From: Tupaia tana
Lineage: Eukaryota; Chordata; Mammalia; Scandentia; Tupaiidae
Direction: 5' to 3'
Assembly: GCA_026018925.1 (NCBI GenBank)
Contig: JAKSZU010000004.1
Coordinates: forward strand, 42,844,233-42,908,232
Length of the DNA stretch: 64,000 bases
In this document: one piece after another, positions 1 to 64,000 of the stretch
Numbering within the stretch: the stretch's first letter is position 1
How the letters are laid out: each line of letters opens with the position of its first letter
Notes under the pieces: model-generated
What the model saw: the letters and a program-made list of their open reading frames with translations, nothing else
What the model was told of the DNA's origin: nothing
Databases searched by the model: none
Made by a program: the position numbers and the translations under genes

Positions 1-29
1 ATTCCTTGGAGGCAGCCTAATTTTGCTAG

Positions 30-165
30 TTTCCTCCACATATCTCCGTTCTACGTTGTTATCATGCGATCTTTCTAAAACAGAAATCTGATCAAGTGTC
101 TCTGTTGCTTAATGGGCTTCAATGGACTATTACTGAATGAAATAGAAACTACTTAAATGACATAC
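30..165 (+). repeat. L2 LINE fragment (ORF2 3' part)
   Basis: The stretch matches remembered L2 sequence around the conserved segment with gatctttctaaaac followed by tctgatcaagtgtctct and cttcaatgg. L2 is an ancient LINE, immobile in placental mammals, so this is a fossil. No open frame survives. Bases 166-450 are AT-rich with nothing further recognised. Confidence 0.6.
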
Positions 166-526
166 ACTTGAGAACTGGACCTAGTTTTCCTCTTCAGTCT
201 CAGTTTTTGCATTTACTTGATAGTCTAGCAAATGGGACTTATTTGCAGTTTCCCACACACAATTTACCATTTATTCTATCAGTGACCTTGTATGTGGCCC
301 ATTTATCAGAAATGCATCTTCTATTACTTTACCTATCTGTGTCCTACTCTATAAAAATGTCCATGATATCACTTTATTATAGCAGAGACAACCAAGACTT
401 TATATTTATTATGTCAACTCTTATACTTCTGTTTATTTTATGATGGTCACCATTTTATAGCTTTATCAAAGCATAGTTGATGTATAATGAACTGTACATA
501 TTTAATGTGAAAAATGTTATGAACTG

Positions 527-785
527 TTTTTTCTTTTTTTGGAGAGGTTTTTGCTATAGTGCATGTGCGCTCGCCAGAAAGACAGAGAGATACAGAGAGA
601 CAGCGAGAAATCACCCCCCCGGGGGGGATGGCAACGCCGCAATCCCTTCTCCTCTATTCTCTCAGGATCTTGGGCACACATGCACATGCACCTGGCATGA
701 GTTTAAGCCACTGGGTCCAGGACTTGAACCGCGACTGACTACATGGGAGTCCAGCAACATAGCTATTACGCTAACTGCTGATTCC
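527..785 (-). mobile_element. tRNA-derived SINE, full-length, antisense
   Basis: This is a lineage SINE in reverse: an A-tail read as T-run, then gagaggtttttgctatag, a GA-rich tract, the CCCCCC/GGGGGG palindrome, and the tRNA-like head ending ctaactgctgattcc. It is flanked by near-perfect direct repeats aaatgttatgaactg (512-526) and aaatgttatgaatct (786-800), the expected TSD of L1-mediated insertion. It interrupts the antisense L1M. Confidence 0.9.
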
Positions 786-817
786 AAATGTTATGAATCT
801 TGAAATACGCGCACATG

Positions 818-839
818 CACACAGACACACACACACACA
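818..839. repeat. (CA)n microsatellite
   Basis: This is a short CA-rich tract inside the old L1M fragment, immediately downstream of the SINE target duplication. Confidence 0.85.
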
Positions 840-1111
840 GCCCTATAAAACCCTTATCACTGCCAAGATAACAAACCGATCTATCACTTCTTAAATTTTC
901 CTCCTGCCCTAATATAACTCACTCCTCAAACTCTGTTCCTATTTTATCCCCAGACAAGTACTGATTTGCTTTCAGTCACAATAGATTATATTTTAATTTT
1001 TAACACTTTATATAAATGGAAACATAGACTATGAATTCTTGTTTGATATACTTCAATCACCACAATTATTTTGAGTTTCATTCTTGTTGCTACGTGTAGC
1101 AATAATGGTTT

Positions 1112-1389
1112 CTTTTCTTTTTTTTTTTTTTTTTTTTTGAGAAGTTTTTCGCTATAGGGCGCGTGCGCTCGCCAGACAGACAGAGAGAGACATAGAGACA
1201 GAAAGCGAGAAATCAACCCCCAGGGGTGGTGGTCACGCCGCAATCCCTTCTCCTCCATTCTCCTCTCGGATCTTGGGCACGCAAGCACACGCGCCCGGTG
1301 TGAGTTTTAAGCCACCGGGCCCGGGACGCGAACCGTGGTCGACTATGTGGGAGTCCAGCAACATAGCCATTACACTAACTGCTGGTTCC
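1112..1389 (-). mobile_element. tRNA-derived SINE, full-length, antisense
   Basis: A long T-run is followed by gagaagtttttcgctatagg, the GA-rich segment, and the tRNA-like head ending taactgctggttccc. A TSD is plausible (tcttttctttt before, tcttttcattttt after) but low in complexity. Its high CpG content (gcgcgtgcgctcgcc) marks it as one of the less decayed copies. Confidence 0.9.
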
Positions 1390-2062
1390 CCTCTTTTCAT
1401 TTTTGAATAGAACTCACATTGTGTGTATATACTACAAATAGTTTACCCAGTCCCATACTATTGGAAGTAAGTGTTAAAAATGTAATAACATTTTAATGCA
1501 AATCTTTGTATGAACTTATAAGTTTTTATTTTCCTTGCTAAGCTATGAATGATAGAGTAATTTATAGGCATATGCTTAACTTTTTAAGAAGGTATCGACC
1601 TGTTTTCCAAACTAGTTGTATCTTTTTACATCCTTTCTAGGAGTACATGAGAGTTCCAAACTCTACATTCTTGCTAACATTAGGATTAGTCACCATTTAC
1701 ATTTAGCCATTTTAGTAGGTGGGTAGCAGTGTGTTATTGAGGTTTTAACGTGCATTTTCCTAATAAAGATAATGCGGTGAATCTTTATGTGGACTCTTTT
1801 GCTGTCTGAATATTTCTGTTTAAAAAGTGTTCAAATTGTTTGGAGAATGATTATTAAACTTTTTATTATTGTACTATAGGATTTCCCTACATTTTTTAGA
1901 CATAGGTCTTTTGTAGGATATTTGTTTTTCAAACTTTTTTTTTCTAGCTGCCTTTTCATTTTCTTAACAGTTCCAGTTGAAGAGAAAACGTTTTAAATTT
2001 TGATGAGGTCCAATATATTTACTCTATTTTCTTTTTTGTAATGTATGCTTTTTGCCCTGTCT

Positions 2063-3494
2063 GAGAAGGGGACTTTATAAATGCTCTATTCAATCCTGCA
2101 TGAGTGGCAAGGTCTTTCCAGTCTGGCTGGTGAGAACACAGCAGTTCCTAATCCCCTGTTTGAATTATGGTGATTGTTTGACCATGTTTGACAAGGTTCA
2201 TTTCTGCCTTGTGTTACTTTTCACAGCTTTGCATGCCTTCTTTACCCACATGTAATGGCCAGGATTCAGCGGAAGACTTAAGGGGTCCCTCTATCTAATC
2301 TCATCTGGTCAAGTTAGGGAGCTCACTGGGCCCTGTTTGGAGTCCTCCTCCATGCTCAGGGCTTACATTTTCTTCATGCAGCAAGCTGGGGCAGATGTAG
2401 TCCTTCCCTGTCTGTCTGCTCTCAGAATCACACTATTGAGTTGCCCGTTGTCCACTGATTAAAAATCATTATCTATATTGTCCAATTTTTTAATTCTTTG
2501 AGGCAAGTGAGCAAATCTACTTTGTTTTCTATCATGTCCAAGAACAGATATCTATAATTATCTCTTTGTAAGTCTATGTTTCTCAATAAAACTTAAACTC
2601 TATGCAAGTACAGCATTAAATCCATATTTAGTGTTCAATAAATCTTTGTTGAATAAAATTAATAAGTTTTCCCTAGATCTATGTGATTAATTTGGAAATA
2701 GAAAGGTTTACTTTATTTTATTATTCTATTTTAACCCCAGTTTCTTCTATTAGAGATTTTTTAACTGTGTAAGAAAGAAAAAAAAAAAACAATTTAGAAT
2801 ACAATTCCTTTAGTCACTGCTGGGCATTGCTTTATTCTATTCTTTGTAGCTTTATCTCGCTCAGCTTAATTTGGAAATATAGCAATGCAAATATGGTATC
2901 TATATTCTAGGCCCTGAGTGAGTGATTATGAAACAGACAACGGGCTGGTCATAGGTTAAAACAGAAAGTTGATTCACAACCTTTGGCAACCAGCTTAGGA
3001 AACCAAACTACTCTGTGGCCTCTGTCCTCAAACAGGGCTTGATCAATAACTGACAACTTCCCAATTTATGCCCCTGCTTCCAATTTAGGGCTACCTAAAG
3101 AAAACCAAAATATACTTCCTTTAAACAATTATATAGAACACCTCACTTCTAGTTCATCTGTTTTCAACTTCTCTGTACCAATATCTCCAAATCAGGGCAC
3201 AACGAAAACCTTCCTTTTTTCTCCTCTAAAGCTTTCCCACTCCTCTGTTTGCCCTTGAGACTCAGCCAAATCCAAGCGATGTTGGCTTACTTCCTTGCAG
3301 TGGCGAGCTCTGAATAAATAGCTTTGGCTTGTTCATATTTGGGTGGTCTTCGTCTTTTTCTACCAGCTTATATAGTTCAGTGGGAGATATACTCATAAAT
3401 AGGTTATTACATCTATGATAAATTATGAAAAGAGAAACTGTTTCTCTAGATGGGAATATAACCCAGACTTTTGGTGAAATAAAAACCATTGAAC
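2063..3494. other. Mostly unassigned sequence, possible L2 tail
   Basis: From 2063 to about 2480 the base composition rises and the sequence reads like an unnamed old interspersed repeat; I could not place it. At about 2580-2665 the segment ending gttcaataaatctttgttga resembles an L2 3' end on the plus strand. The rest is unremarkable. No coding signal was found. Confidence 0.4.
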
Positions 3495-3495
3495 T

Positions 3496-3722
3496 GGGTC
3501 CAGCAGGTGGCATAGTGCTTAAGGTGTTGGACTCCCACATGGTTGACTGTGGTTCAAGCTCCACACACGGCATCTTGAAAATTATGCTATGCATGTGTTC
3601 TTGTGTGCTCAAAATCCCAAGAGGAAAATGGAGGATAAGGGATGGTGCATGGCCAACTCTCCCAGGGGTGTGGGGTGGGGGGATGATTTCTCATTTTCCC
3701 TTGCTGTCTCTTTCTCCAGAAA
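3496..3722 (+). mobile_element. tRNA-derived SINE, older subfamily
   Basis: The element starts gggtccagcaggtggcatag and carries a B-box-like ggttcaagctcc. It then has the aatggaggataagggat segment, the C/G palindrome region and the pyrimidine-rich tail. It differs from the young copies in the head (ggtggcatagtgcttaagg instead of agttagtgtaatggcta), so it belongs to an older or sister subfamily. Confidence 0.8.
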
Positions 3723-3815
3723 ACTAAGTCACAAAGAGCTAAAATAACTTGCCCAACACCACAACACCACCAAGTGATAGACCCCACACTGAACACAGAA
3801 TTTTAACTGTATGTT
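3723..3815 (-). repeat. MIR SINE fragment, antisense
   Basis: The words aaaataacttgcccaacacc and accaagtgatagacccc match the antisense MIR core (taacttgcccaaggtcac, agtaagtgg). The fragment follows directly on the SINE tail. Confidence 0.6.
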
Positions 3816-4025
3816 AAGGTTTCTTAGCCTCCTCTTCTGTAGTAGACATCTTGGGCATAGTATTTCTTGTTGTGTTGTTACATATGTTGTGGGGTGTTTA
3901 CAATATCTCTGACTTCTGCTTACTAGATGCCATTTGTACTTTCAGTCATGACAGTCAAAATGTTTCTAGATATTGCCAAGTGTCTCTTGGAAGGCAAAAT
4001 TGCCTCTGGTTGAGAATCACTGCCA
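3816..4025 (-). mobile_element. MER5A-like hAT (Charlie) MITE
   Basis: The sequence opens with aaggtttcttagcctc and ends gcctctggttgagaatcact. In between it has tactagatgccatttgt and atattgccaagtgtctcttgg. These match remembered MER5A in antisense, including the terminal inverted repeat words. MER5A is a short non-autonomous hAT element shared by placental mammals. There is no coding capacity. Confidence 0.8.
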
Positions 4026-4120
4026 TAGATGAATATATTTTACCTATTAGCTTTCCAGTAACTAACCTAATCTTTTAAAATTGACTATTTCCACAGTGTA
4101 TTCAGTCAACCCCTTGAAGT

Positions 4121-4146
4121 ACACACATAAACACACACACGCACAC

Positions 4147-4177
<31 letters not shown>

Positions 4178-4181
4178 CATG
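4121..4181. repeat. (CA)n/(CATA)n microsatellite
   Basis: This is an interrupted CA repeat of about 60 bp with some catacata units; apparent open frames over it are repeat artefacts. Confidence 0.95.
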
Positions 4182-6460
4182 CAACTACTACCTTCCCTAT
4201 CCTCCCCCAAATTCCTACAAACTCTCATTCTCAGCAGAGAATTCTCTTTTACTTTGGTAATTATTGTCTTGGGAGTTGATGTATTTAACAAGAGGACTCG
4301 GAAGGAAAGCCTGACAACAGAGCTGATTGTTCCCCTCCCAATTACATGAGAAAGAACATAGATTTATAACCAACTTTCTTATCATCATTTCTTTGTTTTT
4401 AGAACCTTTACTCAAGCATCCTTGCTTATTTCTTTCTCCATTCTCCCTCCTTTCTTTTGATCTCATTCCCTCTTCCTTTATTCTATATTCTCTCTCTCCT
4501 TCTATCATCTTTTTCCTTTACCTGCTTCTTTCTTCTTTTCAAACTCTACCCACCCCTTTGATTTTTTTCTCTCCTATATTTATTTTCATCATCCCCTTTT
4601 TCCTTCTTCCAAATCCTGGATGGCACTAAAATATACAGATTTTAGGATCCTCTCTCTCTCTCTCCCATTTTCTTTCTTTCCTTCTCTTTTGCCTGCGTAG
4701 TTCCCTGCCAATGCAGCTGTCCCATACAGCCTTTGATGCTCCTCCGTTATCTTTGGCACCAGCTCACAGGCTCCACTGGGTTGAAATTGGAACTCTTCCA
4801 TCCCATCTCCTTTCTTTTGTCCTGCAATATGGTTATCCTGGAGGCCACTCAGCTGCCTCCCAACATTAGAGTAGATGACAAGAACAGGGAATAGACTCTC
4901 TGAAGCCAGTGCTAAGCGGCTGAACATCTTATAACAGTGAACACCTTTGTTGTTGCTAATACTTTTTCCAAACACATGCAGGGGGCATTTTGAAATGATT
5001 GTCAGCATCTCTCAGTTTTTCCTCAGCAAGCTGTGGTATCTGGCAGTGTTTTTCCAGAAAGTACTTATCTTTGAAAATCAGATCGAGTTGAAATTATCCT
5101 GCTTTCATTGTACCACAGACTCAAAGCAACATATTTTCCAAATTATGTGGGGTATGCCAAATATTTTTCAACTGCACAGTAAAATTGAGCTGAATAAAAG
5201 GTTATAAAAAACCTGAAATAATGCATTTCTTTGGACGAATTCAACACTGCTTTAAGTCAACCTCCTCCTATTAAAAACTAATTTGCTATTTAGAGCTAAA
5301 TAAAAGTGTATATTAACTCTGAACCTTGGACAAACTCTTTAGTACGAAAGTATTGACTCTGCTCTTGAGGTTGATAGCGTAGCATCAAAGAGCATGGATT
5401 TATTTTGGCCTGTAACCCCCTAACACTGAGTCAGAATTGGTTCTGATGGTTTGGAGGAATAGAAATGTCAAAACTATATACTGTACCATGTCTATATTGT
5501 AGTAAGAAGTTCCTGTGGAGAAAAACCTAATTTTAAGCATACTATGATTTTCCTGCATAAACATGAGGACTTAAGAACCCAAAGCTTTTCTTTAGAACAC
5601 CGCTTGTACAAAAGATCTTTATCTGGTTTATTCTTGTTTGGTGTTATTCTATGCGGAAAACCATGTGCTGCACTTAGTCCCATTTGCTTATCCCACTATG
5701 CAGCCACCTGCAGACTGATTATTTCCTTTTAAAGCAGGAGTAAAATCTCTCCTTCCCTCCCTCGGCTAGGCAGCCTCAGCATAAAAGCAGCTCATACAAT
5801 GATGTTTTGTGAGAACAGATCCCATTAACAACAACAACTTAGATTTATATAGTGCCTTATCACACATACAGCAAAGCAACTCCAGGCATTTTTTTAAATG
5901 GAAAGCATTTACTTTGGGTCTCCAAAAAAAATCCCTATTAAACAACTGCAATAGTAAAGACTAACTTGAACATGTGAACCAATAAAGGGAAAACTGTGTT
6001 CTCACTTTAACATAAGGTGAGGCAGACTTCAAATCAAATTGTCCATTGCATTGTTTTGTAAAGAGATAATACAGGTACTCTGGGGCCTGCTGAAAAAGAT
6101 ACCTTTGTTCGAAGGAGGGACTGTCCAAATGGAAAGTAGTGCGTACCTTGATGTAAGTGATTTGTTCGGTGTAGCATTTCTTTAGACAACTCTTGAGAAA
6201 CTTTGATTTCTCAAAGTTATATTTGTTTCTTCTAGGTCAAATTTAAGGTAGAATAGTGACTCTCTTACCTGTGTGACTAAGAATTTAGCCAGTTGATGAT
6301 TACGCATTATAGAAATATTTTTTACCCTTGTCTTTTGTAATGACTCCTAGCTTCTGTGGCTGTGGGTGGCAAAACCTGTCTGTGAATATTGAAGCTTTTA
6401 CATTATAAGATAAATAATCTGTTTTAATATGTGCTAAATTTTATAATGATTACAAAATTA
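4182..6460. other. Unique, repeat-poor sequence; no gene recognised
   Basis: Apart from a pyrimidine-rich stretch (about 4400-4690) and a short possible ancient repeat (5815-5895), I recognise no transposable element here. That is unusual for this repeat-dense window. Short open frames exist on both strands but show no domain, no exon-like splice structure and no codon signal. Conserved non-coding sequence is possible; it is not demonstrated. Confidence 0.5.
5815..5895. repeat. Possible very old SINE-like remnant
   Basis: The segment contains acttagatttatatagtgcc followed about 25 bases later by agcaaagcaactccaggc. This resembles the vertebrate SINE motif in which ttatatagcgcctttc is followed by aaagcgctttacag (as in LF-SINE or other deep CORE/Deu-type SINEs). 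The match is short, so the call is tentative. Confidence 0.3.
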
Positions 6461-6462
6461 TA

Positions 6463-6722
6463 GAGCTGGCTCCATGGCCTGGTGTTTCTAGATCCCACAT
6501 TTTCCCACTAGAGCTTCATAGTTAAGAGTCCCAGCCCTAGTTGCTTGAGAAACATACCAGGTGCTTGTGTGTATGTGCCCCAAATCCCCAGAGGATGTAG
6601 AAATGAAGGAAAGCACATTGCGGCATGACCACGTCCCCTTGGGGGGGTGCTTTCTCTGTTTCCCTCCTTCTCTCTCTTTGGTGAACACATGTACCCTATA
6701 CAAAGAAAAAGTTTAAAAACAA
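6463..6722 (+). mobile_element. tRNA-derived SINE, diverged copy
   Basis: This is a decayed family member. It keeps ccaggtgcttgtgtgtatgt, aaatccccagaggatg, the ttgcggcatgaccacg segment, the cccttgggggggtg palindrome, the pyrimidine tract and tgtaccctatacaaag before the A-rich tail. The tRNA-like head is heavily mutated. Confidence 0.75.
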
Positions 6723-6879
6723 AAGATAAATATTTTTATAATAGATATGTAACTATTTTCATATTTATTGTCTTTTTATTTTCTTCATTTTTATCTTGAC
6801 GAATAATGCCATAGATTGGATTACACCCTCGATATCCATTTATGTACAATGAAGAGTTCTGTAGCAGTTTTGTTTATGG

Positions 6880-6904
6880 TAAAAAAAAAAAAAAAAAAAA
6901 AAAA
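6880..6904. repeat. Poly(A) tract
   Basis: This is a run of about 24 A at the end of an unidentified segment. It could be the tail of a decayed retroposon, but I see no element body to attach it to. Confidence 0.7.
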
Positions 6905-6924
6905 GATGGTCATTCAGAGTCAGA

Positions 6925-7100
6925 CAAATCTTGTTTCACTCTCTGACTCAGTTATTTATAATTGTTCTGTCTTAGAAAGTTAGGTAACTTTATTTTTTTT
7001 AAACTTTAGCTTCTTTTTCCTTAAAATATAAGTAATAATAATGAAAGGGACTGTTGAGATACTATATAGGAATAATTTGGAATAATGCTTGAGATTAATT
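6925..7100 (+). repeat. MIR SINE fragment
   Basis: The words actctctgactcagttat, gaaagttaggtaacttta, ttagcttctttttcctta and aaaatataagtaataataat follow the order of the MIR body (taacctctctg, cctcagtttcctcatctg, taaaatggggataataat). The fragment is old and interrupted by a T-rich insertion. Confidence 0.5.
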
Positions 7101-7589
7101 TAGTTTACAAATAAAATGATGGACTAAGATTAAGGGGGAAAAAAGAGACTGTTGTCTCTGAATGTTCCTTTAGAAAACCAACACTCACATATTTGAGAGA
7201 GCTCAGAGTAATCCAAGAATAATCATTTCAATTTGAGAAGCAAACCCTGAAGGTACAATCCAACATCTTATTTTATACAATGAAAAAAAACGAGGTATAA
7301 AACTGAAAGCAGGAACCAGACCTTGCTTAGAGATTTAGAGGAAGTAGGGTTGAATGAATGATATAAAAATAGCCATATTTTCAAGAAGCATTTTACACTG
7401 GAAAGAAAGGGGGAGAAATTCAGTGCCAGTAGTTAAATAGGATAAGAACTATGTGGATGGAAGTAAAATTTGAAAGAACTCACCCACACAACTCTCAGTC
7501 ATCCAAAAAATATTCTGATTCTCTGGAGTATGGCCTTGGTATTGACTACCTTAAGCAAATAGCTGTGCTATTGTAAATCCCCCTCTATA

Positions 7590-7975
7590 GTCTGAATGCC
7601 ACCCAAAATTTATATGGTGAGATTTGGTTATAACAAAATTAAGAGGATGCAAACCTAATCTGACTATGGGGTTGAAGATAAGGATTATCTTCAACCTCTG
7701 GGAGAAGATAAGGATTAAGGTCATCAAGATGGAGCACTCATGTTCAACCCCTGGTTTGGTTTACAAAGACAGTGAGACTTATTATAAAATGAACATGTGG
7801 ATGAACACAGGTGCATGCACTCCTGCCCTCTTTGACATTTTAATCAGACAAATGACCCTCAGCAGATTAGGGCCCTGTACCTTGGAACTCAAACCATGAG
7901 AAGAATGAACTTCAATTTTTATAAATTACCCAGATTCAGATATATTTTGTTACTAGGAACAGAATATGTTAGAAA
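7590..7975 (+). mobile_element. MaLR LTR (MLT1/MST/THE1-type)
   Basis: The order of remembered MaLR LTR words is preserved: tagtctgaatgccacccaaa near the start, atggagcactcatgttc, gggccctgtaccttggaact, then tataaattacccagattcag and ttttgttactaggaacag near the 3' end. It appears to be a solo LTR of an ERVL-MaLR element; no internal region is seen. The one short open frame inside is incidental. Confidence 0.65.
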
Positions 7976-8427
7976 ATTCCCCTTATTCAAACATGGGTAA
8001 CCTGAATCAGTCCTAGATCAATACAAAAAAATGATATCCATAGTTATTGCAAAAAAGAAACAAATGGCAAATGAAAAAATAGAAAGTGGTTACCATAGAG
8101 CTGATGAAAGTGTGATCAAACATTTTGCCAAGATTTAAGAAAAACTGAGTAAGTTAAATGTCTTTATGAATAGAAACATAAAGCAGAGATGAAAAAACTC
8201 TTAAAGAGGTAGTAAGTGTGTGTGTTTGTAAATATTTTCTTTGGTGAGTATTTGTTAACTCAATTAATATAAGACAGACAGAAATACTGACTGCCTCTGA
8301 AAGAGAAATGGATTTACAGAAATCAAGGCTGGGATAGACATAATAACTTTTAAATTGTTCATGAGTATGTTAACCATTAACTATTAGGTAGTTTGTGAGT
8401 CTATTAACCGTTAGCCTGTCAAGTAAG

Positions 8428-8493
8428 TGATGATGTACTTTTCTATGTTTTTCTATGCAAAAATGTGTCATGACTTTCTAGACAACCCAGTAT
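8428..8493. mobile_element. Half of a lineage MITE
   Basis: The right-hand half, tgcaaaaatgtgtcatgac followed by tttctagacaacccagta, matches the terminal inverted repeat of the MITE copies at 36279, 40180 and 53665. The left terminus is lost or too decayed to align. Confidence 0.5.
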
Positions 8494-8859
8494 TTAGAAT
8501 TAATATAAGGAAAGTAAGATATAGAAAAGTATTTAGTGCATATAATTTGATATATTTTAGGTTACTTAGTAAATGACTCTAAATGTGAATTGCATCATAT
8601 CAGTATCCTTCACTCTTTATTCAGATCTACCAGCTTGCCCAGTTACTAAATAGCTGTTTATCTCAATTAAGCACATTTATGGGAGGTCTGACTGTATTGT
8701 TATACTATAACCAAAGCACTATCTTTTTATCATAAAGTCAATTTTAAGTCTACTAATACCCCAGATAATACTTGCTATCCTATGGATTACAAATTGCTCC
8801 TAAATATAGATATTTAGACTTGGAAATACAGAACCATTTCATGAACTTAAACATGGAAA

Positions 8860-9470
8860 CATCACTGTTTCTTTTCACCACTTTTGTTGGTGGCTTATAT
8901 CCCTTTACTTTTGTTGTCAGAATCTTTCATTAACAACTCCCTTTCTAATGCAAAAGCAAATGGAAGCCACTCATACTCCATAACCCTTTTATCTAGCCAC
9001 TCACCCTTTAAGTTCATTTTAAAACATTTTTAAAAATAAATTTACATTTGTTAGTTATAAATTTACCTTTGTTTTTCAATAAAACCAACTCCAATTTCAC
9101 TTCAACCCTAACATTGTGCAGAAATTGCTGATACTAAAGATCAACTTGTTCTATCTTAATTTTCTGTAACTTTTGATATAAACTTCCCACCGCAAATCTT
9201 TTTTTCTTTGGTTCTGCATAGTACTCCTGATTTTCCTTCTGATTCTATGTAGATTATCTCAAACACTTTACCAGTTCTTTCTTTCTTTTTACCTCATAAT
9301 TATTCATAGCCATGAATTTTTGTATTTTTTACCTTCTCTTTCCTAATTCTATGTATCTCTTCAGGTATATATTCCTACTCCTGCATATTTTACTAATATA
9401 TGCATTAAAGATTAATCTTGTCACCTGTAGGTTTATATGTTATACAATCTACTAGATCATTCTACCTGAA
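8860..9470 (+). repeat. Possible L2 LINE internal fragment
   Basis: The stretch is pyrimidine-rich in the manner of the L2 ORF2 coding strand, with blocks such as ccaatttcacttcaaccc and gctgatactaaagatcaac that align loosely to L2. It appears to continue after the SINE insertion at 9475-9618. The coding frame is destroyed. Confidence 0.4.
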
Positions 9471-9474
9471 ATTT

Positions 9475-9618
9475 CTTTTTTTTAAAGAATTATTTCATTG
9501 TTATTTATCATTATTATTTTTTAATTTGACCAGAGACAGAGAAAGAGAAAGCTGCCAGGTCCAGGACTTGAATCGTGGTCAGCCATGTCCTTAACCACCA
9601 CACCACCCTGTCAACCCC
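9475..9618 (-). mobile_element. tRNA-derived SINE, short variant, antisense
   Basis: A perfect TSD tctacctgaaattt flanks the insert (9461-9474 and 9619-9632). The body is an A/T-rich tail, aatttgaccagagacagag, a GA tract, then directly the tRNA-like head (gtccaggacttgaatcgtgg to accaccctgtcaaccc). It lacks the middle module of about 130 bp that holds the C/G palindrome in the long form, so it represents a separate short subfamily. Confidence 0.88.
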
Positions 9619-9632
9619 TCTACCTGAAATTT

Positions 9633-9800
9633 ATTATTATGCAATACTGTTCTTTCCAAATGTGTTCTTCTCCTATTACACTATCATATAAACTGGTAAA
9701 CAAAATCATGATTTTTCTACCTCCTAAATATCTCCTGAATATCTATTTTTTCCCCTTATAACCCCTCAGCCATTACTTAAGTTCAGACTCTTTTCACACT
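9633..9800 (+). repeat. Possible L2 LINE fragment, continuation
   Basis: The words ctacctcctaaatatctcc and gaatatctattttttcccc match the L2 segment ctacctcctaaatatctc. This continues the fragment interrupted by the short SINE. Confidence 0.5.
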
Positions 9801-9944
9801 CCCTGAACAGTGTTCACACAGGAACTGGAATGTTTGGCCTCAATCAACTCTAAAGTAACTTCTCGCCATTACTATTTTTTCCATTGTGCCATTTATTTTA
9901 TCAGAAGATACAACTTTAACACAAACTTGTTACCTACTGGCATA

Positions 9945-10335
9945 GTTTACGTAAAGGTTTGTCCCCTAAAGATTCATGTCTTAAAGCTTGGTCCTGAATT
10001 TAATGACATTAGGATGTGGAAGAAACTTTAAGGGAAGGAAGGTCCATCTTCAACATGGGCAGGTACGGTCTAATCAGCTGGGAATGCAGGTGGGACACAC
10101 AGAGGAAATGAACAAGACCGTTTTCTCTTCCTTACTTTCTGTCTCTCTCTGTCTTTCCCTCCCCTGTACCTGGCTGCTGACCTGATTCCTCCTCTTGGTC
10201 ATGTTAAGCCTTAGCAGTAAAGGCTGGCCAGATGCTGGGCCTACGGTGCAGCACTTTGCAGCAACCAGAATCATGAATCAAATAAACTTCTATGCTTTAC
10301 AAGTTACCCAGTCTCAAGTATTTCTGTTTAGCAAT
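9945..10335 (+). mobile_element. MaLR LTR (MST-type)
   Basis: This is a solo LTR with the typical internal order: cttggtcctgaatttaatga, attaggatgtggaagaaac, ggctgctgacctgattcc, cagcaaccagaatcatgaat, then acttctatgctttacaagtt and acccagtctcaagtatttct at the 3' end. The tgaatcaaataaacttc segment corresponds to the polyadenylation region. No gag or pol lies beside it. Confidence 0.7.
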
Positions 10336-10384
10336 AAAATAACAAATGAACACACTTCCTTTCATTACAAATTTCATTATCTCT

Positions 10385-10740
10385 TCAAGTCCACAGGCTC
10401 AAGTTCAAATGCCTTAATTGCGTATAGAAATCTTTCACAGTCTGACCCTGTATTATGCCACTTTCTCTATTTCTTTTTAAGTATCCTAGTCTCACTGAAG
10501 AGTTAAGTCTTTCTCCAGATACACCATTCCCTTCCCAGATTTTATGACTTTATACAAAAGAAGTCTTCATCTAACAATGCTGTTCTACATCTTTTCTGAC
10601 CTGCAAATTATCACTCAAATTTCCAAACTGAGCTCAATTTTCAAACCTGTTATTAAGCTATCTCTGAATTCGCCAAGAAGAGTTGTTACAGTCCATTTTT
10701 GTACATAGTTTCTCTTAATATGTAAATATTTTATCAAAGG
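10385..10740 (+). repeat. L2 LINE fragment (ORF2 3' part)
   Basis: The order tttcacagtctgaccctgta, ttatgccactttctctattt, ctttctccagatacaccatt and attatcactcaaatttcc follows the remembered L2 3' coding region. The frame is broken. Confidence 0.55.
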
Positions 10741-10879
10741 TAGGTTATTATATTAAATAGTGGATTTTGGTGCATGTATTTCCTTCCCACACTGCAATGC
10801 AAACACTTCCAAGGGGATGGTCATTTTAACATCACAATACAAAGTTTATGGCTAGCACACTAAAACTCTGTGTAAGTGT

Positions 10880-11092
10880 TTTTAAGTTTTTTTTTCTTTC
10901 TTTCTTTCTTTCTTAAGAGAGAAGGAGAAACTGGTACCCCCAACAGCCTCTCCGTGCTGTCATCTATCCCCAGCCTCAGCCAGCCTGGGTCACTGGCACA
11001 CATTTGTACTATCATTTACAGGGAGGTCTTGGGACATGAACATGGGACTTTCCCATGTGAGTCTAGTTATGTTACTGTTGTTCCCCCATCAG
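10880..11092 (-). mobile_element. Probable decayed tRNA-derived SINE, antisense
   Basis: A T-rich/(TTTC)n tail is followed by a gagagaaggagaaact segment, and later gggacatgaacatgggac and catgtgagtctagt. The last two parallel gggacttgaaccatggtc and catgtgggagtctagt of the family head. The middle is too diverged to align with confidence. Confidence 0.45.
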
Positions 11093-12224
11093 ACCTCTAT
11101 AAGTGGTTTTATATAATTAATTAATAATTTAAAACTTTGTTAATATTTGAAAATAGTGTTTCATAGTTTACAATGTAATTCTTAATATGTTATCCCAATT
11201 GGTTTAGTTAATAACATTGTGAAATTGAAATATGTTCATTCTACTGATGGGAAAATTAAGGCCTTCAAAAGTCAGATTGTTTCATATTATGCATAATAAT
11301 ATTTTAGGTTATATAAACCGACACTCATGCTGAAAACAGTCTAAAAATAGTGAATCAAACACTTAAAAATACTTTTAAATAAATGATAAGATGACAAACT
11401 AAGACATTGCCAGAACAAGTGAAAAGAAAATTAAAACACAGAAAAGCAGCAAACTTAAAAGTGGTCTACCCTTAAGGGAAATTAGCACCTTCATTTTCAC
11501 AGTCTTGTACAGCTTGAATTAAAAAAATAAAATAAAATCTAAGCTAAAGCAAAGGGGAGAGCCTAACAGCAGGTTATGTCCATAAATATGCAGTACCAAA
11601 CAGTTAAGCTCTTAGGGTCAGAATAAATCAGAGGATAAAATACCTTTGTGGAATTATTGTCTGATTCTAATCTTCTGAGTATGCTTGATTCTTATACCCC
11701 AGATTATCGAGGAAATTTCAGCCCTCAAACTTGTTTATAGGTAATCTTGCTTAATGATGACCTTAGTGTTCAAACAAGGCAAACACAATCTTAAAGTATA
11801 TATTTTCAATATAGTTCTGAAATTAGTTATTTCTACATGTAGTTGTTTTTATATTTCTACTAATAAAGTAGCTTTTAAGATGCAGTCCTCAGCACATAAT
11901 AGCTAGGAAAAAAAGGAAAAACTGGATTGTGAGGCTGAGACCAAATAAAATCAACATACAGTAGAAATAGACAGTCGAGTTTTCCAGATACTGAGATTAT
12001 TAAGTAGAAATACAAAAACAAATATATTTGCTGTGTTTAAAGAAATAAGTGAAAGCCTTGAAGACAGTAGCCCTATTGAAGAAGGATGAACAAAACTAAG
12101 AATTAAAGAAAATCCAATAAATGAAATTAATGGATAGACGGCAGAGCTGCTGCTTTCGATCCTGAAGAAATACAATCTGGTACTGGATTTGCCTTCCTAT
12201 CATAGAAAGAATAAAAGAAAAAGA
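11093..12224. other. AT-rich sequence, nothing recognised
   Basis: No transposon, RNA or coding signal could be supported. Short open frames are isolated and lack any family resemblance. Confidence 0.5.
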
Positions 12225-12225
12225 A

Positions 12226-12276
12226 AAGGAAGGAAGGAAGGAAGGAAGGAAGGAAGGAAGGAAGGAAGGAAGGAAG
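12226..12276. repeat. (GGAA)n microsatellite
   Basis: This is a run of about 12 GGAA units on the top strand. It creates an artefactual repeat-coded open frame on each strand. Confidence 0.97.
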
Positions 12277-12319
12277 AAAAAACAAGGGTTTTCTTATGGA
12301 TTCAACATTTGAGTGCCCC

Positions 12320-12655
12320 TCCCCAATATAGTAAAGTTGTATTTCCCAAAGCAATGGTATTAGGATGTGAGACCTTTGGTAGGTATATGGGACAAGATGG
12401 TAGGACCCTTATGAGTGGAATTAGTGCCTTTGTCAAAGGAACTCTACAGAGCTCTCTTGTCCTTTTTCTGAATTTGAGGATACAAAGTGAAAATGGCAGT
12501 CTGCAATTCTGGGAGGATTCTCACCAGAGCTCAACCCTGCTGGCATCCTGATCTTGGAATCCCAGCCTTCAGAACTGTAAGAAATAAGTTACTGTCATGT
12601 ATAAGCCATTCAGTCTATGGTACACTTTTATAGCTGCCTGAACTAACATGATATT
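12320..12655 (+). mobile_element. MaLR LTR (MLT1/MST-type)
   Basis: The words ggtattaggatgtgagacct, cttatgagtggaattagtgc, ctgctggcatcctgatcttg, cccagccttcagaactgtaa and ggtacacttttatagctgcc match the body of the family. It is a solo LTR; its 5' edge abuts the GGAA microsatellite. Confidence 0.75.
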
Positions 12656-14127
12656 TGACACACCACTTTAAGAGATTAGACAAAAGTAGCTCATATTTCT
12701 AGTCTCTGAGAGAAGGAGAACAACTTAGGTGTCCTAAAGTTACCCTGGTTTTCTATCTGGAGGCATTTTCAGACACCAGGAAGAAGGATGTGACTCAGCA
12801 GCAAAGATTCCTTAAACAGAGAAGCCTCTCAGATCACAACATTTAGAAACAGACTAAGCTTGAATTTGAAAGGCAGAGTATAGGAAAAAAAGAGAGCTAT
12901 ACAGAGAAGAGACTCTAAACATTAGCATCTTTAACCGAACAGCTTAACTGGATAACTTTGGCTCAGGATTTCTCATAAAGTATTAGTCAAGGTGTTGTTA
13001 GATGAGGCTGCAGTCATTTCAAGGTTTTCCTGGGGGGAAATAGCTTCCAAAGTGTTAGAAGGCTTCAGGTCCTCTTTGATGTTGCTTGGAGATACTAGTT
13101 TCATACCACATGGACTCTCCACAGAAAAGTTCCTTTTGTGTCAGTTTGCTTTCCCCAGAGGAAGAGACCTGAGAGGGAGACTGAGAACCAAATTGAGAGT
13201 GAGAGCAACAATAAGAGAGAGAGACAGGCAGAAGGATATAAATCATGCTTGTTTTATAATTCTTCAACCTGAACTGGGATGTGATATCCTATCACTTTTG
13301 TTAAACATGTATGTATAGTCTATGTGTGTGTGTACATATACACACACACATACACACATACAATATGCTTATACTATAGGTTATGTTTTAATAATGGACA
13401 GACATTTGAAAACCACTATGTAAGTTTTCTGTTCAAAATGAGTGAAAACAAGAGCCACAAAGTCACTTTCTAAAGTAATTCTAAAATAAGTTGGGAAGAT
13501 GTTTAAAGATTGTTGATTAGGTTTTGAGACTGTAATGCAGTAGCCCCAAGTCTGTGTGGGCTTTCTCGTAAGGGTTACCTATCCCAAAGAACGTACCCAC
13601 AGGTCCAGTGAAGGAAAATCATGTTATGGGAATTGTGTTACCCTGATGCCAAAGAAAGTCAAAGAGAGTTGTTAAAAAGTAAACTAGAGGTCAATAATTC
13701 TTAAGAAACTACATGAAAAAAAATCAGCAGTGTATATAAAGATATATATACGATAACCAAGTGAGCCATGGTGTATGTAACAAGTATTGTAGGGCAAGAA
13801 AAAAACAAAGAAATGAAATGCATAAAGCTTAGACAGAAAAATATAAAAAATGCTCTATCACAAATGGCATAATTGTGTACCTCAGATATTATTTTAAAAA
13901 TCTATTAAAAATACTGAAAATAATGTGTAAATTTAGCAAATATGCATGTTACATGTTTAATATATAAACACAATTTTTTCTAACTTAGCAACAAAAAATT
14001 TGAAAAAATGAAAATCATAAAGCTTATTTTAACATCAAAACTATGAACTTCTAGGGATACATTTAGTAGCAGGACTATATTTGTGAAAAGTTACTGAGCT
14101 GTGCAATCAAAATAAGGACATTTCATT
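12656..14127. other. Unassigned sequence
   Basis: The stretch includes a GT/CA palindromic dinucleotide tract at about 13321-13372 and an AT-rich block after 13700. No gene or named repeat is supported. Confidence 0.45.
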
Positions 14128-14139
14128 ATGTGTTATTCT

Positions 14140-14457
14140 ACATATATAGTGTTCACCTCTAACTGCTTATTCATTTCAAAATCTACTCAGTCTTACTTTT
14201 TCAACATCTGTGTTGGCAAACCAACCAATGGATGCTTTGTTTTTCCACATATTCCATCTTTGTCACTTATCACAGTTGATCATCCTTCCTCGAATGAGTC
14301 TTGGAAACAACCCATTTCTACGTTACAAACTCTTCCAGCTTTTCCTTTAAATCTCCACTGTGGCCTTCTCTCTTCATTATCCAAACTTGCAACGTTGGGG
14401 TATGCGGAATCCAACCTCTATTATTGCAATATAAACTTCACCAGGACATTGACATTC
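14140..14457 (+). repeat. Possible L2 LINE fragment
   Basis: The words cgttacaaactcttccagct, caacctctattattgcaata and a pyrimidine-rich coding-like composition align loosely to the L2 segment around tggattactgcaatagcctc. It is strongly decayed. Confidence 0.45.
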
Positions 14458-14469
14458 TTACATAATCTT

Positions 14470-14670
14470 TTTTTTTAATTTAAAGAATTTTTTTAAATTT
14501 AACTTTATTTATTTATTTATATTTTAATTTGACTAGAGAGGGGCAGAGTGAGAGAGAGACAGAGAGAGAGAGAGGGAAAGTGAGAAAGCAAGCTGTCAGA
14601 TCGAGGACTCGGATCCTGGTTGGCTATGTGGGAGTCCAGTGCCCTTAACCACCATGCCACTTGGCCCCTC
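14470..14670 (-). mobile_element. tRNA-derived SINE, short variant, antisense
   Basis: The element is flanked by ttacataatctt (14458-14469) and ctacatagtctt (14671-14682), a 12-bp TSD with two differences. A TTTA-rich tail, tttgactagagaggggcaga and a GA tract lead into the tRNA-like head ending ccatgccacttggcccct. Like the copy at 9475 it lacks the middle palindrome module. Confidence 0.85.
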
Positions 14671-14689
14671 CTACATAGTCTTATAGAAG

Positions 14690-16141
14690 AAAAAGTTCAC
14701 AAAAGATGGAGAGAGAGAGAGCTATTTAGGAGCTTTTCTCCATTTACCTCACTAATTTTTTCAGCTATAAAGATGTATTAATAAAAGTAGAGGCTCACAT
14801 TAGTGTAAAAATAAAATAATTATACTTAAATTAATGAAAAACACCTCTGGAAAAATAAAACAAAATATATACTTTTAGTCTGTTTATAAATTGTGTGTAT
14901 TCTCCAATCCAGGAACTTGTTTTTTTTTTTTCTCACTATACTTAGGCCTACTTCCTAGAAAGTCTTTTAAATCATTGAAATAATCTGAAATGTATCCCTG
15001 CAATTGCATTATATTTATTGTTTTAAATTAATTTGAGACTGAATGTATTATTACTAGCAGACTTTCAAGAGATAATATATTAAATGCATTAGCACTGATA
15101 TAAATTTAATATTTAAATATATTTCTACATTAGTCTATAGGTATGTGACAAAGAATTTTCTTAGAATTTTAGAGCTCTCAAACTGCATCCTATAATTCAC
15201 CATTTAATTGAACAAGGCTTTTGTTGTTTTGTCATTGTTTTCTTAATATATTTTATCTCCTGCCAAATTTTATGTTTTCAATGATAGAGCACACATTTTA
15301 AAATCCATATCCCAACTCCTACTGTATTATAACTCAGGACTAACAAAATATTAGGTACTGGATAGGTATTTTCTGTATTATTATTTGAGGCTGTCTATAA
15401 TCAATTTGTAACGTGGCAAAAAATGACCCTGAAGGAATAAAAAATACAGACCCATGGTGGGGTCAAAGGTCTGAGTGAAAGAAGAGGGAGTTTATCCTGG
15501 AACGTGATGAAAAGCACAGGAACGATAATGGGGTGTTTGCTGTCTCTGGGCCAAGCCCTAGCAGCCAGCTCTTTTGGAAAGCCTGAATCAGCAGCTTCAT
15601 GGACCTAAATTAAACATTTTGCTAATATATAATTCTCTTCATTTTATCTAATTTTACTGGGTATTAAGTAAATCAGATGTGGGCAAACCTTTTGCCAAAT
15701 TAGTGAGTAGCTTTCAAATAACAAGAAAAATGATCATTTGCAATATTCATTGAATCTTGTTAACATGAATTATAGTGAATGAAGACCTGCAGCAAGATTT
15801 ATTAAAAATTCAAATTTTTGACAATTGCAGCAGGATTTGGCTATTGGTACATTGCTGGAGAAGTAAGGCAAAAAGGGCACTTTCAACTTTTCAAATTAAC
15901 ATGGTTAATCATCAGCATGAGGGAGAAGAATAAAGATCCAAATGTTTTCTTGCACTTAATAAAAGATTTGCAAAGTGATTGAGCCATAGTTTGGACCAAT
16001 TTTGGCATGCAGATTTTCTGTTTAAAAACATAGCATTGTAGAAATGCTTGCAATTTGAAAAATAACTATTTCTAAAAATATTGGCAAGGGCACCAAAATT
16101 ATTATTGTTGCTTTAAAGGCTTACGCAAAGCCATATACATA
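14690..16141. other. AT-rich sequence, unassigned
   Basis: A slightly more GC-rich block at about 15420-15600 could be a decayed LTR, but I cannot name it. No gene signal was found. Confidence 0.4.
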
Positions 16142-16680
16142 CAGTCATGCAATGCATAATGACTCTTTCGTCAAGACTAACCACATGTGTGATAATTATT
16201 TCATATCACTATAATGGAACTGAAAAATTCCTATCACCTAGTGATGCCTTAACCATTGTAACATCATAGCATAACACGTTGTTTGTGGTGCTGCTGGTGT
16301 AAACAAATTAACACTGCTCATCTTGTGAAAGCACAGCACATGCAGTTCTGTATAGTACATAATACCCGATGATGACGATAAGCAACTGTGTTACTTTTTT
16401 ATGTATTTACTACATTAAACTTTTAATACTTATTTCAGGGTTTGCTCCTCCTCCTTATACGAAATATAAAGTTTTGTGTAACACAGTATGTCATGTTTCT
16501 CTGGCAGTAACTTCATACATCCTCTGTTTATTGCATCTCTTGATTGTATAATTTTATCGTGTACTTTAATCTCATGTTGTTTTGTTCATTATGGTCCTTC
16601 CAATGGGCTGAGACATGAACGTAGAAGACAGTGATATTGGTGATCTGGATGTAACGTAGACCTGAGTGAATGTGTGTCTT

Positions 16681-17216
16681 TTTTTTTTTTTTCTTGTTTT
16701 GTTTTTTTTAACCTTTAGTCATTTTATATCTTAACTGCATTCTTTATGATTTCTCAAAGCATACATGCATTGTGTGTTAATTAAGTCGAAGATACTACCA
16801 TATACATCAACAGAAAACTGTTCATTGTTATGTCTGTTAAATTTTTTCGCCTGAGCCCCTCTATTTTGCCCCTCACTACCCATCCCTTGCTGTACAGTCT
16901 ATGGTATCTACACTTGCCATCCATGTTGTTCTGTCTTCCAATCTTTCAGTTTCTGCCATAAAGTGTAGACATTCAGTATGTATTGAGCAGGGACATACAA
17001 TGTCTGTCTTTCATAGTCTGGCTCGCTTTACTTAACATTAAGTCTTCTATTTTCCTCCACTTTATATCAAATATCAGGGTCTCATTGTTTTTATGGCTGA
17101 GTAGTATTCCATAGTGCATATTTCCCACATTTTTCCAATCTAGTCTTCTGTTCCTGGGTATTTAAGTTGATTCCATTTCTTAGAAATTGTGAATGTTGCT
17201 GCACAAATGCACATCT
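16681..17216 (-). mobile_element. Lineage L1 3' end, antisense, nested in Tigger
   Basis: The target duplication atgtgtgtctt (16670-16680) / atgtgtatctt (17217-17227) brackets a T-run followed by the antisense of a 3' UTR and the last part of L1 ORF2. The ORF2 end is shown by gctgagtagtattccatag and attgtgaatgttgctgcac. It is 5'-truncated, as is usual for L1. Its 3' UTR is shared with 19785-20346 and the plus-strand copy at about 51300-51820. Confidence 0.85.
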
Positions 17217-17384
17217 ATGTGTATCTTAGTTTTTAACAAAAGTTTAAAAAGTAAAAATTTGATGAAAACAGTTAAAAATAAAAAAGCTTATAGAATAAGA
17301 ATATAAAGAAAGAAAATATTTCTGTATAGCTGTATAATGTGTTGTGTCTTATGGTAAGTGTTATTATAAGAATCAAAAAGTTAA

Positions 17385-17658
17385 GGAACCAGCAGTTAGT
17401 GTAATGGCTATGTCGCTGGACTCTCACGTAGTCGACCGTGGTTCACGTCCCAGACCCGGTGGCTTAAAACTCATGCCAGGCGCGTTTGCGTGCGTGCCCA
17501 AGATCCCAAGAGGAGAATGGAGGAGAAGGGATTGTGGTGTGACCATCCCCCCTGGGGAGTGATTTCTCGCTTTCTGTCTCTATGTCTCTCTCTGTCTGTC
17601 TGGCGAGCTCACGCGCCCTATAGCAAAAACCTCTCAAAAAAAAAGTAAAAAAAAAAAC
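17385..17658 (+). mobile_element. tRNA-derived SINE, full-length
   Basis: The head ggaaccagcagttagtgtaa carries an A-box-like tagtgtaatggctatgtcg and a B-box-like ggttcacgtcc, which together form an RNA polymerase III promoter typical of tRNA. The middle module has agaggagaatggagg and catcccccctgggga; then come the pyrimidine tract, ctatagcaaaaacctctc and an A tail. It is nested in the Tigger and therefore younger. Confidence 0.92.
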
Positions 17659-17948
17659 TTAAAAGTTCATAAAGTAAAAATGTTGTAGCAAGTTAAGGTT
17701 TATCTATCTGCAAAATGTTCTTATAAATTTAGTGTAAACTAGGATAACATTTATAAAATCTATGTTAGTGTATAGTGATATCCTAGCCCTTCACATTCAT
17801 TCACCACTTAAATCACTGACTCCTTCAGAACCACTTCTACTTCTGCAAGCCCTGTTCATGGAAAGTGCCCTTTACAGGTGTACAGTGTACACTTGTAAAT
17901 ATAATATCTCTTATATTTTTCCTATAACTTTTTTGTTTATGTAAGTTT

Positions 17949-18021
17949 ATACACACACACACACACATACACACATGTGCATACACACACACTCACACAC
18001 ACACACACACACACACACATA
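17949..18021. repeat. (CA)n microsatellite
   Basis: This is an interrupted CA tract of about 70 bp inside the Tigger 3' part. Confidence 0.95.
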
Positions 18022-18222
18022 CGAACACTATTGTGTTAGAATTACCTACATGCTATGTAAGTTTATAGCCTAGGGTAAATAGACTCTACCATATAGCCTA
18101 GGTACATAGTAGGCTATACCATATAGGTTTGTGGAAGTTTACTATGATATTTGCACAACAACAAAACAACCTAACAACACATTTCTTAGACCATATCCCT
18201 GTCATTAAGCAACATGTGACTC

Positions 18223-19325
18223 TGTATTTATGTGTACACACATACGTAATTTCTAAAGTCAGAAGTCAATCTCGGCCTTGCTATTACAGAACATCGTATT
18301 CTGTGTTGTGCTCAATGGGATTTGCAGCTTCCCAGTCTAGTAAACAACTAATTCTCCCCACACTGTTCACAGTGAGTTGAAGCTTTTGCTCTTGCCTATT
18401 CAGCATCTCTTTTAATTTGTAAGCAGTTCCATAAATCTTGCTTGGCTTCTAGGGACATAAAGACTCCTATGATGAAGTGGTCAGCATGGTGGCTTAACAA
18501 GCTGAAAGCTAGCTTTTCCTCTGCATGCATCCTAGAGACCACTGTCTTATTCCTGGCAAGGCAGATCAGATTTTGAACTCCATCCAGGGTCATTAGCACA
18601 CTTTAGGATCTCTATGTACAAAGCAGAATGGTCAGCATTAGCAAAGATGTCTTGTGTTTTCTGATGAGTGTTTTCAGTGGTATAAAAGTGAAAGGAATGG
18701 CAAGATATAGCAGGTCTTTGGAAGTCTAAATGAACATGACCCACTAAATACATTTTCACCTTAGGGAGGGTTAATTATATCAGCAATCCAAGTGACTAGG
18801 CTATGTCTTTATTATCTGGTTTCAAATGTCTTCTAAAAAATAGGAATAAAGAAAGAGCTGAGTGAGGTGAGCTTAACATTTCCTAGAAAACAAATTCTTT
18901 CTGAGAAAGTTACATTCCCTAGAAGATAAGTATCAACAAAACAAAATTAAAACTTCTGGTAAAAGCAATCTTTCTGGCAGTCAGTCAGCTTAACATACTT
19001 TGAAAATGCAAAATTGCCAGCTGTCCTAAAATAGGCTTAGTGGTGGTGCTACTATGACTGGATTTTCAACATATTTGTTACTCGTTTATCATAAAGCTTG
19101 CATTGTTTAGTTTTTCTGCAGAATTATTTTAAAAGCTTGGCAATTACGGTGGAATAATTTGAACTTCTTTAGGGAGACTCAATACCTAGGATTAATACAC
19201 AAGGTTTAGATATGAGGTTAGAAGGACTTCTCTGTAAGGGGGAATAAAGTATTTCAGTGGTTGCTTCCTATCCAAGTGTTCTTCGAAAGAAAAAGCAAAG
19301 TTGCATATTCCATCTCTTTTTAAAA
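18223..19325. other. Unassigned, low-repeat sequence
   Basis: I recognise no repeat here. Two short overlapping antisense open frames (18396-18599 and 18547-18759) read as non-repetitive protein but match nothing I know; they may be chance or a decayed pseudogene. Confidence 0.4.
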
Positions 19326-19784
19326 GTTATTTTAGGTACACAGAAAAACTGAACAGAAAGCATAGAGATCTCCCACATAGTCTCTGACCTCACATATACA
19401 TAGCCTCTCTTTAATTGACATGCATCACAGTGGAAAACTTACTACAGTGGATGAACTGACACCAACACATCATTACCACCCAAAGTCCATATTTTACATC
19501 AAGATGCACTCTTGATGTTGTGCATGCTATAGATTTTGATAACTACATAGTGACATGTGCACCATCATTATAGAATCATACAGACTAGTTTCGCTGCCCT
19601 AAAAATCCTCTCTGCTCTATCTTTTCATCCTTCCTTCTTCCCAACAACTGATACTCACCAATCCTTTTACTCTTTCTGTATTTGTCCTTTTCCAGAATGT
19701 CATCTACTTGGAATCATACAGTATGCTGCCTTTTCGGATTGACTATTTTCACTTAGTTGTGTACATGTACGTTTTCTGTGTCTT
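19326..19784 (-). mobile_element. Old L1M 3' UTR, antisense, part 1
   Basis: The words ttaggtacacagaaaaactg, cacatcattaccacccaaag, agtttcgctgccctaaaaat and ccagaatgtcatctacttgg follow the remembered antisense L1M 3' UTR in order. The element resumes after the younger L1 insertion. Confidence 0.8.
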
Positions 19785-20346
19785 TAACAAAAATTGTAAT
19801 TTAAATTTAATCAATGAATGTCTACAGTGTACACCATTGTTTCTCCCAGCATGAATATAGTGAATATGAATATTAGCTAAGTCAAAGAGATTGCCATTTT
19901 CATTATCATCAACAGATAACTTTTTATGTCCGTGTCTATTAAAACTTTTATTTGTTTGTTTTTCCTGATCTATAACATTCCATTCCCTATTACTTATTTC
20001 CTATTACCCATACCCTTCTATGTCTCTAGTCTCTACAGTTGGCCTCCCTACTATTAAACCTTCCAATCTTTCAGTTTCTGTTATCTAGAACAGACATTTG
20101 GGACATATTAAGTGGGGACTTAGAATGCTTGTCTTTCATAGTCTGGCTCTTCACTTAGCATTGCATCTTCCATATTTGTCCCCTTTATATCAAATGTCAG
20201 GGTCTCATCGTTTCTTATGGCCAGGTAGTATTCCACAGAGTCCATGTGCCACGTTTTTTTTCAGTCTATCCCTCTGTTCTTGAACATTTGGTTTGATTCC
20301 ATGTCCTAGCAATTGTGAATAATGATGCGATAAACATGGATGTGCA
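19785..20346 (-). mobile_element. Lineage L1 3' end, antisense, nested in L1M
   Basis: This is the same 3' UTR and ORF2-end module as 16681-17216 (shared words ccaatctttcagtttctg, tgtctttcatagtctggctc, atttgtcccctttatatcaa). The probable target duplication is tgtacgttttctg (about 19767-19779) against agtacttttctga (20347-20359). It is 5'-truncated. Confidence 0.75.
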
Positions 20347-20359
20347 AGTACTTTTCTGA

Positions 20360-20760
20360 CTTTTTTTTTTTATGGCTTTGCAGTAATCATGTTCACTGTT
20401 GAATAATATTTCATTGTCTGGATATATCACAGTTTATCCATTCACCTGAAGAAACTTTTGATTTCCTCTACATTTTGGCAATTTTGAACAAAGCTCCAAT
20501 AAACATTTGTGTGTAGGTTTGGGGTTGATTGAAGTTTTAAAGTATTGGAGAAAATACTGAGGAGAACAATTGCTGAATTGTGTGCTAAATGTTTAGTTTT
20601 GTAAGAATCTACTAAGCTGTCTTTCAAAGTGAATGTACCATTTTGTATTCCCACCATCAATGAGTGAAAGTTCATGTTGCTTTACATTCTCTCAAGCATT
20701 TGGTGGTGTTGGTGTTTTGAATTTTGCTCATGTGTTATTCTTCTTGGAAAATGAGTTCCT
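20360..20760 (-). mobile_element. Old L1M 3' end, antisense, part 2
   Basis: The sequence resumes the interrupted L1M with tgttgaataatatttcattg, tggatatatcacagtttatcc and aattgctgaattgtgtgct. This confirms that the lineage L1 landed in a pre-existing L1M. Confidence 0.75.
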
Positions 20761-22005
20761 TTGAAGAGTTCATATAACACTCATATAACACTGTTGATGC
20801 TGTTATATATAATAATATGCTTCATAATATGATACAATGTATTATAAACACTATCATATTTAAGTAAATACATATATGTATATATCTGTGTATGTGTATA
20901 TGTTTAAGTATGTGTGAGGGTCTTTAAATCACAATAATCTTATTTGAATATTTGGCCATATGAAAAAAGAAAAAAAATGTATATTGTTTGTGATATCAAT
21001 AGCAAGTACGTAATTAATTGAGCACTGAAGAAAGAGAAGCTTCTTATTCTCTGCTTTATTTGCAATGAGTAATATATAGGGGAACTATCTAAAGAAGCAA
21101 TCTTGTGAGGTAATTGTAACATTAAGCTTTATATCATTCTCATTACTTACTAGAATTTTACATAGCTTATTCTTTTCAAGAAAATGCTTGATAGATGGTT
21201 TAAATTATTATTTTGAATGAGGAGAAACAGGGCAAATCCTCTTGGTATATTTTTGGTTATTAGTATCCATTTCTCATTAACCTCTTGGCTAAGTAGTGGG
21301 AGTTACTAATCCATGTAGTAAAGATGAGAAAAACGTCAGTCAATCTGTCAAATTAAAAATATACATTAAAAATTAATTTTCAAAGAAAGCCAGAGCAAGT
21401 CACACATTTTTAAAAAAATTTCTTCCAGTTCCTTGAAGTGGTTACTTCCCTCATTTTTCTATTTTATAAATGGATAGAAGACCAAATCACAAATTATGGT
21501 TAAGGAAAAATAATTAGCTGACCATTTCTTCAGTATGGTTCTAAAGGAAAATTGCACCCCTGTTATGAGGATATGCAAAGAATTAGTTGAGAATAAAGGT
21601 AATAAACTCAGGGACTAGGTCATTTCTTTAGCTTAAATGACACTATTTTAATTAAAGCAACCAGACAGAGATGGTGTATTTCTGTCTATATGTGTAGTTG
21701 TGCATGCACAGATAGACCTGAATATACCTCTGCCTTACATCACTGATCACCAGATCATTATACATTGAAATATCATTGATCTTTTGGCTATTAGCTCACT
21801 TATCACCAATGTACTTATTATTTATTTTTTATAGTTTTTATTCCTCAAAATTAGTATATGTCTGCTAAATAAAATTAGATATCACCAATAAAGAAAAAAG
21901 AAAGGAAAACATCAATAAACTTTGTAAAATATCACTATTAAAACGTTGGTGAATTTATAGTAATAACATACCATCATAGTTTGAAGTCACAGAATTCTGA
22001 ATTTA
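20761..22005. other. AT-rich sequence, unassigned
   Basis: The stretch includes an AT-rich tract of simple-repeat character at about 20770-20920. No named element or coding signal is supported. Confidence 0.45.
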
Positions 22006-22017
22006 AAACCTGGCTCA

Positions 22018-22256
22018 ATGGTTATGTTGCTGAAGTCCCACGTAGTTAACTGTGGTGCAAGTCTCGAACCCTGCAGATTAAAAAAAGTCTAACACTGGGC
22101 ATGCATGTGTGCATTCCCAAGATCCTGAGTAGAGAATGGAGGGATTGTGGCATGGCCATCCCCCTTGGGGGGATGATTCTGTCTCTCTGTCTCTCTCTGT
22201 CTCTCTGCAAGTTCATGTACACTGTAACAAAAATATCTCTTAAAAATCATAAAAAA
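22018..22256 (+). mobile_element. tRNA-derived SINE, 5'-truncated
   Basis: The target words cctggctcaa (22008-22017) and tctggctcaa (about 22260-22269) flank an element starting at tggttatgttgctg, so the first 20 or so bases of the head are missing. The remaining order is normal, including catcccccttggggggatga and the A-rich tail. Confidence 0.85.
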
Positions 22257-22351
22257 TAAAGTCTGGCTCAACAGCTCCATAATTCTTGGCCAATTTATTT
22301 ATTAAGCTTAAGCTCTCTTTCACCATTTGCATAAGAAAGAAGAGATTGTAC

Positions 22352-22601
22352 AGACCACCCATTGGTGTGGTGGTTAAGGCAGTTAGATGTCATGCGACTG
22401 ACTATGTAGTTAGAATTCCAGATACAGCAGCTTGAGAAACACACTAGACGAGTGTATGCTCAAAATCCTGAGAGGAGAATCGAGAAAAATGGATTACACT
22501 TTGGCCATCCTCCCTGGAGGGTGATTTCCCACTTGCCCTCTCTCTCTCTTTCTCTATGGCAAGCATAAGTTCTCTTACAAAAAAAAAAAAAAAAAAAAGA
22601 A
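22352..22601 (+). mobile_element. tRNA-derived SINE, older subfamily
   Basis: The element has a head with tggtgtggtggttaaggcag and a decayed B box, then gagaggagaatcgag, catcctccctggagggtga, a pyrimidine tract and a 20-base A tail followed by further A-rich sequence. Confidence 0.85.
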
Positions 22602-22689
22602 CCAAAACAAAGAAAAAAAAACAAACAAAAAAAGAAAATAAGATATTCTATTGAGTCCTAAAAACAATGAACTCATGCTATTTGAGACA

Positions 22690-23112
22690 AAACAGATGAG
22701 CTTAGTATATATAATTCTAAGTAAAATAAGACAGGCTATGAAAATCAAACACTATGTCCCTGCTTACCAAATACTGAGCATCATCACTTATTAGTGGATG
22801 CTGAAGTACTTAATAACATAGAAGTAGAAAGAATAATGGTAGATAATAAAAGCTGGATTGAATAGGGTGGGTGAGTTGGGAGAAATTGGTTAAAAGACTC
22901 AAGACTGCATATAAATAGGAATAGGCTATGGAATAATACTGCAATAAAGAATGTTGTTGGAAACTTACTATATATTTCCAGAAAAATGTATACAGCAGAT
23001 TTCAAATGTATACAATATATTGTGTAAAGTTAAAGGTTAGAGGTGGTGAATTTGTTTATAACCTCGATTTGGTTATTTCACATTGTATACATGATTTAAA
23101 AACCATACTGTA
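22690..23112 (+). mobile_element. L1M 3' UTR
   Basis: This is the plus-strand counterpart of old L1 3' ends: ctaagtaaaataagacaggc, aacatagaagtagaaagaat, ggagaaattggttaaaagac and a terminal segment with cacattgtatacatgattta. The order and spacing match the remembered L1M consensus. It is 5'-truncated at the ORF2 end. Confidence 0.75.
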
Positions 23113-23116
23113 CTCA

Positions 23117-23350
23117 GACCAGTCAGGTGGCATGGTGGTTAATATGCCTGGATCCCACATGGCCAACTGTGTGGTTCAAGTCCCAGGACGAGTGGCTTGA
23201 AAAGCATCCCAGGCACAGGAATTGTGATACGGTCATCCCATCAGAAGGTGCTTTCTCACTTTCTCTTTCTTTCTCTCGTTCTTTCTTCCTTCTGTCTCTC
23301 TCTCCCTCTCGTGGTACATGTGCCCTATAAACAAAAAAATGATAATAATA
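23117..23350 (+). mobile_element. tRNA-derived SINE with internal deletion
   Basis: The head gaccagtcaggtggcatggt and B-box-like ggttcaagtccc are present. Part of the middle module is deleted, so gcatcccaggcacaggaatt runs directly into ttgtgatacggtcatccc. The tail keeps tgtgccctataaacaaaaa. Confidence 0.85.
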
Positions 23351-23572
23351 AAAATACTCTACCACTACAAAGATGTTTAGCAATTATACATTTAGCAATT
23401 AATTATAGCAATTATAACAAAAAGTAGCCAACTTTTTTGTGAAGACAAAAATTTTTAAATATTTTCATTGCTACTATTAACTATTACATCTATTGACATT
23501 ATTATTAGTTTTTGCTATTATCATTATGGATATAACAATTCAGTTATATATTTCCTTTATTGAAAGAGTCAT

Positions 23573-23853
23573 GGGACCAGCAGTTAGCATAATGGCTATG
23601 TCGCTGGACTCCCATGTAGTCGACCAAGGTTTGAGTCCTAGACCTGGTGGCTTAAACTCATGCCGGGCGCGTGTAGGAGCGTGCCCAAGATCCCGAGAGG
23701 AGAATGGAGGAGAAGAGATTGCGGCATGGCCATCCCCCCAGGGGGTGATTTCTCACTTTCTGTCTGTCTCTTTTTGTCTTTCTGTCAAGTGCACATGCCC
23801 TATAGCAAATACCTTTCCAAAAAAAAAAAAAAAGAAAAAAAAAAAAAAAAAAA
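23573..23853 (+). mobile_element. tRNA-derived SINE, full-length
   Basis: The TSD gaaagagtcat (23562-23572) / gaaagtgtcat (23854-23864) is clear. The head is gggaccagcagttagcataa. The middle palindrome catccccccagggggtga is well kept, and the tail is a long interrupted A run. Three open frames across it are artefacts of the SINE. Confidence 0.93.
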
Positions 23854-23864
23854 GAAAGTGTCAT

Positions 23865-24944
23865 ACCCTTAAATACCCTGTTGGATAATTTGTAATTTTT
23901 ATTTAACTATGTGTTTTGGAAGTTTTCCATGCCACTAAACATGTAATAGGTTAGCACTACTTCTTTGAATCATTCTTTAGTAAGTTCATTAAAAAATGTT
24001 CTGTGATTTAGTTATGCAATGTACTATTTTGGACATTTAAATTATTTTCAGTATTTACTTTAATAAATGATGTCTTAGCAAACACAGTCAAATATTTTGG
24101 TAAATTTTTAATTTTCTTCATAGGATTATTATATTTTGACAAACATGCTTTTTTTTGGTCTGATATTTCAGAATACCTTCTAGAAACATTATACCAATTT
24201 ATACCAATACATCAGCTGATTATGTAAAAACTCAGTGGATCTTTCATAGTAAAAAGATCATGTGAATGTTTGGAAGCTGGTGTAGACAGTTGGTGATATG
24301 AACAGACTTAAGAGTTTTTCAACAAAGGGTGACTGTCCTTGAAGATCCTAACCTTTATAAATATGGATTCAAGATGACATTAAAAACTATTTTTTCTTAT
24401 GTGCCAATATTAGCATATTTTTGATTTTCTATTCACATTTCTCCTGTGCTCTCTTTATTTAATGTCCTGTGTGATTTGTTTGGTTTTGTTTTTATCCCTC
24501 CCCCATACACATACACCCTAACCCCTATGGCTTTCTTAATATTTCAATACCTTGAACACTGGTGTTTCTAAGTGCTAAAATATTAATCATTTTTCCATTC
24601 TTTTTACTAGAAACATCATTTCCTGCTATATGGTCAGAAACAGAGAACTGGGGAATTATAAACATACGCCGATGGGTACCTCTGAGTGTATCTGATGTTT
24701 AGTCTGAATTTTCCTAAGAAGCCTGTATTTGATAATGTTCTGTCAAATCCACAGTGGAGGCTCAGCACATCTGGCCAGGCTTTTGGGATGACTGTAGTCA
24801 AATGTATCATGTCATTCGTTTGTTCTTCGCTACATCAGAATAAACAGAATGTGCAAAAACCTTCGCATTCTAGCTAGAAAATAAACTCAGGGTATTGTAT
24901 AGGGTATGTATTCATAAAAATGACATGTAAATAGAGAAAGAAAA
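23865..24944. other. AT-rich sequence, unassigned
   Basis: Nothing can be firmly named. Some segments near 23900-24150 read like a decayed antisense L1M, but not securely. Confidence 0.4.
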
Positions 24945-24954
24945 TAAGATAATT

Positions 24955-25195
24955 TTTCCAAATTCGATTTCTTTATTCATGTGTGCACATGTGAGAGAGA
25001 GGAGGAACACCCCCCATAGGGTCTGATTACACTGTAATCCCCTTCCTCCGGTCCTCTAGCTTGTCAAATCTTGGGCATTTGAGCACATGCCTGGCATGTT
25101 TCAGTCTGACTGGGCCAGAGATTTGAACTGCATCACCATGTGGAGTCCAGCTTCTCTTGAGGGGTGCCTTACCACAGTGCCACAGTAGCTAGCCC
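24955..25195 (-). mobile_element. tRNA-derived SINE, decayed, antisense
   Basis: The antisense order is retained: gtgtgcacatgtgagagaga, a C-rich block, cttgggcatttgagcacatg, cctggcatgtttcagtctga, gagatttgaactgcatcacc and gccacagtagctagccc. Confidence 0.8.
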
Positions 25196-25306
25196 ACTAC
25201 TGGTTTTCAAAAACTGAAAGTTATAAACGTGGTAAAGGAACAGGAGAATTAAATCAATAATTGGTAACAAAAAAATAGACATTTGTAGGCATTTAAAGAT
25301 TCAACT

Positions 25307-25552
25307 GGGGCCAGTAGATGGCATGGTGAATAAGGCACTAGAGTATCACATGGATGACTGTTGTTTGAGTCCCAGACCTAGTGGCTTGAGCATCATACCA
25401 GGCACATGTACATGTGTGCCCACAATCCCAGGCAAAGAATGGAGGAGAAAGGATTGTGGCATGGCCATCCTCCCCTGAGGAACTGATTTATCACTTTCCC
25501 TCTAACTGCCTGGCTAGTGCATGTTCCCTATAGCAAAAACTAAAAAAAAGAA
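25307..25552 (+). mobile_element. tRNA-derived SINE, older subfamily
   Basis: The head ggggccagtagatggcatgg is followed by gtttgagtcccagacctagt, caaagaatggaggagaaagg, a degraded C/G palindrome, ttccctatagcaaaaac and an A-rich tail. Confidence 0.88.
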
Positions 25553-25744
25553 AAATTACAAAAAAGGTAACCAATTGAATTACTGTACATTGTCACTTAT
25601 TTTCACAAACTTTATCTTTTAGAGAAACTGTCTATAAAAGACAGTATATTTGGCCAACATATTCCTGGGTTGTTTTACACATCCTCTTCTTTGGCTATTA
25701 TTTTATCTATGCTCTGGATTATATTCCTTCCTGTCTTCTCATAG

Positions 25745-26095
25745 ATTGCTGTGATCTGAATGCTAGTGTCCCCACAACATTCATATGTTGAAATTCTAAT
25801 CCTCAAGTTGATGGTTTCAGGAGACTGGGCCTTTAGGATGTGATTAGGTCATAAAAGTGGAGCCCTCATGAATGGAATTAGTGTCCTTATAAAATTAGTC
25901 TTCCATTCAGCTCATGTGATGACACTATGTGATGACATAGCTTGAAGATGCAAGCCCTAAGACACTAAATCTGCAGGCTACCTTGATGTTGGTATTTTGC
26001 ACATGCAAAAGCTGTGAGACATAAATTTTTGTTTTTATAAGCTACCCAGTTTAAGGTACTTTGTTATAGCAGTGGAATGGATTAAAATACAGATC
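25745..26095 (+). mobile_element. MaLR LTR (MLT1/MST-type)
   Basis: This is a solo LTR. It starts near tgctgtgatctgaatgctag, with cattcatatgttgaaattct, ggagccctcatgaatggaat, agtgtccttataaaattagt and a 3' end with ataagctacccagtttaagg and gttatagcagtggaatggat. The order and spacing match the family; there is no internal sequence. Confidence 0.85.
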
Positions 26096-26237
26096 GTAGA
26101 CTGGAAAAAACATTCTCATTAATCATGAGTTTTCCCCATGGGTTATCTATCCTACAATCATCCAAACATGTACATATCTCTGCCATCTAAAGAGAAGGGA
26201 AAAAAACATATCTAAAAAAGTTTCACAAAATTCATGA

Positions 26238-26238
<1 letters not shown>

Positions 26239-26281
<43 letters not shown>
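26239..26281. repeat. (TA)n microsatellite
   Basis: This is about 20 uninterrupted TA units, a likely polymorphic site. Confidence 0.97.
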
Positions 26282-26289
26282 CTATAACT

Positions 26290-27240
26290 ATTGTATCAAT
26301 GAGGATACTAAGATTCAGAGATAGGAGCCACCTTATCCAAGGTTGAAAGTGATATCACTGAATGACTGTAGGATTACAGCCACCACGTTCTTTTCAGTAC
26401 CTCACATAACACATTACTTCTCTCAAAAGTAGTCTTGCCATGCTCATCATGTGGAATGTGTGTAAGATGCCAAGAAGCAGATTTTTTAAAAGATAGTCCT
26501 AAAATTTGCCAGAAATATTTGTCTTTTCTTAAAAGGACTATGCCTGCATGGCACTACCTGGTTCAATGAGCCACATTTTTCTGTAATTCAAGTATGTTTC
26601 TTAACTAACTCTCCTTGTGAAAGATCAGTGGCAAATTGAGCCAGCTGCAAATACATTGTGCTTGATTTTTGTGAATTAGCATGAAGACTAAAACTCCTAG
26701 AAAATTGATGGTTGGTGGAATTTACATAATTTTGGTCATATTAAGAACTTTCAGTTATTTAAATATAATTTGCCCCTTTCTGCTATAATATCATGCTTTT
26801 TTTGTGAAATGAAGATAACAGCTGAGGCCTAATTCATTTAAATTCTATTATACAGTCAGTGAGCAATATGATAAGTATCTCTTCCATAAAAAAGATCCTT
26901 GGGGTATGAGTCATCTATGCTAATGTAACTTAATAATATATTCACTTTTTATAGACCACTAGAAATTTCATCACACATATTTTCTTCATAGTAAATTAAC
27001 TGTGGGTTTTTGGTCATCCAGATACATGCTTGTTTCATTTTAGGCTTGATATATCACTGTACACATAAAATGAAGAAGGACACTTCCAATTATGTATTTC
27101 TGGCTCTCTAATTCTCATCAAAATTTGTTTTTCTGCCTGTGATGTGATCAATATTAAAGGGGTATGAATTATCTAGATATGCCCTCATTCTTACTATTTT
27201 ACTTACAATTTTGATGGAAAAGTTGTTTCTCATCTAAGGT
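26290..27240. other. AT-rich, repeat-poor sequence
   Basis: No element can be named. The region at about 26520-26780 has balanced composition without simple repeats and could be conserved non-coding DNA, but nothing proves it. Confidence 0.4.
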
Positions 27241-27244
27241 AAAT

Positions 27245-28190
27245 GCTTACATCTATATTCTGCATCTAACCGCCCTCCCATCCCATCTCCCCATCTGTCC
27301 CCTATCACAGGTGCATCTAACCGCCCATCTCCCCATCTGTCCGCTATCACAGGTGCCTTGATCCATCAATTTTTCCCTCTGACAACTGAATCTTCAAACT
27401 CTCCCTGTGTATCCCTGTTTTCTCTTCAGTATATAATCCATGTTTACTCATTTGAAGTAACAAACACACTTAAGCTCTACTGTCATAGAAAATTTCAATT
27501 ACATAATACCGTATCACTGACTATGGTCACCACACTGTATATTAGATCTCTAGAACTTATTTATCCTGGACAACTGAAGTTTTGTGCACTTTTACAGCCT
27601 TCACCTGTTTTTATTAAGGCACTAATTACTAATTCCCTACCTCACCAAGTTTATAATATATTTACATTTTCTGTGCCTCTACATGTATGTATGTGTAGGT
27701 GTGTGTGTGTGTTTGTTTGTGTTTGCAGGCTGAACCATTGAAAGTAAGTCACAGATATTGCAGAAATCTACTTCTAAACAATTATTTATCTCTAAGAAAG
27801 AGAACAGTCTATTACAAAACCACAATACCATTATCATATCCAAGACAGCATTAAAAAAATAATAATATTTTCTAATATGTAGCCCATGTCCAAATTTTTC
27901 CAACTATCTTCCAAATACTATAATAAGTTATTTTAAAATCATAAATCACATTTGGTTAGCTCACAATCTCAACATTTTCTCCACATTTTACTATTTTTCT
28001 CATGATATTGACCTTGACATGTGAGGAGACTAGGTTAGCTCTCTAATCTGGATTTATTGGACTATTTTTTCATGATTAGATGCAAGTAAAACATGTCAAC
28101 ACAAATGCTACATTAATCATGTTATTTACATCCCAATAATCATATCTTGTGCCACATATCACTTTGTATACTATTACCAGATTTTTAATT
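27245..28190 (-). mobile_element. Old L1M 3' UTR, antisense
   Basis: The words gactatggtcaccacactgt, attagatctctagaactta, aaatcacatttggttagctc, gatattgaccttgacatgtg and ttcatgattagatgcaagta follow the antisense L1M 3' UTR. A GT-rich microsatellite (about 27684-27726) and a local C-rich duplication (27261-27353) interrupt it. There is no coding capacity. Confidence 0.7.
27261..27353. repeat. C-rich tandem duplication, two units
   Basis: A 51-bp unit (27261-27311) is followed immediately by a 42-bp copy (27312-27353). Both begin tgcatctaaccgccc and end tatcacagg; the second lacks about 9 bp. The near identity suggests a recent local duplication. Confidence 0.92.
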
Positions 28191-28264
28191 TTTAAAGTAC
28201 GTATTAACTGTATACTCTGTACTATAAAATTTTATATTAACATGTTAATTTGTTTATTACCTCT

Positions 28265-28378
28265 CTCCCCTTCAGGAATATGAGCTTTATAATAATAGGA
28301 TTCTATTAGGGTTACTCTCTCTCCAGGTCTAGTACAATGTCTGACACACAGTAGGCATTCAACTACTTATGAAATAAA
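28265..28378 (+). repeat. L2 LINE 3' end
   Basis: The words aggaatatgagctttataa, ctagtacaatgtctgacaca and cagtaggcattcaactactt match the L2 3' terminus (gagctccatgagggcag ... cctggcacatagtaggcgct). Confidence 0.65.
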
Positions 28379-28389
28379 GAAAAAGTGTG

Positions 28390-29328
28390 TACAATAAGTG
28401 AATATATGAACTTAAATATTAGTCTCTTATCTATTCATTGGATGTGTTTATTTATAACTCACCTATGTCATTTTTAAAATGAGATACAAAAGAGTTTCCA
28501 GTGAGAAAAACAACTCATAGCATTCTTATTGGCAAATAATCTAGTGACTACACAATACTTCTAGTATTTCAGATCCTTGTTAAATCAAAAAAGATAGAGT
28601 TATTTTAAATTGTTGAGAGACTAATGTGGATTTTTTTTCTCTGTCACAGACATGTCTACATGTAGCTACTCTTAGAATATTTATTATCTTTATGGGCCTC
28701 CACTTTCATTTTGCATTTACAAGAATTTCTCCATGACAGAGTTTTGCACCATTGGATAATTCAGATGCTCATTAAAATACAGTGAGATTTTGCTGAATCC
28801 ATTGAATACTACTTATGTTTTAATGAGCATTAATGAGCTTTGTGATTGTCCTGTGGAGCAAAACTCATATCTCATTAGGTAGATTCCCAAACTGCCTAAA
28901 GGTGAGCAGACACAGCTTTAGATATATAAGGTAATTTCATACTTAATTAGTTCTTTACTTGCCACACCATAGATACACATCCAGAACTATGGTTTAAAAT
29001 GGCAAACTTGTTGTTTGCTGTGACAAGTCAATGAAATGGTAGAATTCACAGAGAGCCTCTGTGAGTTGTTTAAGGCTATTCTCTATTATGTTAATAAATT
29101 GGCATGTTATGACTCGATTCACAGAAAATAGTATGAGAAAGACGAGTTAAATGATTTCTCACTTGAGTTGACATTGTTTTGTATTTTGTACAGAATATGG
29201 CATTGTAAAAACCTACAGGCAGATACTCAGATGCACATTTCTATGATATTGGTCATTTTCATTAATTGAGTTCTTATCATGTGACAAAGAATTATCATAT
29301 AGTTTTCATTGTAATAAAAATTCTGAAA
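28390..29328. other. Repeat-free block, possible conserved non-coding DNA
   Basis: No transposon can be recognised over more than 900 bp. The part at 28690-29110 is rich in TAAT/ATTA homeodomain-like words and includes ttaatgagcattaatgagc followed by gattgtcctgtgg. It contains no coding frame of note. Confidence 0.4.
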
Positions 29329-29329
29329 G

Positions 29330-29601
29330 GGGACCAGCAGTTAGTGTAATGGCCATGTTGCTGGACCACCACATAGTCGATCGCAGTTCGAGTCCCGGAC
29401 CCGGTGGCTTAAACTCACGCCAGGTGCGTGTGCGTGTGTGCCCAAGATCCCAAGAGGAGAATGGAGGAGAAGGAATTGTGGCATGGCATTCCCCCCTGGG
29501 GGGTGATTTCTCACTTTCTATCTCTCTGTCTCTCTGGCGAGCACACGCGCCCTACAGCAAAAACAAAACAAAAAACAAACAAACAAACAAACAAACAAAC
29601 A
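29330..29601 (+). mobile_element. tRNA-derived SINE, full-length with (AAAC)n tail
   Basis: The TSD ttctgaaag (29321-29329) / ctctgaaag (29603-29611) brackets the element. The head ggaccagcagttagtgtaat, B-box-like agttcgagtccc, the cattcccccctggggggtga palindrome and ctacagcaaaaac are all present. The tail has become an (AAAC)n repeat. Confidence 0.93.
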
Positions 29602-29659
29602 CCTCTGAAAGTTGAAGCCACTGTCTTCATTGTATGAGTAACACATTTCATATATTAAA

Positions 29660-30045
29660 TGTTTAAATGACTTCCTATATTGTTAGTTTTTATAACAAAA
29701 TGCCTCAGATTGAGTTGCTCAAGTAACAGAAATGTGTTTTCTCTCAGGTCTGGAGGCTGAGACTCCAAAATCAAGGTGTTAGGAGGTTTGGTTGCACTTG
29801 AGGTCTGTCCTCTTGGCTTGCAGGGAGCCACCCTTTCTCTGTGTCCTCCTGTAAACTTCTCTGTGTGCACATCTCTGATGTTTCTTCTTTTAAGAACATG
29901 AGTTCTACTGGATTAGGGCCCTACTATACATCCTCATTTAAACTTAATTTTGTCTTTAAAAGCCCTGTCTCTAATACAGTCACATTCTATGTACCGTGTA
30001 TTGGGACTTCCACATTTAAATTTTGAGGGAATACAATTCAGCCTA
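29660..30045 (-). mobile_element. MaLR LTR (MLT1/MST-type), antisense
   Basis: The top strand is the reverse complement of a MaLR LTR: aacaaaatgcctcagattga, ctcaggtctggaggctgaga, cttggcttgcagggagccac, gattagggccctactataca and gagggaatacaattcagcc. The order is complete, so this is probably a whole solo LTR. Confidence 0.85.
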
Positions 30046-30049
30046 TATG

Positions 30050-30112
30050 CTTGTCAAATATCACACTAGCAGTGAATGGCACATCTGTGACTTGAATTCA
30101 GGGAATTAAAGT
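30050..30112 (-). repeat. Possible MIR fragment, antisense
   Basis: The words atcacactagcagtgaatgg and gacttgaattcaggg parallel the MIR segment tcacacagctagtaagtggc and gggattcgaaccc. The match is short. Confidence 0.4.
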
Positions 30113-30444
30113 AGAAGAAAAAATGGAATGTATAGCCCACTATTTATAGTTTCTATTGTTTACCAAGACTGAAGACACTACAGAATAAATAAATTTTGAT
30201 ACTCAACTGTAAGAATAGTATACTGATTCATCACCTTTGATATGTTTCCTGCATGGTTAGTTTCATTGCAAGGACAGGGAAACTATAATGAAAAGATTCT
30301 TGTTCTTTCTCACAAACTATCATGCATAATTTTTTGTATGTCCTTTCCAGGATCTCCAGTATTTTGTAGTTGGAGGACCTTCAGTCAGTCTGCCATTATG
30401 CTGAAAGTACAACTTCAGAGAAAACAGAAATTCTATTCAAAGAT

Positions 30445-30548
30445 AGTTTTTAATTCATTCAATAATTACTGCCAGGCACTCTCCTAGGCTTTTAGGGAAA
30501 ATGTCAACAAAATGAGCCACCTCCCTGTCCTTGTAGGATGGCAAGAAT
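30445..30548 (-). repeat. L2 LINE 3' end, antisense
   Basis: The words attcattcaataattactg, ccaggcactctcctaggctt and gccacctccctgtccttgta match the antisense L2 3' end. Confidence 0.55.
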
Positions 30549-30670
30549 CAATCAAATAAATAAGTAAATAAATAACAGTATATTTATCAGTGTCGATTAT
30601 TATAGAAAAAGAAAAAGATGGCGAGGTCATAAAGGTCTAGGCTTGGTAAATACAACATAAAAAGAGCAGC

Positions 30671-30699
30671 TTTTTCTTTTCTTTTTTTCTTTTTCTTTT

Positions 30700-30733
<34 letters not shown>

Positions 30734-30971
30734 AGAGGTTTTTGCTATAGGACACGTACGCTCGCCAGAAAGACAGAGAGAGACAGAGACAAAAGCAAGA
30801 AATTATCCCCCAGGGGGGATGGCCACACTGCAATCCCTTCTCCTCCATCAGGATCTTGGGCACGCACGCACATGCGCCTGGTGTGCGTTTAAGCCACCGA
30901 ATCCGGGACTCGAACCATAATTGACTACGTGGGAGTCCAGTGACATAGCCATTACACCAACTGCTGGTCCC
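30671..30971 (-). mobile_element. tRNA-derived SINE, full-length, antisense
   Basis: A long CT/T-rich tail is followed by gagaggtttttgctatagg, gtacgctcgccagaaagaca, the palindrome tatcccccaggggggatggc and the head ending ctaactgc and ctggtccc. The family agggagaatgg segment is shortened by a small deletion at about 30847. Confidence 0.92.
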
Positions 30972-31329
30972 TGTAGGTAGAGTCTTTAAAAAGCTCATGA
31001 AAGATATATATTATGAAATAAGATGATCTGGTTTATATTTTTTGCATGAAAATAAACATATGCTTTACTTCCACTTTTCCACATTCTGCAGAACTCTTAT
31101 ATGTATCACAGTCACTTGAAGTGATTTTTTCAAATGTACAAATTAGGTCTCCACTTCTGGAAAGTATTCGTTTTGGGTGTAGCCCAGGACTTTCTTCTTT
31201 GAAAAAGATTCTTCTATTGCTATGGAACACCCATTGTCTGAGGATAACTGGTAAGCCTCCTAAGTTTTACAGAATTAAGTAACTTCACAGTTTAGAAATT
31301 GCTTTGACAGTCCCATTAAGCTTTTGGAA

Positions 31330-31367
31330 CACACACACACACACACACACTCACACACATACAATAA
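31330..31367. repeat. (CA)n microsatellite
   Basis: This is a CA tract of about 38 bp with two interruptions. The flanking bases 30975-31420 contain nothing else I can name. Confidence 0.95.
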
Positions 31368-31424
31368 TGCAAAGAAATGCAATTTTTATTGTCTTATTTA
31401 TGTGAAAAGCTACTTTTAAAAATT

Positions 31425-31665
31425 AGTGTCAGAAGAGCTTTCACTGGGCAGGGAGAGAAAAAAAGAGACAGCCAGAGAGAGAGAAAGCATCCTCAAGGGG
31501 ATGTGGTCATGCCACAATCCTATTTCCTCCATTTCTCCAATCTGTCAGGATTTGGAGCACATGCTCACACACACCTGGCATGATTTTCAAGCCACAGTAG
31601 GGCCTATGGGATCCAAGTCCCTATGCACAGTGCTTAACCACTCTGCTATAGGACCAACTTGCAAA
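31425..31665 (-). mobile_element. tRNA-derived SINE, older subfamily, antisense
   Basis: The element keeps gagagaaaaaaagagacagc, the catcctcaaggggatgtggt segment, acacctggcatgattttcaa, and a degraded head with cacagtgcttaaccactctg and ctataggaccaac. Confidence 0.82.
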
Positions 31666-31686
31666 GCTAATCTTAATACTTCTATT

Positions 31687-31687
<1 letters not shown>

Positions 31688-31717
<30 letters not shown>

Positions 31718-31964
31718 GCCATAGCACATGCGTGCTTACTGGCGAGACAGAGAGATACAATTAGAAGGAAAAACGAGAAATTGCCTCTCATGGGGGATAG
31801 CCACACCACAATCAATTCTCCTACATTTTCCTCCTGGGATATTGGGCACTCACGTATGCATGCGCACCAGGTGTGAATTTCAAGCTCCTGGGTCTGGGAC
31901 TTGAACCATGGTCAGCCATGTGGGAGTCTAGTGCCTTAACTACAATGCCACCTGCTTGTCCCTT
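31688..31964 (-). mobile_element. tRNA-derived SINE, full-length, antisense
   Basis: A poly(T) is followed by gccatagcacatgcgtgctt, the middle module, ggtctgggacttgaaccatg and a head ending ccacctgcttgtccc. The TSD is cttaatactt (about 31672-31681) against ttttaatactttt (31964 onward). Confidence 0.88.
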
Positions 31965-31975
31965 TTTAATACTTT

Positions 31976-32575
31976 TGATGTCTTGTGTTATCATGATTTT
32001 TGCTCTCTCTATTTAAATATATAAGAAGAAAATAACTATTTTACTATATTTACTCTTACAGTACATTAATTTGTTTTCCAATAATGTTTAGAATTGTGTG
32101 CCAGAGAATTTGAACTGAGCTTGTTTCTGGACATAAAGCTTTAACACATGCCCCAGCCTCTCCTGTGATTGTTTATTTATGAGCATATGCACTGCAGTGA
32201 CTATGAGAACTGTGATGCCCTTTTAGGTCTAGCTCAGAAATAAACATATAAACAAACATAGCCATGTTCCTTTCTACTGTTATGGGATTGAGTGGAGAAA
32301 ATATTGAGGATATATTAAATATGGAAGTCCCAGTAGATGGAATAAGCCAATGTCACTGAAGCACAGATTTAGAGATTTTCACCAAGCATACCTGCGTTGT
32401 TCTAATAAATGAATGAGAAGAAAACTTTTGTAGTGTCTAACCTTTAGATTTTTTTTAAAGTTTTGCTGCAGCCATTGACATTTTCTTGACTAATCAATAG
32501 TTTGTATTTATTTTATTTAGATGACTAGTGAAATGACATATTCTTAGTCTTAAACATTACTATTTAAAAAAAAAT
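31976..32575. other. AT-rich unassigned sequence
   Basis: No gene or named repeat can be supported between the SINE pair and the HAL1 region. Confidence 0.4.
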
Positions 32576-33104
32576 CTAGAGAACTAGTGATTTCAGGGGA
32601 ATAGGAGAAATGAAGATTTTCCACTGATAATTCAACCTCCAGTCCAAAAACTCGAGTGGTAGGAAGACTTTCAAGCCTCCTGTCTCTTCTGTCTCTCTCT
32701 ACCTCTGTCACTGTCTTCTCATTTTTTCATAATTTTTCCTTTTTAAAATTTTTTAAGGTAAAGCATTTTCTTGGCTTTCAGCCCCTCCTTTCCCTTTATC
32801 TTGTTAATAATCTCCTCTCCCCCTCCCAACCTAAGAAAGTCAAGGGAGCAGGCCATCAGTAGACACATTCATGGCTTCTGAGAACTAGTGATTTCACACA
32901 GTTTTCTAATTTTTGCTTTTTTAAAAAAAAATATTTTTTTTTAGTTTTTTTCTTCTCTTTTTCTTTGTTTCTTGATTATTTTTGTTGCTGTTTCTGTTTC
33001 TCTGTTTCCTATCCTGCCTGCTCTTGGACACTCAGAATGAACTTTTTGGGAAGAAATGCATCATCCATCAGATGACTAGAAATCACCGCGGGGCCACAAG
33101 AAAT

Positions 33105-34067
33105 ATGGGAAAGCAAGAAAATACCTCTACTCCAAGGGAAAAGAATAACTCCTCTTCATCCACAGACAGTTCAATGGAAATCATGGAAATGTCTGATAAA
33201 GAATTTAGGACATTCATTATGGCGAAGCTAACAGAGATGGAAGAGAAGAGAGACAATGAACTGCAGAACAAAAAGGAGAAAGGAGCTGACGAGTTCCAGG
33301 AGGTGAGGAAATTCTTGCAAGTTCTGAGAGAGGAATTACACACTTCAGCAAAGAATCAAATGGAACTCTTAGAAATGAAGGCTATAATACAGGAAGTCAA
33401 AATCTCCCTTGAAAGTATTAAAAGCAGACTAGATCATACAGAAAATAGAATCTCAGACATATAAGAGAAAATTTCTGGTCTAGAAAAATCCACCACAAAG
33501 ACAGAAAATTGCCCCAAAATTTTAGAATAATATATGAGAAGTACTAGATATCATCAAATATCCAAACATCCAGATAATTGGTATCCCAGAAGGCGAAGAG
33601 ACTCATAAGGGCATTGATAATCTAATCCATGAAATCCTGCAAGAAAACTTTACAACCCTAGAGAGGCACTCAAAGATCCAGTCCCAAGAAATACAAAGAA
33701 CCCCAAATAGAAGCAACCCAAGAAGATCTTCTCCAAGACACCTTGTAGCCAGACTGACCAAAACTACAAAGATAAGATACTAAGATTGCAAGAGAGAAAT
33801 AGCAAGTTACCTACAAAGGATATCCCATCAGACTAACAGCAGACTTCTCATCACAACCAATGCGAGCGAGGAAAGAATGGGAAATATATATTCAAATTGT
33901 TAAGGGAAAAGCAATTTCAACGAAGAATACTGTACCCGGCAAGATCATTCTTCATATGGGAAGAAAAGACAAGATCATTCTCAGATAAACAAAACCTGAA
34001 AGAATTTACCAGCACCAGACCAGATCTCCAAGAAGTTCTCAAGGGAGTGCTATGTCAGGAAAATTAA
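33105..34067 (+). pseudogene. HAL1/L1 ORF1p-like pseudogene
   Basis: ORF1p is the RNA-binding chaperone of L1 particles. An open frame begins upstream at 32982, but the likely start is the Met of MGKQENTS at 33105, since L1 ORF1 proteins commonly begin MGK. The open part ends with a stop at 33462-33464. It is polar and charged, with heptad-like spacing over EMEEKRDNELQNKKEK and MELLEMKAIIQEVKISLE, the expected coiled coil. Downstream DNA still reads, across several frames, as the RRM and C-terminal regions (for example IIGIPEGEE, EIQRTPNRSNPRRSSPRH, PIRLTADFSS). It is broken by a stop and multiple indels, so no protein is expected. Confidence 0.75.
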
Positions 34068-34563
34068 ATGCAGACACACAGAAATAAGAGTTCAAAAACT
34101 AAGAAAATGGCCAACTTAATTGTAGGGACAAGTCTGGAGTTGAATATTATATCCCAGAATTCATTTGGGAAGATCGAACCACAACAGAAGATTGATTAAG
34201 TACATGAGACTGAACTGGTGAAATAGCATTCTGTGACTTTTGACTAAAATACTGCTTCTTTTCTTCTAGGTTTTGTTGTCTGGTTTTAAGAGTTTTTGTC
34301 CTGTCTTGAGCTGTTGATAGGTCCATGTACCTACTATTTAAGCAGAATTCTAACCTGCTTTCAGGCTTTAAGTTTTAAGCAAATTTCCTTACCAATTCAA
34401 AACTGCTTTTCTTGAAATTATCAGCTGAACTTGCTATTGAAAGTAGTTAGATTATTTAAAAAATTGTGTGATCAATAAAATGTAGGGTGAAAGGAATGGA
34501 AGACAACTATAGATGCCAGAGATAGTGTGAGAAGAGGGTGGGAAAGGGCAGAGGGTCTGACAT

Positions 34564-34567
<4 letters not shown>

Positions 34568-34608
<41 letters not shown>
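34568..34608. repeat. (TA)n microsatellite in HAL1 3' UTR
   Basis: This TA run of about 40 bp lies directly after the purine-rich agggcagagggtctgaca segment of the 3' UTR. Confidence 0.95.
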
Positions 34609-34610
<2 letters not shown>

Positions 34611-34898
34611 ACTAGAAATGGAAAATTATTGATGATTACATGCATGATAAAGCCACTATGTAGTATATTCTGGATGGTAAACTACATTTTGTATGCTGTG
34701 ACGATGCTTAGAGGATGGATGTCAATTAATTAAAAAAAAGTTTCAGGAGGAAAAAAACCCACAAAAACCTTTTATCTTGAAATTAAAAAAAAATGCATAT
34801 TTGATGACTGCAGTAAGCTATACAGCCCCAGTTAGGTGCTACTTTATAGTATGTTCATTCTATTCACTGAGGTTTATGCCTAAAGTCAGACTTGTGTT

Positions 34899-34901
34899 CA
34901 T

Positions 34902-34938
<37 letters not shown>

Positions 34939-34976
34939 CACACACACACATATGTGTGTGTGTGTGTGTGTGTGTT
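34899..34976. repeat. (TA)n-(CA)n-(TG)n palindromic dinucleotide tract
   Basis: Alternating TA, then CA, then TG repeats meet at catatg, giving a self-complementary arm of about 30 bp that could extrude as a hairpin. Confidence 0.95.
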
Positions 34977-35312
34977 TGTATCAGCTGAGCTTGCTATTGG
35001 AAATATTTAGATTAATTAAGTTCATTAGAAAATCAATAAAATGAGGGGAAAAGGCATAGAAAGCAACCATGGATACCAGAGACAGTGTGGGAGGAGGGTG
35101 GGACATGGCAGAGGATGAGAGATAGGGAATCAAGGATAGGGAAAAAAAGCAAAATATACAGGAAACAAGAAATGGAAGATAATTTGTTGATGATAACATG
35201 TATGTTGATGTGCTTGATTAAGCCAATATATGGTGTATTCTGGATGGGAAATCTCATTTTGTATGCTATAATGATGTATAGCGAATAAATGTAAATAAAA
35301 AAAAGAAATGTT
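34975..35312 (+). mobile_element. Second HAL1/L1 3' UTR copy
   Basis: This is the same 3' UTR module as 34425-34740 (shared tatcagctgaacttgctatt / tatcagctgagcttgctatt, then ataccagagacagtgtggga, ttctggatgggaaatctcat and aaatgtaaataaaaaaaag). It is a separate 5'-truncated insertion or a duplicated 3' end. It ends in its own A-rich tail. Confidence 0.8.
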
Positions 35313-35346
35313 CAGGCTTGACATGCTAAAAATAAAGTCTATATAT

Positions 35347-35617
35347 GGGGACCAGCAGAGCATAATGGTTACGTTGCTAGACTCCCATATAATTGACTGT
35401 GGTTTGAACATGGCAGCTTAAAACTCATGCCAGCTGCATATGCAATGTATGCCCAAGATCCCAGGAGGGAAAAAGGAGAAGGGATTGCGGTGTGGCCATC
35501 CCCCTGGGAAGTGATTTATCTCTTTCTGCCTCTCTGTCTCTTTCTGTCTCTCTAGTGAGTGCAAGTGCCCTATAGCAAAAAATCTCTCTAAAAAATAAAT
35601 AACTAAATACATAAATA
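35347..35617 (+). mobile_element. tRNA-derived SINE, full-length
   Basis: The TSD tctatatat (35338-35346, and again from about 35620) flanks an element with head ggggaccagcagagcataat, a degraded B box, the catccccctgggaagtga segment, ccctatagcaaaaaatctct and an (AAAT)n-type tail. It inserted just after the HAL1 3' copy. Confidence 0.88.
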
Positions 35618-35624
35618 AATCTAT

Positions 35625-36224
35625 ATATTCTGTTGTGCAGCTTTCTCAGAGGCTTTTTGGCATTAAATTCCTTTATGTTTTCATTTCTATAATAGATATT
35701 TCTTGGAAAAGTATAAGTGTCTGGGTATGTTGTATTATGAAAATTATATCATATTTTAGTTATATATCTGAGTTTATGTTCTCAGGAAACACATACATTT
35801 ATTCCTATTCCATACATGCACATACATATCTATGCCCACTTGTACACAACTAATTTCTGTTGTTCACCATATAATTAATTATAAAATGAGTTGAAGAAAC
35901 CACCAATTGTACCTGAGTCAGTGTGTAATCATTTGTATTGAACAGTAATTTTCACCCTTTTCCACTGGGACATACTTGTCAGGAAAAATTCACATCATCT
36001 TGTATTCCTGATTGTTGTAGCATAACTAAGACAGACTTCTGGTTACGTGCATTCCCTCAGTTATAATTCAACCCATTCACCTTTCTCTCAAAAAATCATA
36101 TGAGTCAGCCTGACATGAGAAGAATGGCTTCTGAAATTTTCTAATCAAGTAAATTATTACATTAAATTTTTTAAACTATGATTGATAACAAATTACTTGT
36201 AGCTCTTTCTTAATTAATATGACT
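35625..36224. other. AT-rich unassigned sequence
   Basis: No element or coding signal can be supported. Confidence 0.45.
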
Positions 36225-36278
36225 CCTGAAGTGGTTCTGACTGTGATCAAGTTCTAACTGTGGTTCTGCCATCAACTA

Positions 36279-36358
36279 CTGGATTGTTGGAAAAGTCGTG
36301 ACATATTTTTTGATGTTTTTCTATGCAATAATGAGTCATGACTTTTCCAACAATCCAG
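36279..36358. mobile_element. 80-bp MITE with TA target duplication
   Basis: The ends are inverted repeats of 24 bp with one mismatch: ctggattgttggaaaagtc at the left, and gacttttccaacaatccag at the right as its complement. The insert lies between two TA dinucleotides (36277-36278 and 36359-36360), and removing it restores a continuous MIR. TA duplication and the short palindromic form indicate a non-autonomous Tc1/mariner-type element. Confidence 0.88.
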
Positions 36359-36536
36359 TAGTAGTGTGGCCTTCTGGACCTCAGTTTTCTTTTTTTTTTT
36401 TTTTCTTTTATTTTTCTTTCTCAGATTAATTACATTTTGCATAAAGTCCCCATTATGATGTATACAATATACATATACATATATAGTTTTCAACAGAGAA
36501 CTCTACATTTTTGGTGTTAAATGGTTCTTCCCTTTG

Positions 36537-36600
36537 CCCCCCATGCCCACTCTCTACCATCCACTCCCTACCACCCACTCCCCACCACCCACTCCCCTCC
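36537..36600. repeat. C-rich 14-bp tandem repeat (G-rich on minus strand)
   Basis: About four units of the type ccactccctaccac lie in the 3' UTR module of the composite element. On the minus (sense) strand this is a G-rich purine tract. L1 3' UTRs typically carry such G-rich polypurine tracts, which can form quadruplexes. Confidence 0.8.
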
Positions 36601-37387
36601 CTTACAGCCTCTGGTATCTACATTTATCCTTTCCACTATCATATCTTCAGATTTTTCTCCTTCTGCCAGAGTGCTGATATATTTTTTTTTCATTGCACAT
36701 CTTTACAGTGTACAGCATGGTTTTTCCCAGTATGAGTATAGTGCACATTAGTAAAGACAATGATATCACCATGTACATCATCATCAGTAAACCACTCTTC
36801 ATCTTTGTGTCTATTAAGTGTGATGTTTGTTCCCTGAATCCCTCCCCTCCGCCCTCCATTACTCATTCCCATTACCTCTCCCATACTGTCTCCAGTATCT
36901 GCAGTTGCCATCCCCGCCACTATACCCTCCAGTTCCTTCACTTTTTTTTTTTTTTCCAATTATCAGCTCATAAAGTTTTTTTGCAATAGGGAACATAGAT
37001 TCTACTCAGGGTTGGGTTAAGGGTGGGTCTTGTGCAGTTCCGCAATTGTAGGTGAGTCTTCATGGGATACAGTTTCAGGAAAGCGGTTCTGGTAAGCAGA
37101 GATGGTTATCAGCCAATGCGGCACAGCATCCATCCTGTGATTACTGGGAATGGTGTTGTGGGGATCGGCAGTGTGAGTCATCCTTGGGTATCTGGCTTCC
37201 TTAAGAATGGTAGAATAGTTCTTGTTTTTCCCTGAGGTAATGCAGGGCTGGTAACCATCATCTTCTCACTGTCCATAGGCAGAGAAAATCCTCCTATACA
37301 ATATATTTCTCAATTGGTTCAAAACAGCCAAAGTCCCTCCCTGTTGCCCACAGTTGCAAGTTCTTAATCCTTGTTTTCGGCTTCAGT

Positions 37388-38035
37388 TTGTCACCCGCGA
37401 CCAGCGACCATGCGCAGGCCCAGGGGCTATGAGCAGGAGCAGGCCCGGCGGCCACGCGCAGGCCCGGCAGCCAGGCTTAGGCCTGGGGGCCACGCGCCGG
37501 CCCGGCGGCCACGTGCCGGCCCGGGGGCCACGCGCTGGCCCGGTGACCACGCTCAGGCCCAGCGGCCGCATGCAGGTGCAGGCCCAGCGGCCACGCACAA
37601 GCCCGGCGGCCACGCGCAGGCACAGGCCCAGGCCCAGCAGCCACACTCAGACCCAGTGGCAACTCGCTGGCCTGGGGCCATGCACAGGCCCGGCGGCCAC
37701 GCGCAGGCCCGGCAACCACGCGCAGGCCCGGTGGCCACGCACAGGCCCACCGGCCACACGCCAGCCCCGAGCATGCGACTGTGCCGGGGACGTCGTGCCA
37801 CCTCCCGCTCGCCTGCCCGGCCAGAGAAAGGAAGGATGGCGACCTCGGCCAGTCTGTGCCGCCGGCCCACGTCGGCACCGAGCGCGGGACACACCCAGTG
37901 CTGGAGAGGCAGTGGGGGCCGGGCGGCCCGGGGCGCGGCACGTGGAGCAGAGGAGAGCCCCGCGCCTGCTGCCGCGCGCAGGCGCAGGCAGGCCGCTGCC
38001 ACCGCCACCGCGCGCGCGCGCAGGCGCAGGCACAG
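37388..38035. promoter_or_regulatory. CpG-island-like 5' part of the composite retroposon
   Basis: This is the only strongly GC- and CpG-rich stretch in the window, with cgcg and ggccacgcg words throughout, set in AT-rich DNA. It covers the VNTR and the single-copy head. By analogy with L1 5' UTRs and SVA elements it could act as an internal RNA polymerase II promoter on the minus strand; that is inference. Long overlapping open frames on both strands here result from stop-codon scarcity in GC-rich DNA. Confidence 0.6.
37417..37762 (-). repeat. 19-bp GC-rich VNTR, about 17 units
   Basis: The unit on the top strand is ggcccggcggccacgcgca (19 bp), with variants at the last base and at positions 6-10. 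Clear units start at 37442, 37461, 37480, 37499, 37518, 37537 and onward to 37744. A few 6-bp partial units (ggagca, ggcaca, ggccca) are interspersed. Since 19 is not a multiple of 3, any reading frame cycles through all three phases, giving a 19-residue protein periodicity with no biological meaning. Confidence 0.93.
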
Positions 38036-38114
38036 CTGGACCTCTGTTTTCTTAACTATAAAAGAGGGAACAGTGATATTAATGATTTGAGAAATAATCT
38101 ATATAACATTTTTT

Positions 38115-38980
38115 ATTGTGTATGCTTCATGGTAACCGTTTAGAAAGCATTAGCTATTCTATCAGCCAGGGATCGGAAGCAGGGAATGAAAAGCATGCAG
38201 CTATTTTAAGAAGCATATTTAATACCAATTAGGTGCTTAAAAATGTTTTTTAATCATTGGGGGAGTATGTTCAAGTCTTGGCTACAGAAATGACTCCTAC
38301 CCCAGAACCACAACTCAAAGGGACAGATCAAAGTTGCTACTCACAGTGTATAGCCAGGAAGGTGTGGGCTCAGGAAGTCCCCACTACATCTGATGAGTTA
38401 CAAAAACAAAAGACTGCAGCTGTAATTGTAGGGTCTGAACCCACTGCCTCTATTTTACTATCCTTTAACTCTCATGAAGTGAATCATTAGACTCTGGAAT
38501 ACTGCTTCAGAAAAACTCAATTCTCCACCCACCTGCTTTTAGAAAACAGAAGTCAAAAAAGCAGAAGTTCACTAGCTAACTCTTGGTTTCCAAATCCCAT
38601 GCAAGTGCTTGGAAATGGTAAGATTTAATTTGAATTTAGAACTCTAGAGGTAAAAGAGTATGGGAAACTTAATTATTTGTTTTCCAACATCAGTAATCCA
38701 AAAAAGCTTATGGGGATAGATGAGTACCAAATCATAGCTATTTTTGTTATCATTGGTGTAGATGTTGATGTTCTGTGCTGTTTTCTGAAAGCTGTATTTG
38801 CTCTGTCAAGAGACTTCTCATCAGTAATCAATAGCCATGCCATGGAAGATCACCTGCTATTACTTGAGGATGCAAACACAGTTAACATGTAGTACTTGCT
38901 CTTAGAGATATACAATGATGTGATTTATAAACAAATAAAGGTTTAAACAAATTTTACTAAGTACTAAATGTATGCTTAAA
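38115..38980. other. Unassigned sequence
   Basis: The segment at about 38160-38480 has balanced composition and a 77-codon open frame (38257-38490) without any recognisable domain. It may be a decayed LTR or retropseudogene. Nothing firmer can be said. Confidence 0.35.
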
Positions 38981-38993
38981 ATGCCATTAGAAG

Positions 38994-39280
38994 GTAAGCC
39001 AGATGGCATGGTAGTTAAGGAGGATAGGTCCCATGTGACCGAGTGTGCCGTTTGAATCCTGGACCAGACAACTTGGAAAACACACCAGGCATGTGTGTGT
39101 GTGTGTGTGCCCAAAATCCCAAGAGCAGAATGAAGGAAAAAGGATTGCAGCATGGCCAGACACTCCCCACTCCCTGGGGTTGATTTCTCACTTTCTCCCT
39201 TTCTCGTTCTCTGACAAGTGCACACCTCCTATAGCAAAAAAATTCAGTACAATACAATGCAATACAAAATACAATAAAAC
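38994..39280 (+). mobile_element. tRNA-derived SINE, older subfamily
   Basis: A perfect 11-12 bp TSD, ccattagaagg (38984-38994 and 39282-39292), brackets the element. The head gccagatggcatggtagtta, a TG-expanded middle segment, a degraded palindrome, cctatagcaaaaaaattc and an (AATAC)n-like tail follow. It landed at the left edge of an existing SINE. Confidence 0.9.
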
Positions 39281-39292
39281 ACCATTAGAAGG

Positions 39293-39546
39293 ACAGCTCT
39301 GTGGGGCATGATAAGGTGTTGCTCAAGACAAGCTGGATTTCACATGGTGACCATGGTTCAAATCTCTGGCCTAGTCAGCCTGAAACAACACACTGGGCTA
39401 TGCATGAGTACTCAAGATATGAAGGGCTAGAGAACAGCAGGAAGGGGATCATGGCATGACCAGACTCTGAGGATGAAGTTTCTCTCTCCTATCTCTGTTT
39501 CTCTCTCTCATGTGTGCAGATGCACTCTATCATGAATGAAGAAAAA
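39293..39546 (+). mobile_element. Diverged tRNA-derived SINE
   Basis: The words gtggggcatgataaggtgtt, catggttcaaatctctggcc, acacactgggctatgcatga and gggatcatggcatgaccaga retain the family order, with long substitutions. Its own TSD can be traced as aaatgccatta (left, now beyond the younger SINE) and aaatgtcatta (right, about 39554). Confidence 0.7.
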
Positions 39547-39555
39547 AATGTTTAA

Positions 39556-40170
39556 ATGTCATTATGCCTGTTGACCAGCATGTTTTCGAAGATGGTTTTT
39601 CCTAGATAGTATCCCATTTTCTCTAACAGCTCTGGTAACCATAAGAGGCTATTTCCTGTTTAACATTGAGCAAATGGACTTAATTTCTGATGAGAAAAAT
39701 GTATGAAGTGTATTGCTTGTGATTACAACTTTTAAATTAAAAAGGAAAAACAAAACTGTCAGCCTTAAGTGCAGCAACTGCCATTGATGAATGCCAGAGG
39801 GACAGAAGGCTCATGAACAAAACTTTTAAAACCTCTATTTTATTTTCTTTAAGTCACTCTTGTTTCTCATATCTCTTTACTGTGGCATTCGCTATTTCTT
39901 ACCCTGAGATAAAGCAAGGAACATGATCTGAATTTGCAATGAAAACTAAATACAGGACAAAAGAGTACAATGGGTTAACCTAATAGAGACATAAGCTAAC
40001 AAGCACTCATGTTAGAGAGGATCTCTATGCTGTAGGTCAGTATGCACAAGGACCATTATCTTGAGTGAGAATTAGCTATTGCTCTGAAAAAAAGTAGCTA
40101 TATTTTTAGGTGAACTAATATTTTATATAGTAAAACAAATTTCTTTGTTTGGATAGACTTTACTATTAAC
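39556..40170. other. Unassigned sequence
   Basis: No named repeat, RNA or coding signal can be supported. Confidence 0.45.
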
Positions 40171-40179
40171 ACTGTAATA

Positions 40180-40257
40180 TTGGCTCATTGGAAAAGTCAT
40201 GATGTATTTTTGCATGGAAAAACAGAAAAACATGTCATGGCTTTTTCGACAACCCAA
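40180..40257. mobile_element. 78-bp MITE of the same family
   Basis: The ends are ttggctcattggaaaagtc and gctttttcgacaacccaa as inverted partners, flanked by TA on both sides (40178-40179, 40258-40259). It is more diverged than the copy at 36279 but has the same central gtatttttgcatggaaaaac arrangement. Confidence 0.8.
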
Positions 40258-40347
40258 TATAATGGCAGTCATGTCTGTGCACACAATGCACAACAATGGG
40301 ACCCAGCAGATTTGGGCCAATACAGTGATGTTATAAGAGTACATGCT

Positions 40348-40607
40348 GGGGCCAGCAGATGGTGTAGAGTTTATGTTGCTGGATTCCCATATAGCCAACT
40401 GTGGTGTGAGTCCTGGACCTGTGGCTTAAAACTCATGCTGGGTACATATATGTGCATGCCCAAGATCCTGGGAAGAGAATGGAAAACAAACGATCGTGGC
40501 ATGGTCATCCCCAATGGTGGATGATTTCTCACTTTCCCTCTCACTATCTCTGTCTCTTTATCTCTCTGGCAAGCGAAACTACCCTAAAGCAAAAAGCTCT
40601 AAAATAA
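40348..40607 (+). mobile_element. tRNA-derived SINE
   Basis: The head ggggccagcagatggtgtag, ggtgtgagtcctggacctg, gaagagaatggaaaacaaac, a degraded palindrome catccccaatggtggatga and ctaccctaaagcaaaaagct are present in family order. An unremarkable gap, 40608-40885, follows. Confidence 0.88.
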
Positions 40608-40902
40608 AGACTACAGGCTAAAATGTGGAGAGCATGTGAAAGTAAGTGTTTGCCCCTTGTTGTTGTTGTTGTCATTAAACATGCACAACTGGCACTATAT
40701 GTGAAAGTATAAGTGACATGTTTCTCATGGTCTCTTTAAGACTGAAAAGCAAGTTGGGATTTAGAAAATAATATAAATTAATTAAATTTTATTAAGAGAC
40801 ACAGAGATAAACTGTAATATATTTGATTAGGAGACATAAGACCTACAAGAGAAGACTTTGCAATAGGATTCACATACAGATGTTTAAAAATATCAGGGGA
40901 GA

Positions 40903-41096
40903 AAAAAAGGGGGACCAGCAGGTGGTGTGGTGGTTAAGGTGCTGGACAGTCCCACATGGCCGACCATAATTTGCGTCCCAGACATGGTTACTTGCTTTCT
41001 CACTTTCCCTCTCTCTCCCTCTGTCTCTCTGTGTCTCTCTCTGGTCAAATGAAAATAAAATAAATGAATAAATAAAATTAAAACAATTCTTTAAAA
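40903..41096 (+). mobile_element. tRNA-derived SINE, short variant
   Basis: The target words aaaaatatcaggggag (40886-40901) and aaaatatcaggggagg (41097-41112) flank it. The tRNA-like head gggaccagcaggtggtgtgg runs directly into ttgctttctcactttccctc and ctggtcaaatgaaaataaaa, without the middle palindrome module. Confidence 0.9.
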
Positions 41097-41111
41097 AAAA
41101 ATATCAGGGGA

Positions 41112-41330
41112 GGACCCATTTGGTGGTAAAGTGGTAATGTGCTGCTGAAGTGATGCTAGATCTGTGAAAGACAGTGTTCAGTTCCGTGGTCCTCTGGTCA
41201 ACCTGAGCATGCTGGGTGCATGCACTCAAGATCCTGGTAGACCAGGAAAACTCATCAGAATGGCATGTGACCCTACCAAAGTTGCATCTCTCTCTCTCTT
41301 TCTCTGTCACTGAAATGAAAGAAATACAGT
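41112..41330 (+). mobile_element. Diverged tRNA-derived SINE
   Basis: Weak but ordered similarity: a head with ttggtggtaaagtggtaatg, cagttccgtggtcctctggt, tgctgggtgcatgcactcaa, gatcctggtagaccagg, and a CT-rich tract before an A-rich end. It lies immediately downstream of the short SINE. Confidence 0.6.
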
Positions 41331-41365
41331 TAAAATAAGCATGCGAACAAGTCAAGAAAAGAGAT

Positions 41366-41545
41366 GAAGAAATTTGCCAGAGGACATGAGCACTCATTGG
41401 AGAGAGACAGAGACACAAAGAAACAGAGAGAGAGGAAAAGTGATAAAGCACTCCCCATAGGGAATGGTCACACCACAACCTCTTCTCCTTCTCTTTCCTT
41501 TTGGAAATTTAGTGTACATGCACCAGTATGTTTTTTAAGCTATGA
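41366..41545 (-). mobile_element. tRNA-derived SINE, partial, antisense
   Basis: The tail and middle parts are present (catgagcactcattggagag, gagaggaaaagtgataaagc, actccccatagggaatggtc, acaccacaacctcttctcc). The tRNA-like head is missing after ttttttaagctatg. Confidence 0.7.
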
Positions 41546-41559
41546 AAAAGACAATCAAG

Positions 41560-44225
41560 ACCTATCAGCAAAGTTAAGATTACATAAATAAATATAAGTG
41601 AATATTTTAATGCCACATACACTTACACCTACACATAAACACACACACATACACATACACATATGTATTATTTAAGATCAGGCACAATGTAAACTTACAT
41701 ATAAAAGAAACAAACTCCAAATCCATTTCCTTTATCTTTGATTATGTTCAGTGAAATAGGAAAAATGACAAGGCTAGTAGAATTAGAATCAGTTAGGAAA
41801 AACGAGACAATATTCATAAGCAAATTCAGATAAAACATGTCTCAAAGCTTGTTGTAAAAATATATCTGTGAAAATGTACATGTATGTTAGATTGCACATG
41901 CGTAGTTTTTCTCTATACAGGTATTAAAGTTTAGCATTCAAATCTCTACTTTGGACTTGTACATTGCTCTTTGCAATGAGACCATTTGTTGAGGGGACCT
42001 TGGCATTTGTTTAAAAACATTTTTAGGAAAAGCTAAATCAATTATTTTGAAAGAAAATGTTTTCACAGTGCTTTTTAGCTACTCTACAACAGAACAGTTC
42101 TCACGACTTTCCCCAGCTTCTACAAGATAAAGCTGAGCTTTCCCAGAGTTCTCCTTTGTGCTTGAGAAAATAATGAATCAATCAATTAAAACCACCTCAA
42201 ATGCAATCTATGAAATATCCTTCTCTATTCTACAATCAGCACGCTGATCGATAATTGAGCTCTCTTTTCTTCAGGCTTCATAAGAAAAGATTAGCTTTTC
42301 CATGAGAATGAAAGTAAAAGAATAAAAAGAAATCCAAAATTACAGTAAAAAATATGTAACCTTTTCACAGCGGGAGGGAAGTTAACTGTGCAAACAGGTT
42401 ATTTAAAATGACTAAGATCTGGCTTTCGTTTGTACCCCTTGGACTGAGCGATGATTATTTACAAAGAAGGTTTACTCTTGGCATGGACCTCTCTGGTTAG
42501 CCGCTAAGGAAATTGAAGGTGACTATGAAAGGCCCTTTATTAACACCAAAGTGATCATTTCAAACAAGTGGTCAATTGTGGAACAAAGGACAGGCATGGC
42601 ATTTGTTCATAATGCAATGCTCAGACCTTGGCCAGCATTACAAGGACAAGATCACAGAATACATTTTATTTGCATATTATTTTATTAACATTTACATTGG
42701 CTAAGCACTGGAGGCTACATATGGAGCCCAGAAGAAGTCACCACCCCTGCATGAAAGGTTTTTGACCTAATCTCGCCAACCCCAGGAATCAATACAGAGT
42801 ATGAGCACACATACCTTGGCTAAGAGCCAGTGATGTAATTACCTTCTGCCTACATAAAATTGCTCCTGCCGTTCTCACTTGAGAAGTTATTTTCCCACCT
42901 TCCTTCCTAAATGCTGTTTTGCTGTGGACTGGCTGGCATATTCAACCCCACAGGTGTTTGCATTTCAGCAGTGGATGAATGATCTCTATAGATAAAACTA
43001 GGAAGACATTTCAAGTTCTTTCTGCACAAAAGGTGTAACATAAACGTAAAACATTGTTCCTCTCCCTTAAGGGGCTCAGTTAACATGACACACCAACACT
43101 AAGGCAGCCTGCTAAACCCTCTCTGTTAGCAGGACTTAGTTGTGCTGTAAGAGACAGTGTAAGTGTATCTCTGGTTGTACAAATGCCATCTAATACCAAT
43201 ACTCGGGACCTCAGATAAGTCCTGTGTCTGAGAACATCAAGATGCCACAAAAACTTTATGCTTTCCTCTGCAGATTTTGTGCATAGGCAGTAATCAAGGT
43301 GATACCAACAGTGAATAGAGAACTTATCTTAAACTACTGTTAAGGTAAAAAGCTCTGTTGCCAAGCCTCCTCACAGTAAAACACATGAAATACTTCTCTT
43401 AGTTATTAGCACGTGAAACAACATGTAGAAGTCATTTAAAATGTAACACCTAAATTTTTATGCTGATGTTGAGATTTTGGATTCTATCTGATCGTTGCAA
43501 CAAAGCTTACCAAGAAGTTGAATCAGCCTAGTGTTGCAGTGTAATTTTAGATCTGGCTCTATTAGAGATAGTGATTTACCATATGTCTAACCTATGCCAC
43601 AGTGTGCTGGAATAGATTAAACTTCTCAAGACTTCAGTGTCTTCTATGAGTATTTCTGGGAGTTCATTGCAGTAATCAAATGAGAGAAATTATTAAATGT
43701 ATATAAGATAACTAATACTCATACACGATAGTTCTTAATAGGCTAAAGATGATATGGTTCTACAATACATTAACTCTGCTGCCATACTGGATACCATGTC
43801 TCAAACTTAACTTCACAAGGACAGACACAGATGTAAGGATGAATAAGTATATCTATATTATAGAAGCTAATATGTACATGCCCTCAAGATGATGTGATCA
43901 TTGGCTCTACTTTTTTATGGAGGAGACCTAAGTAGTAGGGGAAGGATGGAGGCAGAGAGAGCCAGATGAGACACCATTTTGGTCCAGTATATAGTGAAAG
44001 GTAGTAAATGGTCTGGGAGAAAATAAAAATCATTTATTAAAGACACAAAACTAATGGTTTTATCTTCAATTATTATTGTTCCATTAATAGGATAAGCCTA
44101 TTCATATGCAGATTTAGTTTCCTATGTAGCATTGTGTGAGAATTTCAATATTAAATTTAATTCAAATTGTTCTTTCACACCTTTGATTTGCCAGGATAAA
44201 AAGAAAACAATTCATGTGATCCTTG
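41560..44225. other. Long repeat-poor block, possible regulatory DNA
   Basis: Apart from a CA-rich tract at about 41615-41665 I recognise no transposable element in about 2.6 kb, the longest such stretch here. The core (about 42050-43150) has balanced composition and includes an octamer-like atttgcat at about 42669. Open frames are short. This is a candidate conserved non-coding element; conservation cannot be tested from one sequence. Confidence 0.4.
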
Positions 44226-44242
44226 TCTCCTTTTTTGTTTTC

Positions 44243-44554
44243 TTTTTTTTTATTTATTTATTTTTTGGAAAGGTTTTTTGTTTTTTTTGTTTTTTTTTTT
44301 TTTTTTTTTCTTCCGCTATAGGGTGCGTGCGCTCACCAGACAGACAGAGAGAGACATAGAGACAGAAAGCGAGAAATCACTCCCCAGAGGGGATGGTCAC
44401 GCCGCAATCCCTTCTCCTCCATTCTCCTCTCGGGATCTTGGGTACGCACGTACATGCGCCCAGCGTGAGTTCTAAGCCACCGGGTCTGGGACGCGAACCG
44501 CGGTCGACTACGTGGGAGTCCAGCGACATAGCCATTACGCTAACTGCTGGTTCC
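44243..44554 (-). mobile_element. tRNA-derived SINE, full-length, young, antisense
   Basis: A 16-17 bp TSD, ctccttttttgttttct, flanks it (from 44227; and 44555-44571). A long T-rich tail, ccgctatagggtgcgtgcgc, the body and an undecayed head (gacgcgaaccgcggtcgact, cagcgacatagccattacgc) follow. CpGs are preserved, suggesting recent insertion. Confidence 0.94.
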
Positions 44555-44574
44555 CTCCTTTTTTGTTTTCTGTC

Positions 44575-45910
44575 TAGGGAGTCATAATCAAGTAAGAAAT
44601 ACAGTCATGAGCATAGAGTTGTATGGAAAAAGTCAGGTAATAGTAAATGTCACCAGAAAGGACAGATCAAAGTAAAATGAAGAAACAAAAAGAAAGGATT
44701 AAACTAACCTGAGAAACTCTTTTATTTTTTTCAGGCATCTATTTATTCAAAAACTATCTATTATATCAGAGACTATGATATGTATTGTAATTCAAAGATA
44801 ACTAAGATTATACAGCCTAAGAATGGTTCATGGGCAGAGTCTATATCTGAAGGCTTACATTGGGATATAAAATCCCAGGGTTGGGTAGGCTACTTGAAAT
44901 ATCTAAAAAGGACAGTGGCAAGAACCATAGACAGGAAAAGATTCTGAAATGTGCCTGCAGAATATAGCAAAAGGTCAAATCCAGAGTAGCAGTACCAAGG
45001 ACCAGACACAATGGATAAGATAGGACAAAAATCAGAAGCCCTGCAGATCTGGAATTGATATAAAGCAGACCAGGAGTTGAGAACAAGCAGCCTAGTTAAT
45101 ATAAAGGCCATTTGCCTGAGTCTTACCTAGAGAGAGAATCAGGGGCAGGAAGGATGAAGCCTCCAGAGGGATTCTGCCTTTGGAGTTTAAATTTTAATTG
45201 ACAATGTGGAAGAACACTGATAGAAGGATTTGGGAAGAGATTCCGTCCACAAATAAAATCGGAACAGAGGTACACCAGCTGGAGTCTGTAGGGCCTTACT
45301 GAAGAAAAGTAAGTTTTCAGCAGGTGTGTAAAGTGGGAAGCAAGGTGAGATGGAATGGAGCCAAAGTCACATTATAAAGGATTTTAAATGTCAGTATTTA
45401 TTCAATGTGTCTTGGTGAACCATTAAAGGTTTTGTTTAATGTATGAATTACATATGCAAATTATTATTTAGGAATATATTTTAGAGTTCAATATATACGA
45501 CTAATCAGACGGAAGATGCAGGAACTATGCTCTTATAAATGTCTAAAAATGAGTAAGTAATTAAGTACAGGACCAGGGTGGGGGGGTAAAAGGGCAAAAT
45601 GACACACATACACACAAAAGAGCCAGAGTCATATCAACTAACAGAAGAAGGGAAGTATAACTATATCATTTCACCTGATCATGACTTCTAGAACTCTCCT
45701 CATTTATATAAACTAAGTCAAATAGTTCCTATGTCATGACAATTTTAGGCCTTTAGGGAAAGTGACTTGTGACATATGTGAGCATGGGAAAGACTTAGGA
45801 AAAGAGATAGCCTCATGGTAATGAGGTATTCTGGGTTACGTGCTCCAGTTCTAACCAGGCATTTTGCTTTATTTATTCTCCTACCTTCACATAGATAATA
45901 TATTCATTAT
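44575..45910. other. Unassigned sequence
   Basis: The segment at 45330-45490 resembles a common old mammalian repeat (ttataaaggattttaaatgt, gaaccattaaaggttttgtt), but I cannot name it. Otherwise nothing is recognised; open frames are short. Confidence 0.4.
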
Positions 45911-45914
45911 CATA

Positions 45915-46075
45915 TTGTTGTATTCATTAATTTATTTTATGAATATTGGTTGAGCATTCCTTATTTCCACATAATGTATTATATACTTGAATATAGCTTT
46001 GAACCCTCTTCTTGGAAGCTACTGATAAGGTTCAAATAAATACATGGATAAACAAATAAATGAGAACTTATTAAA
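45915..46075 (-). repeat. Possible L2 3' end, antisense
   Basis: The words ttcattaatttattttatga, ttggttgagcattccttatt and gaaccctcttcttggaagct loosely match the antisense L2 3' end. Confidence 0.4.
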
Positions 46076-46169
46076 AGCTGTAAGAGAAATAAAGTGTTAT
46101 GTTAGAAACTGAAACAGCCACATTGGGACATGTAATATAAAGAGCTTGGGTAAGAAAAATTATCTCTTT

Positions 46170-46343
46170 GGGACCAGCAGGTGGCGTGATGGTTAAAGGC
46201 ACTGGATTCCCACATGGTTCAAGTCCTGGACCTGGCGGCTTGCTCTCTCACTTTCTCTCTCTCTCTCTCTCTCTCTCTGTCTGATCAAACTGAAAAATAA
46301 TAATAGTAATAAAAATAAAGTTAAATAAAAATAATTAAAAAAA
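46170..46343 (+). mobile_element. tRNA-derived SINE, short variant
   Basis: A 16-bp TSD, aagaaaaattatctctt (46152-46168) / aagaaaaattatctctt (46343-46359), frames it. The head ggaccagcaggtggcgtgat and ggttcaagtcctggacctgg run into a (CT)n tract (46250-46278), ctgatcaaactgaaaaataa and an A/T-rich tail. The middle palindrome module is absent. Confidence 0.93.
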
Positions 46344-46369
46344 AGAAAAATTATCTCTTGTCTTTCCTT

Positions 46370-47595
46370 CCATTCCTCCTTCCTCTCTTTCAAAAATGTC
46401 CTACTTACAATATATCAAGTCAGACAAAAGAACTGGGTAGTAAAATTTGAAATTATTTGCATATAGATAGTAATTAAAATCATGTAACTGAATCTTAACC
46501 TTGGGATCAGATAAAAATCTACCAAGTAGAAAATGTAGATTAAGAAGGAATAGACATGAGTTTGGAACATTTCAGCACTCACTGTCTAAGGAGAGTAAGA
46601 CACAGACATAAATAAAGCTGTAATTCCAATTCCAATTCATGATGGTGGCATACAATAAGTTTTATGATATTTTGTGTCTTCCCTGAGAAACCAATAAAAT
46701 TGTTCTTGGTTTCTTAATGGAGTGTGGAGCTAAGCTAACAGTAAAAAATGAGGGTTTTTGAGGCTTTGGAATTTTGAGAAGAAGAACATAGAAAATAGGC
46801 TGGGAAGGCAACATTTTGAGGGAGACATAAAAAGATGGCCGGTAGTGACACTACTTTGGGCAATGCCCAAATATTCTCTTTCTGAGATTTAGGAAAGTCA
46901 GGAAAGAAGGAAATTTAACTTTTTTCCCATCTTCCTATCTTTGGAAAGATGTTCAAGACAATGTGAATGAGTGTGTACATTTTTATAAATTTTTTATTTC
47001 TCTCAGCAATCCGAGAATTAATACACATCCCATTTTTTTATATTAGAGACAAAAATAAAAAGTACATACTATATTAACTAATAATTAAACTGTAGTTTCC
47101 CTAAGAAGGTGTGTGGCATTGGAAGCATGATTCTAAAGAAATTTGTGATAGCTTCAATTATATGCACAATAAGGAGACATACTATTAATTTATAATTTGA
47201 GATCTAATAAATGTATAAATTAGATAAACAACCGAAACAAAAGGTTTGAGTTTTTCCCTAGGCCCAAAATAGAAAACAGACTTTATTTCCTCAAAGTGAT
47301 ATAACCATTAATGATAGAGGATTTAGACTATAAATTTCATTTTCTTAATTGTGCTATTATCACCACATTGTTTCTTTAGTTTTGTTCTCCCATTTGGGAG
47401 AGAAGATTTACATAATCTGGACTCTTCAATAATGTAATGTTGAACTTGATCCCAGTTTGTATCTGAAAGTAGTGATGATAGAAAGTAGTGCTCTGCCTAA
47501 TGATAGGAAGCAAGTGCTGCTAATTTGTTTATTATTGAATTCATGTCTTCCATATGACACTACTGATCCACCCTTCATCCTTTTCTAACATCTTT
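46370..47595. other. AT-rich unassigned sequence
   Basis: No gene or named repeat can be supported. Confidence 0.45.
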
Positions 47596-47599
47596 GAGT

Positions 47600-47960
47600 C
47601 CCAGAAAGCTGACTGGCTCAGTAGTCACCTTTGATTTTTCTTTCCTCTTGTGTTCAGCCAATGGAATTCCACTGTAAAAGACCTGAAGATAAAAGGAAAT
47701 GATCAGAAGAATGGGTTGGCTGCATTGGGTTGACCACCACGTTCTTCTTGGAGCCTTGTTACATATACAGCTCTCTTCTCTAAATATTGCTAAGCATTCC
47801 CTCCACTTGTCTCTTAAAGAGTTAGAATGATAGTTTCTGCTTTACTTGGCCTAGGCTACTGCATTATGCCTTATTAAATCCCATTCACACATTGTAAATA
47901 TTTGTGATTCCTTCATCAAAAACTCTTCAAATGCTTCTTTACAGAAGAATCCCACATAAT
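47600..47960. repeat. Old interspersed repeat, family not named
   Basis: The wording gccaatggaattccactgta, aagacctgaagataaaagga and, later, gcctaggctactgcattatg and attcacacattgtaaatatt is familiar as a common mammalian repeat. I cannot assign the family from memory. Confidence 0.4.
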
Positions 47961-49330
47961 ATAGACAGATGGTCCCCTTTTCAGGAAGTAGAGTTCAGTT
48001 CCCAATCCCTTCTCTTGAAGGTGGGCTTGATTTTAGTATTTCTAAGATCCTTAGCTATGCAGTTGTTTCTTCACTTTGAACAACATGATGGATTTTTAGC
48101 AAACTGAAAGTTTGCTGCCTTCGTTAAATTCACAGCTCATATAATCTTAGTTTGTACAAATGGTATTTTATTATGCTGGTGAGCAAGAAACAGATTGATT
48201 CAAATGAAGTTCAAAAACCACATACATAAATACCCTCTACTCTACAATTTTTCTAAAGGGAAAGGGGAAGAATGATCAGTAGTTTTGTGTGATCCATTGA
48301 TTTTTTTTTTTTTTTTTTTTAGACAGAGAAAAATGTACTTAATAGTTTATCTGCAAAGATGAGTTGACTATAATTTTATCTTTTAACTTTAGAAGGGGAA
48401 AAGGATGTACCTCTGGACACAAAAATGAGAAAACTTTCCTTCTGATACTCTGATTGGTTCAAATGATACCATAATCTGACAGAAAAGATTCATTATTCCT
48501 AAGAAAACTAAAAAGGAACAATTTCCCTTTTTACTCTTAGAGAACTATAGGGGGTGGGATGGCAATTGCAAACATTGTGCAAGTTCAAAAAATCTATAAA
48601 TCAACACAAATTTTTTTGATGCCTGCTTTTTCAAGATGATTTACTAGATATTAGTTGATATTGGGGAAAAGGGTAACATGATTCTAGTGTTATACTACAT
48701 ATTTCTTAGAAAAGAGTATTAAACAAGTTTTATGAAAAGCAGGGTTCTTTTTGAAATATATATGGAAATAGTAAAATTGATTGAGAAAGCACTTAAGTAT
48801 AAATGTATTATACTGAAGCAGACCAGTTTAGAGGTTTAGTAGAATTGTAGCCATTTTGAAATTAAGAAAGGCTTCTAACAAGAATAATCTGACCAAGTGC
48901 TGAGTCATGGGGAGGTCTGTTTGAGGAGTGGTCAGATGAGAAACCAGGAATGGATATTTGAAGGAATCAGGATGATTACACAGGAGTCAGCTACTGAATC
49001 TGATTGATTATAGTGAGGAATGATCTGGTGCTTATAAATAATGAGAACATTTGAGATTTTTAAGACAATTTGATAGTACGTGCTGAATAATTCTCTGTAA
49101 CTGGTTACAGAATAAACTCCCTTCCTTCTTCTCCCTCCTCGAATTCTAGTTTCATTGACCATGAGAAGCCAAGCCAGACTTAGCTGGCTGGTGGCAGTTG
49201 GCCTGTGAGCTGGATCAAATGGCAGAAATTTCCATGGGAAATGTTCTGCAGCTACTGGAACCAATGTATAGTTCCAGGGACTGTCCAGGTGCTTGACATT
49301 GAGATCTGTCACTGGATTTAGATGGAGTAA
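47961..49330. other. AT-rich unassigned sequence upstream of ERV remnant
   Basis: A poly(T) run lies at about 48301-48320. The 142-codon antisense open frame at 48932-49360 has no recognisable domain and overlaps the start of the gag-like remnant. No LTR could be identified here. Confidence 0.4.
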
Positions 49331-49364
49331 GAATGGAGAAGAAGCGCTTGAAAGAGCCATCTGA

Positions 49365-49745
49365 ATTTATGGAAAGAATTTACCAAACTTACAGCAAGTT
49401 CACAGACATTGACCCCCAAGCTCCAGAAAGTGAGAATGGTCAAAAAGACTTTTATTAGAGTGACCCAGACATCAGAAAGAAATTGCAGAAAGTGAAAGGA
49501 GAAATAGGAATGAATGCTTCATAGCTGATAGACGTTGCTTATAAGGTGTATCATAATAGGGAGGCTAAAGGGGTGAAAGAATTGAATAAGCAGCTATGTT
49601 GTTTTCCACTGCCATAGAGACTGCAGGGGCAAAGAGATGCAAGGAAAGAAAGCTGTCAAAGAAATGGTGTGCTTATTGTAAGGAAATGGTCACTGAAAGA
49701 AGGAATGCCCCAGGGTTAAAGGGAAAACACCCTAGAAACCTTTTA
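49365..49745 (+). pseudogene. Gammaretrovirus-like (ERV class I) gag remnant
   Basis: Conceptual reading resembles the end of the Gag capsid and the start of nucleocapsid of class I endogenous retroviruses. The best marker is the short word CAYCKE at 49668-49685, the first half of a CCHC zinc knuckle; the expected His and last Cys do not follow. The similarity is spread over several frames with stops, so the copy is dead. No LTR, pol or env could be linked to it. Bases 49746-50350 are AT-rich and may include more decayed provirus. Confidence 0.6.
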
Positions 49746-50365
49746 GGTAGTTTGAGATCTGATAGATATGTTATGAATATTCATAAAATGTCTAAGTCAT
49801 TCTTAGGTAAGTTAATATTTTTTGATTAATCTGAAATATGATGTTTTTCACTTTGGGCTTAAGAAAACTTAGAGCAAAATTCATTGGGTTATTTAATATG
49901 ACTTTTTTGTTTGTTTTTGGTTTGTTTGTTTGTTTGTTTTTCTGCATTGGGAAAAAAAAAAATTCTGCCAAGAAAGCAAATGGCTTTAGAGATTGTGGGA
50001 TGTATATTCATAAGGTGTTATTTTATAGCTATTTAAGATTTCTTGCTTCTAAGAATTAAGGTTACTAAGAGTTAAAATTCTGGGTAATAGATGGATTTTG
50101 GTTCTAATCAAAACTAAGCTGCTCTTAGTAACAGCAATCATACTGCAAGAGCCTTTTTTTAAAAAAAAAAAACATCTTGGTAACTTTCTTAAGAAATAAT
50201 GTTTGTGTTTAGTTGGTTTGATTACTTAGGAAAACTGAGCTTAAAGAGGTTAAACCTTTGAATTGTATAACTTTCTATATTTGATATTAAAATATTTTGA
50301 TTATCATTTTGGTTAGATATGTGACCTTTTTTGACAGACAACCCCATCATCAAATTCTAATTAAG

Positions 50366-50595
50366 GGATCCGTCAGATGGAGTAATGGTTATGTCGCGGT
50401 TTGAATCCCAGACCTGGCAGCTTAGAACTCATGCCAGGCACATATGTGTGCACGTGCAGAATCCTGGGAGGAGAATGGAGGAGAAAGGATTGTGGTGTGG
50501 CCATCCCCCCCCAAGGTGATTTCTTGCTTTCTCTCTCTCTGTCTGTCTTCCCAGTGAGCATATGTGCCCTATAGCAAAAAATCTCTCTTAAAAAA
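50366..50595 (+). mobile_element. tRNA-derived SINE with head deletion
   Basis: The TSD aattctaattaag (50353-50365 and about 50597-50609) brackets it. The head ggatccgtcagatggagtaa jumps from gttatgtcg directly to cggtttgaatcccagacctg, losing about 20 bp of the tRNA-like region. The rest is in normal order. Confidence 0.9.
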
Positions 50596-50762
50596 ATTCT
50601 AATTAAGTATTTTTGACTTAGGCTTATCTGATATATCAATTCAGATGAAAAGTATTGGCATTTGGTGAAGTAATGCTAAGTCTCCTTTAAGGTTATATAT
50701 ATATAAATATTATTGCCATGTGTGTTCTTAAGATCATGTAAAATTTTTAGTTTGGATAGTGC

Positions 50763-50834
50763 TGATATGATGACATTAGTCAAATTTTGGTAGTTATCTG
50801 ATATGATGCCATTAGTCAAATTGTGGTAGTTATT
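50763..50834. repeat. 36-bp tandem duplication
   Basis: Two adjacent units both start tgatatgatg and contain cattagtcaaatt and ggtagtta, with two or three differences. Confidence 0.9.
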
Positions 50835-51299
50835 GTTAAGTACTGTGTGCAGTAGAAATAGCTGAATTTTTGTCAATTATATCATTATGTAACAAACTCT
50901 CATTAACTCAGCTATATTAATTATGGCTTTTTAAATTTTTTGTTACCCGTAATTTCAAGATTGATTTTCATGGAAAAGGTACTAACAAGTACTCTTGAAT
51001 ACAGTCCTCTGACAAGTTTAAGATCAATAGACTTTAGGTAAATTTGGCCTGAGAGCCACTCCCTTTAAGCCTCCCTGTTTGCTCAAATGTGGCCCTCCCC
51101 AGGCCAGCCACAGAGAGTGAGTACTACAGTAGAGATTAGTTGGTTTTTCAAAGTCCTTTGCTTCCCCTGGTGTAGACTTTTACACATTCATTTATTATCT
51201 TTCTAATATTTTCACTTTAAATTGTATTTGTTATCTATTATATTTTTTGTATATCCAAATTTAGAATTTCTTTCCATTAGGGATCAGAGGAGGACTCTC

Positions 51300-51825
51300 C
51301 ATCTCTTGCACAAATGTTGCCCCAGCTAGTGAACTGTAATCTACCATCTGTCATTTTAAATAATTGGTTGGATAGTGCTATACTAGAGGAGATATTTGAT
51401 GTGTTTTATATAGTAGATGAGACTCTGGCATTTGATAGAAAGTGGATGAATATGAAAGATTTACTGCTAAGTGAAGCAAGCCAGACTGTGAAAGAGAGGC
51501 ATTGTATGTCCCCACGTAATATATAGCAAGTGTCTGCACTCTATGGCAGAAATTGAAAGATTAAAAGGTATAAAAATAAGAAGAGCAACTGTGGTTACTA
51601 GAGGCAGTGTAGGAAGAGGGTGAGAAATGGGGGTGGGTGAGAGGGAGAAAATCAAGGGAGAAAAAGAGAAGCAAAATATGTGAGGGTCACAAAGTAGAAA
51701 ATTATCTGCTAAGGATAATGTATGTGGTAATAACTTCAGAATAATATATAGTGTATTAATCCTGGGAAAATTCATCTTGTATGCAATACTTATGTACAGT
51801 GATTAAATGTAAAAAATAATACTTT
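51300..51825 (+). mobile_element. Lineage L1 3' end (ORF2 tail and 3' UTR)
   Basis: A short open frame ending at 51526 closes with the typical end of L1 ORF2 (LLLSEASQTVKERHC near the stop). It is followed by the same 3' UTR as the HAL1 copies (ggttactagaggcagtgtag, gaaaattatctgctaaggat, gtgattaaatgtaaaaaata). It is the sense-strand counterpart of the antisense copies at 16681 and 19785. The first 60 bp are of uncertain membership. Confidence 0.75.
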
Positions 51826-51829
51826 TTAA

Positions 51830-52670
51830 TAATTTAATAGTCTAGTTGCCTTGAGTTGTATCAATTGGTATGTTCATGGCTGCCTAGTCCCATTTACAGA
51901 GCTTTTTTCTTTAATGAATGTTGATGTTTTTCTCTATAGGGAAGAAAAATACTTAGAAGAAAAAACTAACATAAGGAGGTAGTTCATGGTAGAAACTGGA
52001 AGCTAGGGGGTAGAGTTCCAGAACCATTTCTTACTAGATGTGTGAATTTGAGTAATTTACTCATAAAATTGACAATGAGTGAGCCTTTTGAACCTTACTG
52101 AGATGCTTCTATAGAATTTATTTAGAGAAAAATAGCAGGACACAAGATGAAGCATACAATATAAAATGTCACCAGATGTCTCAACTACTCTTTTAACAAC
52201 GTCTCATCAAATTAATATTAAAACAGAGATCCTGTTTTACTGAAATGGATGAAAAAACAATCTTATAAAAGTGGAATGACAACATCAGGTGTTACATTAC
52301 AAAAATCCTGTTGGAATATAATTGCCAAAATTTCCATTCTATGACTGCTCTCATATCTATGGGTGCTCTCACACCTGTTTTCCTCAGTGCAGCTCCTTTT
52401 CAAATGATGGCAACTTTCTTCTTTCAAATACTGATTTCTTTTTGTCCACTCATCTGTGTTTCTCTGATCTCATAGAAAACAATTTAGTCACTTTGTAGCT
52501 TCCTCAGTTCTCCTCCTGACTTTACTTCTGCATGCAACTCAGCAAACTAAAGCTGAATAAAGCATCTTGTGAGATAGGTTGGAGAAACAAAAGAATTATG
52601 CTCAAAAAACGATCCTCCCTTAGAGAGGCAATGTAATGTTTATATATATTTCATTTCTGCTATATTTAAT
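51830..52670. other. Unassigned sequence
   Basis: Segments at about 52010-52090 could be decayed MIR. No coding signal is seen. Confidence 0.4.
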
Positions 52671-52674
52671 TTGT

Positions 52675-52830
52675 CCTAGTGTTAGTTACTTCATCTATAA
52701 TGATACTAATAAATTAGTAACACCTAAGAATGTTATCAAGGTTTAAATGTGATAGCGCATGCATAGAACTTTATATTGTCACATAAAGGGGGGGGGTCAA
52801 TACATGTTAGCTTTATGATATCTAGATCAA
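52675..52830 (+). repeat. MIR SINE fragment
   Basis: The words gttacttcatctataatgat, gttatcaaggtttaaatgtg and gtcaatacatgttagcttta follow the 3' half of MIR in order. Confidence 0.55.
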
Positions 52831-52999
52831 TAGTGTCCATGGATTTAAGGAACATTTCCTGGCCATTATAACATGCCTTTTGTTGGCCTAATAAACTGCT
52901 CACTGACAAATCCTTTTAACCTTATGGAAGCCATGCCTGTAGGTTCTTGGTTTTTTGAATAAAGGACACTTGGAAATTTAGCCCAAATGATTTTCTTTT

Positions 53000-53239
53000 T
53001 AGTGCTAGAGATATGTTTATTCTCCAGAGAGACACAGAGAGGGAGAGACAAAAAGCAAAAAGCAACCCCTTTGTGGAATGGTCATGCCACAATCCCTTCT
53101 CCATCTCTCTCTCCTTTTGGGATTTTAGAAACACGCGCACACACGTCCAGCATGTTTCTTTAACTACTGAGTCTGGCTTGAGTCACAGTCAGCCATGTAG
53201 GATCCAGCTACCTTAACCACCAGGCCATGGAGCTTGCCC
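53000..53239 (-). mobile_element. tRNA-derived SINE, older subfamily, antisense
   Basis: The element keeps ttctccagagagacacagag, aagcaacccctttgtggaat, cttctccatctctctctcct, acacacgtccagcatgtttc and a head ending ccaccaggccatggagcttg. Confidence 0.85.
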
Positions 53240-53664
53240 TAGTTCAAATGATTTTCTAAGTTGATTACATAACTGTGATTTTCCAAATGAAATAATCAGA
53301 TTATTTAAGCAAGTCAACACACTTGTTCCTCTTTGAACAATATAAATTTCCTGACAATTAAAAATAATTGGTTTAACACGTAGTATAAACATCACACAAA
53401 TTCCTCCATCTGGAAGGTATCTTATCTTTGAAACACGTCTGTGATATTTGTTAGCCATAACTCATAGGGAAGATATTCTACCTCTTGTTAATATGCTATA
53501 TAAAACATTTTTAAATCTTTAATCTCCTAAAAACACTGTGCATATCTAATTTGAATGCATGCAGAAATGTTTTCATTTATAGGTTTCTCTCATTCTTTAA
53601 ATATAAAATTTATTCCAATGTACTAACCTAATACAACTTAGGTTATATGCTAATCTTGTGTATA

Positions 53665-53734
53665 CTGGGGCATCATCAAAGTCATGATACATTTATGCAT
53701 AGAAAAATACATCATGATTTTTCCAGTGACCCAA
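53665..53734. mobile_element. 70-bp MITE of the same family
   Basis: TA on both sides (53663-53664, 53735-53736). The right end, gatttttccagtgacccaa, and the centre, gatacatttatgcatagaaa, match the copies at 36279 and 40180. The left end is shortened by about 8 bp. Confidence 0.75.
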
Positions 53735-53739
53735 TAGAA

Positions 53740-54365
53740 GGTAACCTAATTTCCAAGCCTTTTTTTTAAAAAAAGTGATTAACTGTGAACATTTTGGTGG
53801 ACTCAGTGACCACAGCTTCACATCTTTTAAGAAGTTGAACAAAACTAAAATGCACTGAAATATGTAGGAAACTGAATTAACAATACCTTCCCTGCATTGC
53901 ACATGTTCCAATATGAATAGATAATATATAAGAAATGTGCTATATTTCTTTTTCTTACTATTTCAGAAGACAGATATACTCCAATTTCATGGCTTGTATA
54001 GCTTGATGATTGTGCTTGATAGATGATATATTTTATTATATTCCAGATATAGTTTCTCTACACTGATAATCTGAAATGAAATATCATTTCCTTCTAAATA
54101 AAAGGAATTAAATATGTCTTCTTTTTTAATTGCTAAAGTACTTCAGTAAAGTACAAAGTCTGTTATCTAGGTGCTTTAGAAGCAAAGTTCAAAGTAGAAT
54201 TACTTTGTAGCATAGCATTTTATTGATTAAAGATAGTGTCTGATTGTTGCTCTAAAAAAAGTTATTTTAAAATGCAGATTTTAAAAATTATTGTTCAGAT
54301 ATGGAGTGACCTTGTTTAAATACCGTAAAATTGAGAAACCATATTTTTTTGGAATAAAAATACAT
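53740..54365. other. AT-rich unassigned sequence
   Basis: Nothing can be named. Confidence 0.45.
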
Positions 54366-54369
54366 TTTA

Positions 54370-54560
54370 TTTCTCTTTTTTTGACTGGGCTTTGTTATAT
54401 TATGATCCTCCTGCTTCAGTCTCTTTAAGTAACTGGACCATAACTGTGCATCACTGGATTCAACTCTGAGATTGGCCAGGACTTGAACTCAGGCTTCCCA
54501 TATGGCCTTACCCTATGAAGTAGCAGCATATAGCAGGATACAATATCATGGCTGGACTAA
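54370..54560 (-). mobile_element. Possible tRNA/7SL composite SINE fossil, antisense
   Basis: The top strand has tttttttgactgggctttg, gatcctcctgcttcagtctc, aagtaactggaccataactg and tgcatcactggattcaa. These correspond to the antisense Alu/B1/FLAM left monomer (tcctcctgcctcagcctc, gagtagctgggactacaggt, gcaccacc). It is followed by ccaggacttgaactcaggc, an antisense tRNA B box. In element orientation this reads tRNA-like head then 7SL-like monomer. 7SL-derived SINEs are known only from Euarchontoglires. The alignment is imperfect. Confidence 0.5.
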
Positions 54561-54564
54561 TTTC

Positions 54565-55330
54565 TATTTTTATCTTTTCAAGAAACTGTCCTAGATCATA
54601 ATAAACTTTTATATATTAAATGGAAACTGATAGTGTTTAGATATAGTTGATTCAAATGAACCAAAATCACTAACGCCAATGAAAGTATGTCTTATTCAAT
54701 CTGGCTTTCTGCACTCCTGATATGCATTGTAAGTTAATTATCCTTTAATTGGAAAAGATATATCAAAGAAATATGAAAAATGATCTGAGTTCAAGCTGAT
54801 TTTTATTGCTTAAATGTTCATTAAATTACCCAGACATAACTTACGTATTTTGTCTTAGGATCTTATAAAATTAGTTGAATAATATCTGAAAATGGGAAGA
54901 AGAAAATTTTGTTTGTTTTTAGTTGAATATGAGCATCAAATTAGCCATGTAATGATTGACTTGATTAATTTGGTCTCCTACCATTAGTCAATTACTTATT
55001 CTGCCTTCTAATATTCTCTTTATGTAAAATCTTAATTCTATTAAAAGTGACCACACATAATATCTCTGCACATTGAACAGTGTGCTGCAAAATATTGTCT
55101 TCAGTAATTGAGCAACACGTTGAAGAATCCAAATAGACTAGCAGTGAAAATTCATTAGCAAGTATCTCTTAGCTCTGGCCAATTGCCAGCTAGAGAACTA
55201 TTCTAAACAATGCTGGACTTCCAGTTGACTACATAGAAAAGGGAAAATGTGGCACAGGAAATGTGCATATATAGTTTGATTTTTCAAACATAGATTCTTG
55301 TCTCCAACTTGCAATTTGGAATAGTATACA
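54565..55330. other. AT-rich unassigned sequence
   Basis: Nothing can be named; no coding signal. Confidence 0.45.
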
Positions 55331-55334
55331 TAAT

Positions 55335-55530
55335 AGAGGTGAAGAAAGTGGGTTTGCAGTTTGACTTACTTGGTTTTTGACTCTTGGTGATGCCACTTAC
55401 TAGCTATTTGATCTTTGACAAATTGTTCAATTTCTTCATCTGTAAAAGTCATTCATAATGACACTTTTTCTCGTAACATTGCTGTATGGGCTATGAAAGG
55501 TAATGCAAGTTAACTGGGTGGTGTAACACA
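55335..55530 (+). repeat. MIR SINE
   Basis: Good order of MIR words: gtttgcagtttgacttactt, tgatgccacttactagctat, ttgatctttgacaaattgtt, caatttcttcatctgtaaaa and ctatgaaaggtaatgcaagt. Confidence 0.75.
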
Positions 55531-55557
55531 CACGTAAAAGTCAGAAATAGGCTAGCT

Positions 55558-55765
55558 ATCTATGGTGACTCAGAGTAAAGCTTGAATCATATGAAAGATC
55601 AGGGTTGAATTTCTACATTTATCTTTACATGTTGAGGGCATGTATGTGTATACCCATGATTGTGGTTGGTCAGAAAGGCTAAGAGAAATATCATGTAGTG
55701 AGATATTGTTAAGGGTACCTGTTTCTCTGTGTCTTCCTCTTATAATAAATGCATACTTAAATAAA
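55558..55765 (+). mobile_element. Possible very diverged tRNA-derived SINE
   Basis: Only scattered words agree with the family (ggtgactcagagtaaagctt, cagggttgaatttctacatt, gtatgtgtatacccatgatt, CT-rich end, A-rich tail). It could be chance. Confidence 0.3.
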
Positions 55766-55769
55766 CAAA

Positions 55770-57545
55770 CTTAAAAATTGCTCAGAAGTAATGTAATTAA
55801 GAAATTTAGAATGACTAAATAAAGTATTAGTATTAACAGGTAAAATGTTTTTAATATGTATATTGTACATGCAAAAGCTAAAGAAAAGTAATTAGATATT
55901 ATTATGTATTTGTTTACTTAAATGTTAAGATGCTTTTTTCAGCTTAATTCCTTCTTCCAGTTATTCATTGCAGGTTGGGCTCCATTCAAGCAGAGTCTGA
56001 GAAATAGATTATAATACAGGAAAGTTATTAGAGTACAGTCAGAATCCCCACCTATGGAGGAAAGAGATGAAGATAGGACTGGTGAATTGGAAAAGCTGGG
56101 CACTAATGCAGTCTCAGCAAGGTTTCAAGCAACTCTATGGGAATATCTGGGTGGCCTTTCAGAATGTCGTTTTTTGTAGTGAGTGGTCTGGGTCATCGAA
56201 TGTAGGCTTCTCTAGGAATAAGGCATGGCTTTGTGCACACAGTAGAGTATAAGCAGCAGTTCTCTACCCAAGGTCAATTTCCTGAGATGACTTATAGCTG
56301 AGCATAGTGTTTCAAAAATGCTGCCAGGACTTGGGAGTATATATTCTCAGGGCCTTAAGGGGGATCTGAGCAGCAAATCACGACATCCATGGCTATTGCA
56401 TACTTCCTCCTAGGCTTGCTTTCTTGGAGCTTTGTTCAAAAAGTAAATTTTTTTTTTCCTATTTTCTATTTAGTGACTACTAATGACTTCCTTCTTTTGG
56501 AATCAATTAACATAGGAAAGTTTGCTAGTAGGATTTGTCATAAAATTCATTGAATGAGCCCCTTAACAATTTGCTAGACCTCTAACATGTACTGAGTTTG
56601 AATGTGGTGCATTTACTTTTTTTGGAGGGGAGGGATATTTTCGACAGCTCTATATTGAAACTTTGACATTTAAAGACAAGTAAGACTCAAATAAAATGAC
56701 TTTGCAAAGTAAAGAAAACCTGGAGATGAGCAAAGCAATAAATTTGAGAAAAATTTTTATTTATTTTAGGACAGTAGAAAAAATTTTGTTTAGGTTTGGA
56801 GGTCAGAGATAAGTCACACCAATTGTGTTCAGGAGGGATAAAAATGACAAATTTTTGTGTTTTGTTTAGAAGTGGAATTTTAGCAATAATAATGTAGGTG
56901 TTTGTGTATACACAGGGCAAAATAATGAGACAGACTGGAAGTTCAATTTTATTTTTAATTGATTCAGTCGCAGTGTTTTGACAATATGAAGTGAAAAAGA
57001 GACTTTATTGAAAGGATACTTGTTTAAAAGCTCTCACTGTATTCCAAGGAAGAGTTTGAAATCCAAGTCATCTTTTGGGGTGTCCACAGAAGGAGATGAT
57101 GATCTTTCCCTCTAGATGACAGCCATTAATGTGATTTAGCTATGATGACTCTTAATGTATGTCTTATATTCAAATTTTACTCCATCGGAGGATGATTGTG
57201 ATAGTCTCAGCTTGAGCGAAGTGTTCATTCTCAGTTAAAATAATGGTGGAAAATGGATGGGATCATGTTCCCACTCATGGGGAAGCCTGCTTCTACTAAA
57301 TGGTATAGAAGGTACAGGAAGTTCCTAAACGGAGGCTCTAGCTCAGCCATAATTTATTTTGTCAAGTTAACTACCTCTGGGCAGATTGGGATACTATTCC
57401 ACTTAGTCTATGTAGGCAAAAAACAAAGGCTGTGTGCATGTAGGTGTGTGTACACAAAAATGTGTGTGTGTGTGTTATAGAAGTAAGTAACTACTAGCAA
57501 AATACTTCAAATGTGTATTAAGATAAACCCCCACCTACTTGGGAC
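55770..57545. other. Unassigned sequence
   Basis: The block at 56000-56400 is less AT-rich and reads like an old LTR or other repeat; I cannot name it. The block at 57040-57440 contains a 75-codon open frame (57253-57480) with no domain. A short GT tract lies at about 57456-57476. Confidence 0.4.
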
Positions 57546-57549
57546 CATT

Positions 57550-57905
57550 TACATGTGGTAAAAATAGTTGTTACTGGAGGCTAGGACCAGAAATGGGAAG
57601 GAGGGATTGGGAGATGTTGGTTAAGGAACACAAAGTCCCGTTTAGAAAAGAGTAATGAGTGCTAGTGCTAGCACAGTAGGGTAACTATAATTAATACTAA
57701 TTTGATACATATCAAAACAGTTATGAGAGGATTTGAAATGTTCTCAGCACAAAGTAATGTTAAATGAGATGATAAATATGCTAGCTACCCCTAGTTGATC
57801 ATTACACACTGTATACATATACAGAAAAATCACACTATACTCCATAAATATGTATACTTATTATGTCAATGAAAATAATGGTAATTTTAAGCTTGTCTTA
57901 ATGAA
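57550..57905 (+). mobile_element. L1M 3' UTR
   Basis: The words ttactggaggctaggaccag, gattgggagatgttggttaa, cacagtagggtaactataat, ggatttgaaatgttctcagc and tatacagaaaaatcacacta with ccataaatatgtatact follow the L1M 3' UTR consensus in order. Confidence 0.85.
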
Positions 57906-58109
57906 ATAAAGAAAATTAAATGATTTACCTGGTTTGCTCCAGTATAATGGACCTGAGATGGAAATAAAAGAATAAAGTATGAATGTATATTTATACATAT
58001 GTGTGTGTGCATATATTTTAGTACATTTTAAAATTACAACATAGTATTATTCATCTATTCAAGTTATGATAAAGCTTAGTATTTCATTTAGTTAGTAATG
58101 TATTTGTAG

Positions 58110-58374
58110 GCATTATTATTATTATTAAGAGGTTTTTGCCTTCGGGCACATGCACTCACCAGAGAGAGAGAGACAGAGACACTGAGAGGGAAAGTGAGAA
58201 ATCACCTTGTGGGGGGATGGCCATGCCGCAATCACTTCTCCTCCATTCTCCTGGGATTTTGGGTACGCACACACACATGCACCTGGTGTGATTTTTCAAA
58301 CCACTGGATCTGGGACTCAAACACAGCCGGCTATGTGGGAGTTCAGAGACATGACCGCTATGCTATCTGCCGGC
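58110..58374 (-). mobile_element. tRNA-derived SINE, antisense
   Basis: An (ATT)n-type tail precedes aagaggtttttgccttcggg, the GA tract, aatcaccttgtggggggatg, the full middle module and the head ending gctatctgccggcccttg. Confidence 0.9.
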
Positions 58375-58379
58375 CCTTG

Positions 58380-59315
58380 TATTCTTTATTATTTTGATGC
58401 TTACTATATTGAGCAAATCACTGTGCCATGAAGTTGAGAGTAAATATAGACTTATTTTAGAAAAAGAATACTTTGGAATTTGGTAGCTGGCTAGCTGTAC
58501 CAATCGATGAGAGTCTGTATCTAAGATATAAATATATTTTTAAAACAGCTATTGAAATTTTTAACCTATAACAAATGCTTAGTCTGACTATAAACTCTAG
58601 TCCAAAAATAAATTCACACATTTTAGTAGGCTCCTGATCTATAGAAAAAAAAATATATGACAGAATATTTTCTTTAATTGGTGAGTCAATTAGACATTGA
58701 TTATAGCACTGTAACACCATTCCAAGTTTTATTGTCACCATTCCGGCTTAGCAAGCTTGCACACTTCTTTATATGTTGCAGCAGTTCTCTTTGGTTTAAT
58801 ATTTGGAATTAATTTCTGAAATAGCTTAGACCGGCTAAACATTCAGCCTGTCGTTTTTCTAAATCTGATAGGATGGAATACTAAGTAGTTGAAATATTCT
58901 AGAGCTGTATTACAGGCTTCGGTGATCACAAGGGTCCATGGTTCATTCCCAAAGCAAACTTTCTTTCTTAATATGTCTGATATGTTGCTTTTTATCAGTA
59001 ATTTTCATATCTGAGTTGGTGACCCTGCCACTTTTTCTTATTGTTATTGTACTCTTTTTGTGACAATGATAAGAAAACTAGTTCAGACCCTCCGGTTGTT
59101 TGTGTCTGCTTTCAGTTCCTAGTGCTGCTGCTCTCCTTTGCTGGGTTCCTTTCTTGCCAATGTTTTTTGGATACCTGATTTCTGAGCAGATGCTCTTTTT
59201 AATCTCATCTCATGTTAATTTTAAATATTTATTCATCAAATGTTTCCAGTCTCCAGTAAACCAGGAATTGATTTTTGTATTGTGCTCATGGCACTCACTG
59301 AATTGTTGTCTCATG
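58380..59315. other. Unassigned sequence
   Basis: Nothing can be named. Open frames of 94 and 111 codons occur without any domain similarity. Confidence 0.45.
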
Positions 59316-59319
59316 AATT

Positions 59320-59455
59320 ACATGTCTGTCTCTTTCCATGGATTGTTAGCTCAGAGAGGGCAAGAACAGGGTTTTGTCATCTCTACAGAACCAGAGTCAA
59401 AGCACAGAATCCAGTGCATTTTAAATACCCAGTAGGTTTGGATGGAAGGAATAAG
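59320..59455 (+). repeat. L2 LINE 3' end
   Basis: The words gattgttagctcagagaggg, caagaacagggttttgtcat and taaatacccagtaggtttgg match the L2 3' terminus, with a small insertion. Confidence 0.6.
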
Positions 59456-59459
59456 CAGT

Positions 59460-60285
59460 GAGGGCACATGACTGCAGAATTGGAATCTTAGTGGATAAAA
59501 ATAAAAGAAGGTAAAGATGGCAGGGAATAAAGGATTGGTTTGGGTTTATCTAGTTTGAAGAGGAACATTTTTGAAGCATCAAGATTTGCCTGTCTTTCTC
59601 TGTCTCTTTACATGGATCTGACTATACTATGATTTATGAACAGGTAAAACAAATAAAGTCACCAAAAGTTTTACACAGTATTCCCTATCCATTTAGTTCT
59701 TCAAGAATGTCCACCAACATGCATGCTTGACCTAATATTTTCTGCTGTCCTGTGGTTCTTTGTTCTGTCTCTCTGTTCTCAACCTTGCATCTTACCTAAT
59801 CCTGTTTTGATATCTTTTTATTTCACCTTGCCAATTCTGCCTCTTGTCGTCCTACTACTGATTTATTCAAGCTTATTTATTTATTTGTTTTTAAAATTCT
59901 TCTGATTTCAGCAAATGTCCAACTGAAGTGTTAGTGTCTGGGTAACTATACCACGGCTCTAGATTTGTTTTCAAATTAGAAGGCTTCAAAGATCATATGT
60001 AACTAAACTATCGGTTTACTTAAATCTTGATGCTTGCATTACTGTAGAATGAGCTCTGTACATATATATCCTTTTTGCCAAGAACACAAGTATATATGAT
60101 TTTTATTAATTAATTTTATTCAACATTTTGTGCCTAACCTATAAGACTTATACATTCAGGGACATGAAAAGGATTAGAAATTAACAATGAATCATGAAAC
60201 TAGACTTTCAGACAAATCTTATCATTTTTTACATACCTTTATAGTTAATGTCTACATGACTACTTAAATAGAAGCAAATTGCTTA
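59460..60285. other. AT-rich unassigned sequence
   Basis: Nothing can be named; no coding signal. Confidence 0.45.
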
Positions 60286-60289
60286 TGAC

Positions 60290-60482
60290 CATGAACACTG
60301 AAATCAGAATACCTGACAGCATCTCTTAACTGTGCTCTTTATGCTGGGTGACCTTTGACAAGGTGTTTAAGTATTCCATAGCTCAGTTGTTTCATAGGAT
60401 CATGGAGATCAAATATGTGAACATATGCAAATTTCTTTGCTGTTACATATGAGATGCTCAATTAAATATGGATATTTGTCAT
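60290..60482 (+). repeat. MIR SINE
   Basis: The order tgaaatcagaatacctgaca, gctgggtgacctttgacaag, gtgtttaagtattccatagc, tcagttgtttcataggatca and gatgctcaattaaatatgga follows the MIR consensus. Confidence 0.7.
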
Positions 60483-60484
60483 TA

Positions 60485-62025
60485 CTGGTTTTTGAATTTT
60501 TATTGTTACAAAATGTTCTTGAGCTATTTTTTAGACTTGCTTGTTCTTTAAAAAAAATTCTTTAACTACAATGGCATTTGCAAGAAATATGCTTCTGTTT
60601 CCAAAGAAAATTTCTCAAGCTGCAATTTAAGAATTGGGCACCAATACTGTTGCTGATGCTGATCAGAGGTCTTCAAAACAATCGGAGTCAGTGATTAATA
60701 GTTTGTCTTCTTGCAAAACTGCTTTGAAAAATTTAACTCTTCAACAAATGATACCTATTTTTCTGTCTCAGGTGATAATTAGAATTTTTAGCATCTGCTC
60801 TCTCTATTTTACTTTGATTCTGCCCTTTTCTAATCTATTTTAATCTCATGACATCAAAACAGACACCTCCATAGCACTGGTGGAGCTTATTCATTCTGAG
60901 GAGAACATGGAAGTTGGAGATTTCCATTCTCACTTCTACTTGTGAAGTTGAAATCTGTAGTCTCTTGAGTCTGCTTCCTGGGTATGAATACAGTGGATTA
61001 CGAGGTCCTGGCATTTGTGAGTTCTACTCCTTTGTTTGTTGTCTTCCCAGTATCCATCCGTTTGTCCCCACACTGTAACAGCTTTCTTTTAGTGGGATTG
61101 ATCCCATTTGTAGCTTGATAAATAGGCTTCTAATTATTTAAATCAATGAGGGCTTGATTGATTCAAATCAAGTTGAAACCAATTGAAACATGACACTCCC
61201 CTGAACATAGGGAGCTATTCAAGGGCATTTCAATTAATAGGAAAATCAGGTGTTTATATGATGATACTGAGATATAATGCTCTCTTCTGCTTGATGGCAA
61301 TGTGGCGTGTAGGCCAACTATTGTCAGTCACACTAGGATTCACAGGGGAGCTAGCTTTAGAGTGAAGCCAACTCTGGGTATAGAATAGAATGTCTGAAAG
61401 AAACTGGGTCCTCGGTGACATTGTTGAACCACTGGACCTTCAAATGACATGTACCAATGATTCCCATTATTGTTTAAGCCAGTGTCATAGGGATTTTACT
61501 TCACAACCAAAACAATCAAACTGAGATACTTACATTGGATAATTTGCCAATAAACTCATCACTCAAGATCAAGCACAGCCACCATCCTACAGGTAAGAAA
61601 ACTGACCACAGAATTTCCACTAAGAAATTCTCATAATTGAGAACGTAGAAGTTATTTCCATGAAAGGAAAAGCTAACTGGCAAGTCATTGTAGGCAGCTC
61701 GCCCATGATTGCATAGAATGTTGCTTGATTGAGGTCCAGAGACAGGCATGTCTAGAGACAGGCATAAAGTCCTCAGAGATTAGTAAGGCATGTTAAATTA
61801 AAACAGCCTAATGGTTGAGGTCCAATTCAGGTAAGTTTTCTCCAAACACAGAAGCTTTGTAACAGCATCACATTCACAGAAATCGAATATGTTTCAGAGG
61901 CCTAAATCTGTTTCACAAGAACTATTTGTGGCACATAAAAGTCTGACATAGTAACATAAATATTTCTACTCAAGGCCCTCTGCTGACCTCCTATTTAAAT
62001 CAAAGAAAGCAGTAGAATCTTAAAC
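60485..62025. other. Unassigned sequence
   Basis: A short duplication, agagacaggcat, occurs at about 61738-61765. No named repeat or coding signal can be supported. Confidence 0.45.
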
Positions 62026-62029
62026 ATGA

Positions 62030-62250
62030 TCTATAAAAACTACCCAATGTGGTCCTCACTTGGGTGTCTAAATTCATCCTTTAGCAGTCTCCCCTTCACT
62101 CATTTAGCTCTAGTCCCACTGGCCACCTCATCTTTCTACCAACATGCCAGGTATATACCCTTGCCACATGCCCTTTACACTGGCTACTTCTCTGCATAGA
62201 AGGCCCTTACTTCCAAATTTGCATGATTCTCACTCTTAACTTGACTCTAG
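62030..62250 (+). repeat. L2 LINE fragment (ORF2 3' part)
   Basis: The words cccacttggccacctcat-like (tcccactggccacctcatct), ccaacatgccaggtatatac, cacatgccctttacactggc and ctctgcatagaaggccctta match the L2 segment around cactggcctcc and gcacttgctgttccctctgcc. Confidence 0.7.
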
Positions 62251-62251
62251 T

Positions 62252-62283
<32 letters not shown>

Positions 62284-62535
62284 AGAGGTTTTTGCTTATA
62301 GGGCGCGTGCGCTTGCCAGACAGACAGAGAGAGACAGAGAGACAGAAAGCGAGAAATCACCCCCCAGGGGGGATGGCCATGCCGCAATCCCTTCTCCTCC
62401 ATTCTCCTCTCGGGATCTTGGGCACGCATGCACACGCGCCCAGCGTGAGTTTTAAGCCACCGGGTCCGGGACGCGAACCGCGGTCGACTACGTGGGAGTC
62501 CAGCGACATAGCCATTACACTAACTGCTGGTTCTC
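62252..62535 (-). mobile_element. tRNA-derived SINE, full-length, young, antisense
   Basis: This is one of the least decayed copies: a long poly(T), gagaggtttttgcttatagg, cgcgtgcgcttgccagacag, the perfect palindrome caccccccaggggggatggc, and the head gacgcgaaccgcggtcgact to aactgctggttctc. The many intact CpGs argue for recent insertion. Confidence 0.94.
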
Positions 62536-62677
62536 AGGCCAAAACATTTTTTTGAGGGAAGGTTTTTAGTTAGTGACTAAATATTTTACTTTAGATAGAA
62601 ATATTTAAACTTTCTGTTATTCTTTGAATCAGTTTTGATGAAACATTTCATATGTTGAAAGTATTTATGAGATTTTT

Positions 62678-62928
62678 TTTAAAAAGTTTTTGCCAACAGG
62701 CTAAATGTACATTCTAGAGAGAGACAGAGACAATAAAAGGGAAACTGAGAAATCACCCACCAGGGAGATGGCCACTGTGCAATCCCTTCTTCTCCAATTT
62801 CCTCCTAGGGTTTTTTGCACACATGTACATGCACCTTACATAATTTTCAATCCACCAGGTCAAGGCTCAAACTGTGGTTGACCATTTGGGAGTCCAGCAC
62901 CTTAACCACCATGCCACTGGGTGGCTCC
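62678..62928 (-). mobile_element. tRNA-derived SINE, older subfamily, antisense
   Basis: The words aaagtttttgccaacaggct, gagaaatcacccaccaggga, cttctccaatttcctcctag and gtccagcaccttaaccacca with tgccactgggtggctcc define an older-head copy. Confidence 0.88.
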
Positions 62929-62939
62929 AACTATAAGAT

Positions 62940-63250
62940 ATTTTTGGAAAGAAAAAGCCATGTTTAAGGTATTTGTAAATATGACTATGAATATACATAT
63001 ATAAATCTTCTATATTACCCACTTATCTGCCATTTTCAGTGTTTTCCATTTCTTACTTTGTATCTGAGTTGCCATCTACTATAATTTTTCTTCAGACTGA
63101 AATTTATCATTTGGTTCTTTTTTGTAGTAGAATTCTGCTACCAGTGAATTTCACATTAAAGTGGTTTTTATTTCATGATCATTGGATCATGCTAAATGTG
63201 AAATTCTTATTGGCAATGTTTTGCTTATGTTTGTTACCACTTTAAATATG
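62940..63250. other. AT-rich unassigned sequence
   Basis: Nothing can be named. Confidence 0.45.
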
Positions 63251-63254
63251 TCAT

Positions 63255-63388
63255 AGGAGGAGAATGGAGAAGGGATTGCATTGTGGCCATCCCGCCAGTG
63301 GAGTGATTTCTTATTTTCCCTCTCACTGTCTCTCTCCGGGGAGCACAAGTGGCTTATATCAAAAATCTCATACATAAATCAATAAATA
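63255..63388 (+). mobile_element. tRNA-derived SINE, 5'-truncated
   Basis: The copy begins in the middle module (aggaggagaatggagaaggg). It continues through gtggccatcccgccagtgga, the pyrimidine tract, agtggcttatatcaaaaatc and an (AAAT)n tail. Confidence 0.82.
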
Positions 63389-63439
63389 AGTCAGTCATTA
63401 CAATGTTTCCTGGCTTCTGTCATTTCCAATAAGAAGTTA

Positions 63440-64000
63440 ACCATTAATTGTATCATTATTTCCTGTAAATGAAGTTTTTTGTTTCTATTTTCAAGTTTTC
63501 ACGTTGCCTTTTTTCATTTTTACTATAGTGTATCTAGGGGTATAGAATTTGTGTATCTATGTGTGTTTATCTAATTTCAGGTTTGATCAGAATTTTTATG
63601 AATCCATATTTTCCCCTTATTAGGCATTTGTCTCTTTAAATAATCTGTCTTTTCCTCAACTCACCCCTTTTTGAGAAGCTATGCAAAAATGTATTCTGAG
63701 ATGTCTGATATTTTCCCACAGATCTCTATTGCCATTAATTTTTATTCATATATTTCTGTCTGTAACTTAGAAAAGATCATTTATATTGGCTTTCTTCAAG
63801 AGATCAATGATTATTTCTTTTGCCATGTCAATGGTACTTGGGAGACATTTACTGAACTTTTCATTTCAATTATTATATATCTTACAATAGCTTTAGAATT
63901 TCTGTTTAGCTTTTCATGTTGAGATTTTTTAAAACTTGTTCAATTATTTGTGTAATTACCTTTAGTTCTTTAAAGTATTAATAAAAGCTGCTTCAAAACT
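63440..64000 (-). mobile_element. Probable old L1M fragment (ORF1 region), antisense, running off the end
   Basis: From about 63830 the words cttttcatttcaattattat, atagctttagaatttctgtt and ataaaagctgcttcaaaact match the antisense of the L1M ORF1 coiled-coil region. The part before 63830 is less certain. Confidence 0.5.

Follow-up and report, generated by a model that had tools for sequence, protein, structure and literature searches.

What suits a composite retroposon built around a VNTR to carriage by L1 has been studied from a single origin, because such elements are called hominoid-specific in the sources consulted here, PMC4432496 and PMC7353768. In its account of the four families SVA, LAVA, PVA, and FVA, PMC4432496 describes a 5' region of CT hexamer and Alu-like sequence that they have in common, a VNTR in the center, and 3' ends that differ, and states that L1 mobilizes all four in trans. 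In the passages of PMC5753468 that we cite, the SVA VNTR unit is given as 35 to 50 bp, and HAL1 is described as encoding only ORF1p and as having several separate origins. Here, we describe an insertion in the window (the whole stretch of 64,000 nucleotides that was analyzed) which, with a probability of about 0.92, is a member of a multicopy superfamily of non-autonomous composite retroposons. Members of the superfamily combine a common head-VNTR-mid part with alternative L1/HAL1-type 3' ends.

Modules of the insertion in the window

The insertion occupies positions 36392-38035 on the minus strand, is 1,644 bp long, and carries a TSD and a poly(A) tail (Table 1). Read on the minus strand, the TSD pair is AAGAAAACAGAGGTCCAG / AAGAAAACTGAGGTCCAG. 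This pair is not a chance match, since the best TSD-like match among 20,000 random pairs of window positions spaced 1 to 3 kb apart reached 15, as against 18 bp with one mismatch. A preliminary description of this DNA had reported the TSD, a terminal poly(A) on the minus strand, a GC-rich head, and a 19-bp VNTR, and all of these were recovered, the poly(A) lying behind an AATAAA. Tandem Repeats Finder (TRF) places the VNTR at 37439-37761, with a period of 19 and 17.1 copies, a GC content of 0.79, and a CpG o/e of 0.71. A single-copy module, put at roughly 400 bp in that description, is likewise present and slightly longer, at about 450 bp; we refer to it as mid. The CpG o/e of the whole window is 0.22, compared with 0.93 in the head and 0.71 in the VNTR, and the high values of these two modules are as expected of a young insertion.

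Table 1. Features of the composite insertion in the window, in 5' to 3' order of the element
Feature	Position	Strand	Remark or basis
TSD, 5'-end copy	38036..38053	-	18 bp, one mismatch against 36374-36391
GC-rich head (5' module)	37763..38035	-	GC 0.77, CpG o/e 0.93
VNTR, 19-bp unit, about 17 copies in the window element	37405..37762	-	Tandem Repeats Finder
Mid, non-coding single-copy module of about 450 bp	36956..37404	-	conserved across families; without a long open frame
14-A run, mid/L1a border	36942..36955	-	sequence
L1a, first L1/HAL1-type 3' UTR module	36691..36941	-	matches window 20077-19823 (69%) and HAL1 34979-35316
9-A run, L1a/L1b border	36682..36690	-	sequence
L1b, second L1/HAL1-type 3' UTR module, AATAAA at its end	36405..36681	-	four of five window L1/HAL1 stretches above all shuffles
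Terminal poly(A), after AATAAA	36392..36404	-	sequence
TSD, 3'-end copy	36374..36391	-	partner of 38036-38053

The two 3' modules had been described as L1-type 3' UTRs, and this assignment holds, clearly for L1a and more weakly for L1b. Against four L1/HAL1 3' UTR stretches of the window, L1a scored above all 30 shuffles, the best match being to 20077-19823 (score 176, shuffle maximum 36), and its match to the HAL1 copy at 32560-34780 was weaker (57 versus 42.5 for the shuffles). L1b gave lower scores, yet four of the five window L1/HAL1 stretches still exceeded all shuffles; against the HAL1 copy at 32560-34780 it scored 37.5, below the shuffle maximum of 46. Neither head nor mid has a BLAST match elsewhere in the window, and within the window the VNTR matches itself only. 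A Pfam search with a frame of the head returned nothing convincing. A 7SL/Alu-like origin of the head was rejected, since an Rfam scan of the window copy at E<=1 returned two weak matches, both unrelated, and none to a 7SL/SRP family.

Some neighboring elements may be recorded here. A palindromic element of about 85 bp at 36276-36361, which we take to be mariner-MITE-like, adjoins the 3' TSD of the composite and has relatives at 8425-8492 and 40175-40268. A CpG-rich SINE of about 280 bp with poly(A) occurs at 1108-1388, 17385-17664, 44273-44554, and 62252-62533; it is tRNA-like by eye, its copies are at most 92.6% identical to one another, and no 7SL family was found in the window by Rfam at gathering score. 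The window HAL1 copy, at 32560-35316 on the plus strand, has two successive 3' UTR modules.

Copies and sister families in the host genome

The 2.95 Gb of the host genome were searched with mid, with the head, and with sequences of two related families, Ib and II, that are described below. The first-look candidates (2,825 for mid, 2,625 for the Ib mid, 2,084 for the II junction, and 1,427 for the head) overlap, are loose, and should not be read as copy numbers; the best 40 of each set were scored. Those for mid comprised the window's own copy at 100% and 39 others at 96 to 98%, and of those for the head, 22 lie at mid matches and four more, when read, lead to mid. The mid, Ib, and II lists do not overlap, and together with 18 additional head matches they mark at least 138 distinct scored places. 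Identities and ages rest on these best-scoring matches and are thus biased toward young copies. We read 51 copies, 32 of the window's family (Ia), 8 of Ib, and 11 of II, drawn as 28 of 40 from the Ia list, 8 of 40 from the Ib list, 11 of 40 from the II list, and 4 of the 18 additional head matches. Exact-pattern scans of genome contigs and of viral contigs yielded 0 stretches each.

All 28 loci chosen by mid and read, the window's own included, show the order head, VNTR region, mid, L1a, L1b, as do 4 of 4 loci picked by the head instead, and the head is matched over at least 124 bp in each of the 32 Ia copies. In all three families, mid is directly joined to an L1/HAL1-type 3' UTR (51 of 51 copies read). 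No ORF1 follows head or mid in any of these 51 copies, and no match to HAL1 ORF1 was found in the loci of the 8 Ib copies or in the 4 loci picked by the head. The preliminary description had suggested a genome search with the single-copy module and the head, and had named junctions confined to this one copy as grounds against its proposal. The search instead returned many copies with the same junctions; 32 repeat the module order of the window copy, and most of the copies carry a TSD different from those of the others. Because every Ia copy examined, 32 in all, has this order, we also rejected a second insertion nested at the A-run between mid and L1a.

Separate TSDs were accepted in 33 of the 46 copies tested (20 of 28 Ia, 8 of 10 II, and 5 of 8 Ib) and were not accepted in the other 13 (8 Ia, 2 II, and 3 Ib). 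For Ia, 18 were obtained by a fixed procedure (repeats that link the 5' edge with the poly(A) at a score of at least 13), to which the clear cases L010 and L024 were added. Matches at L020, in a repeat array, and at L027, 322 bp past the tail, are not TSDs and were dropped, and L005, L025, and L026, with scores of 11 to 12, were left uncounted. In a control on family Ia, in which the 5' and 3' sides were taken from two different loci, 10 of 224 trials gave a match. Some accepted TSDs are short or A-rich; those of L007, L019, L045, and L048, for example, are weaker because of their A-richness. Segmental duplication was rejected as the main source of copies on the basis of the separate TSDs, with flanks not compared one by one.

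The A-runs at both internal borders might suggest that the element is a one-off bipartite chimera, formed by a template switch between a cellular RNA and an L1 3' end. We consider this highly improbable. Thirty-two Ia copies have the same borders, and a diverged form of them is found in Ib at separate sites; junctions common to so many copies refute a single template-switch event as the source of the window copy. Template switching may be how the first copy originated, as distinct from what the family is.

The 5' part varies considerably in length. Upstream of a conserved GGGGCTCTCC anchor in the head lie CCTGCG-like short repeats whose length differs between copies. A CT-hexameric repeat is absent from the 5' ends of 20 copies inspected by eye, which have a GC-rich CCTGCG-like start and no CCCTCT run. 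From the end of the head to the start of mid, 27 Ia copies span 36 to 902 bp, with 26 different values. TRF, with which the VNTR was measured in family Ia, calls an array in 26 of these 27 copies (none in L005), with a 19-bp unit, GCGCGTGGCCGCCGGGCCT and rotations, in up to 45.0 copies; for some Ia copies, periods of 38, 57, or 82 bp were reported. L025 was omitted from the VNTR measurements and from the comparisons of head, L1a, and L1b.

The second copy at L025 belongs to a separate young family, Ib. Its mid is 89% identical to that of Ia, and the best 40 scored of the 2,625 candidates match at 97 to 100%. Among the 8 Ib copies read, mid is joined to L1a in all 8, L1b is present too in 7, and a head match in 7; the exceptions are L046, which ends within L1a, and L049, which lacks the head match. 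The A-rich mid/L1a border is present in the Ib copy of L025 as well. L046 has a 17-bp TSD, and its 3' end inside L1a carries another A-tail; this could mean that polyadenylation occurred early or that another type of 3' end exists.

The third family, II, was recognized at L027, where an Ia copy is accompanied by a second composite whose mid joins a HAL1-type 3' UTR at about L027:2060. Its VNTR and mid are 75 to 88% identical to other copies, depending on the stretch, and its mid alone is 89% identical to that of the window. With a 131-bp junction query, the best 40 scored of the 2,084 candidates were L027 and 39 others at 96 to 98%, and the query was covered in full in 38 of the 40. In the fetched copies, mid is joined to the HAL1-type module in 10 of 10, and the L027 head is matched in 7 of 10. 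The 3' end is not uniform: in 8 of 10 (L033-L036, L038-L040, and L042) a second HAL1-type part and then an L1-B-related 3' UTR follow, L027 and L037 have HAL1 modules 1 and 2, and L041 stops soon after HAL1 module 1. The superfamily thus has at least four 3' ends, namely L1a plus L1b, HAL1 modules 1 and 2, HAL1 module 1 alone, and HAL1 parts followed by an L1-B-related 3' UTR. At L041, a further group of HAL1 3' UTR modules (2950-3599), distinct from the first, is located directly behind the short family II copy, an arrangement from which read-through could acquire a longer 3' end. At L035 (3310-3500), about 190 bp separate the L1-B-type part from the accepted TSD, which follows another A-run; this extension is likely a 3' transduction.

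A tree of mid was built from 46 rows, omitting L040, whose mid is split by an insertion. Ib is supported at 1.000, II at 0.985, and the separation of Ib plus II from Ia at 0.993; since the tree is unrooted, Ia may be paraphyletic. The majority strings of mid are 88.9% identical between Ia and Ib, 91.4% between Ia and II, and 89.3% between Ib and II. Within groups, the median difference from the own group is 1.8% for Ia, 1.1% for Ib, and 1.7% for II, or 1.2%, 0.7%, and 2.2%, respectively, at non-CpG positions. At a neutral rate of about 2.2e-9 per site and year, the copies would be a few million years old and the family split some 20 to 30 million years old, rough figures that carry the bias of the best-scoring matches. 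Copies with the same junctions are dispersed, have separate TSDs and poly(A), and form at least three mid groups of very similar members.

These data also bear on the idea that every copy was retrocopied from a host gene for a long non-coding RNA, in the manner of a processed pseudogene, and is not self-propagating. A Pol II transcript could equally give rise to non-coding retrocopies that start CpG-rich, end in poly(A), and are flanked by TSDs. However, the three mid groups (88.9 to 91.4% identical between groups, median differences of 1.1 to 1.8% within) have their own 3' ends, and several source loci would therefore be needed; moreover, 27 Ia copies show 26 head-to-mid distances, and the 5' head is kept in most copies. 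We regard this origin as very improbable.

Resident L1 and HAL1 elements and the source of the modules

A search of the host genome with PF00078 gave 24,721 candidates, and many of the best 150 scored reverse transcriptases lie in open frames of 1,290 or 1,343 residues. Of four L1s that were read (L029-L032), two belong to each of two coexisting intact lineages, A and B, and ORF1 and ORF2 are open in all four. The 5' UTRs of both lineages are GC-rich and consist of tandem monomers that are unrelated to each other, 129 bp long in type A (17 copies in L029) and 158 bp in type B (9 in L032). The 5' region of HAL1 is made of a monomer of about 300 bp (window 32580-32896; a long tandem array in L020). 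On contig C315, four near-best L1 reverse transcriptase matches (148885, 212232, 231284, and 301713) lie within about 155 kb, perhaps reflecting local duplication of an intact L1.

Head, VNTR, and mid have no BLAST match to the four intact L1s at E 1e-3, and in comparisons with the A and B L1s against 40 shuffles, the largest z was 2.6. Against the HAL1 copy of the window, none of the three scored above shuffles. A HAL1 ORF1 fragment gave nothing convincing in Pfam and PDB searches. The preliminary description had offered as its alternative an L1 or HAL1 whose 5' UTR was joined to its 3' UTR, and had held that a head and VNTR identical to the 5' UTR of full-length L1s would speak against a composite. 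The alternative fared poorly, the 5' UTRs of L1 A, L1 B, and HAL1 being unlike head and VNTR: the four intact L1s have 129- or 158-bp monomers there, and HAL1 has monomers of about 300 bp. Because the junctions recur and the L1 and HAL1 5' UTRs are unlike head, VNTR, and mid, we read the element as part of a composite superfamily and not as a lone deleted L1.

A related explanation deserves more weight, although we think it unlikely. The head-VNTR-mid part might be the 5' UTR of an extinct or rare L1 or HAL1 lineage, in which case the element would be an L1 minus both ORFs, one step past HAL1. Such an element would likewise form a mobile family without autonomy, although one that arose within L1 and not by assembly from foreign parts. 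The 3' half of the element is indeed L1/HAL1-type, and HAL1 itself is an ORF-losing L1 derivative that thrives in the host genome. A repeat-bearing 5' UTR is normal there, since the L1 A and B 5' UTRs and HAL1 carry monomers, and the weak scores of mid against the 5' UTRs of A (z 2.6) and B (z 2.4) would allow a distant relation. Against this, neither the A and B 5' UTRs nor the HAL1 copy convincingly match head, VNTR, or mid, and mid leads into the 3' UTR with no intervening ORF1 in 51 of 51 copies. We therefore retain the composite reading, with the element assembled from unrelated parts and presumably working in an SVA-like manner.

As to the 3' modules, use of this genome's own L1 3' UTR had been proposed for the window element. 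The proposal stands for family II, in which the L1-B-related end of eight copies is 78 to 80% identical over 367 to 400 bp to the 3' UTR of intact lineage B. It is not supported for Ia and Ib, since L1a and L1b have no convincing match to the A and B 3' UTRs (z at most 2.5), and their donor is neither of the two intact lineages read. L1b did exceed all 40 shuffles against the A 5' UTR (z 4.6), yet with a score of 36 and no report by BLAST, which we take as low-complexity noise. HAL1-like elements are common near composites (L002, L005, L009, L012, L014-L016, L020, L023, and L028), and several composites are inserted inside HAL1 copies.

Mobilization and comparison with known systems

The L1 endonuclease prefers sites of the TT/AAAA type, T-rich before and A-rich after the cut. 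At the cleavage sites of 28 insertions (20 Ia and 8 II), T is found at -1 in 16 and at -2 also in 16. A occupies position +1 in 26 of the insertions and +2 in 25, an A-richness that is partly procedural because the TSD match can extend into the poly(A). The nick context accordingly resembles what the L1 endonuclease leaves, and the general features of L1-mediated retroposons (TSDs, poly(A), and a TT/AAAA-type site) are all present. Together with the intact L1 ORFs, the TSDs, poly(A), and L1-endonuclease-like sites at these insertions are indirect signs of a probable mobilization by L1 in trans.

In the mechanism that we propose, an internal Pol II promoter in the CpG-rich head and VNTR would drive synthesis of an RNA whose end and polyadenylation are set by the AATAAA in an L1/HAL1-type 3' UTR. 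The resident L1 ORF2 protein, the reverse transcriptase, would then take up this RNA in trans for target-primed reverse transcription. New 3' ends could arise by read-through into neighboring L1/HAL1 3' UTRs, by template switching, or by recombination. The A-runs at the borders, the insertions inside HAL1 copies, and L035 are compatible with read-through; alternatively, the A-rich stretch behind mid may be part of an old 3' UTR.

The preliminary description had proposed an independent SVA-like composite in another mammalian lineage, and the present data support this proposal and extend it by sister families with other 3' ends. Among the matches listed in our search of the open literature, no such family is described outside hominoids; a repeat-database entry is possible. 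On balance, we favor the view that SVA-type composites were no one-time accident in apes. Another placental lineage would then contain an independent, undescribed superfamily, in which one 5' engine of CpG-rich head, VNTR, and mid repeatedly switched between the resident L1/HAL1 UTRs for its 3' end and gave rise to at least three recently amplified lineages, perhaps still mobile. This suggests that SVA-type composite parasites of LINE-1 can evolve more than once. A second origin without a CT hexamer or Alu-like part allows cause to be told apart from ancestry by comparison: the combination of a GC-rich 5' end with a VNTR recurs between the origins, whereas the Alu-like part does not. Furthermore, alternative 3' ends on one 5' part amount to a natural swap series for the role of the 3' end in capture by L1, and young CpG-rich insertions could serve as host promoters or as targets of KRAB-zinc-finger proteins.

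Processed pseudogenes and U6/L1-type chimeras are L1-made insertions of foreign RNA, some of them fused to L1 3' ends, and are usually single events. The composite differs from them in that many copies, including those of diverged subfamilies, have the same junctions. With HAL1, it has in common that it is non-autonomous and has an L1-type 3' UTR, which in family II is HAL1-type. HAL1, however, is an L1 derivative that encodes ORF1p and has a 5' region of monomers of about 300 bp, whereas the composite has a different 5' part and no ORF, and hence lacks the ORF1p without ORF2 that defines HAL1. It resembles LAVA, PVA, and FVA of gibbons in combining one common 5' part and VNTR with alternative 3' ends, and the "L" of LAVA is also LINE-1 derived; the CT-repeat/Alu-like part that these families have in common with SVA was not found in the composite, in a comparison of architecture. 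The differences from SVA are the same lack of a CT hexamer or Alu-like region, a VNTR unit of 19 bp compared with the 35 to 50 bp given for SVA in the cited part of PMC5753468, and a 3' end from L1/HAL1-type UTRs where that of SVA is from HERVK10. The likeness to SVA lies in a non-autonomous element with a GC-rich 5' part, a variable VNTR, an unrelated 3' module, and several subfamilies, as well as poly(A), TSDs, and L1-type target sites. In terms of the VNTR composites as a class, a variable GC-rich VNTR (measured in Ia) and variant 3' ends are present along with the insertion features, and the CT hexamer and Alu-like region are absent; the superfamily is therefore SVA-like in its presumed working and stands outside the SVA lineage.
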